Origin: Lysobacter sp. Root494
GTDB lineage: Bacteria > Pseudomonadota > Gammaproteobacteria > Xanthomonadales > Xanthomonadaceae
Reading direction: 5' to 3'
DNA length: 64,000 bases
Assembly (NCBI RefSeq): GCF_001427225.1
Contig: NZ_LMFH01000009.1
Coordinates: 62,001-126,000 of the forward strand
Every line of letters begins with the position of its first letter. Within the stretch, counting starts at the first letter, position 1. The translations under genes and the position numbers were made by a program. Below are positions 1 to 64,000 of this stretch, piece by piece. The notes under the pieces were generated by a model. That model ran no database searches and had not been told where the DNA came from. It was given only the letters and a program-made list of their open reading frames with translations.

Positions 1-761
1 GCGAAGTCGTCGGCCCGCCGACGCCGTACACGCGTTCGACGGCGCTCGCATCGGGCTGGCAATGGCGCATTCCGTTGCAGCATCGCGTCGGCAACGGCTA
101 CGTGTATTCGAGCAGGCACATCAGTGACGACGAAGCGGCCGCGACCCTGCTCGCGAATCTCGATGGCAAGGCATTGGCCGACCCGCGTCCACTGCGTTTC
201 ACCACCGGCCGCCGCAACAAGGTGTGGAACAGGAACGTCATCGCGATGGGCCTGGCCAGCGGCTTCATGGAACCGCTGGAATCCACCAGCCTCTATCTGG
301 TGCAGTCGGCCCTCAACCGCCTGCTGGGCCTGTTCCCCGATCGCAACTTCGATCCGCTGCTGTCCGACCGCTTCAACCGCGAATGCACGGCGGAAGCGGA
401 GCGGGCCCGCGACTTCCTGATCCTGCATTACAACGCTACCGAGCGCGACGACACGCCGTTCTGGGATCAATGCCGCACCATGGCGGTTCCCGACAGCCTG
501 CGCGAAGCGATCGGGCTGTTCCGCCATGACGGGCGTTACTTCCGCGCCGACAGCGATCTGTTCGCCTTGCCCAGCTGGGTGCAGGTAATGCTGGGCCAGC
601 GCATCGTGCCGCGCGGCTACCACCCCATCGTCGATGAGATGCCCGACGACCACCTGGTCGAATTCGTCGATCGCGCGCGTGCCATGGTTGCCAAGTGCGT
701 CCAGGCCATGCCGATGCACCAGGACTTCATCGACCAGAACTGCAAGGCGCCGGCGCTGTAA
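1..761 (+). CDS. Tryptophan halogenase family flavoprotein, C-terminal part
   Basis: Incomplete at the window edge; the readable frame begins at base 3 and ends with TAA at 759-761. The start of the visible part reads SGWQWRIPLQ, which carries the WxWxIP signature of flavin-dependent tryptophan halogenases, followed by GNGYVYSS and GFMEPLESTS, also typical of the family. These enzymes use FADH2, chloride or bromide and oxygen to halogenate aromatic substrates. In Xanthomonas and Caulobacter relatives of this family often sit beside TonB receptors in sugar-utilisation loci, and a beta-mannosidase follows here, so the natural substrate may not be tryptophan. Family assignment is firm; substrate is unknown. 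Confidence 0.9.
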   Translation, partial: EVVGPPTPYTRSTALASGWQWRIPLQHRVGNGYVYSSRHISDDEAAATLLANLDGKALADPRPLRFTTGRRNKVWNRNVIAMGLASGFMEPLESTSLYLVQSALNRLLGLFPDRNFDPLLSDRFNRECTAEAERARDFLILHYNATERDDTPFWDQCRTMAVPDSLREAIGLFRHDGRYFRADSDLFALPSWVQVMLGQRIVPRGYHPIVDEMPDDHLVEFVDRARAMVAKCVQAMPMHQDFIDQNCKAPAL

Positions 762-829
762 TCAGCGACGAAGCGGCCGCTCCCGGCAACGCTGTTGGCA
801 TCGCGACAGCACAGGACCAAGGGATACAG

Positions 830-3520
830 ATGAACCAGCGCATCTCCATCATCGCCACGTTCCAGCTTCTCCGTCGCGTTCGTCCGTTGCGCGCGCTGGC
901 AGGATTGGGTCTCGCCTTTGCCGCCACCGCAGCGCTTGCGACACCGCCGACGGAACAGGCGCTCGAGGGCGCGTGGCAGTTCCGTCTCGTTCCCGGCAAC
1001 GCGCAGGCAAAAACGCATGCGGAAGCCACGACGTGGCGCAGCGCGACCGTGCCTGGCACGGTGCACACCGACCTGCTCGCCCACAGGCTGATTCCGAATC
1101 CGTACATCGGTGCGCCCGAAGCCGGGTTGCAGTGGATCGGCCTGGCGGACTGGGAATACCGCACCACCTTCGCGGTGCCGCGCGACACGCTCGACGACGC
1201 GCGCAGCGATCTCGTGTTCGAAGGGCTCGACACCCTCGCCGAGGTGTACCTCAACGGCGCGAAGGTGCTCGATGCGGACAACTTCTTCCGCACCTGGCGC
1301 GTGCCGGTGCAGGGCAAGCTGCGCGCGAGCGGCAACGAGCTGCGCGTGGTGTTCCATTCGCCGATCGCGACGCTGCTGCCGAAGGTGCGGGCGATGCCGC
1401 ACAGGATCGCCGGTAATTATCCCTCGCCCTATGGCGACGAGCCGAAGGATGTGATGACCGCGAACTTCGTGCGCAAGCCCGGCTATCACTACGGCTGGGA
1501 TTGGGGCCCGCGCTACGTCACCGCCGGCGTGTGGAAGCCGGTCAAGCTGCAGAGCTGGGACGCGCTGCGCATCGACGACCTGCAGTTGCGACAGGACAAG
1601 GTCACGCAGGCACAGGCCGACGTGAACGCGCGCATTGCGATCGATGCGGTGAAGCCAGGCAACTACGAGTTGCGGCTATGGCAGACCGATCCGGACGGCA
1701 AGCGCAGGCTCGCGACAAAACAGAAGATCGAACTCGCCGTCGGCGACAGCACGATCTCGATGCCGCTGCACATCGGCAAGCCGCAGCGCTGGTTTCCCGC
1801 CGGCTACGGTGCGCAGCCGCTGTACCGCTTCGAGGTGGAAGTGCTCGACGGCAAGGACGTGATCGCAAAGGCCTCCGATCGCACCGGCCTGCGCAGCGTC
1901 GAACTGCGCCGCGCGAAGGACGGCAAGGGCGAGGGCTTCACCTTCGTCGTCAACGGCATTCCGGTGTTCGCGAAGGGCGCCAATTCGATTCCGTTCGACA
2001 TGTTCCAGCCGCGCGTCAGCGAAGCGCAGCTGCGCCGCGTGCTGAAGTCGGCGGTCGACGCGAACATGAACATGGTCCGCAGCTGGGGCGGCGGTTATTA
2101 CGAAAGCGACACGTTCTTCGACATCGCCGACGAACTCGGCCTGATGGTGTGGCAGGACTTCATGTTCGGCGGCGGCATGCAGCCGGCGTACGACGATGCC
2201 TTCCGCGCCAATGTCGTGGCCGAGGCGCGCGACCAGGTACGCCGTCTTCGCGACCATCCCAGCCTCATCCTGTGGTGCGGCAACAACGAGGAAGAGATCG
2301 CGTGGAAGTACTGGGGCCACGGCAAGGACCTGAAGGCCGCCGATCCGGTGTTCGCGGAGAAGGTGTGGAACGGCTACGTGCAGCTGTTCGGCCGCGACCT
2401 GCGCCAGGTCGTCGCCGAAGAAGGCGGCGGCATCGCGTACTGGGCGAGTTCGCCCGGTAATGATCTCGCCGAGGTCGCCAACACGCCCGCAGCTGGCGAC
2501 ATGCATTACTGGGAAGTGTGGGGCAATCCCGCGCATCCGCCGGTCAAGTACCTGGAGATCACGCCACGCTTCATGTCCGAGTACGGACTGCAGGCCTGGC
2601 CGGTACAGCGCACGATCGACTACTTCGCGACGCGCGAAGAGCAGGGCATCGCGATGCCGGTGATCGAGGCGCACCAGAAGTTCCTTGCCGGCAAGGGCAA
2701 CGAGCGCCTGATGAAATACGTCGACTACGAATTCGGCACGCCGGAGAACTTCGCCGACTTCGTCTATCTCAGTCAGGCCGCGCAGGCCGAAGGTATCGAA
2801 CTGGCGGCGCTGCACCATCGCGCCAGCCGCCCGTACACGATGGGCTCGCTGTACTGGCAGCTCAACGACGTCTGGCCCGGCGCGTCGTGGTCGGGCATCG
2901 ACTGGTTCGGTCGCTGGAAGGCGTTGCAGTTCCACGCGCGCCGCTTCTTCGCGCCGGTGACGGTGGCGGCGCTGCGCAACGCCGAAGGCAGGACGCAGGT
3001 CAGCCTGATCAACGACCGCACCACGGCGCGCTCGGGTGAATTGCGCCTGCGCGTGATGGACCTGGCCGGCAAGGTGCTGCGCGAGGAGCGCAAGCGAGTG
3101 ACGCTCGCGCCGCTGTCTTCGACGACGGTCGCCGGTTACACCGATGCGGACCTGCTCGGCGGTGCCGACGCGGCTTCCACGGTCGCGGTGTTCGATCTCA
3201 GCGTCGAAGGCGAACCCGGGACGCGTGACATCGTGTGGTTCAAGCCGGCGAAGGAAATCACCTGGCGCACCCCGCAGCTGCGGACGGAACTGCGTCGCGA
3301 CGGCGATGGCTATGCCCTCGGCCTCAGCACGCAGAACATCGCACGCGCCGTGTGGCTCGACTTCGGCGACGCCGACGCCGAGCTGTCCGACAACGCGCTC
3401 ACGTTGGTGCCCGGCGAAACCGTCACGTTGCGCGTCGGTTCCAGGGTGGGCATCGACGAACTGCGCAGGAAGCTCGTGCTGAAGTCCGTGGCTGACGTGG
3501 TGCCCGCAACCACAAGGTGA
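830..3520 (+). CDS. Beta-mannosidase, glycoside hydrolase family 2
   Basis: 896 residues. Hydrolyses terminal beta-linked mannose from manno-oligosaccharides or glycans. The ATG at 830 gives a basic N-terminus and hydrophobic stretch ending ATAALA, a good Sec signal peptide, so the enzyme is probably periplasmic. GH2 order is visible: sugar-binding jelly roll (about 35-210), immunoglobulin-like domain, TIM barrel (about 330-640) and C-terminal beta domains. The acid/base is E487 in WCGNNEEE and the nucleophile is E584 in MSEYG. It begins 68 bases after the halogenase stop and could share a transcript with it. Longer upstream in-frame starts would remove the signal peptide from the N-terminus, so 830 is preferred. 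Confidence 0.93.
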   Translation: MNQRISIIATFQLLRRVRPLRALAGLGLAFAATAALATPPTEQALEGAWQFRLVPGNAQAKTHAEATTWRSATVPGTVHTDLLAHRLIPNPYIGAPEAGLQWIGLADWEYRTTFAVPRDTLDDARSDLVFEGLDTLAEVYLNGAKVLDADNFFRTWRVPVQGKLRASGNELRVVFHSPIATLLPKVRAMPHRIAGNYPSPYGDEPKDVMTANFVRKPGYHYGWDWGPRYVTAGVWKPVKLQSWDALRIDDLQLRQDKVTQAQADVNARIAIDAVKPGNYELRLWQTDPDGKRRLATKQKIELAVGDSTISMPLHIGKPQRWFPAGYGAQPLYRFEVEVLDGKDVIAKASDRTGLRSVELRRAKDGKGEGFTFVVNGIPVFAKGANSIPFDMFQPRVSEAQLRRVLKSAVDANMNMVRSWGGGYYESDTFFDIADELGLMVWQDFMFGGGMQPAYDDAFRANVVAEARDQVRRLRDHPSLILWCGNNEEEIAWKYWGHGKDLKAADPVFAEKVWNGYVQLFGRDLRQVVAEEGGGIAYWASSPGNDLAEVANTPAAGDMHYWEVWGNPAHPPVKYLEITPRFMSEYGLQAWPVQRTIDYFATREEQGIAMPVIEAHQKFLAGKGNERLMKYVDYEFGTPENFADFVYLSQAAQAEGIELAALHHRASRPYTMGSLYWQLNDVWPGASWSGIDWFGRWKALQFHARRFFAPVTVAALRNAEGRTQVSLINDRTTARSGELRLRVMDLAGKVLREERKRVTLAPLSSTTVAGYTDADLLGGADAASTVAVFDLSVEGEPGTRDIVWFKPAKEITWRTPQLRTELRRDGDGYALGLSTQNIARAVWLDFGDADAELSDNALTLVPGETVTLRVGSRVGIDELRRKLVLKSVADVVPATTR

Positions 3521-3711
3521 CATCCGCGCTACGGATGCCGGGCATGTGAACAGGTGCGGCAATCGCCGTGCCTTCGAGTAGCGGACCTTCAATTGCGTCC
3601 AGGCCGCGCGCATTCGGCAATCACCCGGACGGGTCATCGCGTCCACGCCGATCGGTGACCGCAACGCCACGTATCCGGCGTTGTGGTCTGTGATCACAGC
3701 GGAGCATCGCC
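3521..3711. other. Intergenic region after the beta-mannosidase
   Basis: 191 bases. A small hairpin, CATCCG/CGGATG at 3521-3526 and 3532-3537, sits directly behind the stop codon but has no T tract. Otherwise I see no gene. A weak purine patch (agcggagc) precedes the next start codon. Confidence 0.4.
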
Positions 3712-5031
3712 ATGCCAAGTCGCCTGACCCGTCGCCAGTTCCTGGCCGTGCCTGCCGCGCTGGGCGCCACCGCACTGCTGCCCGGCGGCCTGGTCACCGC
3801 GCTTGCGCAGGAAACGCCTCCGCTGCCAGACCTCTCCGACTGGAGCCGGGTGCGCGCGCAGTTCAGCCTCGACCCGGCGTGGATGCATTTCGCCAGCTTC
3901 TTCATCGCCAGCCACCCCGCGCCCGTGCGCGAGGCGATCGAAGCCTGGCGCCGGGCGATGGACCGCGATCCGTTCCGGGTTATCGAGCACGGCATGTTCG
4001 AAGACGACGCGCACAACATCCCGCTACAGGTGCGCACCACGATCGCGCGCTACCTCGGCGGGCAAGCCGAGGAAGTGGCGCTGACGCGCAGCACCACCGA
4101 AAGCCTCGCGCTCGTCTATCACGGCCTGCCGCTCAAGGATGGCGACGAGGTGCTCGCCACGACCCACGACCACTATTCGCACCACGAATCGATCCGCCTG
4201 GCGACGCGTCGTGCCGGTGCGTCGATGCGGCGCATACCGCTGTTCGAGGACGCGGCCGGCGCAACCGTCGACGCGTTGACCGGGCGCCTGCTGCAGGCGC
4301 TGAGGCCAGAAACGCGCGTGGTCGGATTGACCTGGGTGCATTCCAGTACGGGCATCCGCCTGCCGATCCGCGAGATGGCGCGTGCGTTGAAGGAACGCCG
4401 CCCGGATGTGCTGCTGGTCGTCGATGGTGTCCACGGAATCGGCGCCGCCGATGAAACCATCGCGACGATGGGCGCCGACTATTTCTGCGCTGGTTGCCAC
4501 AAGTGGATGTTCGCGCCGCGTGGGACCGGTTTGATCTGGGCGAACGCGGAGAACTGGGCGCGTCTCACGCCGGTCGTGCCCAACTTCAGCGACATCGAGA
4601 GTTACAACGCATGGGCGGAAGGCCGCGAGCCGGCTTCACCGACCAATGCCGCGCGCATGATGCCGGGCGGCTTCCATGCCTTCGAGCATCAGTGGGCGAT
4701 GGGCGCCGCGTTCGCCATGCACGAGAAAATGGGCCGCGCCCGTGTCGCCGCGCGTATCCGCGTCCTCAACGACCAGCTGAAGGCCGGGTTGGCCGGCAAC
4801 CGGAAAGTACGCATCCACACGCCGGTGTCCGGCGATCTGTCCGCGGGATTGGTGGCCTTCGAAGTCGACGGCATGAAACCGGACGCCGTGGTCGCGCGCT
4901 TGCTCGAGCAACGCATCATTGCGAGCACGAGTCCGTATGCAGTGAGCTATGCGCGCCTCGCGCCGAGCCTGGTGAACACGCCGGAAGAAGTCGAACGCGC
5001 GGCGCGCGCGGTGAACGCGATCGCGACGTAA
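3712..5031 (+). CDS. Tat-exported aminotransferase class V-fold PLP enzyme
   Basis: 439 residues. The N-terminus TRRQFLAVPAALGATALL is a twin-arginine signal, so the folded, cofactor-loaded enzyme is probably sent to the periplasm. The body matches class V aminotransferases of the cysteine desulfurase / isopenicillin N epimerase group: the cofactor lysine is K264 in AGCHKWMFAPRGTG, preceded by VDGVHGIGA with the PLP-nitrogen aspartate, and VGLTWVHSSTG. The reaction (epimerase, lyase or desulfurase) cannot be told from sequence. It converges on icd with a shared hairpin between them. Confidence 0.87.
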   Translation: MPSRLTRRQFLAVPAALGATALLPGGLVTALAQETPPLPDLSDWSRVRAQFSLDPAWMHFASFFIASHPAPVREAIEAWRRAMDRDPFRVIEHGMFEDDAHNIPLQVRTTIARYLGGQAEEVALTRSTTESLALVYHGLPLKDGDEVLATTHDHYSHHESIRLATRRAGASMRRIPLFEDAAGATVDALTGRLLQALRPETRVVGLTWVHSSTGIRLPIREMARALKERRPDVLLVVDGVHGIGAADETIATMGADYFCAGCHKWMFAPRGTGLIWANAENWARLTPVVPNFSDIESYNAWAEGREPASPTNAARMMPGGFHAFEHQWAMGAAFAMHEKMGRARVAARIRVLNDQLKAGLAGNRKVRIHTPVSGDLSAGLVAFEVDGMKPDAVVARLLEQRIIASTSPYAVSYARLAPSLVNTPEEVERAARAVNAIAT

Positions 5032-5200
5032 CCGGAACGTTTGCAGCTCGGTTTGCGCCGACACGTGCGCGACGACAGGTAGCGGGACACGGGCGACCGC
5101 GGTGTGGCGCAGAGGAAGCGGCCTGCCGCCGGCCCCTTTCATGGAGTCGGGCTCGCCGCCACTTCCTGCGGGTCCAGGTGCAAGCCGGCGCCACACGAAC

Positions 5201-5224
5201 GAAGCCCGGCATTCGCCGGGCTTC
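5201..5224 (-). terminator. Hairpin between convergent genes, terminator for icd
   Basis: Perfect 10-bp stem GAAGCCCGGC / GCCGGGCTTC with the loop ATTC. It lies 26 bases beyond the icd stop on the minus strand and may serve both convergent genes. The T tract is weak on either side. Confidence 0.6.
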
Positions 5225-5249
5225 GTGTCTCCGGATCCAGCAGCGTGAG

Positions 5250-7828
<2,579 letters not shown>

Positions 7829-8965
7829 ATGTTGAAACGCCTGCTGATCTCCAAAAGCGCGCTGTTGAGGTGCGCAACTGTCTCCCTTCTGCTGCTCGCC
7901 GCCGCGTGCCAGTCGAAAACGCCTGAACAGGCGCCAGTGACGCTCGGCGAAGACGTCAGCAGCGAAGGGCCGTCGAAACCGGTTTCGACCGCCGCGCCGC
8001 CCATCATCCAGATGGCGCCGTCCGATTACCTCAAGACCACCTACTGGCCGACCGCCGAACTCGACAACGGCGTCGCGCGCATCAGCTGCGACTACGACTA
8101 TGCGCGGCTCGGCGACGGCGAGAAGCTGGAATCGCTGACCTTCTTCGAAGTGGTCGACGCACTGACCCCGTGCCAGCCGCACGGCGTGGTGCGACTGCGC
8201 TACGAAGGCAAGATCGGCCCCGGCTTCACCGCGCTGATGCAGCGCGTGTCGGCGATCGCCGATCGCATGGAAATCCCGGTGCGCATCCTCGACATCAGTT
8301 CGTCGGGTGGCCACGTCGAGGAAGCCATCCAGGCCGGCGACAGCATGGCCGAGCAGCGCTGGGCGGTGTGGGTGCGCGAGGACTCGTACTGCCACAGTTC
8401 GTGCGTGCTGATCCTCGCGGGCGGCGACACGCGCTCGATCGCGGGCAAGGTCGGCATCCATCGCCTGTTCCGCGACCAGTCGAAGGCGACGTCCCGGGCC
8501 GAACTCAGCGCCGAACTGCGCGACGTGAGCGGTCAGGTGCGTGATTACCTGGTGCGCAACGGTGCGGATGCGCGCATCGCCGACCTGATGATGACCGTGG
8601 CGAATCGCCGCCTGCGCATCCTCAGCGACGACGAGCTGCGTGAGTTTGGTCTCTCCGGCAGCAACGCGGTGCAGGACGACCTCGACCGCATCCGCACGAC
8701 TCGCCGCTGCGGCGAGGACTTTGCCCGCCGTCGCGATGCCTGGCTGCGTGCGTTCGAGAACGAATGCCTCGCGCCCGGCAAGGCGTTCGAGGTGCTCGAT
8801 GAATGCGGGCGCGCGCTGGAACCGCGCTTCGGCTTTCCCGATGCGAAGTGCCCGGGCGACAACCCGACCGCCGACCGGCGCGGCCTGCCGACCGGTAGTG
8901 CGAAGGTGTTCGGCGTGCTCAAGCCGAGCGGCGACAGTGACAAGCCGGTGGTCGTGACGCCCTGA
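7829..8965 (+). CDS. Lipoprotein with ClpP/crotonase-like domain (COG3904-like)
   Basis: 378 residues. The start at 7829 gives a lipoprotein signal with lipobox AAAC (lipidated Cys27). The middle holds features of periplasmic ClpP-like proteins: DISSSGGHVEEAIQAGD, then SYCHSSCVLILAGG where a serine of HSSC would sit at the nucleophile position, then GKVGIHRLF. Such proteins are predicted serine hydrolases or degenerate relatives; a substrate is not known. The last 120 residues are cysteine-containing and unmatched. Divergent from icd. The signal, the SGG loop and the HSSC motif are seen directly; hydrolase activity is inferred. Confidence 0.8.
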   Translation: MLKRLLISKSALLRCATVSLLLLAAACQSKTPEQAPVTLGEDVSSEGPSKPVSTAAPPIIQMAPSDYLKTTYWPTAELDNGVARISCDYDYARLGDGEKLESLTFFEVVDALTPCQPHGVVRLRYEGKIGPGFTALMQRVSAIADRMEIPVRILDISSSGGHVEEAIQAGDSMAEQRWAVWVREDSYCHSSCVLILAGGDTRSIAGKVGIHRLFRDQSKATSRAELSAELRDVSGQVRDYLVRNGADARIADLMMTVANRRLRILSDDELREFGLSGSNAVQDDLDRIRTTRRCGEDFARRRDAWLRAFENECLAPGKAFEVLDECGRALEPRFGFPDAKCPGDNPTADRRGLPTGSAKVFGVLKPSGDSDKPVVVTP

Positions 8966-9040
8966 TCAGCTTGCGCAGGCGGCCTTGGCTGCCGCCCGCT
9001 TTCACCCGTTGCGCACTGTCGCGAATGCAAGGTGCGCGCC

Positions 9041-9604
9041 ATGCCTGCGCCCGCCTGCGAACCCGTACCCGTGCGGTTCTGGGGAACATCGTTTCCCCGT
9101 GAACACTTGCTTGAGGTCTACAAGAGCGAATCGGCGTTCATCGATGGCCTGGTCGAGTTCGCCAGCGAAGGACTGGCGGCGGGCGAGGCCTTCGTCATGC
9201 TCGCCACGGCGGAGCATCGCGATGCCGTAGCGAGCGCGCTGCGCGAACGCGGCCATGATCTCGACGCGGATGCGTTCATCGCCCTGGACGCGGAGGCCAC
9301 GCTTGCGCGCTTCATGGTCGATGGCGAGCCCGACGCGCAACGTTTCGAAGCCGTGATCGGCGCCGTGCTCGCGCGCGCATCGGCCGGCGGACGACCGGTC
9401 CGCGCCTTCGGCGAGATGGTCGCGCTTCTCTGGATGGAAGGCCGCCGCGAGGCGACGTTGCAGGTCGAGCAGTTGTGGAACCTGCTGCTCCGGCGCCATC
9501 CATTGAGCCTGTTTTGCGCCTACCCGCGCCAGGATTGCACGCGCGAGATCACCGAGGACTTTGCCCACGTATGCGCGGCGCATTCGCAGCTGGCGTTTAC
9601 GTAG
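9041..9604 (+). CDS. MEDS-domain sensory protein
   Basis: 187 residues from the ATG at 9041; a GTG at 9032 would add three residues. The pattern FPREHLLEVYKSESAFIDGLVEFASEGLAAGEAFVMLAT, split across residues about 15-55, is that of the MEDS domain, the DcmR-type sensory module with a RecA-like fold that is usually found in front of regulators. Here it stands alone with no output domain, so it may work with a separate partner. Its TAG stop is formed by the GTAG head of a REP element that begins at 9601. Confidence 0.78.
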   Translation: MPAPACEPVPVRFWGTSFPREHLLEVYKSESAFIDGLVEFASEGLAAGEAFVMLATAEHRDAVASALRERGHDLDADAFIALDAEATLARFMVDGEPDAQRFEAVIGAVLARASAGGRPVRAFGEMVALLWMEGRREATLQVEQLWNLLLRRHPLSLFCAYPRQDCTREITEDFAHVCAAHSQLAFT

Positions 9605-9658
9605 GACGGCCCGTGCCGCGAGGAATGATTGCCTGGTCGCGCCCAGGGGCGCTCCTAC
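9601..9658. repeat. REP-like palindrome with GTAG head, copy 1
   Basis: Imperfect inverted repeat running from GTAGGACGGCCC to GGGGCGCTCCTAC. The GTAGGAGCGGCC / GCGCTCCTAC arrangement matches GTAG-headed REP sequences known in Stenotrophomonas and relatives (SMAG type). It overlaps the stop codon of the MEDS gene. Partner copy at 9765-9824. Confidence 0.72.
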
Positions 9659-9764
9659 AACGACCTAATGCGAACGGCGCCGTCGCTGTCACGGTGAGTC
9701 CTGCCGCTGCACAGGGCCGTGGCGCATTGGAAACGGCGCTGTCTCGCATCGCAGCTGGCATTAC

Positions 9765-9824
9765 GTAGGAGCGGCCCATGGCCGCGACGGATGATCGCCG
9801 GGTCGCGCCCGTGGGCGCTCCTGC
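9765..9824. repeat. REP-like palindrome with GTAG head, copy 2
   Basis: Second and better conserved copy, from GTAGGAGCGGCCCATGGCCG to GGGCGCTCCTGC. The 15-18 bases before it (tcgcagctgg..ttacgtag) also match the bases before copy 1, which lie inside the MEDS gene, so the repeated unit includes gene 3-prime sequence. It ends seven bases from the stop of the convergent SEC-C gene. Confidence 0.72.
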
Positions 9825-9831
9825 GATGGCA

Positions 9832-10536
9832 TCAGGCGCCGTGGCACTTCTTGTATTTCTTGCCGCTGCCGCAGGGACACGGTGCATTGCGATCGGGCGT
9901 GGCTTCCTTGCGGATCGGCTCGCGCGGCGTGAGTGCGTCGATGCGGTGGTGGTGCAGGTCGGCGAGCATGCCGGGGAGCGACGCGATGATTTCCAGGCGC
10001 TCACGGTAGCCGACCGGGGTGCCCGGCGCTTCCGGGTCTTCGCCGATCACTTCACCGCTGGCGAGCTGGTCCAGGCGCGCGAAGATCTCGTCGATCCAGT
10101 CGTGTTCGTCGAGCCACTGCTCCCACGCGGCTTCGCGCAGCTCGACGCCGCGGAAGAACCCGAACGCCCAGTCGCGGCCGACGTCGAGTTCGTCCGGATG
10201 CTCGGCCTCGGCTTCCTCGGGCAGCCACAGCAGCGGCGCGAGGTGCTCGGGCAACTCGTCGTCGTCGAAGCGCACGCGCTGGCTGGCCATGTTCCAGTGG
10301 CCCTGCAGCAGCGCTTCGACTTCCTCGCGCTCGGTTTCGTCGGCCCAGCGCGGCGGCTTGCCCCACACCGGCGGCTGCCATTCGCTGGCGGGCACGTCTT
10401 CGGGCGACACGGCGAGTGCAGAGAGATAGCCGTCCAGCGCCTCGAGGTTGAAGCCCTTGAACGGCACGGCGCGCTGATCGAGGAGGTCGGAGAGGCGTTC
10501 GATCTGCGGGTCGTCGAGGTAGCTGGGAGCTTTCAT
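9832..10536 (-). CDS. UPF0149/YecA-like protein with C-terminal SEC-C zinc motif
   Basis: 234 residues. The N-terminal two thirds (FNLEALDGYLSALAVSPE, WAFGFFRGVELRE) are of the UPF0149 / YgfB-YecA family; the C-terminus NAPCPCGSGKKYKKCHGA is a SEC-C zinc-binding motif like that of SecA. Proteins of this build are cytoplasmic and have been linked to ribosome or SecA association, but no firm function is known. Start at 10536 is the first ATG giving the family N-terminus. Acidic throughout. It converges on the MEDS gene with two REP elements between. Confidence 0.88.
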   Translation of the reverse strand: MKAPSYLDDPQIERLSDLLDQRAVPFKGFNLEALDGYLSALAVSPEDVPASEWQPPVWGKPPRWADETEREEVEALLQGHWNMASQRVRFDDDELPEHLAPLLWLPEEAEAEHPDELDVGRDWAFGFFRGVELREAAWEQWLDEHDWIDEIFARLDQLASGEVIGEDPEAPGTPVGYRERLEIIASLPGMLADLHHHRIDALTPREPIRKEATPDRNAPCPCGSGKKYKKCHGA

Positions 10537-10684
10537 GGCGTCGGGAGCGGGGTGGGGTGACAAGGGTAGTCGTTCGCGCGCGACGCGGGGCGGACGGGGA
10601 TTGTTGGCGGGATGCGCGCGGCCGGGGCCGGCTGTCGCGCAGCGCACTACGATCGGGCGATGGTGTGATGGCGAGGATCCTTCC

Positions 10685-11224
10685 ATGCATGTGGCAAGCG
10701 CACTATTTCCCATCACCTTCTTGCTGGGGAGTACCGGCATGACCACGCAGGCAGCGAAGCCACCGGCCCTGATGCGCTGTGCCGGACCGGAACATCGGCA
10801 GTTCGATTTCTGGATCGGCGAGTGGGAGGTGTTTGGCGGACCACAGGGCGACCGCCTGCTGGGCAGCAACCGGATCGAACGAAGCGGGAACGGCTGTTGG
10901 CTGGTCGAGCATTGGCGCGGCGCCAGTGGCAACCACGGCACCAGCACCAATGCCTGGGACGCGCAGTACCGCGTCTGGCGGCAGTTCTGGGTCGGCGGCG
11001 ACGGAGTGGTACTGCGACTTGAAGGCGGCCTGCAAGGCAAGGCGATGGTGATGACGGGCGAGCTGCCAAAAAACGATGGTGGCATCCAGCGCCAGCGCAT
11101 CAGCTGGACGCCGCGTGACGACGGCAGCCTGATCCAGCAATGGGAAACCTCGGACGACGATGGGACCACATGGGCCACCAGCTTCCGTGGTACCTACCGG
11201 AGAACGACCTCCGCGGCGGACTGA
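10685..11224 (+). CDS. DUF1579-like protein, probably secreted
   Basis: 179 residues. [16 protein letters not shown] at about residue 37 is typical of DUF1579-like lipocalin-fold proteins of unknown function. The first 24 residues are hydrophobic and may form a weak signal peptide, though no basic n-region is present; the alternative ATG at 10739 would give a cytoplasmic protein. It is followed 29 bases later by the YchJ-like gene on the same strand. Confidence 0.65.
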
Positions 11225-11253
11225 GCCATCGCCGATTCCGCGACAATGCGGCG

Positions 11254-11655
11254 ATGAGCAGAAACGAGGTCATCGCATGTCCATGCCAGTCGGGCCGCCC
11301 CTACGCCGCGTGCTGCGCGCCGCTGCATCGCGGCGACGCAATCGCGGAAACTGCCGAGGCATTGATGCGTTCGCGCTACAGCGCCTACGTGCGAGGCGAT
11401 GCCGATTACCTCCGCAGAACCTGGCACCCCTCGACGCGCCCGGCGGCACTCGATCCCGGCGATGCGGGCGCAACGCGCTGGCTCGGGCTCGATGTGCGTC
11501 GCCACGAACAGCACGACGCGGATCACGCCACGGTGGAATTCATCGCCCGCTACAAGGTCGGTGGTGCTTCTGCAGTGCGCCTGCATGAAGTGAGCCGTTT
11601 CGTGCGCGAAGACGGACGCTGGTTCTACATCGATGGTAAGTTTCCATCGCGCTGA
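11254..11655 (+). CDS. YchJ family protein with SEC-C motif
   Basis: 133 residues. N-terminal SEC-C metal-binding motif [20 protein letters not shown], then [18 protein letters not shown] and a C-terminal stretch ending [16 protein letters not shown], all typical of YchJ (UPF0225), an NTF2-like protein. Cellular role unknown. This is the second SEC-C protein within 2 kb, although the two differ in architecture (motif N-terminal here, C-terminal in the neighbour). Confidence 0.88.
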
Positions 11656-11703
11656 CGCATTCGGGATGCGCAACGCGCAACGCATGCGCTGCGTGCACGA
11701 TCC

Positions 11704-11766
11704 TTCGACCTTCGACCTTCGACCTTCGACCTTCGACCTTCGACCTTCGACCTTCGACCTTCGACG
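11704..11766. repeat. Heptanucleotide tandem array (TTCGACC)x9
   Basis: Eight perfect copies of TTCGACC and a ninth with a final G. It lies in the gap between the YchJ-like gene and the convergent lipoprotein gene. Seven is not a multiple of three, so all frames stay open across it and produce spurious repetitive reading frames. Copy number is likely to vary between strains. Confidence 0.95.
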
Positions 11767-11806
11767 TGCGCACAGCGCACTGCGGCGTCTTCGCCGGTTT
11801 GCGGAC

Positions 11807-11834
11807 AAAAAAAGGCGCGGCTTGCGGCCGCGCC
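11807..11834 (-). terminator. Rho-independent terminator of the lipoprotein/LysM genes
   Basis: Read on the minus strand: stem GGCGCGGC, loop CGCAA, stem GCCGCGCC with partial register, followed directly by seven T. It lies about 50 bases past the lipoprotein stop. A second GC hairpin (CCCCGC/GCGGGG near 11847-11864) precedes it. Confidence 0.85.
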
Positions 11835-11884
11835 GGGCTTGCCCAACCCCGCCTTGCGGCGGGGCGGAGAGAGGCAGAAAGGCG

Positions 11885-12379
11885 TTACTTGACCTCGAAC
11901 TCGCGCGTCTGCACGACGTTGCCGTCGAGCGAGACTTCGACCTTGTACTTGCCGGTCGGCCAGCCGTCGGGCTTGGCGATGTGGAATTCGGTGTTGCCGG
12001 TGCCGGTCGCGTTGATGTCGCGGGTCTCCTCGTTGACGGTCTGGTTGCTGTCGACGTGGGTCCACTTCACGCCCAGCTTGGCGGGCACGCTGGCGGCGGG
12101 GTCGCTGGTGCTGGTGCCGATCGAGGCATAGATCGTGTCGTTCTTGGCGAACGTGGTGGCGGGCGTGGCGACCTTCATGTCGGCGCCGACGGCATTGCCG
12201 AGGTCGACGCTGGTGACCTGGGCGGTGGCGGCCGGGGCCGGGGTGGCCGGTGCAGGCGTGGTGGCCGGCGGCGGCGTGGTCGCGACCGGAGCGGCTTCTT
12301 CCTTCTTCTTGCAGCCGACGATGGCGACGGTGCCGAGCAATGCGACCAGCAGGGCAGACGGGATGCGATTGCGATTCAT
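11885..12379 (-). CDS. Small lipoprotein with alanine/proline/threonine linker
   Basis: 164 residues. Signal peptide with lipobox IVGC (Cys23), a short lysine run KKKEE, then a low-complexity Ala-Pro-Thr linker (about 30-62) and a beta-rich C-terminal domain ending GKYKVEVSLDGNVVQTREFEVK over two stretches. It looks like an envelope lipoprotein holding an immunoglobulin-like domain away from the membrane. Function not recognised. It follows the LysM gene by 41 bases on the same strand, so the two are probably cotranscribed. Confidence 0.82.
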   Translation of the reverse strand: MNRNRIPSALLVALLGTVAIVGCKKKEEAAPVATTPPPATTPAPATPAPAATAQVTSVDLGNAVGADMKVATPATTFAKNDTIYASIGTSTSDPAASVPAKLGVKWTHVDSNQTVNEETRDINATGTGNTEFHIAKPDGWPTGKYKVEVSLDGNVVQTREFEVK

Positions 12380-12420
12380 GCGTGCGTTCCTTTGTGCGAA
12401 GTCAAACGGAATACGGGCGA

Positions 12421-12741
12421 TCACTCTTCTGCGGCCGGCAGCTTGAGCACCTGGCCGGGGAAGATCTTGTCGGGATCATCGATCTGGTCGCGATTGGCTT
12501 CGAAGATCGCGTGCCACTTGCTCGCCTTGCCGTAATGCTCCTTGGCGATGTGCGACAGCGTGTCGCCCTTCGCCACGGTATAGGTGCTTCCACCGGCACC
12601 GCCGGTGCCGCCACTGCCGCCGGTGATCTCCTCGGTGGAAGATGCCCCGGACTGCACGTTGGAAAAATCGGGCTTGCCCTGCTCGGTGCTGCTCGAGCCG
12701 CTCTGCACGTTCGAAAAATCAGGCTTCTTCTCGTTGCTCAT
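12421..12741 (-). CDS. LysM-domain protein
   Basis: 106 residues. The N-terminus carries a twofold repeat of KPDFSNVQSG(S/A)SSTE, then a Gly-rich linker, then one LysM domain (about 53-102: YTVAKGDTLSHIAKEHYG to PGQVLKLP) that binds peptidoglycan. There is no signal peptide, as in YgaU/LysM proteins of the BON-LysM type. A strong ribosome site, GGAGGAG, precedes the ATG at 12741. Together with the next gene it forms a small envelope-related unit. Confidence 0.87.
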   Translation of the reverse strand: MSNEKKPDFSNVQSGSSSTEQGKPDFSNVQSGASSTEEITGGSGGTGGAGGSTYTVAKGDTLSHIAKEHYGKASKWHAIFEANRDQIDDPDKIFPGQVLKLPAAEE

Positions 12742-12839
12742 GTGAGGGGTCTCCTCCCCGGCGTCTTGTCGACGCCCCAACGGTCGCACGTGCCCTGTTA
12801 AGGAAATATTGCGGACACACGCAAAACTGAATCCCGGAC

Positions 12840-13661
12840 CTACTGTCGCGCGTCGCGCCCCGCTACCGGCCGTCCGGTCCCGGGCGTGGCGCGCCAGGGG
12901 TTGATATCGAGCCCGCCGCGGCGGGTGTAGCGCGCCTCCACCGACAGCGACTGCGGCCGCGCGCGCGCAACCAGGTCGGTGAAGATGCGTTCGACGCACT
13001 GCTCGTGGAATTCGGCGTGGTCGCGGAAGGACACGAGGTAGCGCAGCAGCGCGGCGCGATCCAGGCGCGGGCCGCGATAGGCGATCGTGACCCGTGCCCA
13101 GTCGGGCTGGCCGGTAACCGGGCAGTTGGACTTGAGTACCGAACTGGTGAGCGTCTCTTCCACCACTTGCGTTGTATCGGCGCGCAACAGGGCCGCGTCG
13201 GGCGGGCCGTAACAATCGATCGTGGTGGTTTCCTCGTCGATGGACGCGGCGTTGCCGGTGTCATCGATTGGCGGCAGGCCGGAACGCACCTGCACCCGCG
13301 CCCCGGCCGCGCGCGACAGGTCTTCGGCGATGCGTTCGCGCACGCTCTCGTCGCTGTCGAAGCGGGTGGCGTTGAAGGAGTTGAGGTAGAGCTTGAGCGA
13401 CTTGGATTCGACCAGGAACGGCGAATCAGCCGGCACCTCGAACGTCGCCGTGGCGACGCGCGGGCGGCCGTGGCGATCGAGCCAGCTCAGTTCGTAGGCG
13501 TGCCAGCGGTCCATGCCGATAAAGGGCAGGCCGGCGGGCGCGCCGTCGTCGATGCCGATATGGCCGCGGCCCAGCGCGCGCGGGATCGGGAAGAGCAGGG
13601 ACGCGTCGTATTCGCGCGGATAGTCGACGTGGCGGCCGAGGGGCAGGTCTTGCGTGGTCAT
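12840..13661 (-). CDS. queF: NADPH-dependent 7-cyano-7-deazaguanine reductase
   Basis: 273 residues, the long two-domain form as in E. coli (282). Reduces preQ0 to preQ1 in queuosine biosynthesis; cytoplasmic. The QueF signature [11 protein letters not shown] is present, and the covalent catalytic cysteine is C180 in [11 protein letters not shown], with the general acid D187 in the same motif. HEQCVERI near residue 225 supplies the substrate-binding His-Glu. ATG at 13661 chosen; upstream codons do not match the family. Confidence 0.96.
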
Positions 13662-13816
13662 GCGGTCATTGTATTGGCGGGCGTTCCGCGCTGCCGCCAT
13701 CCGCCGTCATTTCCGCTGCGCCGGCATGACGGGAAAAGCGGTGCGCAGGAATCGGATATCGCGACGCGCGCGGCCCGCGAACACTGCGAACTCCGCACAC
13801 CGCCCGATTCCCGCCC

Positions 13817-14458
13817 ATGCTCACCTTCTACGATTACCTCCCCTCGCAGAACGCCTGGAAAGTGCGCCAGCTGCTCGCCCACCTGCAGTTGCCGCATCGC
13901 ACGCGCCTGGTCGGCATCTTCGAAGGCGAAGGCCGCAGCGATGCCTATCGCGCGATCAGTCCCACCGGCACCGTGCCCGCGATCGAATTCGACGGCGGCC
14001 GCGGGCTCGCCGAATCCAACGCGATCCTGATGCATCTCGCACAGGGCACGCCGTACCTGCCCAAGGATCCGTTCGAACGCGCGAAGACGTGGCAGTGGCT
14101 GTGCTTCGAGCAGGAGCGCATCGAAAGCCAGATCGGTGCACTGCGCCACTGGACGCTCACCGGCAAGCTCGCGCGACGGCCGCAGGTGCTGGTCGAACTC
14201 AAGCGCAATGCCGGCCGCAACGCACTGGAGATCCTCGAACGCGAATTCGCCGCGCGCGAATTCATCGCAGGCGAGCGTTACGGCATCGCCGACATCGCGC
14301 TGTTCGCCTACGGCAGCCGTGCGGAGGAAGCCGGCTTCGACCTGCAGCCGTATCCGCACCTGCGTGGCTGGATCGCGCGCGTGCAGGCGCAACCGGGCTT
14401 CGGCGCGCCGATGCATCCGTATTCGATCGATCCGTATTCAGTGCGGGAACTGGGCTGA
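13817..14458 (+). CDS. Glutathione S-transferase family protein
   Basis: 213 residues, standard length. N-terminal thioredoxin-like domain (1-80) with YDYLPSQNAWKVRQLL and the cis-proline/ESNAI segment GTVPAIEF..LAESNAILMHLA that binds glutathione, then an all-helical C-terminal domain with FIAGERYGIADIALFAY (the N-capping box). A serine in place of the usual tyrosine near residue 10 suggests a beta- or theta-like class. Substrate unknown. Confidence 0.9.
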   Translation: MLTFYDYLPSQNAWKVRQLLAHLQLPHRTRLVGIFEGEGRSDAYRAISPTGTVPAIEFDGGRGLAESNAILMHLAQGTPYLPKDPFERAKTWQWLCFEQERIESQIGALRHWTLTGKLARRPQVLVELKRNAGRNALEILEREFAAREFIAGERYGIADIALFAYGSRAEEAGFDLQPYPHLRGWIARVQAQPGFGAPMHPYSIDPYSVRELG

Positions 14459-14573
14459 GTTGTCTGGGCGTTTCCCGATTCGTCCGCAGTGACGCGTCGT
14501 ACCGCAGCAAACAAAAATCGCGATGCGCGCGGCGACGCGACGACTGGGCCAGACGCAGCCCTGTCGGCTGCGA

Positions 14574-14644
14574 GGCCGGCCGCGCGTCTGATCCAGTGAT
14601 TCCCGCATCGGAACCCCGGTCCGGATGGTTCCCTGCGGCCGGCC
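14574..14644. repeat. Nested inverted repeat, possible structured RNA or REP relic
   Basis: Outer arms GGCCGGCCGC and GCGGCCGGCC pair perfectly; inner arms GGAACC and GGTTCC pair perfectly around an 11-base loop. The 71-bp unit could fold as one long hairpin. It is too far from the GST stop (115 bases) and has no T run, so a plain terminator is less likely. Confidence 0.5.
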
Positions 14645-14796
14645 CGTTGGCGCGGTAGGCAATCAGTCACGGCAACGCTCCGGAGCGAAAACGCATCCGA
14701 ATCAGGGAGTTCCGCCGGCTGCGCCTCCTTTTCGAAGGGCCATTCCAGACAGGTCTTCAGTGGGGTGACTTCCGGCACAGGTGAATTATCGGTGTG

Positions 14797-14816
14797 GTGT
14801 TGTAGTCTACCAACAC
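14797..14816. promoter_or_regulatory. Palindromic operator candidate before the small paralogous genes
   Basis: GTGTTGTAG, one T, then CTACcAACAC: a 9-bp inverted repeat with one bulged base, centred about 60 bases before the first small ORF. The half-site TGTAG is reminiscent of BlaI/MecI-type operators but that link is only a guess. Confidence 0.45.
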
Positions 14817-14867
14817 ACCGAGTCACAACCGCTCCAGCCAGCCCCCCACGCCCCCGAGGAAACCGCC

Positions 14868-15056
14868 ATGAACGTCCGCACCTTCGAAGCCCGCCGCAAC
14901 GACGCCGCCAAGTCCGCTCCCGCCTCCCAGCCTGCCCCGGTCCGCCATCTGCATCGCGAACGCGATTTCGGCGTCGGTTACGGCAACAGCAGCGGCTATG
15001 CCAGCAACCGTCGTTATTCCAGCAACGCCTTCCAGCCGCTGTTCCGCTGCGCGTAA
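14868..15056 (+). CDS. Small protein, paralogue 1 (GYGNSSGY/PLFRCA motif)
   Basis: 62 residues, not recognised. The last 40 residues (from APVRHLHRERDFG to the end) match the next gene almost position by position: (L/V)HR(E/Q)RDFG(V/I)GYGNSSGY, then (S/T)SN(A/G)F and the shared ending PLFRCA. The N-terminus is variable, polar and rich in Ala/Pro. No signal peptide or membrane segment. A purine ribosome site (CGAGGAAA) lies at good distance before the ATG. The paralogy 50 bases away argues strongly that both are real genes. Confidence 0.8.
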   Translation: MNVRTFEARRNDAAKSAPASQPAPVRHLHRERDFGVGYGNSSGYASNRRYSSNAFQPLFRCA

Positions 15057-15108
15057 CGCGCACGCCACTCCGGTGGCTGTCGTCCCCCGCAGCCCCGAGG
15101 AGATCGTC

Positions 15109-15336
15109 ATGAACGCCCGTTTTGTCGAAACCAGCGCTTCCTTCCGTCCCGACCACCAGCCGCCCGTCGCCATCGTGATCACCGCGCCATCCGGCGCGAA
15201 CACCGGCCTGCAGGCACCGATGCGCCACGTGCACCGCCAGCGCGACTTCGGCATCGGTTATGGAAACAGCAGCGGCTATGGCCGCGATCGCAGCTACACC
15301 AGCAACGGCTTCGCCCCGCTGTTCCGTTGCGCCTGA
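15109..15336 (+). CDS. Small protein, paralogue 2 (GYGNSSGY/PLFRCA motif)
   Basis: 75 residues, not recognised. Shares about two thirds identity with the C-terminal 40 residues of the preceding gene, including RDFGIGYGNSSGYG and the ending PLFRCA with a penultimate cysteine. The N-terminal half differs completely. Ribosome site CGAGGAGA precedes the ATG. Gap to paralogue 1 is 52 bases, so the pair is probably one transcript made by tandem duplication. A 9-bp-stem hairpin follows the stop. Confidence 0.82.
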   Translation: MNARFVETSASFRPDHQPPVAIVITAPSGANTGLQAPMRHVHRQRDFGIGYGNSSGYGRDRSYTSNGFAPLFRCA

Positions 15337-15344
15337 GATCCCGT

Positions 15345-15372
15345 CGTCATCGCCTCGCCCCGCGCGATGACG
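15345..15372 (+). terminator. Hairpin after the small paralogous pair
   Basis: CGTCATCGC (15345-15353) pairs with GCGATGACG (15364-15372). No clear T tract follows, so termination is plausible rather than certain. Confidence 0.5.
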
Positions 15373-15502
15373 CCTGAAAGTCCCCTTCCCCGTGGGTGCG
15401 GCCCCGGCCGGCGCGCAGGCCTCATCTCCCTGCGCGCTGGCCGGTGATGCTTTGGTCGAAGCCGGTTTCGGTCGCATCGCCGCCGCGTGTATCGTCGGGC
15501 GC

Positions 15503-15952
15503 ATGAACGAATCTTCCGCCCCCAGGCGCGCGCTGTTCCGCAGCGGCGTCAGTCTCGCCGACCTCAACGCGATGTCGAAGAACACGGCGATGGAGCCGCT
15601 CGGCATCGAATTCACCGAACTCGGCCCCGACTACCTGCGCGGCACCATGCCGGTCGATGCGCGCACGCACCAGCCATACGGCCTGCTGCATGGCGGCGCC
15701 TCGGTGCTGCTGGCCGAAACGCTGGGCAGTTCCGCCGGTGGCCTGTGCGCGCCGGAAGGCAAGGGCGTGGTCGGCATCGAGATCAACGCCAACCATCTTC
15801 GCGGCGTGCGCGAAGGCATCGTCACCGGTACTGCGCGGCCGCTGCATGTCGGCGGCAGCACGCAGGTGTGGGAGATCCGCATCGAGGACGAGGCTGGCCG
15901 CCTGGTCTGCATCTCGCGGCTGACCTTGGCGGTGGTAAGCCGGCCGGCCTGA
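15503..15952 (+). CDS. Hotdog-fold acyl-CoA thioesterase, MenI/YdiI-like
   Basis: 149 residues. The segment QPYGLLHGGASVLLAETLGS is very close to the active site of YdiI/MenI-type thioesterases, with H63 and the catalytic E72; the later GIEINANHLRGVREG also fits. It would hydrolyse an aromatic or fatty acyl-CoA in the cytoplasm. No menaquinone genes are nearby, so general PaaI/YdiI-type clean-up of acyl-CoA is the safer reading. Start at 15503 is the ATG that fits family length. Confidence 0.88.
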   Translation: MNESSAPRRALFRSGVSLADLNAMSKNTAMEPLGIEFTELGPDYLRGTMPVDARTHQPYGLLHGGASVLLAETLGSSAGGLCAPEGKGVVGIEINANHLRGVREGIVTGTARPLHVGGSTQVWEIRIEDEAGRLVCISRLTLAVVSRPA

Positions 15953-16062
15953 AGCGGCGCGTTGCGCGCGAGTTCGACCTCGGCATCATGCGGGCAGCGC
16001 GCTACGCAAAAACGAAAACATCGTCTCCCGTACGGCGGCGCCAGCGAGTATCGTTCCGCCCC

Positions 16063-16869
16063 ATGACCGCGCCGTCCCCCACCATCGGCGCCAACGCGCC
16101 AGGGGCGCGTCTGGCGCGCGCCTTTCGCTACGTCTATCGCGTGCCAATGCTGCTCTGGCATCTGCTGGTCGACCTCCCGCTGACCATATTGCTGACGACG
16201 CCGCTCACGGCAAGGCTGCGCTGGGGCGACGAATCGCTCGAATACCGCGCCATCCGCGCGTGGTCGGCCGGCCTGATGCATGTGTTCGGCTTCCGCCTGC
16301 GCCGCGTCGGCACGCCGTTGCCCGGCGCGGCCCTGTTCGTCGCCAACCACGTCAGCTGGATCGACATCGAGACGCTGCACAGCCAGCGCATGATGGGCTT
16401 CGTCGCCAAGCGCGAAATCCAGAGCTGGCCGGTGGTCGGCTGGCTCGCGCAGCGCGGCGAAACCATCTTCCATGCCCGCGGCAGCACCGAATCGCTGGGC
16501 GGCGTGCTGCATGAAATGCTCTCGCGCCTGCGCAACGGACGCAGCGTCGGTGTCTTCCCGGAAGGCGGCACGCGCGGCGGCCGCGAGATCGGCCCGTTCC
16601 ATGCACGGATCTTCCTCGCCGCCGTCGAGGCTGGCGTGCCGGTGCAACCGGTCGCGCTGCGCTATGGCGAAGGTGGGAGCGCGCAGCACATCGTCGCGTT
16701 CCAGCCGCGCGAAAGCTTCTTCGCCAACTTCGTCCGCCTGCTCGGCGAACCGGCGCGCGTGGCCGAAGTGCATTTCCTCGAACCGATCAGCCCCGGTGAA
16801 ACCGATGGCCGGCGCCGCCTTGCTGAACTGGCCCGCAGCCGCATCATCGACGCGATGACGGCCGCCTGA
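16063..16869 (+). CDS. 1-acylglycerol-3-phosphate O-acyltransferase family (PlsC-like)
   Basis: 268 residues. A membrane-anchoring hydrophobic stretch (VPMLLWHLLVDLPLTILL) precedes the acyltransferase domain. The catalytic HX4D is in NHVSWID, and VFPEGGTRGG is the acceptor-binding motif. It transfers an acyl chain to a lysophospholipid or related acceptor at the inner membrane. Whether it is the main PlsC or a second, ornithine-lipid or other acyltransferase cannot be told. ATG at 16063 is the only reasonable start. Confidence 0.9.
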   Translation: MTAPSPTIGANAPGARLARAFRYVYRVPMLLWHLLVDLPLTILLTTPLTARLRWGDESLEYRAIRAWSAGLMHVFGFRLRRVGTPLPGAALFVANHVSWIDIETLHSQRMMGFVAKREIQSWPVVGWLAQRGETIFHARGSTESLGGVLHEMLSRLRNGRSVGVFPEGGTRGGREIGPFHARIFLAAVEAGVPVQPVALRYGEGGSAQHIVAFQPRESFFANFVRLLGEPARVAEVHFLEPISPGETDGRRRLAELARSRIIDAMTAA

Positions 16870-17025
16870 CGGCGGCGCACGGATGCGCCTTTCCACGCAT
16901 GTTTTCACGCGTTCCAGCCGGGGCGCGGTAGCACGCTGTGGACGGCGGCATCGAACAGGGTGTCGATCGCGGAATCGGAAGCCCGTTCGAGTGCCCGCTC
17001 GAATCGCACGGACTATCGTCAGCTG

Positions 17026-18042
17026 ATGCTCACCGCCGCCGATTACCAACCGCCGCGCTGGCTGCGCAACGCCCACGTGCAATCGCTGCTGGGCACGAGC
17101 GCGCTGCGGCGGCGGCGCGGCGAACGCGTTTTGCGTGAGTGCGGCGCCGTGACGACCGCTCACGTGATCGACGGCGGCGACGGCGTCCGCCTGCAGGGCC
17201 TCTACAGCATCGTGCCGGGCGTGCCCACGCGCGGGCTTGCCCTGTTGCTGCATGGCTGGGAAGGCAGCGCCGAATCCAGCTACATGCGGCTGACCGCGGC
17301 GCAACTGCTGCGCCGCGGCTTCGAGGTGTTCCGCCTCAACTTCCGCGACCATGGCGACACCCACCACCTCAACGAAGGCATCTTCCACTCCAACCGCATC
17401 GACGAAGTGGTGTATGCCGCCTGCGATGTCGCGCGGCGCTTTCCGCGCCGGCCGCTGGTCATCGGCGGCTATTCACTCGGCGGCAACTTCGCCCTGCGGC
17501 TGGCATTGCGCGCACCCACCGCCGGCCTGGAGATCACCCATGTCGCGGCGGTGTGCCCGGTGCTCGACCCGGCGCGGACGATGGAGTCCATGGAGCAGGG
17601 CCTGCCGCTGTACATGTGGTATTTCGAGCGCAAGTGGCGCGGCTCGCTGGCGCGCAAGCGCGAGCTGTTCCCGCAGGTGCACGCGTTCGACAATTCCGTG
17701 CTGAGCCTGCGCATGCGCCCCCTGACCCAATGGCTGGTCGAGCGCCATACCGAGTTCGGCACGCTGGACCGCTATTTCGATGGCTATTCGATCGCCGGCA
17801 GCCGCCTCGTCGGGCTGCAGGTGCCGGCGAGCGTGCTGATGGCGGCCGACGATCCGGTGATTCCGGTCGAAGGCTTCCATCAGCTGCGCCTGCCGGCGCA
17901 CGCGCAGGTGGAAATCGCACCGTGGGGCGGCCATTGCGGCTTTATCGAGAACGCGCGGCTGGAAGGCTTCGCGGAGCGCTGGGTGGCGGAGCGGCTGGCC
18001 GCCGCGTTGCCGGTCACCGAAACCATCCCGGAACCCGCCTGA
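17026..18042 (+). CDS. Alpha/beta hydrolase, YheT family
   Basis: 338 residues. Starts LTAADYQPPRWLRNAHVQSL, the typical N-terminus of YheT-type hydrolases. LLLHGWEGSAES forms the oxyanion loop, GGYSLGGN carries the nucleophile serine, MAADDPVIP the acid and WGGHCGF the histidine. Predicted carboxylesterase; physiological substrate unknown. The ATG at 17026 is preferred over a GTG 66 bases upstream because homology starts right after it. Confidence 0.9.
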   Translation: MLTAADYQPPRWLRNAHVQSLLGTSALRRRRGERVLRECGAVTTAHVIDGGDGVRLQGLYSIVPGVPTRGLALLLHGWEGSAESSYMRLTAAQLLRRGFEVFRLNFRDHGDTHHLNEGIFHSNRIDEVVYAACDVARRFPRRPLVIGGYSLGGNFALRLALRAPTAGLEITHVAAVCPVLDPARTMESMEQGLPLYMWYFERKWRGSLARKRELFPQVHAFDNSVLSLRMRPLTQWLVERHTEFGTLDRYFDGYSIAGSRLVGLQVPASVLMAADDPVIPVEGFHQLRLPAHAQVEIAPWGGHCGFIENARLEGFAERWVAERLAAALPVTETIPEPA

Positions 18043-18119
18043 GCGCCCGTACCGGACCCGCGCCGGGGCCGCCACGCGGCTTACAATCGCCGGCTCTGCA
18101 ATTTCCCTGAAGCAAGCCC

Positions 18120-20186
18120 ATGTATGAGTCCCTGATCGACGCGCTGCGCCGTGGCGCCGCCGCCGAAGCGCTGCCCGCCGCCTACGATGCCGTCGCCGCC
18201 AATCCGCAGGACGCGATCGCCCGTCGCTTGCTGGCCAATGCCCTGCAGCTCAACGGCGATCGGGAAGCAGCACTGGCCACGCTGGACGAAGCGCTCGAGC
18301 TGACGCCCGACGACGCCAGCCTGCACGTCGAACGCGCCGCGCTGCTGCTCAAGGGCCGCCAGCTGGACGAGGCCGAAACGGCGCTCGCCAAGGCGGTCGG
18401 GCTCGACCCCAACCAGTTCCTTGCCTATGTCATGCAGGGCCAGCTCGCGCTGGGTCGTGGCGACATTGCCGAAGCCGAACGCATCGCCAGGACCGCCGCG
18501 CGCATCGCACCATCGCATCCGCAGGTCGCCGCGATCGAAGGCATGGTCGCGCTGCGCCGCGGTGATGCCGATCACGCGCTGTCGATCCTCTCGCAGGCCG
18601 CGCAGGGCGCGCCGGAGGATCCGACGGTGCGCAATGCGCTGGGCTTCGCCTACCTCGCGAAGGGCCACTTCGCCTTCGCCGAACAGGCCTTCCGCAAGCA
18701 ACTGGAGCAGCAGCCGGATTCGTTCGCGCTGCGCGCGCTCATCGCCGATCTCGTGCGCCGCCAGGGGCGCGCTGCCGAAGCCGCCGATGAAGCCGCACCC
18801 TTGCTGGAACGCGAGAATGCCTCGCCGGGACTGCACCGCGTGGTCGGCGAACTCGAAGTGGAAGCCGGTCGTCCCGAACGCGCGGTCGCGCCGCTCAAGG
18901 CCGCGTTCGCCGCGATGCCGAACGACCTGCGCACGCTGCAGGTGCTGGTGGAAGCCTGGCGACGCAGCGGCGGTGTCGACGACGCGCGCGCCACGCTCGA
19001 CGCGGCGATTGCCGCGACACCCGGGAACGACAACCTGTGGCGCGCGCGCCTGGTGTTCGAGCCGTTCGCCGAAGCCGGCGCGCTCGCCGTCGTCGAGCGC
19101 TGGCTCGACGCCCGGCCGGACCATATCCCTCCGCTGCAGGCCCGTGTCGCCATCCATGACCGCGCTGGCGAACGCGACGAGGCCGATGCCATCGCGTATC
19201 AGATCGCCGCCATCGAGCCGGGTCAGGCGCAGGCCGAACTGCGCATCGTCGATCGTCTCCTGCGCGACGATCCGCCGGCTGCGGTCAAGCGCGTGAAGGA
19301 CCTGCTGGCCAAGAGCGATTCGGACGAGGCGCGTCCATTGCTGCGCCAGTTGCTGGGACGTTGCCAGGATATTGCGGGCGAGACGGCCGAAGCCGCGTCC
19401 ACCTGGGCCGCGCTGCAGGCGGATCTTTCGCAACAGCGGATGCCACTGCCGCCGTTGACGAGCGTTTCCGGAGAATTGCCGCCGCTGGCCCCGTTGCCCG
19501 AGGCCGCGCCCGGTGTGCTTTGGCTGTGGGGCCCGCCGGGCTCCCAGGTCGACCGCATCGCCCTGACCCTGAATTTCGCCGGAGCGCCGCTCCTCGCCGA
19601 CCGCTACGGACCGCAGCCACCCGTTGATGCGCTGCAACGCTTCGGCACGGCGCAGGAGCTGCTGGATGGGCGCCTGGAAGGCGGCTTGCTGGTCAGCCAA
19701 TGGCGCGCCGCGTTGCCGGGCCGCGGCATCACCGGCACCCAGGTCTTCGATTGGCTGTTGTGGTGGGACAACGCACTGCTGCACGCGTTGCGCCCGCATC
19801 TGCCGGAAGCGGTGCTGATGATCGCGATCCGCGATCCACGCGACATGCTGCTGGAATGGCTGGCTTACGACACGCCACAACGCTTCGGACTCGAGTCGAT
19901 CGAAAAGGGCGCGCAGTGGCTGGCGCAGGTGCTCAGCCAGATCGCGGATCTGCACGAGGGCGATCTCTTTCCCCACCGCCTGCTCAAGCTCGACGACATC
20001 GGCCATGATCCGGTTGCGCTGGCGAGTGCCATCGGCGACGCGCTCGAGACCAGGCTGCCACCGCTGCCTGCGCTCGCGCCGGCGAACATGGCGCCGGGCC
20101 ATTGGCGCGCTTACGCAGGACCGCTCGCCGACGCCTTCGCCATGCTGACGCCCGTCGCGGTACGTTTGGGCTATCCCGAAACCTGA
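18120..20186 (+). CDS. TPR protein with C-terminal sulfotransferase-like domain
   Basis: 688 residues. The first ~460 residues are a string of tetratricopeptide-like helices (repeated Ala/Leu-rich A..A..A patterns, for example ALNGDREAALATLDEALELTPDD-type units). From about 470 the chain changes: GVLWLWGPPGSQVDRIALTL resembles a degenerate 5-prime-PSB loop and MIAIRDPRDMLLEWLAY resembles the 3-prime-phosphate motif of PAPS-dependent sulfotransferases. No signal peptide. It may be a TPR-sulfotransferase or an inactive relative; the acceptor is unknown. It begins 77 bases after the YheT-like gene. Confidence 0.75.
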   Translation: MYESLIDALRRGAAAEALPAAYDAVAANPQDAIARRLLANALQLNGDREAALATLDEALELTPDDASLHVERAALLLKGRQLDEAETALAKAVGLDPNQFLAYVMQGQLALGRGDIAEAERIARTAARIAPSHPQVAAIEGMVALRRGDADHALSILSQAAQGAPEDPTVRNALGFAYLAKGHFAFAEQAFRKQLEQQPDSFALRALIADLVRRQGRAAEAADEAAPLLERENASPGLHRVVGELEVEAGRPERAVAPLKAAFAAMPNDLRTLQVLVEAWRRSGGVDDARATLDAAIAATPGNDNLWRARLVFEPFAEAGALAVVERWLDARPDHIPPLQARVAIHDRAGERDEADAIAYQIAAIEPGQAQAELRIVDRLLRDDPPAAVKRVKDLLAKSDSDEARPLLRQLLGRCQDIAGETAEAASTWAALQADLSQQRMPLPPLTSVSGELPPLAPLPEAAPGVLWLWGPPGSQVDRIALTLNFAGAPLLADRYGPQPPVDALQRFGTAQELLDGRLEGGLLVSQWRAALPGRGITGTQVFDWLLWWDNALLHALRPHLPEAVLMIAIRDPRDMLLEWLAYDTPQRFGLESIEKGAQWLAQVLSQIADLHEGDLFPHRLLKLDDIGHDPVALASAIGDALETRLPPLPALAPANMAPGHWRAYAGPLADAFAMLTPVAVRLGYPET

Positions 20187-20266
20187 GTGCGGCGCGCCGC
20201 TGCGTCGCCGGTGGCGATCCGTCGGGGGATCGCCGCCGTCTTCAAGGACCACAAGGAGCGCAGACC

Positions 20267-20878
20267 ATGAAGATCCACAGCGACAGCTTCGCCCACCGCG
20301 CACGCATTCCCGCCGGATTCGCCGCGGGCCAGCCCACGAGCGACGGTTACGGCTTCGCGCCGAACCGCAATCCGCATCTCGCCTGGGGCGAGGTGCCCGA
20401 AGGCACGCAGTCGTTCGCGCTGCTCTGCATCGATCCGGATGTGCCCACCAACGCCAGCCCGGCGCAGATTCCGGTGGAACAGCCGCGCGCCGATTTCACC
20501 CACTGGGCAATGGTCGACATTCCCGCGAACGTGCGCGAGATCGCCGCGGGCAGCTGCAGCGATGGCGTGCAGCCGCATGGCAAGTCCGATCCAAAGGGTC
20601 CGCCCGGGAGCCGTCAGGGCCTCAACGATTACACCGGCTGGTTCGCCGGCGACGCCGGCATGCGCGGCGATTGGCGCGGCTACGACGGCCCGTTCCCGCC
20701 GCCGCACGACCTGCGCCTGCACCGTTACTTCTTCCGCCTGTTCGCGCTCGATGTCGCCAGGCTCGACGTGCCGGACCGCTTCACCGCCGGCGACGTACTG
20801 CAGGCGATGCAGGGACACGTGCTGGCGGAAGCGTCGATCTACGGGACGTATTCGCTCAATCCTGCTGTGAAGGACTGA
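20267..20878 (+). CDS. YbhB/YbcL family PEBP protein
   Basis: 203 residues. Phosphatidylethanolamine-binding-protein fold with FAPNRNPHLAWGEVPEGTQS, LLCIDPDVP, HWAMVDIPAN and the ligand-pocket motif GPFPPPHDLRLHRYFFRLFA. Raf-kinase-inhibitor-like in fold only; bacterial members have no settled role. Cytoplasmic. A clear AAGGAG ribosome site precedes the ATG at 20267. Confidence 0.92.
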   Translation: MKIHSDSFAHRARIPAGFAAGQPTSDGYGFAPNRNPHLAWGEVPEGTQSFALLCIDPDVPTNASPAQIPVEQPRADFTHWAMVDIPANVREIAAGSCSDGVQPHGKSDPKGPPGSRQGLNDYTGWFAGDAGMRGDWRGYDGPFPPPHDLRLHRYFFRLFALDVARLDVPDRFTAGDVLQAMQGHVLAEASIYGTYSLNPAVKD

Positions 20879-21027
20879 AGTCGTAGCGCACGCTGCGCAT
20901 CACGATCTGTCGGGTGATGCAGGAAACACGTGCTCGCGGAAGCGGTTTGCGCAGCGTATTCCTCGTCTTCCGCATGAGGCGCAGGGGACCGCGGCCAGGT
21001 ACGCACGGCCATGCCGCGGACCTTGCT

Positions 21028-21837
21028 TCACTGCCCCGCAGGCACCAGCAACAGCAACGCCAGCCCCAGCACCACGCGATAAGCGGCGAACACCGTGAAG
21101 CGATGGTGCTGGATGTAGTGCAGCAGCCACTTCACCGAGATGAAGGCGGTGATCGCCGAGGCCACGAACGCGATCGCCAGCGCGCCCCATTGCTCGTGCG
21201 CGGCTTCGCCGTTGCCGATGACGTCGATCAGTTCATATGCGGTCGCGGCGAACATCGTCGGGATGCCGACGAGAAACGCGAACTCGGTTGCCGCCGCGCG
21301 GCTGGTGGTGCCGGCGAGCAGGGCGACGAAGATCGTCGCGGCCGAGCGCGAAGTGCCCGGGAACACGCCGGCGACGACCTGCGCGAGACCCACCAGCAGC
21401 GCGACCGTCCAGGTGATCTGCGAGCGTTCGCCCAGCACCGCCGCGCGCCTGCCGGCGAAGTACTCCGCCACCACCATCCACGCCGCACCGATCACCAGCG
21501 CCCACGCGATCGGCGCGACGGTTTCCGGCAGCTGGAAGCCCAGCTTCTTGACCGCCACGCCCAGCACGGCGGTCACGCCGAACGCCGCCGCCAGCTTCCA
21601 CGCGTAGTCACGGCTTTCGCGATCGGCGAGGAACTGCGTCGCCAGCTGCCACAGGCGCTGGCGGTAAATCAGCACGACGGCGAGGATCGCGCCGGCCTGG
21701 ATGGCGATGTTGAACAGGTCGCTGCGATGGCCCAGCCAGCGCTCGGCGATCAGCAGGTGGCCCGTGCTGGAGATCGGCAGGAACTCGGTGATGCCTTCGA
21801 TGATGCCGAGCAGCAGGGCGGCGAAAAGATCGAACAT
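21028..21837 (-). CDS. uppP: Undecaprenyl-diphosphatase
   Basis: 269 residues, several membrane helices. Dephosphorylates undecaprenyl diphosphate to recycle the lipid carrier of cell-wall synthesis; its loss causes bacitracin sensitivity. Both family motifs are present: GIIEGITEFLPISSTGHL near the N-terminus and VFPGTSRSAATIF near residue 170. The ATG at 21837 fits the family; the 35-codon upstream extension does not. Confidence 0.96.
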   Translation of the reverse strand: MFDLFAALLLGIIEGITEFLPISSTGHLLIAERWLGHRSDLFNIAIQAGAILAVVLIYRQRLWQLATQFLADRESRDYAWKLAAAFGVTAVLGVAVKKLGFQLPETVAPIAWALVIGAAWMVVAEYFAGRRAAVLGERSQITWTVALLVGLAQVVAGVFPGTSRSAATIFVALLAGTTSRAAATEFAFLVGIPTMFAATAYELIDVIGNGEAAHEQWGALAIAFVASAITAFISVKWLLHYIQHHRFTVFAAYRVVLGLALLLLVPAGQ

Positions 21838-21904
21838 GAAAGAACGGACCAGTGGAGCCGGCGGCGGCCGGCGAAACGGCGCGCAGCATAGCCTAGCGGG
21901 CGTG

Positions 21905-21951
21905 TGCACCAGTTCGGCGCAATGGTTCGCGCGCTGCACCAATATGGTTCA
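21905..21951. promoter_or_regulatory. Two NtrC-like binding sites upstream of glnA
   Basis: TGCACC-N5-GGCGCA at 21905-21921 and TGCACC-N5-GGTTCA at 21935-21951, both close to the NtrC consensus TGCACC-N5-GGTGCA. Centres are 30 bp apart, about three helical turns, which suits cooperative dimers. They lie 50-100 bp before the sigma-54 promoter. Confidence 0.82.
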
Positions 21952-22001
21952 AGCCGGCTTGGCTTACGCGGGAGTTTCCTGTGAAATCAATCACCTGAAG
22001 G

Positions 22002-22017
22002 TTGGCACGCGCCTTGC
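22002..22017 (+). promoter_or_regulatory. Sigma-54 (-24/-12) promoter of glnA
   Basis: TTGGCACG-CGCC-TTGC matches the sigma-54 consensus TTGGCACG-N4-TTGC, with GG at 22004-22005 and GC at 22016-22017 spaced exactly one turn. It lies 46 bases before the glnA start, downstream of two NtrC-like sites. Confidence 0.9.
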
Positions 22018-22062
22018 GAACCCTAGCGCAGCTTTCCTGATTCCCCTTCCCCGGAGCTCGTG

Positions 22063-23472
22063 ATGTCCCTCGAAAACGTCGAAAAACTCATCAAGGACCA
22101 CAAGGTCGAATTCGTCGACCTCCGCTTCGCCGACATGCGCGGCGTGCAGCACCACGTGACCTTCCCGAAGTCGATCATCGAGCCCGCTCTGTTCGAGGAC
22201 GGCAAGATGTTCGACGGCTCGTCGATCTCCGGCTGGAAGGGCATCAACGAGTCGGACATGGTGTTGCTGCCCGACGCGGGCACCGCGTTCCTGGATCCGT
22301 TCACCGCCGATCCGACCCTGGTGCTGACCTGCGACATCCTCGATCCGGCCACCATGCAGGCCTACTCGCGCGACCCGCGCGGCGTCGCCAAGCGCGCCGA
22401 GGCCTACCTCAAGTCCACCGGCATCGCCGACCAGGCCTTCTTCGGCCCGGAGCCGGAATTCTTCATCTTCGACAGCGTCCGTTTCGCCAATGACATGGGC
22501 CACACCTTCTTCCACATCGATTCGGAAGAAGCGCACTGGAACTCGGGCCGCGAATACGACGGCGGCAATACCGGGTACCGGCCGATGGTTAAGGGCGGCT
22601 ACTTCCCGGTCGCGCCGCTCGACTCGCTGCACGACCTCCGCGCCGAGATGTGCAAGACGCTGGAACAGGTCGGCATCGAAGTGGAAGTGCACCACCATGA
22701 AGTCGCCAACGCCGGCCAGTGCGAAATCGGCACCAAGTTCAGCTCGCTGGTGCAGAAGGCCGACGAACTGCTGACGATGAAGTACATCATCAAGAACGTC
22801 GCCCACCGCAACGGCAAGACCGCGACCTTCATGCCCAAGCCCATCGTCGGCGACAACGGCAGCGGCATGCACGTGCACCAGTCGCTCGCCAAGGGCGGCG
22901 CCAACCTGTTCTCCGGCGACGGCTACGGCGGCCTGTCGCAGATGGCGCTGTGGTACATCGGCGGCATCTTCAAGCACGCGCGCGCGATCAATGCGTTCGC
23001 CAACTCGACGACGAATTCGTACAAGCGCCTGGTGCCGGGCTTCGAGGCGCCGGTGATGCTGGCGTACTCGGCGCGCAACCGTTCGGCTTCGTGCCGCATT
23101 CCGTATGTGGCCAATCCGAAGGCGCGCCGCATCGAGATCCGTTTCCCCGATCCGATGAACACCGGTTACCTGATCTTCTCCGCGCTGATGATGGCGGGCC
23201 TGGACGGCATCAAGAACCAGATCGACCCCGGTGCTCCTTCCGACAAGGATCTCTACGACCTGCCGCCGGAAGAAGAGAAGAACATCCCGACCGTGTGCCA
23301 TTCGCTGGACCAGGCGCTCGAAGCTCTCGACAAGGACCGCGAATTCCTCAAGGCCGGTGGCGTGTTCACCGACGACTTCATCGACAGCTACATCGCGCTG
23401 AAGATGCAGGAAGTCACGCGCTTCCGCGCGGCGACGCACCCGCTCGAGTACCAGATGTACTACACGATCTAA
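22063..23472 (+). CDS. glnA: Type I glutamine synthetase
   Basis: 469 residues. Makes glutamine from glutamate, ammonium and ATP; dodecamer in the cytoplasm. GSI signatures are clear: [46 protein letters not shown] and the adenylylation loop [13 protein letters not shown] with Y398 as the tyrosine modified by GlnE. A sigma-54 promoter and two NtrC-like sites precede it and a hairpin follows the stop. The ATG at 22063 is used rather than the overlapping GTG at 22060. Confidence 0.98.
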
Positions 23473-23896
23473 GCGTCTTGCTTCAAAGCCCCTCTCCCGC
23501 CGGGAGAGGGGCAACAGCAACAAGAACAGCAACACCACATCGCCGCGCGGCCAGCCCTGCGCAGCGCATGCAACGTCCGGACGACGCGGCCGTCCCCGCG
23601 CACCCGAACGCTTCGCCTCGCCGACATAGCGAGCGCTTCATCTCCGCCTCGCGGCTAGTCCCTGCGAGCGCATCCCGGGTCTCCGCGGCATTCCCTGCGG
23701 CTACCAGTGACGCCAGCCGTCGCCTTCGCATGCATTCCTCTCCGATTGAAACGCCGCAACGACGGCGTGGACACGCGTGTCCGCAATCCACGGGAGCCTG
23801 CGAACGCAATGCCGGCAACGCCGCACGCCTGCGAACGCAACAACGACATCCGAAGCACCTGACCGGGGAGGGCCAACCGCATGAGAGGCCTGTGTC
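23473..23896. other. 424-bp intergenic region between glnA and the porin gene
   Basis: Begins with the glnA terminator hairpin and a degenerate CAACAG-type run (23511-23536). Further on are a perfect 14-bp palindrome GGACACGCGTGTCC (23769-23782) and a direct repeat GCCTGCGAACGCAA (23796-23809 and 23827-23840). No sigma-54 promoter was found, and no gene. Confidence 0.5.
23488..23512 (+). terminator. Terminator-like hairpin after glnA
   Basis: GCCCCTCTCCC (23488-23498) pairs perfectly with GGGAGAGGGGC (23502-23512), loop of three bases. No T tract follows. Confidence 0.6.
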
Positions 23897-24664
23897 ATGA
23901 CGCATCGCATTAACGCCGTTGTTTCATCCATTGCCCTTGCGGCCCTGTTCGTCCTCGCACCCGCGGGCGACGCGCAAGCCGGCATTGGTGGCTCCGTCGC
24001 GCTCACCAGCGACTACGTGTTCCGTGGCGTCTCGCAGAACAACCAGGAACCTGCACTGCAAGCGGGGCTCGAATACGCCGCCGACAGCGGCTTCTATGTC
24101 GGCTCGTGGGGCAGCAACGTCAGCTGGCTGTCGGATCTCACCGCGTTCGGCATTCCCGTTTCCAACAGCCTCGAACTCGACGTCTACGGTGGTTATCGCG
24201 GCAAGTTCAGCGACAAGGTCGCCTACGACGTGGGCGCGCTGTACTACTGGTATCCAGGCGATTACCCCAGCGGATTCAACAGTCCGGACACCGGCGAAAT
24301 CTATGCCGGCGTGACCTTCGGGCCCTTCGCCAGCACCACGTTCTCGGTGAAGTACTCGTACTCGCTCACCGACCTGTTCGGCTACGCCGACTCGGACGGC
24401 AGCGGTTACCTCGACGGCAACGCCAACTGGGAATTCGTCCCGGGCTGGACGCTCAACGTCCACGGCGGCAAGCAGTGGGTCGAAAACAACGAGATCGCCG
24501 AGTACGCCGACTGGAAAGTAGGCGTGACGAAAGGCTTCGCCAACGGCTTCTCCGCCGCGCTCGCCTATTCCGACACCGACGCCGACGAGCCGTTCTACAC
24601 CAACGCCTACGGCAACTTCGTGGGCGAGGACACGGTGCTGCTCACCGTCACCAAAACCTTCTGA
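23897..24664 (+). CDS. TorF family porin, outer-membrane protein
   Basis: 255 residues. Signal peptide ending DAQAG, then GGSVALTSDYVFRGVSQNNQEPALQAG split over a strand and loop that is the hallmark of the TorF/Gcw_chp family, alternating amphipathic beta strands, and a C-terminal Phe (VTKTF) as in outer-membrane barrels. It lies 63 bases before glnK. This gene order recurs in related bacteria, so it may help ammonium or amino compounds cross the outer membrane; that role is inferred. Confidence 0.88.
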   Translation: MTHRINAVVSSIALAALFVLAPAGDAQAGIGGSVALTSDYVFRGVSQNNQEPALQAGLEYAADSGFYVGSWGSNVSWLSDLTAFGIPVSNSLELDVYGGYRGKFSDKVAYDVGALYYWYPGDYPSGFNSPDTGEIYAGVTFGPFASTTFSVKYSYSLTDLFGYADSDGSGYLDGNANWEFVPGWTLNVHGGKQWVENNEIAEYADWKVGVTKGFANGFSAALAYSDTDADEPFYTNAYGNFVGEDTVLLTVTKTF

Positions 24665-25066
<402 letters not shown>

Positions 25067-25177
25067 CACGCAACTGCGAGATTCGATATGAACATGAAAA
25101 CGATCGAAGCCCGCGTGAGCGGGTTGTTGGAAATGGAAACCCCGGCCAGTGCTTCTGCAAGGCAGCGAAGCCTTCAG

Positions 25178-25320
25178 TCGTCATTCCCGCGAAAGCGGGA
25201 ATCCAGCGACTTTGCCGTGGACGTTGGACATGTGGACCATCCTGGAAAAATAAAAACAAAGTCACTGGATGAACGGACATTCGTCCGTGGAAAAGACGCC
25301 CGCTTTCGCGGAAATGACGA
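25178..25320. repeat. Terminal-inverted-repeat element, family A copy 1
   Basis: 143 bp. The ends TCGTCATTCCCGCGAAAGCG.. (25178-25199) and its mirror at 25299-25320 pair with one mismatch over 22 bp. An inner pair ATCCAGCGACTTTG / CAAAGTCACTGGAT reinforces the structure. It sits between glnK and amtB and adds an open in-frame stretch before amtB. No transposase is encoded, so it is MITE-like. Confidence 0.85.
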
Positions 25321-25351
25321 AGTGGGTGGCGGTGGTGCAGTTAGCTCACGG

Positions 25352-26767
25352 ATGAAAAAAGCAGTGGGTCGTCTTGCGATCCTGGCGGTAGCCGCATCGG
25401 CTCCGGCAGCTGCCTTCGCGCAGGATGCTGCCGCTGCCGCACAAGCCGCTGCACCGGTTGCCAACAAAGGCGACATCGCCTGGCTGCTGGTGTGCTCCGC
25501 GCTCGTCATTTTCATGACGCTGCCCGGACTCGCGCTGTTCTACGGCGGCCTGGTGCGCAGCAAGAACGTGCTGTCGGTGCTGATGCAGTGCCTGCTGGTG
25601 TTCTCGCTGGTGGCGGTGTTGTGGGTGCTGTACGGCTATTCGCTGGCGTTCACGTCGGGCAACGCCTTCATCGGTGGCTGGGACCGCCTGTTCGCGCACG
25701 GACTCGATGCGAATGCGATGGCGGCGACATTCACCAAGGGGGTGGTCATCCCGGAACTGGTGTTCTTCGTGTTCCAGGGCGCGTTCGCCTGCATCACCTG
25801 CGCGCTGATCGTCGGCGCGTTCGCCGAACGGGTGAGGTTCGCCGGCGTGCTGGTGTTCACCGTGCTGTGGTTCACCTTCGCCTACGCGCCGATGGCGCAC
25901 ATGGTGTGGTTCTTCCCGGGACCGGATGCGTTCACCAGCAACGACGCGGTGCCGGGCGTGCTCGCGCAGTCGGGCTTCCTGTTCGCGAAGGGCGCACTGG
26001 ATTTCGCCGGCGGCACGGTGGTGCACATCAACGCTGCCGTCGCAGGCCTGGTCGGTGCCTACGTCACCGGCAAGCGCGTGGGCTACGGGCGCGAAGCGAT
26101 CAAGCCGCACAACCTCACGCAGACGATGGTGGGCGCGTCGATCCTGTGGGTGGGCTGGTTCGGCTTCAACGCGGGCTCCGCGCTCGAGGCGAATGCAGTA
26201 GCTGCGCAGGCCTTCGTCAACACCTTCCTGGCGACCGCCGCGGCGGTGCTGGGATGGACGGCGGTGGAATGGATCGGCAAGGGCAAGCCGTCGATGCTCG
26301 GCGCGGCGTCGGGGGCGGTCGCGGGTCTTGTCGCGATCACGCCGGCGGCCGGTTTCGTCGGCCTGTGCGGTGCGTTGGTGATCGGTGCGCTCGCAGGCGT
26401 GGTGTGCCTGTGGGGCGTGAGCGGATTGAAGCGGTTGCTGGGCGCGGACGATGCGCTCGACGTGTTTGGCGTGCACGGCATCGGCGGCATCCTCGGTGCG
26501 GTGCTCACCGGTGTGTTCGCGGCGCCGCCGCTTGGCGGGTCGGGCATCTGGGATTACGTCACCGAAACCGCGTTGCCCGACTACTCCATCGCATCGCAGG
26601 TCTGGATCCAGGCGCAGGGCGTGCTGGTGACGGTGGTGGTGTCGGGCGTGGTCGCGCTCGTCAGCTTCCTGATCGTGAAGTACACCGTCGGGTTGCGCGT
26701 CAACGAGGAAGCCGAACGCGAAGGGCTCGACATCGCCTCGCATGGCGAGTCGGCGTACGAGCACTGA
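25352..26767 (+). CDS. amtB: Ammonium transporter
   Basis: 471 residues from the ATG at 25352, which yields a proper signal peptide (KKAVGRLAILAVAASAPAAAFAQ in pieces) and the eleven helices of Amt proteins. Motifs: GLALFYGGLVRSKNVLSVL in helix 1, FVFQGAFACITCALIVGAFAER over two stretches, FDFAGGTVVHINAA-type helix 5 with the first pore histidine, and FGVHGIGGILGAVLTG with the second. Imports ammonium under GlnK control. An in-frame ATG at 25088, 21 bases after glnK, would read through the inverted-repeat element, so the true start is uncertain. Confidence 0.93.
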   Translation: MKKAVGRLAILAVAASAPAAAFAQDAAAAAQAAAPVANKGDIAWLLVCSALVIFMTLPGLALFYGGLVRSKNVLSVLMQCLLVFSLVAVLWVLYGYSLAFTSGNAFIGGWDRLFAHGLDANAMAATFTKGVVIPELVFFVFQGAFACITCALIVGAFAERVRFAGVLVFTVLWFTFAYAPMAHMVWFFPGPDAFTSNDAVPGVLAQSGFLFAKGALDFAGGTVVHINAAVAGLVGAYVTGKRVGYGREAIKPHNLTQTMVGASILWVGWFGFNAGSALEANAVAAQAFVNTFLATAAAVLGWTAVEWIGKGKPSMLGAASGAVAGLVAITPAAGFVGLCGALVIGALAGVVCLWGVSGLKRLLGADDALDVFGVHGIGGILGAVLTGVFAAPPLGGSGIWDYVTETALPDYSIASQVWIQAQGVLVTVVVSGVVALVSFLIVKYTVGLRVNEEAEREGLDIASHGESAYEH

Positions 26768-26789
26768 TTCGCCGCAGCGAGGCGGAACA

Positions 26790-26816
26790 CAGCAGCCCGG
26801 CCTGGCCGGGCTGCTG
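26790..26816 (+). terminator. Hairpin terminator after amtB
   Basis: CAGCAGCCCGGCC, one T, GGCCGGGCTGCTG: a perfect 13-bp stem 23 bases after the amtB stop. No long T tract. It separates amtB from the multicopper oxidase. Confidence 0.72.
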
Positions 26817-26979
26817 CGCCACGAGCTTCGTGCGAAAGCAGTCCGCACTTGCGCCGCCCGCAACCGGCTGAACCGCCTGAATGCATCCGGGGTGGGCGCG
26901 CGCGTCGCGCCAGCCCGATGCCGTTGCGCACCTGCTGGCGGCCGAGCACAGTACCGATTCCGCGCTGCTTCCTGATGCG

Positions 26980-28623
26980 ATGACCGATCGCAATCGCCGC
27001 CTTCTGTTGCTGGGCCTGCCCGCCGCGGCCGCCGCCATCGTGGCGCCGTGGTGGTGGCGGCGCCAGCATGCGGGCGCACCGCACGCGCATCGCGCCGCGC
27101 AACCGGCGACGGAAGCCGCAACTGCATCGTCACCGGGCGCCCAGCCGCTGCGCATTCCCGGCAGGGATGGCCTGCTTGCCGACGTGCCCTTGTCGAAGCC
27201 ATTGACGCTGCGCGCGCAAACCGGCGAATTCCCGGTGTTCGCCGGGGCGCGCACGCGCGTCTGGCATTACGCCGGCGAGCACGACGGCCGGACCATCGCC
27301 AATCCCCTGCTGCATGCAGCGCGCGGCGACACGCTCGACGTCACCGTCGCCAACCTGCTGGATGAAGACACGACGCTGCACTGGCACGGCCTGCACGTCG
27401 ATGAAGCCAACGACGGCAGCGGCCTGCATCCGCTCGCGCCAGGCGCGCAACGGCATTACCGCTTCCGCATCGACAACCGCGCCGGCCTGTACTGGTATCA
27501 CGCGCATCCGCACGGGCGCACCGGCTTCCAGCTGCAACACGGGCTCGCCGGCCTGCTGCTGGTCGAAGACGACGAGGAGCGCGCCCTGCGCGAGCGCCTG
27601 GGCCTGGAATGGGGTGAACGCGACCTGCCGCTGCTGATCGCGGACAAGCAGGTCGATGCGCACAACGCGATCGTCTATCGCGACGGCGCCGACGACTGGA
27701 TCGGCAATCGCGTGCTGGTGAACTGGACGCCGGAGCCCACGCTCGAGGTGCTGCCGGCGCTGTACCGGCTGCGCCTGGCCAACGTGTGCAATGCGCGCCT
27801 GCTGCGGCTGGCCTTCCTCCACGAAGGCGAAGTGCTGCCGTTCCGGCTGATCGGCACCGACGGCGGCCTGCTCGCGCAGGCGTGGCAGATGGAAGACGTA
27901 TTCCTTGCGCCCGCGCAACGCCTCGACGTGCTGGTCGATTTCGCCCGTGTTCCGGCCGGTGCGCGCGTGGTCCTGCGCAGCCTCGACTACGTGCCGATGG
28001 AAAACGAGGACGAGTCCGGCGCCTTGCTGCCCGATCCGATGAGTGATCATCCGGGCGCCGTGCCCATGGGTGCACCGCTCGACGTCATGCAGTTCTGCGT
28101 TGCCGGTTGCAATCGCGACACGGCCGCATCGTTCTCCATGCCGGTGCGGGTTCCCGCGACACTCTCGCGGCTGCCGCCGCCACCGGACACGGCAGGCTGG
28201 CCCGTGCGTTCACTGCGCCTGCGCATGGACGAGGAAGGCACCTGGTTCATCAACGACTGGAACTTCCACCGCGACGGCCATGCGCCTGCATTCACGGTGA
28301 AGCGCGGCACGCGCGAAGTCTGGGAAATCCGCAACAACATGACCAGCATGCCGCATCCGATCCACCTGCACGGTTTCCAGTTCCGCACCGTCTCGCGCAG
28401 CATCAGCCCGCACGACGTGCGCAGCCGGCAGGTCGCCGCGAACGGCCTGGGTCCGCAGGACCTGGGCAGCAACGACACCGTGCTGGTGTGGCCGGGTGAG
28501 ATCGTGCGCATCGCCATCGACTTCAGCCAGCCGTATCACGGCACGCAGCGCTACATGCTCCATTGCCATAATCTCGAACACGAAGACATGGGCATGATGC
28601 TCACCTTCGCGGTGACCGACTGA
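26980..28623 (+). CDS. Multicopper oxidase
   Basis: 547 residues, three cupredoxin domains. Copper ligands are all visible: HWHGLHVDE and WYHAHPHGRTG (type 2/3, domain 1), HPIHLHGFQF and HCHNLEHEDMGMM (type 1 and type 2/3, domain 3). The axial methionine lies in the last motif. The N-terminus RNRRLLLLGLPAAAAAI suggests export, possibly by Tat. Likely roles are copper or manganese oxidation or laccase activity. It lies between amtB and ntrBC, an unusual place for such a gene, and is followed 100 bases later by ntrB. Confidence 0.92.
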   Translation: MTDRNRRLLLLGLPAAAAAIVAPWWWRRQHAGAPHAHRAAQPATEAATASSPGAQPLRIPGRDGLLADVPLSKPLTLRAQTGEFPVFAGARTRVWHYAGEHDGRTIANPLLHAARGDTLDVTVANLLDEDTTLHWHGLHVDEANDGSGLHPLAPGAQRHYRFRIDNRAGLYWYHAHPHGRTGFQLQHGLAGLLLVEDDEERALRERLGLEWGERDLPLLIADKQVDAHNAIVYRDGADDWIGNRVLVNWTPEPTLEVLPALYRLRLANVCNARLLRLAFLHEGEVLPFRLIGTDGGLLAQAWQMEDVFLAPAQRLDVLVDFARVPAGARVVLRSLDYVPMENEDESGALLPDPMSDHPGAVPMGAPLDVMQFCVAGCNRDTAASFSMPVRVPATLSRLPPPPDTAGWPVRSLRLRMDEEGTWFINDWNFHRDGHAPAFTVKRGTREVWEIRNNMTSMPHPIHLHGFQFRTVSRSISPHDVRSRQVAANGLGPQDLGSNDTVLVWPGEIVRIAIDFSQPYHGTQRYMLHCHNLEHEDMGMMLTFAVTD

Positions 28624-28723
28624 CGCCGACCAGCCGCACGACGACGACTGCGGTCTCTTTCGCCCCCGCGGCCAAGGCGCCTGGATGTCCGTTCGCGCCG
28701 TCGCTTTGCACTACGATGGTGCA

Positions 28724-29788
28724 ATGACGGATCCCGTCGCCCCCACCCTCGACGCGTTGACCACTCCGTTGGCCTGGGCCGACGCTGCCGGCGTGCTGCT
28801 GGGCGGCAATCTCGCCATGGGCCGCTGGCTCGGCGTGAGCAGCCGGCGCCTGCCCGGGGTGCCGATGGCGGCGCTCGAAGTCGATGGCGACATGCTCGCC
28901 CGTGCGTTGAGCGAAGCCGGGGCCGATGGCATCCCGCCACGCGACTTCGCGCGGCTGCGCCACCTTGCGCTCGCGTTCCCCGGCCACGACGTACCGCGTT
29001 TCGCCGACGTCAGCCTGTCGCGCACCGATACCGGCTGGCTGTTCGAGGCACACCCGGTCGAGGAATTCCCCGGCGAGGATCCTGCCGTCGCACTGCCCTC
29101 CGCGCTGTCGGCCGCGCTGAAAGGTCTCGCCCACGAATTGCGCAATCCGCTCGCCGGCCTGAAAGGCGCCGCGCAACTGCTGGCCCGGCGCATCGACGCA
29201 AGCAGCGAGGATGCACGTGACTCGCGCGAACTCGTCGCCCTGATCGAGGCCGAAGTCGCGCGCCTGGCCGCATTGCTGGATCGCCTGCTGTCGCCCACGC
29301 CCGCGCAACCGCACGAACCGCTCAACATCCACGCCGTGCTCGAACGCGTGTTGCGCCTTGCCGAAGCCGACGCCGGCTGGGCGGTGAAGCTCACCCGCGA
29401 CTACGACCCGAGCCTGCCCGAATTCACCGGCGACGCCGACCGTTTGACGCAGGCGGTATGGAATCTCGTGCGCAACGCGATCGAAGCCGGCGCAGTCAAC
29501 ATCAGCCTGCGAACCCGCGCCGAGCACGGCGCGCGCATCGGCGACGAACCGCATTCACTCGCACTGCGCCTGGAAATCAGCGACGACGGTCGCGGCGTGC
29601 CGGAAGAACTGGCTGAGCGTCTGTTTCTTCCCTTGGTGTCCGGGCGCGCGGAAGGCACCGGCCTGGGTCTCGCGCTGGCGCAGCAGGTTGCGCGCGAACA
29701 CCGGGGCTCGCTGGTGTATCGCTCGCGGCCGGGGCACACGGTTTTTACGTTGTTGTTGCCGATGAGCGTGGAGAAGGGGCATGCATGA
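28724..29788 (+). CDS. ntrB: Nitrogen regulation sensor histidine kinase
   Basis: 354 residues. PAS-like N-terminal domain (1-115), then the H box GLAHELRNPLAGLKGAAQ with phosphorylated H137, N box WNLVRNAIEAGA, G1 box ISDDGRGVPEELAERLF and G2 box GTGLGLALAQQVA. No membrane segments, as in GlnL/NtrB, which is controlled by PII. Its partner NtrC follows after 314 bases, which are filled by repeats. Start at 28724 fits the family. Confidence 0.94.
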   Translation: MTDPVAPTLDALTTPLAWADAAGVLLGGNLAMGRWLGVSSRRLPGVPMAALEVDGDMLARALSEAGADGIPPRDFARLRHLALAFPGHDVPRFADVSLSRTDTGWLFEAHPVEEFPGEDPAVALPSALSAALKGLAHELRNPLAGLKGAAQLLARRIDASSEDARDSRELVALIEAEVARLAALLDRLLSPTPAQPHEPLNIHAVLERVLRLAEADAGWAVKLTRDYDPSLPEFTGDADRLTQAVWNLVRNAIEAGAVNISLRTRAEHGARIGDEPHSLALRLEISDDGRGVPEELAERLFLPLVSGRAEGTGLGLALAQQVAREHRGSLVYRSRPGHTVFTLLLPMSVEKGHA

Positions 29789-29814
29789 CGAGGGTTCCGC
29801 GCCTTTCGCTCTTG

Positions 29815-29956
29815 CTCGTCATTCCTGCGAAAGCAGGAATCCAGTGACTTTCGCCTTCGCAACCTCAACTGCAACTGCAACTGCAACTGCAACTGCAACT
29901 GCAACTGCAACTGCAGAGCAAAGTCACTGGATTCCCGCTTTCGCGGGAAGGACGAG
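29815..29956. repeat. Terminal-inverted-repeat element, family A copy 2
   Basis: 142 bp, ends CTCGTCATTCCTGCGAAAGC and GCTTTCGCGGGAAGGACGAG, inner pair CCAGTGACTTT / AAAGTCACTGG. The core has been replaced by a hexanucleotide array (29866-29913). It lies in the ntrB-ntrC gap and its right end runs straight into two more hexamer arrays. Confidence 0.85.
29866..29913. repeat. Hexanucleotide array (CAACTG)x8
   Basis: Eight perfect tandem copies forming the core of the family A element between ntrB and ntrC. Confidence 0.97.
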
Positions 29957-30085
<129 letters not shown>

Positions 30086-30102
30086 TTCTGCGCAGGCCCG
30101 CC

Positions 30103-31548
<1,446 letters not shown>

Positions 31549-31637
31549 CGATGCGGGCGCGCAGGCGGACAGATGCCACACATTGCGCGGTGTCGTGCTG
31601 CGCTACATTCGGACGCTCGCTCACAAGGAGGAACGCC

Positions 31638-32225
31638 ATGCACCACCACTTCCTGCGGGCCGGCCTGGCCGGCGCCGTTCTCGCCGCACTCGCCGCATGC
31701 AGCACCACGCCGACCACGCCCGCGGGCACGGCCGCACCGTCGCGCGCGATGGCTGGGCCGGCGGTCTCCACTGCCAGCGGCGCGACGATCACGCTGGCGC
31801 CGGCCTCCGGCAGCCTGGTGAGCGGCAAGCTCACCGCCGCACCGGTCACGGACGGCGTGCGCATCACGGGTGAAATCGGCGGCCTGTCGCGCGGCAGCAC
31901 CCACGCCATCCACATCCACGAGAAGGGCGACTGCAGTGCCGCGGACGCGACGAGCGCCGGCGGCCACTTCAATCCGTCGCAGCAGGCGCACGGCCGCGCC
32001 GGAAGCGGTCCGCACCACGGCGGCGACATGGACAACATCGTCGCCGATGCGAATGGCGTCGCCCGCGTCGACGTGCGCGCGCTCGGCGTGAGCCTCGGTG
32101 GCGGCGCCACCGATATCGGCGGGCGCGCGGTGGTCGTGCATGCGATGCCGGACGATTACGCTACCCAGCCGGCGGGCAATGCGGGCGCGCGTGTCGCGTG
32201 TGGCGTCATCGAGCTGGTGCCGTAA
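31638..32225 (+). CDS. sodC: Cu-Zn superoxide dismutase, lipoprotein form
   Basis: 195 residues. Lipobox LAAC places a lipidated Cys21 after the signal. Copper and zinc ligands are present in [32 protein letters not shown] and [12 protein letters not shown], with the disulfide partner in GARVACGVI. Removes superoxide at the envelope. Ribosome site AAGGAGG precedes the ATG at 31638. Independent of ntrC, which ends 89 bases upstream. Confidence 0.95.
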
Positions 32226-32477
32226 CAGGCGGCGGATCGAAACCGCTTCGCTTCACTGCCCGACACATGATCATCGACATGTGGCGCCGTGCCCGCACAT
32301 GTGCGCCTTTTGCGGCACGTCAGCACCGGGCGGCCCCGGGTTACCCGCACGATTGGCGTGGTCGACATCTGCCTTGTAGAAGGCTTGCTTCGCCTGCCCC
32401 TTCTCCGGCGAAGCGGCCAAGGTAGAAACAGAAAAGCGAAGCAGGCTCCGCCTGCAAACACGCAGTCAGATGGAGCG
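32226..32477. other. Intergenic region between sodC and the convergent gene
   Basis: 252 bases between two convergent genes. It contains a small inverted repeat GCAGG..CCTGC (about 32441-32456) but no convincing terminator and no gene. Confidence 0.35.
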
Positions 32478-33404
32478 TTACATCTCCGTGCGCGCCGCGT
32501 CGTCGCTCGCGCAATGCACGAAGTTCACCGCGATGCCGTGCGCGGTCAGCACCGCCGCGATCTGTCGCTGCCGCGCCTGGAAATGCTGGTGCTGTCGCTC
32601 CAGCTTCTCGCGGCATTCCGGCGTATCGCAGGGCTCGCCGCTCGCGTAGCGCTGCTTCCACGCGCGCGGCTCGAACAGCGCGATGCGTGCTTCGCCATCG
32701 GCGTAGTGCACCAGCGGTTCCGGCGGGGCATCGAGCCAGGCTTCGCCATCGGGTTCGAGCAGCGCGGTTTCCAGCAGTGGCCACAACGGCGCCAGTCCCG
32801 CGTGTTCGTACTGCAGCGCCGTCATGGCGGCCAGATCGTGCGCGGTGAGGTACCGAGCATGTTCGATCTGCATACCGAACGCTTCCTGTGCCGCCAGCGC
32901 CGTCGAGGCGCCCGCCATGCCGCGCTCGATCAGTTCGCGTTCGAAGCGGTCGCCGACGCCGGCGACGATTTTCGCGTCGCCACCGAGCACGAAAGGAACG
33001 AGTCGAAGGGGGCCGCCGAAATAATCGGCGGAGGGCGCGAGCGCCCCCGGAAGCTGGCCGTCATGCGCCCCCACGGAAGTCGCCTGGGAAGGCGCGCCGA
33101 ACGCGACGATGCGCCCCGTGGCATCACCCGGCGCCCGTGCGGAAAGTTGATCGAGTTCGCGATGCAGCGCCCAGCCGGGCCGCAGCAGTTCCACCGGATC
33201 GTAGTGCGCGCCGACGGTGACCAGTTGCAGCTGCGCGGCGTCCGGCGCGAGCGCGGCAAGATCGCGGGCGATATGCGCAGCCAGTTCGCCCGCTTCGGCC
33301 TGGGCCAGGGCGCTGCGCGCCACCGGTGCGTCGCCCCGCAACTCCAGCGCCAGTGCGCCCAGCACATGCAACGGGTGATCGGTGTGGGCGTCGACTGCGC
33401 TCAT
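32478..33404 (-). CDS. Conserved hypothetical protein, about 308 residues
   Basis: Not recognised. 308 residues, no signal peptide or membrane segments. Composition is that of a real soluble protein: acidic and Ala/Leu-rich N-terminal domain with VTVGAHYDPVELLRPGW, a middle region with GGPLRLVPFVLGGD, helical stretches and a charged C-terminal part with CDTPECREKLERQHQHFQ. Both ends have normal start and stop codons. It is divergent from the thiolase gene with 201 bases between. The opposite-strand frame over this region reads as low-complexity Arg/Ala and is not coding. Confidence 0.75.
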   Translation of the reverse strand: MSAVDAHTDHPLHVLGALALELRGDAPVARSALAQAEAGELAAHIARDLAALAPDAAQLQLVTVGAHYDPVELLRPGWALHRELDQLSARAPGDATGRIVAFGAPSQATSVGAHDGQLPGALAPSADYFGGPLRLVPFVLGGDAKIVAGVGDRFERELIERGMAGASTALAAQEAFGMQIEHARYLTAHDLAAMTALQYEHAGLAPLWPLLETALLEPDGEAWLDAPPEPLVHYADGEARIALFEPRAWKQRYASGEPCDTPECREKLERQHQHFQARQRQIAAVLTAHGIAVNFVHCASDDAARTEM

Positions 33405-33605
33405 CAGGGCACGGGCCTCGGGCGGAAGCAGGGAAACGGGGATTTCGCGCCGGACGGATCCTGCGGCCGCCGCGGTTGGTCGCGCCCGAAGGCGGCGCTA
33501 CACTCGCGGGCATTATCACCGTCCGCAAGAGTATGGCGGCCGGAACCGGCTCTACCAAGCTGCCCGCGCTCCGCGTCGGCGACTTCCCACATCCCAAGGT
33601 GCCCG

Positions 33606-34883
33606 ATGCGACCCATCCGTCCCGTTGCCGTGCTCGGCGGCGTCCGTATTCCGTTCTGCCGCCAGAACACCGCCTACGCGGACGTCGGCAACCTGGGCAT
33701 GTCGGTGCGTACGTTAGGTGCATTGGTTGAGAAGTTCGGCCTGCACGGGCAGCAACTGGGCGAAGTCGCGATGGGTGCGGTGATCAAGCATTCCAGCGAC
33801 TGGAACCTCGGCCGCGAAGCCGCGCTGTCCTCCGGCCTGTCGCCGCTCACGCCCGGCATCACCCTGCAGCGCGCCTGCGGCACCTCGCTGGATTCGATCA
33901 TCACCGTGGCCAACAAGATCGCCGCGGGACAGATCGAAGTCGGCATCGGCGGCGGTTCGGATACCACTTCCGACGTGCCGATCGTCTACGGCAAGAGCCT
34001 GCGCCGCCGCCTGCTCAACGCGGCGATGGCGAAGACGCCGAAGGACAAGCTGCGCGCGTTCAAGGGCTTCCATCCGCGCGAACTCAAGCCGGATTTCCCC
34101 GGCGTCGCCGAACCGCGCACCGGCAAGTCGATGGGCGAGCACTGCGAGGACATGGCCAAGGAATGGAACATCGCGCGCGACTCGCAGGACGAATGGGCGC
34201 TGTCGTCGCACAAAAAGCTCGCCGCGGCGTACGAACGCGGCTTCTTCGAGGATCTCGTAGTGAGTTTCCGCGGCGTGTCGCGCGACAACATCCTGCGCGC
34301 CGACTCGACGCTGGAGAAGCTCGCTTCGCTGAAGCCGGCGTTCGACAAGAGCTCGGGCCGCGGCACGCTTACCGCCGCCAATTCCACCCCACTCACCGAC
34401 GGCGCCGCTGCGTGCCTGCTCGCTTCCGAGGAGTGGGCCGCCGCGCACGGCCATGAAGTGCTGTGCCACTTGCGTGACGCGCAGGTCGCCGCGGTCGACT
34501 TCGTCCATGGCGAAGGCCTGCTGATGGCACCGACGGTCGCCGTGCCGGAAATGCTGAAGCGCAACGGCCTGACCCTGCAGGATTTCGACATCTACGAGAT
34601 CCACGAAGCGTTCGCCGCGCAGGTGCTGTGCACGCTGCGCGCGTGGGAGAGCGAGGACTACTGCCGCAACCGGCTCGGCCTCGCCGCACCGCTGGGCCGC
34701 ATCGATCCCTTGAAGATCAATCCGCTCGGTTCGTCGCTCGCGACGGGCCATCCCTTCGCCGCCACGGGCGCACGCATCGTCGCCACCGCCGCGAAGCAAC
34801 TGAAGGAACGCGGTGGCGGGCGCGCGCTGGTCTCGATCTGCACCGCCGGCGGAATGGGCGTAGTGGCGATCCTGGAGCGCTGA
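33606..34883 (+). CDS. Acetyl-CoA C-acyltransferase (thiolase), FadI-like
   Basis: 425 residues. Acyl-accepting cysteine C91 in LQRACGTSLDS, His in NPLGSSLATGHPFAATGAR and the second cysteine in SICTAGGMG complete the thiolase triad. Length and motifs resemble FadI-type enzymes, which cleave 3-ketoacyl-CoA in beta-oxidation. It has no fadJ-like partner next to it. It could also act on acetoacetyl-CoA, which would connect it to 3-hydroxybutyrate use 10 kb away. Start ATG at 33606. Confidence 0.93.
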   Translation: MRPIRPVAVLGGVRIPFCRQNTAYADVGNLGMSVRTLGALVEKFGLHGQQLGEVAMGAVIKHSSDWNLGREAALSSGLSPLTPGITLQRACGTSLDSIITVANKIAAGQIEVGIGGGSDTTSDVPIVYGKSLRRRLLNAAMAKTPKDKLRAFKGFHPRELKPDFPGVAEPRTGKSMGEHCEDMAKEWNIARDSQDEWALSSHKKLAAAYERGFFEDLVVSFRGVSRDNILRADSTLEKLASLKPAFDKSSGRGTLTAANSTPLTDGAAACLLASEEWAAAHGHEVLCHLRDAQVAAVDFVHGEGLLMAPTVAVPEMLKRNGLTLQDFDIYEIHEAFAAQVLCTLRAWESEDYCRNRLGLAAPLGRIDPLKINPLGSSLATGHPFAATGARIVATAAKQLKERGGGRALVSICTAGGMGVVAILER

Positions 34884-34951
34884 GGCGGGTCGTGTCAGTC
34901 CGGGTTGGCCGCCGCGTGCCGCGGCTCTGAAGTCGCGATACCATCCCCACG

Positions 34952-34978
34952 ATGAGGATGCCGTGGGGGGATCCTCAT
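34952..34978. promoter_or_regulatory. Small inverted repeat upstream of the SBBP gene
   Basis: ATGAGGAT and ATCCTCAT form a perfect 8-bp inverted repeat with an 11-base G-rich spacer, 24 bases before the start codon of the next gene. It could be an operator or an mRNA hairpin that affects translation. Confidence 0.4.
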
Positions 34979-35001
34979 GCCACTCACTGGGGAAAATCGG
35001 A

Positions 35002-37986
35002 ATGTCCTACCTGTCTCCGCTCTGGATAGCGGCGCCTGTTGCCGTGTGCGCATCGTTCCTGATGTCTGGTTCTGTCCCGGTGACGCCTTCTTCGTCGCGG
35101 AGCGGCACCGTCAGTGCAACACAGCAATTGCGGGCGGGTATTGGAACGCTTCCGATGTCGTTTGAAGCCAATCGAGGGCAGACCGATGCGCAAGTGCGGT
35201 ACTTCGCTCGCGGGCCGGGTTATGGGCTGTTCCTGACCGCGACCGAGGCGGTGTTCACCTTGCAGTCCCCGGGCAGCCCGGCCGAGGGGCAGGGCAGGAA
35301 ACGCGAGGCCCACGACACTGCCGTACTTCGGATGTCGCTTGCGGGTGCAAGGGAGCCTGGACGGATCGAAGGCCTGGAACCGCAGCAGGCCGGTAGTCAT
35401 TATTTTCGCGGCAGCGACTCCAAGGAGTGGCTCCCGGACGTGCCACGGTTCGGCAAGGTGCACTACTCGTCGGTGTATCCGGGCATCGATCTCGTCTACT
35501 ACGGCAACCAGCACCAACTCGAATATGACTTCATTGTCAGTCCTGGTGCCGATGCCGGCCAAATCGGGCTCCAGTTCGAAGGAACGCGCGGACGCGACCT
35601 CGACGAAGCCGGCAACCTCATCCTGACCACTCCGTTGGGCGCTCTGAAGCAAGACAAGCCCATCGCCTATCAGGAAATCGGGGGACGCAAGCGCCTTGTC
35701 GATGCGCGCTACCGGCTGGATGGCGAGAAAGTTGCGATCGCGGTGGGAGCCTACGACCACACGCGTCCGCTGATTATCGATCCGGTGCTGAGTTACAGCA
35801 CCTACCTGGGCGGCGGCTCGGATGATCTGGCAGAAGCAATCGCGGTTGACGGTGCCGGCAATACTTACCTGGCAGGGCTCACGTCGTCGACCAACTTCCC
35901 AATGCGCTCCGCATTGCAAGGCACCAGCGCCGGCGGCGGCTCGGATGTCTTCGTCGCCAAGCTCAATGCAGCCGGAACCAGCCTGCTGTACAGCACGTAT
36001 CTGGGCGGAGCAGGCGAAGACGTCGCACTCGCAATCGCAGTCGATGGTTCCGGCAACGCCTATGTGGCGGGATACACGGACTCCGCCAACTTTCCAACCA
36101 AGCAGCCGCTGCAACCGATGCTCCAGTCGGCCCCCGGCTACATGAACGGTTTCGTCACCAAGCTCAACTCCAGCGGAAGCGGGCTGGTGTATAGCACCTA
36201 CCTCGGAGTAACCGACGACATTGCGCACGCCATCGTGGTCGACAGCGACGGTAGTGCCTACGTGGCAGGTGACACCAAGGGGGGATTCGTCTTCCTCGGT
36301 GGCCCCTTGCAACCTGACTTCGGTGGCGGCCAGCACGATGGTGTGCTGATAAAGCTCAACCCGGCCGGTAATGACATCACTTGGGGTACCTATCTCGGAG
36401 GCAGTGACTTCGACTCAGCCACCGGACTCGCCATCGATGGTGCCGGGAACGTACATGTTTCCGGCTATACGGTCTCTTTCGACTTTCCGGTCGTGACGCC
36501 GGCCATGGGGTACAAAGGAGGAAGTGATGCCTTCCTGGCCAGCTTCTCTCGAGGCGGCACGGCGTCGTACTCGACCTATTTCGGCGGAACGGGCAGCGAA
36601 TATGCCAATGACGTCGCGGTCGACCGGGCAGGCAATGTCTACCTTGCTGGAGAAAGCAACAGCGTCGATTTTCCGATCACGACGGCGAGTTCACCCCATC
36701 CCGGAGGAAGTGGATTCGTCGCCAAGATCAACCCAAATCATGCGGTGGTCTACTCGACCGCAATCGGCGGCAACAACACCTCCGAAATTCTGGGGGTTGA
36801 TGTGGATGCCGCTGGTTACGCCTACGTCGCTGGCAGCACGAAGTCCCAGGATTTCCCAACCGCATCGCCATGGCAGGCCAGCTTTGGTGGCGTACAGGAC
36901 GGGTTCGTAGCCAAGCTCAATGCCACCGGCACGGACATGCTGTGGGCCTCATTCCTCGGAGGAGCGCAGGACGATCGCCTCTTTGACCTCGCGGTCGACT
37001 CGACAGGCAAGGTCCATGTCGCGGGCCGCACGTACGGCAATTTTCCGCTGGTATCGGCCATGCAGGGTACTCATGGCGGTGCGCGCGATGCGGTTGTATC
37101 GCTTGTTACCGGAGCTACACCCACTTCCCCGCGGTACCGTCGCAACGACGTGCAGGATGACGGCTTTGCCGACGTGCTGTGGCACGACGATGCAGGTGGC
37201 GATCTCTGGCTGTGGAGCCGGACACACCCCACGTTGTTCCGCATTTTGGGCGCCCGTTATGAGGGCTGGTCCATCGCTGGCACAGGCGATTTCAACGGCG
37301 ACCATCGTGCCGATATCGTATGGCGCAATCGCCAGAACGGCGCCAACGAGCTGTGGCGTTCCTCTAACCGTTCCAACGCGCAGGCGCTCACAGGTATTAC
37401 CAACCTTGATTGGCAGATAGCGGGCGTCGGTGACTTCGATGCGGACGGCTTCTCCGATCTGCTATGGCGCAATGTGGTTGCAGGCACCAACGCGCTATGG
37501 CCACGCGCAAGCTATGCGAGCCGCAGGAACATCACTCCGCTGGCTCCACCCTGGAAGGTCGCCGGTATTGGCGATTTCGACGGCGATCGAAAGGACGACA
37601 TTCTCTGGCGCAATCCAGCGACGGGAGCCAACGTCATCTGGAAGGCAGCAGCGAGCACCAATGTCCTTCCTGTAAGCAACGTGGCAACGAGCTGGCAGGT
37701 GGCCGCGATAGGGGACTTCAATGGCGATCGAAAGGCGGATGTGTTCTGGCGGAATTCCGTCACGGCTGCTAGCTCCATCTGGAGATCGGCGAATTCCGCT
37801 ACCCGGCAGGCCGTAACCCAAACTAGCGCGACATGGCGCCTGGCTAGCGCCGCCGATTTCAATGGCGATGGTACGGACGACCTGATGTGGCAGAACCCGG
37901 ACACGGGCACGGTTGTCGTCTGGTCTTCGGCCAATTCAGGCACGCGCTATTCCGTTAGCCAGATGACATGGAAGGCGGTGCCTTGA
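35002..37986 (+). CDS. Large secreted SBBP-repeat and FG-GAP-like protein
   Basis: 994 residues. Signal peptide, an N-terminal domain with SFEANRGQTDAQVRYFARG that precedes SBBP repeats in many secreted proteins, then about seven SBBP beta-propeller repeats (YSTYLGG..D..AIAVDGAGN.Y.AG), and from about 715 six FG-GAP/VCBS-like repeats with Ca-binding-like cores such as GDFNGDRKADVFWRN. Two propellers in tandem suggest an extracellular or surface protein. No catalytic residues seen. Codon use is visibly less GC-biased at third positions than in neighbours, which hints at transfer. The start at 35002 has a GGGGAAAA ribosome site. Confidence 0.88.
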   Translation: MSYLSPLWIAAPVAVCASFLMSGSVPVTPSSSRSGTVSATQQLRAGIGTLPMSFEANRGQTDAQVRYFARGPGYGLFLTATEAVFTLQSPGSPAEGQGRKREAHDTAVLRMSLAGAREPGRIEGLEPQQAGSHYFRGSDSKEWLPDVPRFGKVHYSSVYPGIDLVYYGNQHQLEYDFIVSPGADAGQIGLQFEGTRGRDLDEAGNLILTTPLGALKQDKPIAYQEIGGRKRLVDARYRLDGEKVAIAVGAYDHTRPLIIDPVLSYSTYLGGGSDDLAEAIAVDGAGNTYLAGLTSSTNFPMRSALQGTSAGGGSDVFVAKLNAAGTSLLYSTYLGGAGEDVALAIAVDGSGNAYVAGYTDSANFPTKQPLQPMLQSAPGYMNGFVTKLNSSGSGLVYSTYLGVTDDIAHAIVVDSDGSAYVAGDTKGGFVFLGGPLQPDFGGGQHDGVLIKLNPAGNDITWGTYLGGSDFDSATGLAIDGAGNVHVSGYTVSFDFPVVTPAMGYKGGSDAFLASFSRGGTASYSTYFGGTGSEYANDVAVDRAGNVYLAGESNSVDFPITTASSPHPGGSGFVAKINPNHAVVYSTAIGGNNTSEILGVDVDAAGYAYVAGSTKSQDFPTASPWQASFGGVQDGFVAKLNATGTDMLWASFLGGAQDDRLFDLAVDSTGKVHVAGRTYGNFPLVSAMQGTHGGARDAVVSLVTGATPTSPRYRRNDVQDDGFADVLWHDDAGGDLWLWSRTHPTLFRILGARYEGWSIAGTGDFNGDHRADIVWRNRQNGANELWRSSNRSNAQALTGITNLDWQIAGVGDFDADGFSDLLWRNVVAGTNALWPRASYASRRNITPLAPPWKVAGIGDFDGDRKDDILWRNPATGANVIWKAAASTNVLPVSNVATSWQVAAIGDFNGDRKADVFWRNSVTAASSIWRSANSATRQAVTQTSATWRLASAADFNGDGTDDLMWQNPDTGTVVVWSSANSGTRYSVSQMTWKAVP

Positions 37987-38007
37987 CGTTGCGTGGTGCA
38001 TGCGGCT

Positions 38008-39270
38008 CTACCCACGCAACCGCGGCACCCCGTGCTCGTCGCGCTCCTCGACGGCGGCCTGGTCGAATATCTTCTGGCGCATGTCGCGGCCGGGTAGTTC
38101 GTCGACGGTTTCGCCGCGAGTGGTCCGCAATGCATTGACGTAGCTCTGGCGCGCGCGCGCTTCGTCGCCGATGGAAGCGAAACCGTGGCCGAGCTCTTCC
38201 CAGGCTTCCGAGCCCGCGCCCTGCGCTACCGCGCGATGCAGGAAGGCTTCGCCCTGCGGCCACTGGCCCTGCGCCATCGCGATGCGCGCACGCGTGAGCA
38301 GCAACGAGGGGCTGGCGGGGCGCTGCTTGAGCCAACGCTCGGCGTTTTCGCGGCGTGCGTCCAGGCGCGCGGGGTCCTGTGGAACCGGCAGGCGGCCGTA
38401 GAGCGCGGCAAGCGATTCGTCCCACGTCGTGTCGAGTGCGTTTTCGATGCTCTTCGCCGCGGCGTCGTCCCAGCGCAATGCGGCAGCTCGTTCGGCGTAC
38501 GCGGCGACCGTGCGTGCATCGCTGCGCAACGGCTTGGGCAGCGCTTCCCAGCGGTCGGCGAGGACGTTCGCGTCGGCGGCTTCGCGCAGGCTCGCTTCGG
38601 CCCATCGCGCTTCGAGCTCGCTCAGGCGTTCGGGCGCGACGACCTGTTGCTGTCGCAACGCGCCGAGCAGGCCGTAGGCCTCGCCCGCGCGGCCCAGCGA
38701 AGCGAGGGTTTCCGCGCGCAGCAACACGCCACGCGGCGGCAACGGCTGTGCGGCGGGCAGGTCGAGCGCCGCGAGCGCGTCGGCGTGGCGGCCTTCGGCG
38801 CGGGCGAATTCGGCGATCGCGATCGCGTGCTCGGCGGGATGCGTGGCCGCAAGAGGTTCGACGTGCTGGCGCGCGCGCGCCATGTCGCCGCGCGTGCGCG
38901 CGACGCGGCTGGCGACGAGCTGCGCGACCGTGGCGGCTTCGTCGTTTTCCGCGGCCTGGCTCAACGATTTTTCCGCCCGCGCCCAATGACCCTGTTCGGC
39001 GGCGAGCAGGCCTTCAGTGAGGCGTGCGCGCGCCTGCCTTTTGCGATGGCGGCCCAGAGCGACGAAGGGCAGGGTGAGCAGCTTCCAGACCAGCCACAGC
39101 ACGAATAGCACGAGCAGCGTGCCGAGCACGGCGCCGACCAGCGTCGTGCTGTAGTCGTTGCCGCCGTAGCGGACCAGCACGTAACCCGGGTCCTGCACGA
39201 ACAGCTGCGCGACCAGCGCGCCGAGCAGGATGAGGGCGATCCAGAACAGGAGGTTGCGGAACAGGTTCAT
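38008..39270 (-). CDS. hemY: HemY-like inner-membrane TPR protein
   Basis: 420 residues. Two N-terminal membrane helices (LLFWIALILLGALVAQLFV; LVGAVLGTLLVLFVLWLVW) followed by TPR-like helices, exactly the HemY build. Associated with protohaem biosynthesis and thought to organise the late enzymes at the membrane. Third gene of the hemD-hemX-hemY run on the minus strand, but separated from hemX by 257 bases that hold an inverted-repeat element. Start at 39270 chosen by the first helix. Confidence 0.9.
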   Translation of the reverse strand: MNLFRNLLFWIALILLGALVAQLFVQDPGYVLVRYGGNDYSTTLVGAVLGTLLVLFVLWLVWKLLTLPFVALGRHRKRQARARLTEGLLAAEQGHWARAEKSLSQAAENDEAATVAQLVASRVARTRGDMARARQHVEPLAATHPAEHAIAIAEFARAEGRHADALAALDLPAAQPLPPRGVLLRAETLASLGRAGEAYGLLGALRQQQVVAPERLSELEARWAEASLREAADANVLADRWEALPKPLRSDARTVAAYAERAAALRWDDAAAKSIENALDTTWDESLAALYGRLPVPQDPARLDARRENAERWLKQRPASPSLLLTRARIAMAQGQWPQGEAFLHRAVAQGAGSEAWEELGHGFASIGDEARARQSYVNALRTTRGETVDELPGRDMRQKIFDQAAVEERDEHGVPRLRG

Positions 39271-39310
39271 GGTCGTTGGCCGGGTTTCTTTGCGGGACAG
39301 GTTTTTTCTT

Positions 39311-39454
39311 GCGTCTTCCCGAGCGAAGCGAGGAATCTGCTGTTCTCGAGACAACACCCTGCAACTTGACTATCAGGGCCGCAGGCGCGGCACGAACATG
39401 CAGGTCACTTCATTTTCGTCGCGGGCCGGTCCCTTGCTGTGCTCGGGATGACGC
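39311..39454. repeat. Terminal-inverted-repeat element, family B, between hemX and hemY
   Basis: 144 bp with ends GCGTCTTCCCGAGC (39311-39324) and GCTCGGGATGACGC (39441-39454), which pair with one mismatch. It differs in sequence from family A but has the same size and general layout. No coding capacity. Confidence 0.7.
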
Positions 39455-39527
39455 CTGACAGTAATTCCTGTTCCAACTGCTGCTCACGCGGCACCAACCA
39501 ATCGTTGCTTCGATGCCGGGCGTCTTA

Positions 39528-40502
39528 TCAGCGCGCGCGAAGCTGCCGCAGCTGCTGGAGTGTGCTGCCGAGCGTGGGCACGGAGAGTGAAAGAGGCATC
39601 GCGGCGATGTCGCGCAGCTTCGCGCGCTGCCCAGCGAGTGCGGCCGAATCGGGCGCGAGCCGTTGCAGCCAGGTATCGGCGCGGTCCAGCGCCTGGCGAT
39701 ACGCCACGGCGTCGCGGCGCTCGGCGGCGGCGCGCGCCAGGGTGATTTCCAGCTGCAGTCCCGCGAGCGCGGCGGCGCGGTCGGCGGTCTGCACCGCGAC
39801 CGCGCGATCGGTGGGCTGGACCTGCAGCAGGTTGCCGAAGGCGCGTTCCCACCAGGGCGCCATCGCGCGCCTGGCCTGGACATCGCGCGTGGCCGGTGCC
39901 GTGACGTTCTGCGCAAAGGCGTCGAGTTGCGCGATCGCCTTCACCCGCGGATCGGCACCGAGCGCGTCGAGCGCGGTGCGTTCCTGCAGCAAGGTCTGCC
40001 GCAAGCTCAGGTAAGCCGCATCGTCGATGCCATCGAGTACGCCCGAAGCCAGCACATACGCCCGGCGCGCGCCGTCGAGATCGCCGGCGATCTGCAGGCG
40101 CTGGCCGCCGAGCACGAGCAGCATCTCGGCTTCGTCCAGGCGCAGTGCCTGCGCGCCGTGGCGGTCGGGATCGGCGAGCTTGTCGACGGTGTCCTCGAGC
40201 AGCGCCGCGCGCTGGCTGATGCCGTCGAGTTCATCGCGCAATATGCGGTTGAGCGAATCGGCCTGCTGCAGGCGGCGGCTGTTGGAGCGCTGTTCGCCAC
40301 GCATCGCGTTGAGGCGCTCGGACAGCGCATCGATCTGTTGGCGCGCGTCGACCGCATCGGCCGCCTCGTGTTCGCGCCAGCGGCGCCAGCCCAGGTACAG
40401 CGCGGCGAGCAGCGCCATCAGCAGCACGAGCATGACGATGCCCGAAGAGAGCGGGCCGCGGCTGCGGCGTGGGGCGGGTCTCTCGTCGGGCGAAGCGGAC
40501 AC
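39528..40502 (-). CDS. hemX: HemX-like uroporphyrinogen-III C-methyltransferase family protein
   Basis: 324 residues. One N-terminal membrane helix (GIVMLVLLMALLAALYLGW), then a long coiled-coil-prone helix (about 50-110, ARQQIDALSERLNAMRGEQ) and a helical domain. This is the HemX family; despite the enzyme name it lacks a SAM-dependent methylase domain. It starts at a GTG (40502), 26 bases after the hemD stop, consistent with one operon. Confidence 0.88.
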   Translation of the reverse strand: MSASPDERPAPRRSRGPLSSGIVMLVLLMALLAALYLGWRRWREHEAADAVDARQQIDALSERLNAMRGEQRSNSRRLQQADSLNRILRDELDGISQRAALLEDTVDKLADPDRHGAQALRLDEAEMLLVLGGQRLQIAGDLDGARRAYVLASGVLDGIDDAAYLSLRQTLLQERTALDALGADPRVKAIAQLDAFAQNVTAPATRDVQARRAMAPWWERAFGNLLQVQPTDRAVAVQTADRAAALAGLQLEITLARAAAERRDAVAYRQALDRADTWLQRLAPDSAALAGQRAKLRDIAAMPLSLSVPTLGSTLQQLRQLRAR

Positions 40503-40528
40503 GGCGTGGCTCGCGTGTGATCAGGGTC

Positions 40529-41293
40529 TCATGCTACCGGAAGCCGTCGCGCGGCCGCGTCGACCAGGTCCCTGGGCCGTGGACCGGCCGCGACTTCGAC
40601 ATCTACGAAGCCAAGCCCGAGCGCGAGGGTACGAAGCCGCTCGCTGGCCGCGACGACACGGACCGCTTTCACCTTGGCGACAGGATCGGCGGGCAATGCC
40701 GCCAGTACGCACTGCAACGCCGCGCCGCTGCTCAGCGCCAGTACCAGTGGCGCGTCGGCTTCGCGCAGCTGCTGAACGGCACGGGTGGACAGCGGCACGG
40801 GTTCGCGCACGTAGACGTCGGCGCGCAACACGCGGGCGCCGCGCGCGCCCAGTGCCGGCGCGATTTCACCGCGACCGCCCGGAGCGGTGACCAGCCCGAC
40901 GTCGCAGCCTCGCACGTCCTGCAGGACCGGCAGTGCGAGCAGCCCTTCGCTGTCCATCCGCGCGGGGGAATGCACGTTCGCGACGCCGGCACGCTGCAGC
41001 GCGGCTGCCGTGCCCGCGCCGACTGCGCACACGGACTGCCCGGGCCGCGCGTGCAACGCCTGCAGTGCACGGGCCGCGCGCACGGCGGCGGGGCTGGTGA
41101 ACACCACGTGCGATGCCGCCAGTGCATCGTGCAAGCCCGCGCGCGTCGCGTCGTCGTCGCGCAACTGCAATCGCCACGGCGACAACGCGATCAGCCCGCC
41201 GCCACGCCTCGCGGCTTCGCGCCGCAATGCCGCGTGTTCGCCGCGAGGACGCAGCGAGATCACATACCATGACGGGGTGCTGCGCCGGGACAT
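40529..41293 (-). CDS. hemD: Uroporphyrinogen-III synthase
   Basis: 254 residues. Cyclises hydroxymethylbilane to uroporphyrinogen III in haem synthesis. HemD is poorly conserved, but VVFTSPAAVRAARAL, SVCAVGAGTAAALQRAGV and LVLALSSGAAL mark the two Rossmann-like lobes, and the hemX and hemY neighbours confirm it. Start ATG at 41293. It is divergent from the thioesterase-like gene with only 43 bases between start codons. Confidence 0.9.
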   Translation of the reverse strand: MSRRSTPSWYVISLRPRGEHAALRREAARRGGGLIALSPWRLQLRDDDATRAGLHDALAASHVVFTSPAAVRAARALQALHARPGQSVCAVGAGTAAALQRAGVANVHSPARMDSEGLLALPVLQDVRGCDVGLVTAPGGRGEIAPALGARGARVLRADVYVREPVPLSTRAVQQLREADAPLVLALSSGAALQCVLAALPADPVAKVKAVRVVAASERLRTLALGLGFVDVEVAAGPRPRDLVDAAARRLPVA

Positions 41294-41336
41294 GCGCGCA
41301 GCTTACCGCGCGACTTCCGCCGACACGACGCAACGC

Positions 41337-41789
41337 ATGCCTTACGCCGCCGAACTCGAACAGCTCAACGCCCACTACCAGTCGATGCCACCGGTCGCGC
41401 TGATGCAACTGAGCATCGCCGGTTACGATGGCTGCCGGTTGCAACTGCATGCGCCGTTGCCCGTGCACGTGAACGACAAGGGCTGTGCCTTCGGCGGCAG
41501 CCTCGCATCGATGATGACGCTCGCGTCGTGGGGCGTGGTCTCGTTGCTGGTTGAACGCGCCGGCCTGCACGCCGATATCTACGTGGCGGATAGCCAGATC
41601 CGCTATCTCGCTCCCTTGTTCGCGGACCTCGACGTGAGCGCCGAACCCGCGCCCGAAGCGGACCCCGGTGAGTTCATCGCCACGCTGCGCAATCGCGGCC
41701 GTGCGCGCATCGGTCTCGTCGCGCGCACGCTGCTGCCCGATGGCGGTGTCGCGACCGATTTCACTGCTCGCTATGTGGCGATGTTGTAG
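41337..41789 (+). CDS. Hotdog-fold YiiD C-terminal-type thioesterase domain protein
   Basis: 150 residues from ATG 41337 (an in-frame ATG at 41292 would overlap the hemD start). LQLHAPLPVHVNDKGCAFGGSLASM over two pieces and the later DIYVADSQIRYLAPLFADL are typical of the YiiD C-terminal putative thioesterase domain, here without the GNAT domain that precedes it in E. coli YiiD. Likely an acyl-CoA or acyl-ACP thioesterase; substrate unknown. Confidence 0.82.
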   Translation: MPYAAELEQLNAHYQSMPPVALMQLSIAGYDGCRLQLHAPLPVHVNDKGCAFGGSLASMMTLASWGVVSLLVERAGLHADIYVADSQIRYLAPLFADLDVSAEPAPEADPGEFIATLRNRGRARIGLVARTLLPDGGVATDFTARYVAML

Positions 41790-41896
41790 TGAATGAGGCC
41801 GGTGTTCCCGCGCGCTGCGGCGCGTTCGATTTCCGCCGGAGCCGAAAGTCGTTCGCGGCGCGCTAGGATGCGCCAACCGACCACGGGGCTGCCCGC

Positions 41897-42343
41897 ATGA
41901 AGCGTCTGTACCAAACGTTCAACACACTGGCGCTCAAGCCAGCCTTCGTGACGTTGTGCCTGCTGGCCCTGGCTGCGTGCGCCACCGTCGCCAACCAGAG
42001 CACCAAGCTCGACCAGGCGCAGTACGCATGGTCCGGCGCGATCCGCTGGGGCGATTTCGAAGGCGCGATGAACCTGATCGATCCCGAGGAGCGCAAGAAG
42101 GTCGAGATCACCCCGCTGCAGCTGGAACGCTACAAGCAGGTGCAGATCTCCTCGTATCGCGACGTCGGCACCAGCACCGACATGGACGCCGGCAAGTCCG
42201 TGCGCGACATCGAGATCGGCGTCATCAACCGCCACACCATGGCCGAGCGCACGGTGCGCTACCGAGAAGTCTGGCGCTGGGATGCGGATGCGAAGGCGTG
42301 GTGGCTGACCAGCCCGCTGCCAGATCTGTGGGACGGGCAATAG
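41897..42343 (+). CDS. Lipoprotein of unknown function
   Basis: 148 residues. Lipobox LAAC, lipidated Cys28, after a good signal. The mature part is a mixed alpha/beta domain with AWSGAIRWGDFEGAMNLIDPEE and a tryptophan-rich end (EVWRWDADAKAWWLTSPLP), similar in layout to NTF2-like envelope lipoproteins. Function not recognised. Convergent with the permease gene. Confidence 0.8.
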   Translation: MKRLYQTFNTLALKPAFVTLCLLALAACATVANQSTKLDQAQYAWSGAIRWGDFEGAMNLIDPEERKKVEITPLQLERYKQVQISSYRDVGTSTDMDAGKSVRDIEIGVINRHTMAERTVRYREVWRWDADAKAWWLTSPLPDLWDGQ

Positions 42344-42427
42344 GCCGCATCGATTCGCTTTGAACCTCGCACTGTTTGACTTCAACGGCATGTCACGGCC
42401 CGTGAGGCTTGCCTGACGCAACGACCT

Positions 42428-42449
42428 GGCGCCGGGCGTACCCGGTGCC
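42428..42449. terminator. Hairpin between lipoprotein and permease genes
   Basis: GGCGCCGGG (42428-42436) pairs with CCCGGTGCC (42441-42449) with one G-T wobble, loop CGTA. It lies midway between two convergent stops and has no clear T tract. Confidence 0.45.
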
Positions 42450-42498
42450 GATGCTGCGAAGGGCCAAAGCGCCGCGCAGGCATGGCGCGACGTGACCG

Positions 42499-43911
42499 TT
42501 ACATCGCCACGTAGTAGGTCGCGATCGCCACGAACACCGCCAATGTCTTGATGATCGTGATCGCAAAGATGTCCTTGTAGGACTGCCGGTGGCTGAGCCC
42601 AGTCACCGCCAGCAGCGTGATCACCGCGCCGTTGTGCGGCAACGTGTCCATGCCGCCCGACGCCATCGAGGCGATGCGATGCAGCACTTCCATCGGAATG
42701 CCGGCGGCCTGCGCATTGGCGATGAACGTATCGGCCATCGCCGCGAGCGCGATGCTCATGCCGCCCGACGCGGAGCCCGTGATGCCCGCGAGCGACGTCA
42801 CCGTCACTGCTTCGTTCACCAGCGGATTCGGGATCGCACCCAGCGCGTTGGCGACGACGAGGAAACCCGGAAGCGCGGCGATCACCGCGCCGAAGCCGTA
42901 TTCCGATGCGGTGTTCATCGATGCGAGCAGCGCACCGCCGATCGCGCTCTTGCCGCCTTCGGCGAAACTCGCCTTCACCGGCTTCCATGCGAACAGCAGC
43001 ACGCAGGCGATGCCGGCCAGCAGGGCGCCTTCCACCGCCCAGATCGCGGCGACCTTCGAGACTTCCTGCACCACCGGCGCGGCCTTGCCCATCGACGACG
43101 GCACGAATTCGTGGCTGGTGCCGTACCACTGCGGGATCAGCACCGAGAACAGCTTGTTGCACACGCCCACCAGCACCAGCGGCAGGATCGCAACGTAGGG
43201 ATTGGCGAGCGCGGTGCCGGCGAAAGCCGCGGGCTCGTTCACCAGCGTGGACGGATCGCCGTAGCCTTCGCCGTTCTTCAATGCGACGCGTCGCCGCCAT
43301 TCCAGGTACGACAGGCCTGCGATCAGGATGAACACCGATCCGCTCACGCCCAGCAGCGGCGCGGCCCAGGAATCGGTGCCGAAGAACGACGTCGGAATGA
43401 TGTTCTGGATCTGCGGTGTGCCCGGCAGCGCGTCCATGGTGAAGGTGAACGCACCCAGCGCGATCGTGCCGGGAATCAGGCGCTTGGGGATGTTGCCCTG
43501 GCGGAAGAGTTCGGCGGCGAACGGATACACCGCGAACACGACGACGAACAGCGACACGCCGCCGTAGGTCAGCAGCGCGCACACCACGACGATCGAGAGC
43601 ATCGCGCGGCCCGCGCCGAATACGCGAATGGTCGAAGCCACGATCGAACGCGAGAAGCCCGACAACTCGATCAGCTTGCCGAACAGGGCGCCGAGCACGA
43701 ACACCGGGAAGTACAGCTTCAGGAAACCGACCATCTTGTCCATGAACAGGCCGGTGAACATCGGCGCGACCAGCGACGGATCGGTCAGCAACACCGCGCC
43801 GAGCGCGGCGACCGGCGCGAACAGGATCACGCTGTGGCCGCGGTAGGCCACGACCATCAGGAAGCACAGCGCGGCGAGAACGACGAGGAATGACAGAAGC
43901 GGGAAGGACAT
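42499..43911 (-). CDS. GntP family permease, probably for D-3-hydroxybutyrate
   Basis: 470 residues, about twelve membrane helices. VAYRGHSVILFAPVAALGAV, LIELSGFSRSIVA, GNIPKRLIPGTIALGAFTF and DALPGTPQIQNIIPTSFF are as in the GntP-branch annotated as D-beta-hydroxybutyrate permeases, which in Pseudomonas sits beside bdhA. Inner-membrane uptake of 3-hydroxybutyrate or gluconate-like acids. The bdhA gene lies 10 kb away in the same neighbourhood, supporting the hydroxybutyrate reading. Divergent from the TonB receptor. Confidence 0.88.
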   Translation of the reverse strand: MSFPLLSFLVVLAALCFLMVVAYRGHSVILFAPVAALGAVLLTDPSLVAPMFTGLFMDKMVGFLKLYFPVFVLGALFGKLIELSGFSRSIVASTIRVFGAGRAMLSIVVVCALLTYGGVSLFVVVFAVYPFAAELFRQGNIPKRLIPGTIALGAFTFTMDALPGTPQIQNIIPTSFFGTDSWAAPLLGVSGSVFILIAGLSYLEWRRRVALKNGEGYGDPSTLVNEPAAFAGTALANPYVAILPLVLVGVCNKLFSVLIPQWYGTSHEFVPSSMGKAAPVVQEVSKVAAIWAVEGALLAGIACVLLFAWKPVKASFAEGGKSAIGGALLASMNTASEYGFGAVIAALPGFLVVANALGAIPNPLVNEAVTVTSLAGITGSASGGMSIALAAMADTFIANAQAAGIPMEVLHRIASMASGGMDTLPHNGAVITLLAVTGLSHRQSYKDIFAITIIKTLAVFVAIATYYVAM

Positions 43912-43981
43912 TCATTGCTCCATCGCGACTGGCGCGAAGTGGGATCGGCCTCGCGCACACTGCACGCGCTGCCTGCTCTTG

Positions 43982-44107
43982 CTCGTCATCCCCGCGAAGG
44001 CGGGGATCCAGCGACTTTTGCTTTCTGCTCCAGGCGCCAGGAGCGAAGACGCTGATCACCAGCACTCCGCGCCGCGAAAAGGTACTTCCGCCTTCGCTGG
44101 AATGACG
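43982..44107. repeat. Terminal-inverted-repeat element, family A copy 3
   Basis: About 126 bp. Left end CTCGTCATCCCCGCGAAGGC with ATCCAGCGACTTTT, right end CCGCCTTCGCTGGAATGACG. The core differs from the other copies. Confidence 0.78.
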
Positions 44108-44177
44108 GGCGTTTTCTCTCGTGTGCCGGAAAGCGATTGCCAGGCGAGTCTCCCGGCCGCGCCGCGGCCGGCCCATT

Positions 44178-44220
44178 GTCCGAAGGTACGATGCCGTCCC
44201 TTCGGCGCCGGCCCTAGCCT
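44178..44220 (+). promoter_or_regulatory. GTAC-box promoter of the TonB receptor gene
   Basis: GTCC-GAAG-GTAC (44178-44189), 24 bases, then the -10-like CTAGCCT (44214-44220). The same layout occurs in front of bdhA and the oligomer hydrolase. The bases GTACGATGCCG are identical to those at the oligomer hydrolase promoter. Confidence 0.68.
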
Positions 44221-44298
44221 TGCGAAAACGGCCCACTCCTGCCGGGGTGCAGGGGTCCGCCGCAACGTGTACGTACGCACCCGTTAGGAGGGGACGCG

Positions 44299-46536
44299 AT
44301 GAAGCGCAAGTATTTGAGTCTGGCGATCGGTTCGGTGCTGGTGACCGCGCTCGCGGCACCGGTGGCGTGGGCGCAGGACGCGGCTCCTTCGGATGCAACG
44401 ACGCAGGAAACCAAGGCAACCAATCTCGGCGCACTGACGGTCACCGCGCGCAAGCGCGAGGAGACTCTGCAGGAAGTACCGGTCGCGGTCACCGCGTTTA
44501 CCGCCGATGCGCTCGACAAGCTTGCCGTCGACGACATCTCTGACCTCGACGCGCAGGTGCCGAACCTCACGGTGTACGCCGCGCGCGGTTCGAGCAGCAC
44601 GCTCACCGCGTACATCCGCGGCGTCGGCCAGTCCGATCCGCTGTGGGGCGTGGATCCGGGCGTCGGCCTGTATCTCGACGACGTGTACATCGCGCGTCCG
44701 CAGGGTGCGCTGCTCGACGTGTTCGACGTCGAGCGCGTGGAAGTGCTGCGCGGCCCGCAGGGCACGCTGTACGGCAAGAACACGATCGGCGGCGCGATCA
44801 AGTACATCTCGCGCGGGCTGCCGCGCGAGTTCGAAGGCAATGCCTCGATGACGGTCGGCAACTACAACCAGCTCGACGTGAAGGCCGCCATCGGCGGTCC
44901 GATCGGCGGCGCCGACAGCGGCCTGCGTGGACGCATCGCGGTGGCGAGTCTCAACCGCGACGGCTTCGGCGAGAACACGGTCACCGACCAGGACGTGAGC
45001 GACAAGGAAATCCTCGCGCTGCGTGGCCAGCTCGGCGCGTACGCGGGCGACAACTTCAACGTGCAGTTCGCGTTCGACTGGATGGACGACCAGTCCGGCG
45101 TGCGCGGCGCGCAGATGCTCGCGCCGAACCGTTTCGTGCCGGGCGTGCAGCCGCTGGATTCGCGCTACGACGTGCGCAACGGCATGCCCAACGTCAACGA
45201 CACCGAGATGAAAGGCATCTCCGCCACCGTGAACTGGCGCGTGAACGACGACCTCAGCCTGAAGTACGTCGTTGCCAAGCGTGAGTCCGACTCCGAAACC
45301 AACATCGACTTCGACACGACCCAGGCCAAGATCGCTGACGTCAAGGCGTTCTACAGTGACCAGCAGGTCAGCCACGAAATCCAGGCCAACTACGATGCAG
45401 GCGGCCGCGCGCGCGGTGTGATGGGCCTGTACAAGTTCGACGGCGACGCCGGCGGGCAGGTCCTCAATAACTTCTTCAACCTTCTGTTCGGTGACACCCA
45501 GGGCGTCGTGCAGACCGAAAGCATCGCGCTGTACGCCGACTGGACCTTTGATCTCACCGAGAAACTCAAGCTCGACGTCGGCGCGCGCTACACCGACGAG
45601 GACAAGCACGCGACCGTGCTCAACCGCGGCTACCGCGACGCGACGTACACGCAGCCGATTTCGGTCGCCGCGAACTTCGACAAGACCATCAACTTCAAGA
45701 ACACCTCGCCGAAGATCTCGCTCGACTACGAAATCACCCCGGACATCATGGTGTACGGCCTGGCCTCGCGCGGCTTCAAGTCCGGCGGCTACAACATCCG
45801 TGCGCAGGCGACCGCGGTGCCGCGTTCGGCCGAGCCGTTCCAGGACGAGCAGGTCGACAGCTATGAAGTCGGCACGAAAATGGGCTTCCTCGATTCCACG
45901 CTGTTCCTGAACCTCGCCGCCTTCCACAACAAGTACGACGACATCCAGCTGTCGATCTTCACCGCCTACGACAGCAACGGCGACGGCACCGACGATGCGT
46001 TCTTCGGCGACTTCACCAACGCAGGCTCGGGCACGGTCAACGGCGCCGAAGTCGAATACCAGTGGCTGCCGACGGCGAACTGGGTGGTGTCGGGCAACTT
46101 CGCGTGGCTCGATGCGAAGTACGACGAGTACATGTTCAAGGGCGTGAACATCGCCGACCAGCAAGAATTCACCAACGCGCCCGAGTTCTCCGGCGCGGTG
46201 AATCTCGAATGGCGCACCGAGCTCGCCAGCGGCGGCAACCTGTCGGCGCGGGTGGGATACAGCTATCAGTCCGAAGTCGTGGCGACGACGGAAGTCGTGC
46301 GCGATCCGGTCACCGGCGCGACGACGCAGCCGATCACGCAGGACGGCTACGGCCTGGTCAACGCGGGCGTGACCTGGCGCCTCAACGACGCGTGGTCGTT
46401 CTCGCTGTCGGGCACCAACCTGGCCGACGAGGAATACCGCACCACCGGCTACAACCTGAATGCCGCGCTTGGCGTCATGACCGGCTTCTACGGCGCACCG
46501 CGCCAGTACGCCCTGACGGCGCGCTACAACTTCTGA
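44299..46536 (+). CDS. TonB-dependent outer-membrane receptor
   Basis: 745 residues. Signal peptide ending VAWAQ, a short TonB-box region LGALTVTARKREETLQEVPV, plug domain with EVLRGPQGTLYGKNTIGGAI, and a 22-strand barrel ending in ALTARYNF with a terminal Phe. Strong ribosome site TTAGGAGGGG. Imports an unidentified substrate; its position in a 3-hydroxybutyrate locus and its promoter box suggest 3HB oligomers or a related acid, which is inference. A good terminator follows. Confidence 0.94.
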   Translation: MKRKYLSLAIGSVLVTALAAPVAWAQDAAPSDATTQETKATNLGALTVTARKREETLQEVPVAVTAFTADALDKLAVDDISDLDAQVPNLTVYAARGSSSTLTAYIRGVGQSDPLWGVDPGVGLYLDDVYIARPQGALLDVFDVERVEVLRGPQGTLYGKNTIGGAIKYISRGLPREFEGNASMTVGNYNQLDVKAAIGGPIGGADSGLRGRIAVASLNRDGFGENTVTDQDVSDKEILALRGQLGAYAGDNFNVQFAFDWMDDQSGVRGAQMLAPNRFVPGVQPLDSRYDVRNGMPNVNDTEMKGISATVNWRVNDDLSLKYVVAKRESDSETNIDFDTTQAKIADVKAFYSDQQVSHEIQANYDAGGRARGVMGLYKFDGDAGGQVLNNFFNLLFGDTQGVVQTESIALYADWTFDLTEKLKLDVGARYTDEDKHATVLNRGYRDATYTQPISVAANFDKTINFKNTSPKISLDYEITPDIMVYGLASRGFKSGGYNIRAQATAVPRSAEPFQDEQVDSYEVGTKMGFLDSTLFLNLAAFHNKYDDIQLSIFTAYDSNGDGTDDAFFGDFTNAGSGTVNGAEVEYQWLPTANWVVSGNFAWLDAKYDEYMFKGVNIADQQEFTNAPEFSGAVNLEWRTELASGGNLSARVGYSYQSEVVATTEVVRDPVTGATTQPITQDGYGLVNAGVTWRLNDAWSFSLSGTNLADEEYRTTGYNLNAALGVMTGFYGAPRQYALTARYNF

Positions 46537-46561
46537 CGCTGGTTCTCCCTGCGGTGGGATT

Positions 46562-46600
46562 GCACGGCGACGGATGCGAATCCGTCGTCGTGCTTTTGTT
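46562..46600 (+). terminator. Rho-independent terminator of the TonB receptor gene
   Basis: GCACGGCGACGGA (46562-46574) pairs with TCCGTCGTCGTGC (46581-46593) with one wobble, followed by TTTTGTTT. Confidence 0.85.
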
Positions 46601-46689
46601 TGCGCGCGTCGCATCCATTCGCAGCCGGGAGAACAAGTGCAGTTATCCTCGCGGGCATGCTGCACTCGTCTGAAGCCTGACCCGCCGCC

Positions 46690-49600
46690 ATGCTCCCCGC
46701 CGGCCTGATCCTCCTCGCCGCCCTGCTCTGGCTGGGCCTGCTGTTCGCGGCGGGCGTGTACGGCGAGCGCCACCCGCAGGCGTTCGCGACGCGCTGGAAG
46801 CACATCTACGCGCTCTCGCTCGCGGTGCACTGCACCTCGTGGACGTTCTACGGCACGGTCACGCAGGCCGCGCGCCACGGCTGGCCGCTGCCGCCGACCT
46901 TCGTCGGCGCGATCCTGCTCTACGCCTTCGCCGCCGCCCTGATGGTGCGGCTGGTGAAGCTCGCGCGCGAAACGAATGCGACGTCCATCGCCGACCTCAT
47001 CGCCACGCGCCTGGGCAAGGACACCGGGCTCGCCGCGACGGTGACGCTGGTCGCCGCGCTCGGTCTGCTGCCGTACATCGCGCTGCAGCTCAAGGCGATG
47101 GCGATGAGTTTCGCCGTGCTCACCGGCCGCGACGGCAATGCCACGAACGTGCCGGTGTGGCAGGACATCGCGCTGTACGTCGCGTTGGCCATGGCGCTGT
47201 TCGCGATGCTGTTCGGCACGCGCCGGGTCAGCGCCGCCGAACACAATCGCGGACTCGTGTTGGCGATGGCATTCGAGTCGCTGCTGAAACTGGGCGCGAT
47301 GCTCGCGCTGGGTGTGTTCGTGTGGTGGGGATTGGGCGACCTGCCCGCCGCTGCGCCGGTGCCCCCGCCCGTGTCCGGCGGCGGTTTCGTGCCGCTGATG
47401 CTGCTCGGCGCGTTCGCGATGTTCATCCTGCCGCATCAGTTCCATATCGCCGTAGTCGAATGCCGCGACGAGCGCGACGTGCACACCGCGCGCTGGCTGT
47501 TCCCGTTGTATCTCGTGCTGATCGCCTTGCCGGTGCTGCCGCTCGCGCGCGCGGGGCAGGTGTTGTTCGCCGGCACCAACGTGTCATCCGACATGTACGT
47601 GCTCGCGTTGCCGTTGTCGCAGGGCCACGCAGGGCTCGGCCTGTTCGCGTTCCTCGGTGGCATGAGCGCGGCCACCGGCATGGTCGTGGTGAGCACGCTC
47701 ACGCTGAGCCTGATGATCGGCAACCACTGGCTCGCGCCAGGATTGCTGCGCCGGATGTGGAAGGACACGTCGTGGAAGCATCCGCCGCTGCTGCGCGATG
47801 GCCACGACGACCTGCGCGGCGCGGTGCTGCTGCTGCGCCGCGCGGGGATCGTCGTGATCATGCTCCTCGCATGGATGTACGGCCGCGTCGTCGCCGGCAG
47901 CGCGGCGCTGGCGGATGTCGGCGCGGTGAGTTTCTCCGCGCTGGCGACACTCGCGCCGGCGCTGGCGTTCGCGGTGTGGCGGCCGCACACGCCGCCGCGT
48001 GCGGCGATCGCAGGCATCGCCGCGGGCTTCGCGACCTGGGCGTGGTGCCTGCTGCTGCCGGTGCTGGCGACCTCGCGCGGCGTCACCCCGGAATGGGTCA
48101 CGCACGGGCCCCTCGGATGGCAATGGCTCGCGCCTGACGCACTGTTCGGATTGACCGGCTGGAGCCGCCTGGGCCGCGCAGTGGGTGCGAGCCTGTTCGT
48201 CGGCACCGCGGTAACGGCACTGGTCGCGGTATGGCGCACGGCGCCTGCGCGACGTGAATCGCGCGGGCTCGATGCCGCGACGTTGCGCACTGCCGGACGC
48301 CGCTTCCTGCCGCGCGAACGCGTTGCCGAACTGCTTGCGTCCGCACCCGTCACCGGCTCCGTTCCACATGAGGTCGAAGCCGCGATGGAGCGCGAACTCG
48401 CCGCCGTGCTCGGCTCCGCATCGGCGCGCGTGCTGCTCGACGCGGCGCGGCGCGAAGGCGGCAACGTCCACGACCTCGACGCCGTCGCCGCGATCGTCGA
48501 CACCGCCTCGCAGGACCTGCGCTTCAACCAGCGCGTGCTCGAAGCCGCGCTGCAGAACATGAGCCAGGGCATCAGCGTGGTTGATGCGCAGCTGCGCCTG
48601 GTCGCGTGGAATCGCCGCTACGTCGAACTGTTCGGCTTCCCCGACGCGCTGCTGAAGATCGGCACTCCCGTCGCCGAGCTCTCCGCGTGGACGCTGCAGA
48701 AGATGCCGCACAAGGGCTCGCTGCAGCAGGCGCTGGCGCGCCGTCTCGCCTTCATGCGCGCGGGATCGCCGCATCTGTCCGAGCGCGTGTTTCCCGACGG
48801 CAGCATCGTGGAAATCCGTGGCAACCCGATGCCGGGTGGCGGTTTCGTCGCCACCTTCACCGACGTCACCGAGTTCCGCCGCGCCGAAGCCGAACTGCTG
48901 CAGGCGAATGAAACCCTCGAACAGCGTGTCGGCGAACGCACTACGCTGCTCGAACAGGCCAAGCGCGAAGCCGAGTCCGCGAACGATGCGAAGAGCCGCT
49001 TCCTCGCCGCGATCGGCCACGACCTGCTGCAGCCGTTGCATGCGGCGCACCTGTTCACCGATGCGCTTGCGCAGCAGCTAGGTGAACAACCCGCGCGCGA
49101 ACCGCTGACGCAGAACATTCTTGTGCAAATCCGCGGCGCGCTCGATTCGACCACCGGCCTCCTCACCGGCCTGCTCGACATGTCGCGCCTGGAGGCCGGT
49201 GGCCTCGTGCCCGAGCCGCGCGCGATGCCGTTGGCCGATGTGCTGGAGCCGCTCGCCTCGGAGTTCCGCGCGCTCGCCGCCGAACGCGGTTTGCAGCTGC
49301 GCTACGTGCCCACGGCCTTGTGGGTCGATACCGACCCGCAGTTGCTGCGCCGCGTGCTGCAGAACTTCCTCGCCAACGCGGTGCGGTACACCACGAACGG
49401 ACGCATCGTGCTCGGCGTCCGCCGCAGCGGAGGCGCCGCGCGGATCGAAGTGCACGACACCGGCCCCGGCATCGCGCCCGAACACCAGCAGATCATCTTC
49501 GAGGAGTTCCGTCGCGGTGGTGATGCGCCGGGGCAGGGCCTCGGATTGGGGCTCGCCATCGCCGAACGCATCGCCGAACTGCTGCGCGCGCCCCTGATGC

Positions 49601-50076
49601 TGCGCAGCGAACCCGGGCGCGGCACGATGTTCGCGATCACCGTGCCCGCCGTACCGTCGCGCGTGCGCGAAGCCGCACCCCTGCCGCCGCCGCGGCCGCG
49701 CCTGCCCGGGGTGCATGTCCTCGTGGTCGACAACGAGCCGCTGGCGATGGAAGCCTTGCGCCGCGTGCTCGAAGGCTGGGGTTGCCGCGTCAGTGCCGCC
49801 GCGCGCGGCAGCGACGCGCACGCGGCGATCGCCAGCGATCCGGCCGATGCGTGGCTGTTCGACTACCACCTCGACGACGACACCGGCGTCGCCCTGCGTG
49901 AACGCCTCGTCCAGCAGCACGGCGCGCGCCCGACCGTGATCCTCAGCGCCGACCACACCGAAGCCGTGCGCCGCGATGTGCAGGAAGCCGGCCTGCCCCT
50001 GCTGATGAAGCCGCTCAAGCCGCTGGCGCTCAAATCCGTCCTGGACCGGCTCCTGGCCGCGCGCGCGGTGTCGTAA
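46690..50076 (+). CDS. Transporter-sensor hybrid histidine kinase, CrbS/MxtR-like
   Basis: 1128 residues. N-terminal sodium:solute symporter (SLC5-type) domain with about thirteen helices (1-510), a linker (about 525-600), PAS domain (620-720, QGISVVDAQLRLVAWNRRYVELF over two parts), histidine kinase with H777 in AAIGHDLLQPLHAAHLF, ATPase domain with GQGLGLGLAIAER, and a C-terminal receiver with D1058 in WLFDYHLDDDTG. This is the architecture of CrbS/MxtR, which with a LuxR-type partner controls acetate use. A LuxR-type regulator lies 3 kb downstream. Here the likely signal is a short-chain acid such as 3-hydroxybutyrate or acetate. Confidence 0.9.
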   Translation: MLPAGLILLAALLWLGLLFAAGVYGERHPQAFATRWKHIYALSLAVHCTSWTFYGTVTQAARHGWPLPPTFVGAILLYAFAAALMVRLVKLARETNATSIADLIATRLGKDTGLAATVTLVAALGLLPYIALQLKAMAMSFAVLTGRDGNATNVPVWQDIALYVALAMALFAMLFGTRRVSAAEHNRGLVLAMAFESLLKLGAMLALGVFVWWGLGDLPAAAPVPPPVSGGGFVPLMLLGAFAMFILPHQFHIAVVECRDERDVHTARWLFPLYLVLIALPVLPLARAGQVLFAGTNVSSDMYVLALPLSQGHAGLGLFAFLGGMSAATGMVVVSTLTLSLMIGNHWLAPGLLRRMWKDTSWKHPPLLRDGHDDLRGAVLLLRRAGIVVIMLLAWMYGRVVAGSAALADVGAVSFSALATLAPALAFAVWRPHTPPRAAIAGIAAGFATWAWCLLLPVLATSRGVTPEWVTHGPLGWQWLAPDALFGLTGWSRLGRAVGASLFVGTAVTALVAVWRTAPARRESRGLDAATLRTAGRRFLPRERVAELLASAPVTGSVPHEVEAAMERELAAVLGSASARVLLDAARREGGNVHDLDAVAAIVDTASQDLRFNQRVLEAALQNMSQGISVVDAQLRLVAWNRRYVELFGFPDALLKIGTPVAELSAWTLQKMPHKGSLQQALARRLAFMRAGSPHLSERVFPDGSIVEIRGNPMPGGGFVATFTDVTEFRRAEAELLQANETLEQRVGERTTLLEQAKREAESANDAKSRFLAAIGHDLLQPLHAAHLFTDALAQQLGEQPAREPLTQNILVQIRGALDSTTGLLTGLLDMSRLEAGGLVPEPRAMPLADVLEPLASEFRALAAERGLQLRYVPTALWVDTDPQLLRRVLQNFLANAVRYTTNGRIVLGVRRSGGAARIEVHDTGPGIAPEHQQIIFEEFRRGGDAPGQGLGLGLAIAERIAELLRAPLMLRSEPGRGTMFAITVPAVPSRVREAAPLPPPRPRLPGVHVLVVDNEPLAMEALRRVLEGWGCRVSAAARGSDAHAAIASDPADAWLFDYHLDDDTGVALRERLVQQHGARPTVILSADHTEAVRRDVQEAGLPLLMKPLKPLALKSVLDRLLAARAVS

Positions 50077-50388
50077 CGGCGGGGGACCACCCGGCTCGGC
50101 AGCGATGCCGGCGACGTCGCTTCAGCTTTCAGCGGCGGCGCCGATACCGTTTGCAACGGCCGTGCACTGCAGCCGGAAGCGGCAACGCAGCTCCTCCAGC
50201 GGCAGCGCACGGCTTTGCCCACTCCGCCTAAACCATTAACGGGGTGATTGCCTTCACGGAGAAAAGGTGACCGTCGTCGCGGAATACGCGCTGACGCCTT
50301 CCTACGCTGTCCGGGCATGGGCGGCGTGCTGCGCCAGCCTGTGGCGCGCGTGCGTCTGGGGAGCCCGTGCGCACCATGGAGAACCAAA
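50077..50388. other. Intergenic region before the GAF-GGDEF-EAL gene
   Basis: 312 bases. In-frame TTG starts upstream of 50389 exist, so some of it could be coding, but the peptide it would encode is Arg-rich and unlike the family. No clear promoter, repeat or riboswitch seen. Confidence 0.4.
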
Positions 50389-53301
50389 ATGGCCGGGCGA
50401 CGCGTCGGCAACATTCGCAGAAATGATGACAGCCAGCAGCACGCGGACCTGACCGCGAGGCTGCTGCGTGCGTCGACGCCTGCCGAAGCCGCCGCCGTGC
50501 TGTTCGACGAGATGCCGTGGCTGGAGAAGCGCGGCGCCAGCGTGCACTGGTCGACGCACTGGCCCGAGCAGATCAGGAGCTATCCGGAACGTCGCGGCCC
50601 CGGCAACGTCGAGGCACTGGCCGTCGAGTTCCTGCATGACGTACGTGCGGGCCTCGGCTCCGAATCCATGCGCCTGTTGCATGACGACGGCGACAGCACC
50701 ATTGCCGTCCTGCATTGCGCACTGGATTGCCCGGAGGTGGACGAAAGCATCCGCACGCGGCTGGGCGAGCTGCTACGCCTGCAGCGCATGCAGGAGAGCG
50801 TGGTGCGCCTGGAAGGCGCGGAAAAACTGCAGCGCTCGCTGTACGCCATCGCCGACATGGCCGGTTCGGATCTCGAGATGCCGGACATGCTGCGCGGCCT
50901 GCATCGGATCGTTGCCGACCTAATGTATGCGGAGAACTTCTACATCGCGCTGTACGACCGCGAGTGCGACAGCATCCGCTTCCTGTACTTCATGGACGTG
51001 GTCGATGCGACGCTGCCGGTGGAAGGCGATTCGATCCCACTGTCGCGCATCGAGCACGGCCTCACCTGGCACCTGATCCGCGACCGGCGCCCGCTGATGG
51101 GGAGCACCGCGGAGATGCGGCGGCAGGTTTCCGGCCCGCTGCGCCTGCATGGCGCGGACAGCAGCGACTGGCTCGGCGTGCCGATGATGCGCGAGGGCGA
51201 GGTCCAGGGCGTGGTGGTGGTGCAGAGCTATACCGGCCAGCGCCACTACACGACCGCGGAGATGTCGCTGCTGGCCTTCGTCGCCGAACACATCCTCACC
51301 GCCCTGGAACGCAAGCGCGGGCGCGCCGAACTCGAACAGCGCGTCGTCGAGCGCACCCAGCAGCTGGAAACGGCGAACCAGGAGCTGCGCCGCGAAGTGA
51401 GCGAACGCGAACGCGGCGAACGCCTGCAGGCCGCGCTGTACCGGATCGCCGCGCTGGCCAGCTTCGACGAGAGCAGCGCTTCCTTCTACCGGCACGTCCA
51501 CGCCATCGTCGGCGAGCTGCTGGATGCGCGCAATTTCTACATCGCGCTGCGCTCGCCCGATGGCACGAGCGTGATGTTCCCGTACGCCGCCGACCAGAGC
51601 GCGCGCGAATGGCCGGCGCGCTCGTCGGGCCGCGGCCTGACCGAGTACGTGCTGCGCACGGGCCGGCCGCAGCTGGTGGACCACGCGCGCGCAAAGGCGC
51701 TGCTCGCGGAGGGCGAGATCGACTCATCGCTGATGGACGACGCTACCCGCGTATGGCTCGGCGCGCCGCTGCTCGGCATGGAAGGTTCGATCGGCGTGGT
51801 TGCGCTGCAGAGCTACGACGACGCGACCATCTACAACGAGCGCGACGCCGAGCTGCTGACCTTCGTGTCCTACCAGATCGCCAGCAGCCTGCAACGCCGC
51901 CACGCCGCCGAACTGCTGCGGCAGGCCAACGCGGAGCTCGAGGTGCGCGTGGAAGAGCGCACGCTCGAGTTGCGCGAGCAGATCCGCGTACGCGAGCAGA
52001 TCGAAGCGCAGCTGCAGCACCAGGTGATGCACGACGCATTGACCCGCCTGCCCAATCGCGTCTACCTGCGCGACCGCATCGAACGCGCGATCGCGCGCGT
52101 GCGGCGTGATGTCGGCGACGGCTTCGGCCTGCTGTACATCGACGTCGACCGCTTCAAGGTCGTCAACGACAGCCTTGGCCACCGCGCGGGCGACGAGATG
52201 CTGCTGGAAGTCTCGCGCAGGCTCGCATCGTGCGTGCGCGAACCCGACACGGTCGCGCGCCTGGCCGGCGATGAGTTCGTGCTGCTGCTCGAGCACGTCG
52301 TGCAGCCGGAGGACTCGTGCAAGGTGGCGCAGCGCGTGCTCGAAGCGCTCGAGCAACCGATGCAGGTGGCCGGGCGCGAACTACGGATCTCCGCCAGCAT
52401 CGGCATCGCCCTGGCCGGCAGCGACTGCGAATCGGCCGACCGCATCCTCCACGACGCCGACGCCGCGCTCTATCGCGCCAAGAGCACCGGCCGCAACCGC
52501 TTCGTCCTCTTCGACGAGGCGATGCACCGCACGGCGATGGGCGTGCTCGACATGGAGCAGGCGCTGCGCAGCGCGCTCACGCGCGACGAGTTCCTCCCGT
52601 ACTTCCAGCCGATCGTGCGCCTCGACGACGAGCGCATCGTCGGCTACGAGGCGCTGTTGCGCTGGCGGCATCCGCAGCGCGGCATCCTCGGGCCGCCGGA
52701 TTTCCTGAAGGTGGCCGAAGACAGCGGCCTGATCGAGGAGATCGACTGGCGGCAGTTCCGCCTCGCGCTCGAAGCCGCGCGCGAACTCGTGCAGGACGGC
52801 AGCTTCATCACGCTCAACGTTTCGCCGCGCCTGTTCGCCCACAACGACTTCGACCAACGCCTGATCGCGATGACGCGCGAAGTAGATTTCGACCCCCGCC
52901 GCCTGCGCCTGGAGGTCACCGAGGGCACGCTGCTGGGCGATCCGCAAACCGTCGCCGCGACGCTGCATCGGCTGCGCGATGCGCACATCGAGTCGGCGCT
53001 CGACGATTTCGGCACCGGCTACTCGTCGCTCGGCCATGTGCATCACTTCCCGCTGAAGATGATCAAGATCGACCGCAGCTTCATCACGCCGTTCGCGGCC
53101 GGCGTGGCGCCGCGCAGTTCGGCGGTGATCGAGGCGATCCTCGCGCTCGGCCATGCGCTCGGCGCGGAGATCGTCGCCGAAGGCATCGAAACCCAGTACC
53201 AGCGCGAAGTGCTGCAGGCGATGGGTTGCGTGTACGGGCAGGGCTTCCTGTTCTCGCGGCCGGCGCCGGCGGGGCACTGGCTCGCCGCTCTGCGCAAGTG
53301 A
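50389..53301 (+). CDS. Dual GAF, GGDEF and EAL domain cyclic-di-GMP protein
   Basis: 970 residues from ATG 50389, chosen for its GGAG ribosome site; an in-frame TTG at 50248 is possible. Two GAF domains (about 150-300 and 340-500), each followed by a coiled-coil linker (EQRVVERTQQLETANQEL; EVRVEERTLELREQIR), a GGDEF domain whose signature reads AGDEF (626-630), and an EAL domain with E754 in YEALLRW, DDFGTGYSSL and VAEGIETQYQ. The altered first Gly is tolerated in some active cyclases. EAL catalytic residues look intact, so phosphodiesterase activity is likely. Placed between the sensor kinase and its probable response regulator. Confidence 0.9.
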   Translation: MAGRRVGNIRRNDDSQQHADLTARLLRASTPAEAAAVLFDEMPWLEKRGASVHWSTHWPEQIRSYPERRGPGNVEALAVEFLHDVRAGLGSESMRLLHDDGDSTIAVLHCALDCPEVDESIRTRLGELLRLQRMQESVVRLEGAEKLQRSLYAIADMAGSDLEMPDMLRGLHRIVADLMYAENFYIALYDRECDSIRFLYFMDVVDATLPVEGDSIPLSRIEHGLTWHLIRDRRPLMGSTAEMRRQVSGPLRLHGADSSDWLGVPMMREGEVQGVVVVQSYTGQRHYTTAEMSLLAFVAEHILTALERKRGRAELEQRVVERTQQLETANQELRREVSERERGERLQAALYRIAALASFDESSASFYRHVHAIVGELLDARNFYIALRSPDGTSVMFPYAADQSAREWPARSSGRGLTEYVLRTGRPQLVDHARAKALLAEGEIDSSLMDDATRVWLGAPLLGMEGSIGVVALQSYDDATIYNERDAELLTFVSYQIASSLQRRHAAELLRQANAELEVRVEERTLELREQIRVREQIEAQLQHQVMHDALTRLPNRVYLRDRIERAIARVRRDVGDGFGLLYIDVDRFKVVNDSLGHRAGDEMLLEVSRRLASCVREPDTVARLAGDEFVLLLEHVVQPEDSCKVAQRVLEALEQPMQVAGRELRISASIGIALAGSDCESADRILHDADAALYRAKSTGRNRFVLFDEAMHRTAMGVLDMEQALRSALTRDEFLPYFQPIVRLDDERIVGYEALLRWRHPQRGILGPPDFLKVAEDSGLIEEIDWRQFRLALEAARELVQDGSFITLNVSPRLFAHNDFDQRLIAMTREVDFDPRRLRLEVTEGTLLGDPQTVAATLHRLRDAHIESALDDFGTGYSSLGHVHHFPLKMIKIDRSFITPFAAGVAPRSSAVIEAILALGHALGAEIVAEGIETQYQREVLQAMGCVYGQGFLFSRPAPAGHWLAALRK

Positions 53302-53319
53302 TCCCGCGCGTCGTCGCGA

Positions 53320-53982
53320 TCACTCGATCTGCCGCGCCGGATCGCTCAGTTCGAGTTCGCGCAGCACCACGCCGGCCTGGGTGCGGTTGCGCACGCCCAG
53401 GCGCTCGAAGATCGCGGTGAGGTGCGCCTTCACCGTGCGCTCCTGCACGTCGAGGCGGTCGGCAATCTGCTTGTTGAGCAGGCCTTCGGCGACCAGCACC
53501 AGTACGCGGAACTGCTGCGGCGACAGGCTCGCCAGGCGCGCGGCGAGATCGGCATCGTGCGTGGACGAGCGCGCGCGCGACACCGGCGCGCGCAACGCGG
53601 CGGGCAGCCACTGTTCGCAGGCGAGCACGGTGCGGATCGCCTCGCGCAGCTCGTCGAGGCCGGAACTCTTGGGCAGGTAACCCGCGGCGCCGTGGTCGAG
53701 CGCGCGGCGGATCACGCGCGGATCGTCGTTAGCCGACACGACCACGACTGCGACGCCCGGAAACTGCGCGCGAACCGCCGCGAGGCCGGCCAGCCCGTGG
53801 TTGCCCGGCATGTGCAGGTCGAGCAGGACCAGGTCGATGTCGGGTTCCGATTCGAGCACCGCCAGCACGCTTTCAAGCGAATCGGCCTCGCGCACGCGCA
53901 GGTCGGCGACGGCGTCGGCCGCGGCACCGCGCAGCGCGGCACGGAACAGCGGGTGGTCGTCAGCGATCAGCAGCGTGGGCAT
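53320..53982 (-). CDS. LuxR/NarL-type response regulator, CrbR/ErdR-like
   Basis: 220 residues. Receiver with acidic pocket ADDHPLF and phospho-acceptor D55 in LLDLHMPGN, then a C-terminal LuxR helix-turn-helix (about 150-205: LSPQQFRVLVLVAEGLLNKQIA, RTVKAHLTAIFERLGVRNR in two parts). The best candidate partner of the transporter-sensor kinase at 46690. Last gene of a minus-strand operon after bdhA and the GNAT gene; its start overlaps the GNAT stop by 23 bases. Being in the bdhA operon, it would be controlled by the same promoter it may bind. Confidence 0.93.
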   Translation of the reverse strand: MPTLLIADDHPLFRAALRGAAADAVADLRVREADSLESVLAVLESEPDIDLVLLDLHMPGNHGLAGLAAVRAQFPGVAVVVVSANDDPRVIRRALDHGAAGYLPKSSGLDELREAIRTVLACEQWLPAALRAPVSRARSSTHDADLAARLASLSPQQFRVLVLVAEGLLNKQIADRLDVQERTVKAHLTAIFERLGVRNRTQAGVVLRELELSDPARQIE

Positions 53983-54445
53983 GCGCGCCTTGCAGCTCGA
54001 GGGTCATGAAGATGCTGTTCGGATCGGCGGTGTAGCGGCCGAACGGAGCGCACTCGGTGAAGCCGAAGGCGGCGTACAGCCGGCGCGCCGCTTCGAAGTA
54101 GGCCATCGAGCCAGTTTCCAGGCTCACGCATCGATAGCCGGACGCGCGTGCTTCGGCAAGCAGGTGCTCCAGCATCGTGCGTGCCACGCCCTTGCGCAGA
54201 TGCGCGCGCGCGGTCCGCATCGACTTGATTTCGGCATGGGCACCGTCGAGACGCTGCAAGGCACCGCAGCCCAGTAGCGCGTCGCCATCGTGCAGCGTCC
54301 ACACGCGCACATCGGGATGGCGGAGTCCGTCGAGATCGAGCGCGTGCTGGCTCTCCGCCGGCGCGGTCGCCTGCATGGCGGCGCGGTGTTCCCCCAGCAG
54401 TGCTGCAAACGCGGGGCTGTCGAGGTCGGCGTGCCGGATCTGCAT
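53960..54445 (-). CDS. GNAT family N-acetyltransferase
   Basis: 161 residues. Typical GNAT core with IKSMRTARAHLRKGVARTML (acetyl-CoA pyrophosphate loop RKGVAR), SLETGSMAYFEAARRLYAAF and FGFTECAPFG. Similar to PhnO/YafP-like small-molecule acetyltransferases; substrate unknown. Lies four bases after the bdhA stop and overlaps the response regulator start by 23 bases, so the three are translated from one mRNA with probable coupling. Confidence 0.9.
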   Translation of the reverse strand: MQIRHADLDSPAFAALLGEHRAAMQATAPAESQHALDLDGLRHPDVRVWTLHDGDALLGCGALQRLDGAHAEIKSMRTARAHLRKGVARTMLEHLLAEARASGYRCVSLETGSMAYFEAARRLYAAFGFTECAPFGRYTADPNSIFMTLELQGAHAHAADR

Positions 54446-54449
54446 CGCG

Positions 54450-55214
54450 CTACTGCACCGTCCAGCCACCGTCTACGTCGATCGTATGCCCGGTGATGTT
54501 CCGTGCCGCTGGCGACATCAAAAACGCGGTGATGCCGGCGAGTTCCTCGAAGGTGATGAACACGCCCTTCGGCATCGGCTTGAGCATGACTTCGCTCACC
54601 ACCTGGGACTCGGGAATGCCGCGCGTGCGCGCCTGGTCGGCGATCTGCTTGTCGACCAGCGGCGTCTTCACGTAGGTCGGGCAGATCGTGTTGACGGTGA
54701 TGTCGGTATCGGCCGTTTCCAGCGCGACCACCTTGGAGAAGCCGAGGAGGCCGTGTTTCGCCGCGACGTACGCGCTCTTGTACGGGGAGGCGACCAGCGA
54801 GTGGATCGAGCCGATGTTGACGATGCGGCCGAAGCCGCGTTCGCGCATGCCCGGCAACAGCGCGCGGGTGAGCCGCGCGACGCCGACCAGCATCACGTCG
54901 ACCAGGAACTCCCACTTCTGCATCGGGAATTCCTCCAGCGGCGCGACGTGTTGAAGGCCTGCGTTGTTGACCAGCACGTCGACCGGGCGCGAGACCGCGC
55001 CGAGCGCGGCTTCGATGCTGTGGTCGGAGGTGACGTCCAGCGCGAGCGCCTGCGCGGAGCCGCCCGCCGCGCGCAGCGCTTGCGCCACGGTTTCGGCGGC
55101 GTCGAGGTTCACGTCGGTGACCACGATGTAGTGGCCGGCGTGCGCGAGTTCGGCGGCGATGCCGGCACCGATGCCGCTGCCGGCACCGGTGATGAGGATG
55201 CAGCGGGAAGCCAT
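54450..55214 (-). CDS. bdhA: D-3-hydroxybutyrate dehydrogenase
   Basis: 254 residues, short-chain dehydrogenase. Oxidises D-3-hydroxybutyrate to acetoacetate with NAD; cytoplasmic. NAD-binding TGAGSGIGAGIA, NNAG, catalytic S136, Y149 and K153 (SAYVAAK), and the BdhA-specific TICPTYVKTPLVDKQI plus the ending ITGHTIDVDGGWTVQ. First gene of the bdhA-GNAT-regulator operon, divergent from the oligomer hydrolase. The ATG at 55214 has a weak ribosome site. Confidence 0.95.
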   Translation of the reverse strand: MASRCILITGAGSGIGAGIAAELAHAGHYIVVTDVNLDAAETVAQALRAAGGSAQALALDVTSDHSIEAALGAVSRPVDVLVNNAGLQHVAPLEEFPMQKWEFLVDVMLVGVARLTRALLPGMRERGFGRIVNIGSIHSLVASPYKSAYVAAKHGLLGFSKVVALETADTDITVNTICPTYVKTPLVDKQIADQARTRGIPESQVVSEVMLKPMPKGVFITFEELAGITAFLMSPAARNITGHTIDVDGGWTVQ

Positions 55215-55247
55215 GGTGGGAGTGTCATGAAAGCCGCGGGAAACCGC

Positions 55248-55289
55248 AGCCTAGCAGGCGCGCATCGGCGCCTCGTGGTACCAAAGTAC
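55248..55289 (-). promoter_or_regulatory. GTAC-box promoter of the bdhA operon
   Basis: On the minus strand: GTAC-TTTG-GTAC (55278-55289), 23 bases, then -10-like CTAGGCT (55248-55254), giving a leader of roughly 27 bases before bdhA. The box is the same one used in the opposite direction by the oligomer hydrolase gene. Confidence 0.68.
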
Positions 55290-55319
55290 GATGCCGCGCG
55301 CGGTGCGGCTTGCTAGGGT
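55278..55319 (+). promoter_or_regulatory. GTAC-box promoter of the oligomer hydrolase gene
   Basis: GTAC-CAAA-GTAC (55278-55289), 23 bases, then -10-like CTAGGGT (55313-55319). The expected transcription start would fall on or next to the ATG at 55326, so the mRNA may be leaderless. Confidence 0.68.
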
Positions 55320-55325
55320 CGCGGC

Positions 55326-57170
55326 ATGACGAAGATGCCCAGGCTATCGGCGAGCCACGCCGGAATCGCACACGGTGCGGCCACGTTCTGCTGCCTCGTG
55401 CTCGCCCTGGCGGGCTGCGCCACCGGACCTCGACCACAGGAGTCTGCCGCCATGCTGGTTTCGAGCGTCCGGGTGACCACGCACCGCGACGGCGACGACC
55501 TGCTCACCGCGGGCCTGGGCCGCGACGGCCTGCGCGCCATGGTCGCGCCCGCCTTCGCCGATCCCGCGCATCCCACGCCGGTCGAACTCCGCCGCCGCGC
55601 GCTGTGGAGCAACTGGCGCGGCATCGCCGACCTGACGCCCGGCGGCGGTTACGGCGACTGGTACGGCAGCACCGCGACGGTGCCCGGCCGCGAATTCAGC
55701 GCACTGGCGACGTTGCCCGGCGCGAAGCAGCCGCATCGCGTGCTGGTGCAGCTGCCGGATGCGTTCGAGGCGGCGAAGCCATGCGTGGTGGTGGCCGCAT
55801 CGTCGGGGTCGCGCGGCATCTACGGCGCGATTGCCGTGGCCGGCCCATGGGCGCTGCCGAAGGGCTGCGCGGTGGCGTACACCGACAAGGCCGCGGGCAC
55901 CGATTATTTCGACCTAGATGCGGGGCAGGGCGTCGCGCTCGACGGCACCGTGGCGGGCGCCGATGCAACGCTCGCATTCGCACCCGCTGCGTCTCCCGCG
56001 CACGGCATCGCCGTCAAGCACGCGCATTCGCAGGACAACCCCGAAGCCGACTGGGGCCGCCACGTGAAGCAGGCGGCGGAGTTCGCCCTGCAGACGCTCA
56101 ACGATGCGTATCCGCAGCGCGGTTTCACCTTCGCCAACACGCGCGTGATCGCCGTCGGTATCTCCAACGGCGGCGGCGCGGTGCTGCGCGCGGCCGAGCT
56201 CGAAGGCGACTGGCTCGACGCCGTCGTCGCCGGCGAGCCGAACGTCAATGCCGAAGGCGCGCGTCCGCTCTACGACTACACGACCGAAGCCGCGCTGCTG
56301 ATGCCGTGCGCAATGCTCGATCTCGAAGGCCTGCCGGCTTCGCCGCTGTCCGCGCAGGCGCGCGCGATGGCGCCGGTGCGCTGCACCTCGCTCGCCGCGA
56401 GCGGTGTGTTGCCCGCGGGCGATATGAAGACGCAGGCGCGCGCCGCGCATGAAGCGTTGCGCGCGTCGGGCTGGACCGAGGCGGCGCTACGGTCGGGCGC
56501 GCTGTCGGTCGATTTCGACCTGTGGCGCGCGATCGCGGTGACGTATGCATCTGCTTACGGACGCTACGCGCCGGGCGAGCATCCCTGCGGCTACGGTTTT
56601 GCCGCGCAGAACCCCGACTTCACTCCGCGTGCGGCGAAGGACAGCGAACGCGCCGCGTGGTGGGCCGACGGCAGCGGCATTCCGCCGGGCGCGGGCGTCG
56701 GCATCATCGATACGAAACTCGCCGCGCCGGACTTCACCCTTGCCGGACTGCAGTGCCTGCGCGCGCTATGGACCGGGCAGGGCGCGGACGCCGATCGCGT
56801 GCGCGCCGGCGTGGCCGAATTGCGCGCCGGGCTGCCGCGCGCGGAGCTGCCGGTGGTGGTGATCCATGGCGTCGACGACGGCCTGGTGCCGATTACCTTT
56901 ACCAGCCAGCCGTGGGTCGCGAAGGCGCAGACGGCGGGGCGCGACGTGCGCTACTGGCAGGTGCGCAATGCACAGCACTTCGATGCGTTCCTGGCGTTGC
57001 CGGACTATCGTGTGCGCTATGTGCCGCTGCTGCCGTACGTGTATGCGGCGCTCGATCGGGTCATGGCGCACCTGGACGATCCGGCGCAGCCGTTGCCGCC
57101 GAGTGCGGTGATCGAGACGGCGCCGGCGGCGGGTCCGCTGACGGCGGGGCAGTTGGCGATTCCGCACTGA
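55326..57170 (+). CDS. D-3-hydroxybutyrate oligomer hydrolase, lipoprotein
   Basis: 614 residues. Lipobox LAGC with lipidated Cys31. The mature protein matches the 3HB-oligomer hydrolase family: DGLRAMVAPAFADPAHPTPVELRRRA in parts, GGGYGDWYGS, the nucleophile S280 in GISNGGGA, and a late VVIHGVDDGLVP with the catalytic acid. It splits short 3-hydroxybutyrate oligomers into monomers, here at the envelope. Divergent from bdhA, which oxidises the product. No canonical ribosome site precedes the ATG, in line with a leaderless mRNA. Confidence 0.93.
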   Translation: MTKMPRLSASHAGIAHGAATFCCLVLALAGCATGPRPQESAAMLVSSVRVTTHRDGDDLLTAGLGRDGLRAMVAPAFADPAHPTPVELRRRALWSNWRGIADLTPGGGYGDWYGSTATVPGREFSALATLPGAKQPHRVLVQLPDAFEAAKPCVVVAASSGSRGIYGAIAVAGPWALPKGCAVAYTDKAAGTDYFDLDAGQGVALDGTVAGADATLAFAPAASPAHGIAVKHAHSQDNPEADWGRHVKQAAEFALQTLNDAYPQRGFTFANTRVIAVGISNGGGAVLRAAELEGDWLDAVVAGEPNVNAEGARPLYDYTTEAALLMPCAMLDLEGLPASPLSAQARAMAPVRCTSLAASGVLPAGDMKTQARAAHEALRASGWTEAALRSGALSVDFDLWRAIAVTYASAYGRYAPGEHPCGYGFAAQNPDFTPRAAKDSERAAWWADGSGIPPGAGVGIIDTKLAAPDFTLAGLQCLRALWTGQGADADRVRAGVAELRAGLPRAELPVVVIHGVDDGLVPITFTSQPWVAKAQTAGRDVRYWQVRNAQHFDAFLALPDYRVRYVPLLPYVYAALDRVMAHLDDPAQPLPPSAVIETAPAAGPLTAGQLAIPH

Positions 57171-57483
57171 CGGCTGTTTGGCCGATACGAGTGTTAGCCG
57201 TACGACTCGCTCGCGATGATGTCCTGCTTCTCCCCGCCTGCGGGGAGAAGCTGCCCGAAGGGCTGACGCCGTAGGGAAGCACCCTTGGGGTGTGAGGGGC
57301 GCGAGCGCAGCGAGCTGCTTTAGCCGGCCCCGCACCCTGCATCGCTTCGCGATGCTGTCCCTCTCCCCGTAAACAGGGCGAGGGGAAAATTGGGCGTAGT
57401 TGCGAGTCGCCACACGGGCTCACGCCGCGGCACCTCCGCTTTTTTGCGACAATCCCCGCCCCTTTGCACCGGTTGCCGTATTC
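57171..57483. other. Intergenic region with several hairpins
   Basis: 313 bases. Contains a 12-bp-stem hairpin at 57226-57251, GCATCGC-TTC-GCGATGC at 57339-57355 and a CCCTCTCCCCGT..AGGGCGAGGGG pairing at 57359-57384. It looks like a dispersed intergenic repeat of the genome rather than a gene. Confidence 0.5.
57226..57251 (+). terminator. Hairpin after the oligomer hydrolase gene
   Basis: GCTTCTCCCCGC pairs perfectly with GCGGGGAGAAGC around a two-base loop, 55 bases after the stop. No T tract. Confidence 0.5.
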
Positions 57484-57921
57484 GTGGACTTCCAGGAACT
57501 GCTCGCCTTCGCCGAACGCCATTCCATGCTGTCGCTGGGACTGGTGGCGATCACCGCGGCGCTCATCTATACCGAGGTCGCGCACCTGTTCCGTGGCTAC
57601 AAGTCCCTGCGGCCCGCCGAGCTGACCGGGCTCATCAACCGCGAGAACGCGCTGGTGGTCGACCTGTCGGCGAGCAACGACTTCGAAAAGGGCCACATCG
57701 CCGGCAGCAAGTCGGTGCAGGTCAGCCAGTTCGATCCCGAGAACAAGCTGCTCGCCGCGGCGAAATCGCTGCCGGTGGTGGTCGTCTGCCGCAACGGCCA
57801 GGCGTCGGCGGATGCCGCCAAACGCCTGAAGAAGGCGGGCTTCGAGCAGGTCTACTGGCTCGACGGCGGCATCGCCGCCTGGCAGCAGGCCGACCTGCCG
57901 CTGGTGAAGGGTCGCAACTGA
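57484..57921 (+). CDS. Membrane-anchored rhodanese-like protein, YibN-like
   Basis: 145 residues, GTG start at 57484. One membrane helix (about 15-30), then a rhodanese domain with [16 protein letters not shown] and active-site C102 in [15 protein letters not shown], ending [17 protein letters not shown]. Sulfurtransferase; membrane location as in YibN. The order rhodanese-secB-gpsA is the same as yibN-(grxC)-secB-gpsA in enterobacteria, with grxC absent here. Confidence 0.9.
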
Positions 57922-58072
57922 CCGCGGGGCGAGTTCGCGAAAAAGACTCTTGCGAAGCGCCTCCGACCGCCCCACGTCGAGTGCTACGGCGGTTGTCCTG
58001 ACTGAAACGGCCGTCCCATCCGGCCATGCCATAATCGCCGCCTTTTCCGAAATACCTGCTGGAGTAACACTG

Positions 58073-58591
58073 ATGTCCGAAGAACTTGCCAACGGCGCCG
58101 CCGCCCCCGAAGCCACCGGACCGGTGTTCACGGTCGAGAAGGTCTATGTCAAGGACGTCTCGTTCGAAGTCCCCGGCGCCCCGGGCGTGTTCAACGAGCA
58201 GGCGCAGCCGCAGCTGCAGATGAACCTGCAGCAGGCCGTGCAGCGCCTCAACGAGAGCGCCTATGAAGTCGTTCTTGGCATCAACCTGACCTGCGCCATC
58301 GGCGACAAGAGCATCTACGTCGCCGAAGTGAAGCAGGCCGGCGTGTTCGGCCTCGCCGGCTTCGACGCCGCGGCGCTCGACGGCATGCTCGGCGTGCATT
58401 GCCCGACCGTGCTGTATCCGTACGCGCGCCAGCTGATCAGCGACCTGATCCAGGCCGGCGGCTTCCCGCCGTTCTTCCTGCAGCCGATCAACTTCGAAGC
58501 CCTGTATGCCGAAGGCCTGCGCCAGCGCGCCGCCCAGCAGGCCACCGACGGCGCCAGCCTCGCCGGCGCCGAAACGGCCGGCAACGCCTGA
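58073..58591 (+). CDS. secB: Protein-export chaperone SecB
   Basis: 172 residues. Keeps exported preproteins unfolded and hands them to SecA. Family motifs [29 protein letters not shown]-like [30 protein letters not shown] and [17 protein letters not shown] are intact. Ribosome site GGAGTAA before the ATG. 29 bases separate its stop from the gpsA start. Confidence 0.97.
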
Positions 58592-58620
58592 TCCCTGCGC
58601 CTGACGGCACCCACTCCGAC

Positions 58621-59649
58621 GTGGTAGCGCAAGCGCCTGCAACGGTTGCGGTGGTGGGTGCCGGTTCCTGGGGCACCGCGCTTGCCGCCCTGATCGCCCG
58701 GCACGGCTGCAAGGTCGTGCTGTGGGGCCGTGACGCCCACGGCATCGCGACCCTCAATGCGCAGCACGAGAATACGCGTTACCTGCCCGGCATCGCGCTG
58801 CCCGACAGCATCGTCGCCACGACCGATCTTGCCGCCTGTGTCGGCGCGGCCGACCTGGTGCTGGTGGTCGTGCCTTCGCACGCTTTCGCCGAAACCCTGC
58901 GCGCCCTGGCGCCGTACCGACCCGCGCATGCGGGCGTGGCGTGGGCGACGAAGGGCTTCGAGCCCGGCAGCGGGCGCTTTCTGCATGAAGTCGCCGCCGA
59001 GGTGCTCGGCGAGGACGTCCCGCTCGCCGTAGTCACCGGCCCGTCCTTCGCCAAGGAAGTCGCGATCGGCCTGCCTACTGCGCTCACGGTGCATTCGGAC
59101 ACCGACGCATTCGCGCAGGATGTCGCCGACGTCCTGCATGGTCCCGCCTTCCGTGCCTACACCGGCGACGACATGCTCGGCGCCGAGCTCGGCGGCGCGA
59201 TGAAGAACGTGCTCGCGGTCGCCACCGGCGTCGCCGACGGCATGCAGTTGGGCCTCAACGCCCGCGCCGGCCTGATCACCCGCGGCCTCAACGAGATGCT
59301 GCGCCTGAACCAGGCGATCGGCGGCAAGGCCGAGACCCTGATGGGCCTGGCCGGCCTCGGCGACCTTGTGCTGACCTGCACTGGCGACCTCTCGCGCAAT
59401 CGCCGCCTGGGGCTCGCGCTCGGCCGCGGCCAGTCGATCGCCGATGCGGTGCGCGAGATCGGCCAGGTCGTGGAATCGGTGCAGACCGCCGACGAAGTCA
59501 TGCGGCAGGCCGACAGGCATGGCGTGGAACTGCCGATTTCCAGTGCCGTGCAACAGGTGTTGCACGAAGAGCTGACGCCGGCGGAAGGCCTGAAGCTGCT
59601 GCTCTCGCGCGAGCAGAAGCCGGAGTATCCGGTCGGTTTGTTCGGCTGA
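58621..59649 (+). CDS. gpsA: NAD(P)-dependent glycerol-3-phosphate dehydrogenase
   Basis: 342 residues, GTG start. Reduces dihydroxyacetone phosphate to sn-glycerol-3-phosphate for phospholipids. Nucleotide-binding [14 protein letters not shown] at the N-terminus, [10 protein letters not shown], catalytic-lysine segment [14 protein letters not shown] and the C-terminal [20 protein letters not shown]. The GTG at 58621 is the only start that keeps the Rossmann motif close to the N-terminus. Confidence 0.96.
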
Positions 59650-59776
59650 GTCTGTCGCCGCAGCGGCCCTGCGCGCAGCGGCAAGACGCCCCCTTATCCG
59701 CTTCGGTACCTGCTCCCCGCACGTGGAGAAGGGTTAGCGCGGACCTGGCACTTCAGGGCGGAAGCGCTCCTGCTTG

Positions 59777-59921
59777 CTCGTCATTGCCGTGAAGGCGGGT
59801 ATCCAGTGACTTTCGGGTTTGCCTTGCTCTCGTGCGTAAAGGCGCAAGAGCCCGAGGCAAGGTCGCGGATGACCAGGCTTCCGCTGTGATGAAGCACGGC
59901 CCGCCTTCGCGGGAATGACGA
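59777..59921. repeat. Terminal-inverted-repeat element, family A copy 4
   Basis: 145 bp. Left end CTCGTCATTGCCGTGAAGGC with ATCCAGTGACTTTCG, right end GCCTTCGCGGGAATGACGA. Core unrelated to the other copies except for the inner end motifs. Confidence 0.8.
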
Positions 59922-59981
59922 CTGCAAATGCCGTGCGTACGAAGGCCGGCGCCATCCCTTCTGCGTCCACAACCTGCAGAC

Positions 59982-60009
59982 AAAAAGAAGCCCGGAGATT
60001 CCGGGCTTC
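59982..60009 (-). terminator. Rho-independent terminator of the Ax21-family gene
   Basis: On the minus strand: GAAGCCCGGA, loop ATC, TCCGGGCTTC, then TTTTTG. It lies about 95 bases after the stop codon. Confidence 0.85.
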
Positions 60010-60102
60010 AAATACGCGACCCTTCCGGGGGAGAGAGAGAATTGTCGCGTGGAGCAATAGATGGAACGGACCGGGGAGGGGGAACCGGCCGTTCCGCCGC
60101 GC

Positions 60103-60687
60103 CTAGAACGTCAGGCGCGGACCAACGAAATACTGCGTGTCACCATCGGAGAACTTTACGTCGCCGGTGACGCCCCAGTTCTGGTTGAACTTCACCTGGG
60201 CGCCGACACGGCCGTAGAAGTCGCCGTCGAAGCGATCGCCGTCTTCGTAACCCGCCAGAGCGTAGCCTTCAAAGTTCGGTGCCAGCGCGCTGCGCACGCC
60301 AACCTCGGCGCTGTAGCCGTCGAGGCGGTCGTTGTCGCCTTCGATGTCGTAGTTCTCGTAGGCGACGCGGGCGAGTAGGTCGGTGTTGGCTGCGACCGGC
60401 TGGTTGTAGCCCAGGCCGACGCGCCACTGGTCGACGTCGATGCCTTCGAAGCGCACGCCGCCGATGGTTTCATCGTCCGTCTTCTGGCCGCTGTAACCGC
60501 CGAAGACGTGGAAGTTGTCGGCGATCGCGCCGGAGCCATTCACTCCCCAGCCGTCGGCATCGCCGGCGTCCGTGTTGGTGGCGACATAGCCTCCTTCCAC
60601 ATAGTTGTAGGACAGGCCATCGGCCGCGGAGGCGGCGAACGGGAGGGCGGCCATCAAAGTCAGGGCAAGCAGGGATTTCTTTTTCAT
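60103..60687 (-). CDS. Ax21 family outer-membrane protein
   Basis: 194 residues. Signal peptide KKKSLLALTLMAALPFAASA, then DGLSYNYVEGGYVATNTD, typical of the Ax21 family of xanthomonads, and eight beta strands ending in Phe (GPRLTF). It is a small beta-barrel of the outer membrane, often found in vesicles; earlier claims for a signalling role of Ax21 were withdrawn, so none is assigned. Followed by a strong terminator. Confidence 0.92.
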   Translation of the reverse strand: MKKKSLLALTLMAALPFAASAADGLSYNYVEGGYVATNTDAGDADGWGVNGSGAIADNFHVFGGYSGQKTDDETIGGVRFEGIDVDQWRVGLGYNQPVAANTDLLARVAYENYDIEGDNDRLDGYSAEVGVRSALAPNFEGYALAGYEDGDRFDGDFYGRVGAQVKFNQNWGVTGDVKFSDGDTQYFVGPRLTF

Positions 60688-60914
60688 AAGGTCTCAGCCT
60701 TTTGGTTTGTGGGGCCGGAGCTGACCGGGGAAATCGCCGGGGGGAAGAAGACCAGTTCCGGTGTGCGCCAGTATCCGAGCGGGGCCCGAATCCGGGCTTA
60801 ATAACAAACTAACAAGTACAGGAACTATCCAGCTTCAGCGCGGTCGCGGCGGCAGAGGGCATGTCGACTCAGCAGGCATTCCGGCCGCTGAGCGGCGCCG
60901 CACCCGCCGAAAGA

Positions 60915-60943
60915 CCGAAGCCCCGGCATTCCGGAGGCTTCGT
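60915..60943 (-). terminator. Hairpin terminator of the small outer-membrane protein gene
   Basis: GAAGCC-CCGG-CATT-CCGG-a-GGCTTC (60917-60941), a 10-bp stem with one bulge, about 25 bases after the stop. T tract weak. Confidence 0.65.
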
Positions 60944-60966
60944 GCTCCGCCACGCGGAAATAGCGA

Positions 60967-61500
60967 TCAGAAATCGAACCGCACCTGCAGCTGCGCCAGG
61001 TCGGCATCCGCGTCCTCGACTTCGAAGCGGCTGTATTCGCCACGCAGGGCGACCCGATCGTTGAAGCGGTATTGCCCGCCGATGCCATAGGTCGGGTCGG
61101 TGCCGCTGTCGTCATCGTTGCCGGTCAGCCCGGGCAGCGAGGTGTCGACGTTCCAGCGGTGCACGCCGGCCTTGGCGTACAGCGCGAAGTTCTCGCTGAC
61201 CGGCAGCGTGCCGACGGCGGTCAGGTAGGCGCTGTCGCCTTCCAGCGCCGGGCCGGCGACCTCCGGTTCGATCTTGCCAAAGTCCGCGTAGCCGGCTTCG
61301 AGCCCGAAGTAGCGGTTGAACTGGTAGCCGCCGAAGACGGAGAACGCGGTGTCTTCGTCGTCATAGGCGCCTTCGTCGACGAAGGACTGGCCGACGCCGG
61401 CGCCGGCGTAGAAGCCCGAGTCCTGGGCCTGCGCGCCGAACGCGGCGGCGCCGAGGGTGACCGAAAGAAGCAGGGTCGAAAGCAGCTTGGTCTTGCGCAT
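60967..61500 (-). CDS. OmpA-like/OmpW-like eight-stranded outer-membrane barrel protein
   Basis: 177 residues. Signal peptide ending FGAQAQ, then DSGFYAGAGVGQSF and VFGGYQFNRYFGLEAGYADFG, as in opacity/OmpA-N-type barrels; alternating strands to a terminal Phe (QVRFDF). Surface-exposed small barrel with unknown role. ATG at 61500 fits the signal peptide. Confidence 0.88.
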   Translation of the reverse strand: MRKTKLLSTLLLSVTLGAAAFGAQAQDSGFYAGAGVGQSFVDEGAYDDEDTAFSVFGGYQFNRYFGLEAGYADFGKIEPEVAGPALEGDSAYLTAVGTLPVSENFALYAKAGVHRWNVDTSLPGLTGNDDDSGTDPTYGIGGQYRFNDRVALRGEYSRFEVEDADADLAQLQVRFDF

Positions 61501-61667
61501 TGTTCTGGTTCCTTGGATTCCGGCCGCGGATGTCGCGAGCCGACGCGTGGGTCCCGGCCCCATGCCGGGACTGCCATCGCAGCGGAACCTGTGTATGGGT
61601 CAACACCACTGGAACAATGCGGGAAACGGAGGATTCTTTTTCCCGTGAGTGGGACGATAGCCAAGGC

Positions 61668-63008
61668 CTACTTCGTGGCCGGCGCCGCGCCACCCGCGGG
61701 CACGATCCGCCAGACCTTGTTGCCGACGTCGTCGGCCACCAGTACGGCGCCGCGGTTATCGATGGCAACGCCGACCGGACGTCCGCGCGCCTCGCCCTTT
61801 TCATCGAGGAAGCCGATCAGCACGTCTTCGATCGGTCCCGAAGGTTGGCCATTGGTGAATGGCACGAACACCACCTTGTAGCCATTGAACGGATCGCGGT
61901 TCCAGGAACCATGCAAACCGATGAAGGCGCCATTCGCGTAGTGCGCGGGCAACAGCTTGCCGTCGTAGAACGCCAGGCCCAGGGCGGCGACGTGCGCGCC
62001 GAGCGCGTAGTCGGGCACCACCGCGCGCGCGACCAGCGCCGGATCCTGCGGCTTCACGCGGGTGTCGACGTGCTGTCCGTAGTAGCTGTACGGCCAGCCG
62101 TAGAACGCGCCTTCGCGCACCGAAGTGAGGTAGTCGGGCACGAGGTCGCTGCCGAGTTCGTCGCGTTCGTTCGCCACCACCCACAACACGCCACTCTGCG
62201 GTTGCCAGTCCAGGCCCACCGGGTTGCGGATGCCGCTGGCAAAGACGCGGCCCTGCCCGGTCCTGATGTCGATCTCGTGGATCGCGGCGCGTCCGGCTTC
62301 GATCTCCATGCCGTGCTCGGCCACGTTGCTGTTGGAACCCACGCCGACATAGAGCTTCGTCCCGTCGCGACTGGCGAGCAGGCTCTTGGTCCAGTGATGG
62401 TTGCGTGGTGCGCCGGGCAAGTCGGCGAGTTTCACCGGCGCCGCGCCAACGCTGGTTTCGCCATTGCGATAGGGAACGCGCATCACCGCGTCCGCATTGG
62501 CGACGTAGAAGTCATTGCCGACCAGCGCCATGCCGAAGGGCGACATCAGGCTCTGCAGGAACACGGTTCTGGTCTCGGCCACGCCATCGCCGTCCGCATC
62601 GCGCAGCAGGGTGATGCGATTGGCGCTGGGCGCCGCCGCGCCGGCTTTCTTGAACGCGGCCTCCATGAACACGCCGCGGATCGGATTCTTCGGCGGATCG
62701 GGCGTCGGCGGGCGATTGGTTTCCGCGACCAGTACGTCCCCGTTGGGCAGGACGTACAACCAGCGTGGATGCTCGAGCCCGGACGCGAATTCGTTCACCG
62801 CGAAACCAGGCGCCGCGGCGGGCGTTACGCCCGCGGGCCAGCCGGTCGCGGTCGCTACCTTGACGGTGGGAATCGGTGAGGGATTGGGTTCGGCGAGAAC
62901 CGGATCCGGGCCGGTATCGGCCCTTGCGGTGAGGCGCGCGGATTCACCGCACGCGGCAATCGCCAGCAACGACAGCGCAAGCGCGGATACCTTCAGCACA
63001 CGGGACAT
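61668..63008 (-). CDS. PQQ-type sorbosone/glucose dehydrogenase family lipoprotein
   Basis: 446 residues. Lipobox IAAC, lipidated Cys20. Six-bladed beta-propeller of the soluble glucose dehydrogenase / L-sorbosone dehydrogenase family: [26 protein letters not shown] in parts, [58 protein letters not shown]. The histidine at NHHW is the likely catalytic base. Periplasmic oxidation of a sugar or related alcohol, with PQQ as cofactor; substrate unknown. No PQQ synthesis genes in the window. Confidence 0.92.
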
Positions 63009-63119
63009 GGCGGCCTCCTCGCATGGCGGCAGGGCCGCCGCCTGCTGAGGCGAGGGTCGCGCAGGCGCTATGAAATCGACGTGACATCTCGCCAGGCGTG
63101 TTAACGACGCGTCAGCAAT

Positions 63120-64000
63120 TCAGCGCGATGCCGCGTGCCAACGCCATTCGAACCCGACCGTGACGTTGCGCCCCGGTGCAGGTTCGTAATAGCGGCGGTT
63201 GCCCTCGTTGACGATCACCGAACCCGCATAGCGCCGATCGAACAGGTTGCCAATCGCAAGAAACACGCGGCCGTCGCCATCGCCGCGCTGCAGGCCATAA
63301 CCCGTGCTTGCGCCGAAAACGGTGTAGGCGGCCGCACTCTCGTCATCGATGGTGTTCACGCGCACCGCACCGATGTACTGCGCCTGCAGCCGCGCGTGCC
63401 AGCCTGCATCGCTTCCCCACTGCACCCCGGCATGCGCGCTGGTACGCGGCACGCCCGGAATGTGCGTCCCGGCGGCAACGGGCACGTCGGGCACGGCGCA
63501 AGGCGTCCCGGCGCACGCAAGGAAACCATCGCGGAACGTCGCCTCCATCCACGTCAACGCGACTTCGCCGCGCCAGTGCGCCGACAGCGGAAAACGCGCG
63601 GACCATTCCGCGCCGTGGCGACGCGCATCGCCGGCGTTCTGGAATGTCGTGCGGCCACCGCTGCTGGCGGCGACGGCGAGTTCGTCGCGCGTATCGGCCC
63701 GGAACAGCACGAGCTCGGAATGGACCTCGCCACGGCGGAACTTCACGCCGGTTTCGACGCTGCGCGTGCGCGCCGGACGCAACGCGAAGTTGGGCCCGCT
63801 CCCGCCGTCGTTGCGATAGGCAAGTTCGTTGAACGTCGGTGTTTCGAAGCCGCGTCCCCAGGCGGCGAACCACCGCCAGTGCGGCGAAAACTTCCAGCCG
63901 AGCCCCGCCACGGGCGACGTGGCGCGATATCGCACTTCGCCGCTGTCGTCGGGATTGCCGGCAACAACATAGCGATCGCGCGAACGGAAACGGATGTCGC
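63120..64000 (-). CDS. TonB-dependent receptor, C-terminal part
   Basis: Incomplete: the frame is open to the window edge (last full codon at 63998) and lacks the plug and signal peptide. The visible ~293 residues are barrel strands: WRWFAAWGRGFETPTFNELAY, FRRGEVHSELVLFRADTRDEL, the cysteine loop LACAGTPCAVPD, and the late NLFDRRYAGSVIVNEGNRRYYEP typical of siderophore/vitamin receptors. It ends with WRWHAASR rather than a terminal Phe. Substrate unknown. Confidence 0.9.
   Translation of the reverse strand, partial: DIRFRSRDRYVVAGNPDDSGEVRYRATSPVAGLGWKFSPHWRWFAAWGRGFETPTFNELAYRNDGGSGPNFALRPARTRSVETGVKFRRGEVHSELVLFRADTRDELAVAASSGGRTTFQNAGDARRHGAEWSARFPLSAHWRGEVALTWMEATFRDGFLACAGTPCAVPDVPVAAGTHIPGVPRTSAHAGVQWGSDAGWHARLQAQYIGAVRVNTIDDESAAAYTVFGASTGYGLQRGDGDGRVFLAIGNLFDRRYAGSVIVNEGNRRYYEPAPGRNVTVGFEWRWHAASR

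Follow-up and report, generated by a model that had tools for sequence, protein, structure and literature searches.

A GTAC-type palindrome before 3-hydroxybutyrate genes as the probable operator of a CrbR/ErdR paralogue in Lysobacter-like bacteria

3-Hydroxybutyrate (3HB) is the building block of a natural bioplastic (PHB), and the locus considered here probably serves its uptake and use in Lysobacter-like bacteria. It lies in a window of 64,000 nucleotides from Lysobacter sp. Root494 (the whole stretch of DNA that was analysed), where a palindromic GTAC box stands before several of the genes. The question raised by this locus is which regulator, if any, reads the box, and which genes it commands. 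The genes and promoter elements of the window are as follows.

42499..43911, - strand: permease-like protein (so called from its appearance and surroundings), transcribed divergently from the receptor gene
44147..44152, - strand: GAGACT, a weak -10-like element in the promoter proposed for the permease off box 1
44176-44192: 17-mer frame of box 1, TTGTCCGAAGGTACGAT
44178..44189, + strand: candidate operator box 1, GTCCGAAGGTAC, before the TonB-dependent receptor and probably the divergent permease too
44214..44220, + strand: CTAGCCT, -10 element for the TonB receptor, 24 nt downstream of box 1
44299..46536, + strand: TonB-dependent receptor (PF00593 and PF07715)
46690..50076, + strand: CrbS-like hybrid sensor (PAS, HisKA, HATPase and receiver behind an N-terminal part)
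50374..53301, + strand: GAF-GAF-GGDEF-EAL protein, between sensor and regulator
53320..53982, - strand: LuxR-type response regulator, a 3HB-linked CrbR/ErdR paralogue with helix QERTVKAH; proposed binder of the box
53960..54469, - strand: GNAT acetyltransferase ORF, which overlaps both bdhA and the regulator gene
54450..55214, - strand: bdhA, 3-hydroxybutyrate dehydrogenase (TIGR01963, above cut-off)
55248..55254, - strand: CTAGGCT, -10 element for bdhA, with a predicted transcription start (TSS) at about 55241
55276-55292: 17-mer frame of box 2, TGGTACCAAAGTACGAT
55278..55289, no strand assigned: candidate operator box 2, GTACCAAAGTAC, common to the divergent bdhA and oligomer-hydrolase promoters
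55313..55319, + strand: CTAGGGT, -10 element for the hydrolase, with a predicted TSS at about 55326
55326..57170, + strand: 3-hydroxybutyrate-oligomer hydrolase (PF10605, E 1.9e-140)

The permease-like protein had no Pfam or NCBIfam match. Relatives of the TonB receptor, which from its place in the locus would be an importer of 3HB oligomers, were found in 28 of 40 other loci. In CrbS an SLC5 transporter domain is joined through STAC to the hybrid histidine kinase. The first 620 residues of the window sensor gave no match in the Pfam profile search; the protein aligns almost full length (34-43% identity) with sensors adjoining regulators that carry a SEAT or TEAT helix. The GAF-GAF-GGDEF-EAL protein occupies the same place in only one of the 40 other loci, and the GNAT ORF had no tblastn match at 1e-10 in any of them. 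The overlapping ORFs of bdhA, the GNAT protein and the regulator would form one operon.

A scan of the window with the pattern GTACN{22,26}CTAGNNT gave exactly three matches (44186 +, 55286 + and 55248 -), a level reached in 0 of 100 dinucleotide shuffles of the window (shuffle mean 0.11). Each belongs to the arrangement GTMC-N4-GTAC, 23-24 nt, CTAGNNT, present at three promoters with gaps of 24, 23 and 23 nt. An earlier note on this DNA had given these places and gaps exactly, but had counted three boxes where there are two: box 2 is read in both directions, so that one box serves both the bdhA and the hydrolase promoter. Assuming a TSS 7 nt after the -10 element, the predicted box centre is about -43, in agreement with the activator-type position which that note had proposed. 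Nothing on a Xanthomonas -10 form was found in a literature search.

In the whole 3.44-Mb genome, GTACN4GTACN{23,26}TAGNNT has two matches, both of them window sites, and GTCCN4GTACN{23,26}TAGNNT has one, again the window site; the first-order Markov expectations per 3.5-Mb genome are 0.020 and 0.085, respectively. Reversed (not complemented) control patterns gave 2 and 1 matches in the Lysobacter genome, equal to the real patterns, and 13 and 27 across 40 genomes; their letters (CATG, CCTG) may simply be commoner. Because these controls are not low, the single-genome counts are weak, and conservation and gene context must decide. A single-genome scan with GTMCNNNNGTMC was discarded as too loose (93 and 88 matches; reversed control 283 and 282).

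For the comparison with relatives, loci were turned to one strand and taken at one per genus, later more. The combination of box and -10 element was matched 61 times in 40 genomes that carry the hydrolase, and 60 of these matches fell before 3HB/PHB genes, about 4 being expected by chance; the 60 precede the receptor (26), the hydrolase (23), bdhA (9), scoA (1) and a PhaZ7-like gene (1). Of 81 hydrolase promoters from many genera, 24 carry exactly the 17-mer of box 2, and 72 have at least 13/17 matches to it. Of 71 loci, 67 have TA...T at an offset of 24 or 25 on the hydrolase side and 39 have it on the bdhA side; shuffled sequences give 0.39 and 0.24 loci per offset, respectively. A degenerate box pattern with TA...T 22-27 nt later was present at 27 of the 29 loci where the receptor was found. 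In some genomes the permease and receptor are located elsewhere, and the box accompanies them; in several relatives it stands directly before the regulator gene. The palindromic box before 3HB genes is real and widely conserved.

Further targets, beyond those claimed earlier, are probable. Of 26 loci, 24 have [GC]ANACT at an offset of 24-27 on the permease side of box 1, and the permease is probably a fourth promoter driven from this box in the other direction. A weaker box lies upstream of scoA, in the Lysobacter sp. Root494 genome as well; of 38 scoA promoters, 32 exceed the 95% point of the scores of random stretches, and 28 of the 32 also have an in-register -10. scoA is a probable target too. 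The PhaZ7-like gene has a weaker upstream box in some genomes.

The window regulator contains receiver and GerE domains (PF00072 and PF00196), and its best NCBIfam match is NF041830, ErdR (E 1.1e-65). The genome encodes two CrbR-type regulators, one beside acs and the other in the 3HB locus; both miss the NF041830 cut-off of 390 bits (241.5 for the acs-linked paralogue, 221 for the window regulator). In a quick tree of unsure rooting, the acs-linked type groups with Pseudomonas and Halopseudomonas rows (22 rows, SH-aLRT 97), and the window regulator falls outside; the Pseudomonas rows in that clade would be CrbR itself. The window regulator is unlinked to acs.

The earlier note had considered the box undescribed. 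It resembles the ACTU motif, the 17-bp operator of CrbR/ErdR published at -52 to -36 before RpoD promoters and needed for activation by CrbR (Sepulveda & Lupas 2017, PMC5715377), though the half-site differs. Pseudomonas ACTU sites have GTC as the right half and TAC or GAC on the left (PMC5715377). A matrix built from four of them scored 8.9 for box 2 and 5.1 for box 1, and 14 or more chance places in the window scored higher. As the half-sites differ, this matrix does not separate the boxes from chance, and it was replaced by a comparison with acs promoters from the same genomes. Nor do the acs promoters share the box: in this genome the acs promoter has a GAC..GTC box and the 3HB locus a GTAC box, and it is the second, acs-linked regulator that accompanies acs and the acs box. 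A shared 24-nt TAnnnT spacing at acs was likewise ruled out (0/25); many of these 25 promoters have GCACACT or a close form further downstream.

Counted at 13/17 matches or better, a hydrolase box is present at 72 of the 76 loci that have the 3HB-type regulator and at 0 of 5 that lack it, which points to the LuxR-type regulator of the locus, the candidate named earlier, as the probable binder. All 29 genomes that have the acs-type regulator (25/25 among the first 40 genomes and 4/4 more) carry a GAC..GTC box at acs, versus 1 of 14 that lack this regulator. The Fisher p-values (4.9e-6 and 1.7e-9) overstate independence, as the regulator losses come from two genera only. Four loci with the 3HB-type regulator fall below the threshold: G009 (12/17, right half intact), G088 (12/17), G100 (11/17; the hydrolase match is partial there, so the region may be misplaced) and G034 (10/17). 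The matrices differ at box position 13, with A in 72/72 hydrolase boxes versus C in 25/25 acs boxes, and at position 4, with T in 63/72 versus G in 25/25. The recognition helices differ as well, with Q180/R182 in the 3HB type versus S180/A182 in the acs type; R182 is present in 40/40 of the former and A182 in 23/23 of the latter. We take the residue of DosR at the place equivalent to R182 to contact DNA. Among 56 named R182 loci, 10 have no GTAC box before a detected gene, and several of the contigs contain few of the locus genes. Alteromonadales-type loci combine a GTAC box and a similar gene set with a regulator that lacks R182, which rules out this residue as the sole cause of GTAC specificity.

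Could the boxes be read otherwise? That they are functionless products of chance or promoter composition has a negligible probability: the reversed controls favour this, and CTAGNNT by itself may be a widespread type of -10 element, but it is contradicted by the observed conservation, with nearly all real matches before pathway genes, an identical 17-mer across genera and a fixed spacing. An unlinked regulator, of LysR, TetR or GntR type for example, might bind the palindrome as activator or repressor, and a palindrome at -43 fits several families. We hold this to be very improbable in view of the ACTU-like axis and position of the box, its absence where the linked regulator is missing (two genera) and its recurrence with a similar gene set in the Alteromonadales-type loci.

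A stronger competitor, though still unlikely, is that the boxes are ordinary ACTU sites of the acs-linked CrbR, or are used by both regulators without discrimination, GTAC being a tolerated variation. The shared dyad axis and promoter position would suit it, as would the TAC on the left in three of the four Pseudomonas sites used (PMC5715377) and the GAC..GTC-type boxes in 3HB-type loci L302 and L303 (Stenotrophomonas maltophilia, at the receptor), L318 and L322. Yet 12 of the 14 genomes without the acs-type regulator keep a GTAC-type hydrolase box and 13 are without the acs box; the five genomes that lack the 3HB type all carry the acs-linked regulator beside acs, together with an acs box, and none of them has a box at the hydrolase; and the base at position 13 divides the two box types completely.

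We therefore consider it very probable that the box serves as operator for the LuxR-type CrbR/ErdR paralogue that the locus itself encodes; this paralogue would activate, and autoregulate within, a 3HB/PHB-scavenging regulon. The CrbS-like sensor (46690-50076) may sense 3HB or a related short-chain acid and phosphorylate the regulator (53320-53982), a dimer of which would then occupy the GTMC-N4-GTAC palindrome at about -43, adjoining RNA polymerase at the TAnnnT -10 element. From box 1 this would drive transcription of the receptor and probably of the divergent permease, and from box 2 transcription both ways, of the hydrolase and of bdhA-GNAT-regulator, so that the regulator would raise its own level. 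The autoregulation proposed earlier is supported by a box before the overlapping ORFs and, in several relatives, directly before the regulator gene. The weaker scoA site would add the next catabolic step, and the acs-linked paralogue would use GAC-N4-GTC boxes in the Lysobacter-like family.

An extension, which we regard as evenly poised, is that the two CrbR paralogues are insulated by matched operator and helix changes (GAC..GTC with S180/A182 versus TAC..GTA plus outer G/C with Q180/R182). The 3HB-type paralogue would then command the whole PHB-scavenging pathway in Lysobacterales, namely depolymerase, TonB-dependent oligomer importer, permease, oligomer hydrolase, BdhA and CoA transferase; Alteromonadales, whose helix is another one (SESTVKQH), would have arrived at the TAC..GTA operator or retained it. 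No description of a 3HB-type CrbR, its box or such a 3HB/PHB regulon was found in the titles and abstract beginnings that the literature searches covered. For 3HB/PHB use in a large bacterial family the analysis thus provides a probable regulator together with its probable operator and targets, and it makes the TonB receptor a concrete candidate for 3HB oligomer import. It also offers a natural experiment in the divergence of duplicated two-component regulators: the box type can be predicted from whether the paralogue that goes with it is present, and the candidate differences are a single symmetric base change in each half-site and two residues of the helix.

Among known systems the closest is CrbS/CrbR (MxtR/ErdR; PMC5715377, and PMC8402216 for P. 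putida), to which both regulator and sensor of the 3HB locus are homologous. Like ACTU, the window boxes are 17-bp imperfect palindromes with the same dyad axis and activator-type placement (predicted about -51 to -35 for box 1, against -52 to -36). They differ in their targets, which are 3HB/PHB genes instead of acs and actP, and in the right half, which is GTA with outer G3/C14 in the window boxes and the 72 hydrolase boxes instead of GTC. The paralogue itself has the helix QERTVKAH in place of SEATVKAH, and at the 3HB locus, unlike in the CrbR system, one box serves two divergent promoters. NarL and DosR (DevR), sequence matches of the window regulator in the PDB (1a04 and 1zlk), share its receiver plus GerE architecture but have other operators and other signals. 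In Pseudomonas the same job, 3HB uptake and dehydrogenation, is under a sigma-54 activator, whereas the window has sigma-70-type -10 elements and a two-component regulator.

Two candidate GTMC-N4-GTAC operators are present in the window, each preceding CTAGNNT -10 elements:

44178-44189, box 1, GTCCGAAGGTAC, upstream of the TonB-dependent receptor gene
55278-55289, box 2, GTACCAAAGTAC, between the divergent genes for bdhA and the 3-hydroxybutyrate (3HB)-oligomer hydrolase, read both ways

All three promoter sites claimed in the earlier note were recovered in place, but the boxes number two, with box 2 serving in both directions. The hydrolase matches PF10605 and the dehydrogenase (bdhA) TIGR01963; the other genes of the locus code for an ErdR-like response regulator (53320..53982, reverse strand; the 3HB-type regulator), a hybrid sensor kinase and the TonB receptor. 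Profile searches of Pfam and NCBIfam gave no match for the permease-like protein next to the receptor. Because of their overlap, the ORFs for bdhA, the GNAT protein and the regulator probably form one operon downstream of box 2. On the hydrolase side (55314-55335) the predicted transcript start falls at or beside the ATG at 55326, the next being at 55335, so that in Root494 this mRNA may have little or no leader. An inverted repeat resembling a dispersed repeat element (43981-44110; 23-nt arms, 87% complementary) lies between the permease and box 1; the distance from permease start to box is 266 bp here versus 55-91 bp for 22 of the 25 other loci compared. A GAF-GAF-GGDEF-EAL gene (50374-53301) separates sensor from regulator; among 40 other loci it recurs only in a congener (L075), and it is possibly a c-di-GMP link or a recent insertion.

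None of 100 shuffles of the window yielded three matches, and in the whole Root494 genome the box plus -10 patterns match these three places only. Forty whole genomes from 38 genera, all picked for encoding the hydrolase, gave 41 and 20 matches to the two patterns against first-order Markov expectations of 0.8 and 3.4, a palindromic box with a -10 on both sides being counted twice. Sixty of the 61 lie upstream of pathway genes (receptor 26, hydrolase 23, bdhA 9, scoA 1, PhaZ7-like 1); the single match without explanation is in genome G046. Reversed-pattern controls gave 13 and 27 matches in 40 genomes; composition therefore matters, and gene context decides.

Of 198 genomes of the host's family, 141 encode a member of the hydrolase family. 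Promoters were compared at 81 hydrolase loci, the window's among them, drawn from 80 of these 141 and an additional second copy. The 17-mer TGGTACCAAAGTACGAT stands unchanged in 24 of the 81, and 72 agree with it at no fewer than 13 of its 17 positions; the best match was 9-11 in 367 of 400 random 480-bp stretches of the same loci. Of 71 loci (the 72 with a box minus one scoring best on the opposite strand), 67 have a TAnnnT -10 starting 24 or 25 nt past the box on the hydrolase side and 39 have one at that distance on the divergent side, the shuffles giving 0.39 and 0.24 loci per offset, respectively. A box matching a degenerate pattern, together with a -10, precedes the receptor gene in 27 of the 29 loci having that gene. 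Where permease and receptor are displaced from the hydrolase (G004, G011, G012, G013, G022, G042, G048 and G049) the box accompanies them; the two proteins share only 34-37% identity with their window counterparts in G004 and G049. In the permease direction, 24 of 26 loci have a weaker [GC]ANACT element at 24-27, so that the permease, too, is probably driven from box 1.

Blind box matches also pointed to scoA (3-oxoacid CoA-transferase, TIGR02429) and to a PhaZ7-like hydrolase (NF050060 at 1.1e-14, far under the cut-off; PDB PhaZ7 at 3e-11; Pfam Lipase_2). With 38 scoA promoters taken from 39 matches (G049 left out), 32 scored above the 95% point set by 2000 random stretches, 28 of them with an in-register -10. 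The Root494 site is:

C8:247264-247248 (contig C8), scoA box, GTGCCCGAAAGTACGGT, TAGAAT at +25

No box was found at the scoA promoter of G028, a genome without the 3HB-type regulator. The PhaZ7-like protein had nine matches, eight of them close and none in Root494 at 1e-10. Six of the eight have a GTAC right half upstream, with TAnnnT at +25 exactly, and the other two have neither; only four promoters lie above the 95% point used for scoA.

Root494 encodes two strong CrbR/ErdR-like regulators, one directly downstream of acs (the acs-type) and the other in the window locus. The GTAC box precedes the hydrolase in 72 of 76 loci with the 3HB-type regulator and in none of five genomes without it (G028, G060, G161, G171 and G177; two genera). 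The search for such genomes covered 80 of 101 remaining hydrolase-bearing genomes; G073, with a weak hydrolase and no regulator match at threshold, was left out. This distribution supports the locus's LuxR-type regulator as the candidate binder, as had been proposed. Scanning of acs promoters, also suggested earlier, revealed instead a GAC-N4-GTC box (e.g. TACGACCAAGGTCTAAG) tracking the acs-type regulator. In the first 40 genomes (best acs gene per genome, with at most about 450 bp upstream) it precedes acs in 25/25 with both this regulator and an acs match, versus 1/14 without the regulator, the exception being G036 (94% complete); G002 and G042, which lack the regulator, have a loose TAC..GTC match only. 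G049, with the regulator and no acs match, stands outside this count. Of these 25 genomes, 23 have the regulator, with helix SEAT, within the flank of acs; the remaining two, G004 and G088, have it on a contig other than that of acs, and its type there was assigned by identity alone. Like G028, genomes G060, G161, G171 and G177 have an acs gene adjoined by a SEAT-type regulator and preceded by a GAC..GTC box, bringing the total to 29/29. Fisher p-values of 1.7e-9 (25/25 vs 1/14) and 4.9e-6 (72/76 vs 0/5) are too small because the genomes share ancestry.

Matrices aligned on the dyad axis compared 72 hydrolase boxes (rows below 13/17 dropped, including G088) with 25 acs boxes. The former have G3 in 69, T4 in 63, A13 in 72 and C14 in 72; the latter have C3 in 21, G4 in 25, C13 in 25 and T14 in 22. 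Residues 180 and 182 of the recognition helix, both otherwise fixed, differ between the two types: Q180 (38/40) and R182 (40/40) in 3HB-type regulators, S180 and A182 (23/23) in the acs-type. Residue 182 is presumably the counterpart of the base-contacting lysine in DosR. Among the best 80 named loci of a longer list, a GTAC-type box lies upstream of a detected pathway gene in 46 of the 56 with R182 (genera including Lysobacter, Pseudoxanthomonas, Stenotrophomonas, Thermomonas, Luteimonas, Arenimonas, Rhodanobacter and Dyella), and 9 of 10 acs-holding SEAT/TEAT-type loci have a GAC..GTC box before acs. R182 would thus be a lead to GTAC specificity and no rule, because there are exceptions: S. 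maltophilia (helix QLRTVKAH), L318 and L322 have a GAC..GTC-type box before receptor or hydrolase, and six Alteromonadales/Rheinheimera loci combine helices such as SESTVKQH with a GTAC-type box (e.g. TAGTACGATGGTACTAG) in front of the receptor, five of the six having a -10 at +25 (counted by eye).

This last set (L329, L331, L332, L341, L343 and L344) contains relatives of bdh, receptor, regulator and sensor, with helices SESTVKQH, KETTVKKH and QETTIKQH. Genome G029 has the locus in two copies (L095 and L113); the second-copy regulator clusters with that of S. maltophilia in a quick tree of unsure rooting, and its receptor box is CTGGACCTAGGTCCACT. Loci L434 and L436 (G171 and G177) encode a third CrbR-like type, helix AENTVKVH, 48-50% identical to both others and in L434 adjoining a sensor relative; further regulator matches at 47-54% suggest that it is not rare.

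The published CrbR operator, ACTU, is an imperfect inverted repeat of 17 bp that spans -52 to -36 of acs and is required for CrbR-dependent activation; five xanthomonads are recorded as having it upstream of acs and/or actP, and in the Pseudomonas sites used for comparison the left half is TAC or GAC and the right half GTC (Sepulveda & Lupas 2017, PMC5715377). In P. putida, ErdR-dependent band shifts of promoter fragments are described (PMC8402216). In many acs promoters of the family (such as L009 and L213) the place of TAnnnT at 24 is taken by GCACACT, or a sequence close to it, some 35 nt past the ACTU box and about one helical turn more distant. Upstream of acs in L042 (about 6947-7030) a second, perfect GAC-type dyad, GACCATGGTC, lies near a divergent gene that looks porin-like by eye and that the acs-linked regulator may control as well. 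The earlier note had found no description of the GTAC box, which is nevertheless not wholly undescribed. Because the window boxes share axis and position with ACTU, but differ from it in right half, target genes and regulator type, the GTAC box is, on sequence comparison, a variant of the ACTU kind, the variant itself being new.
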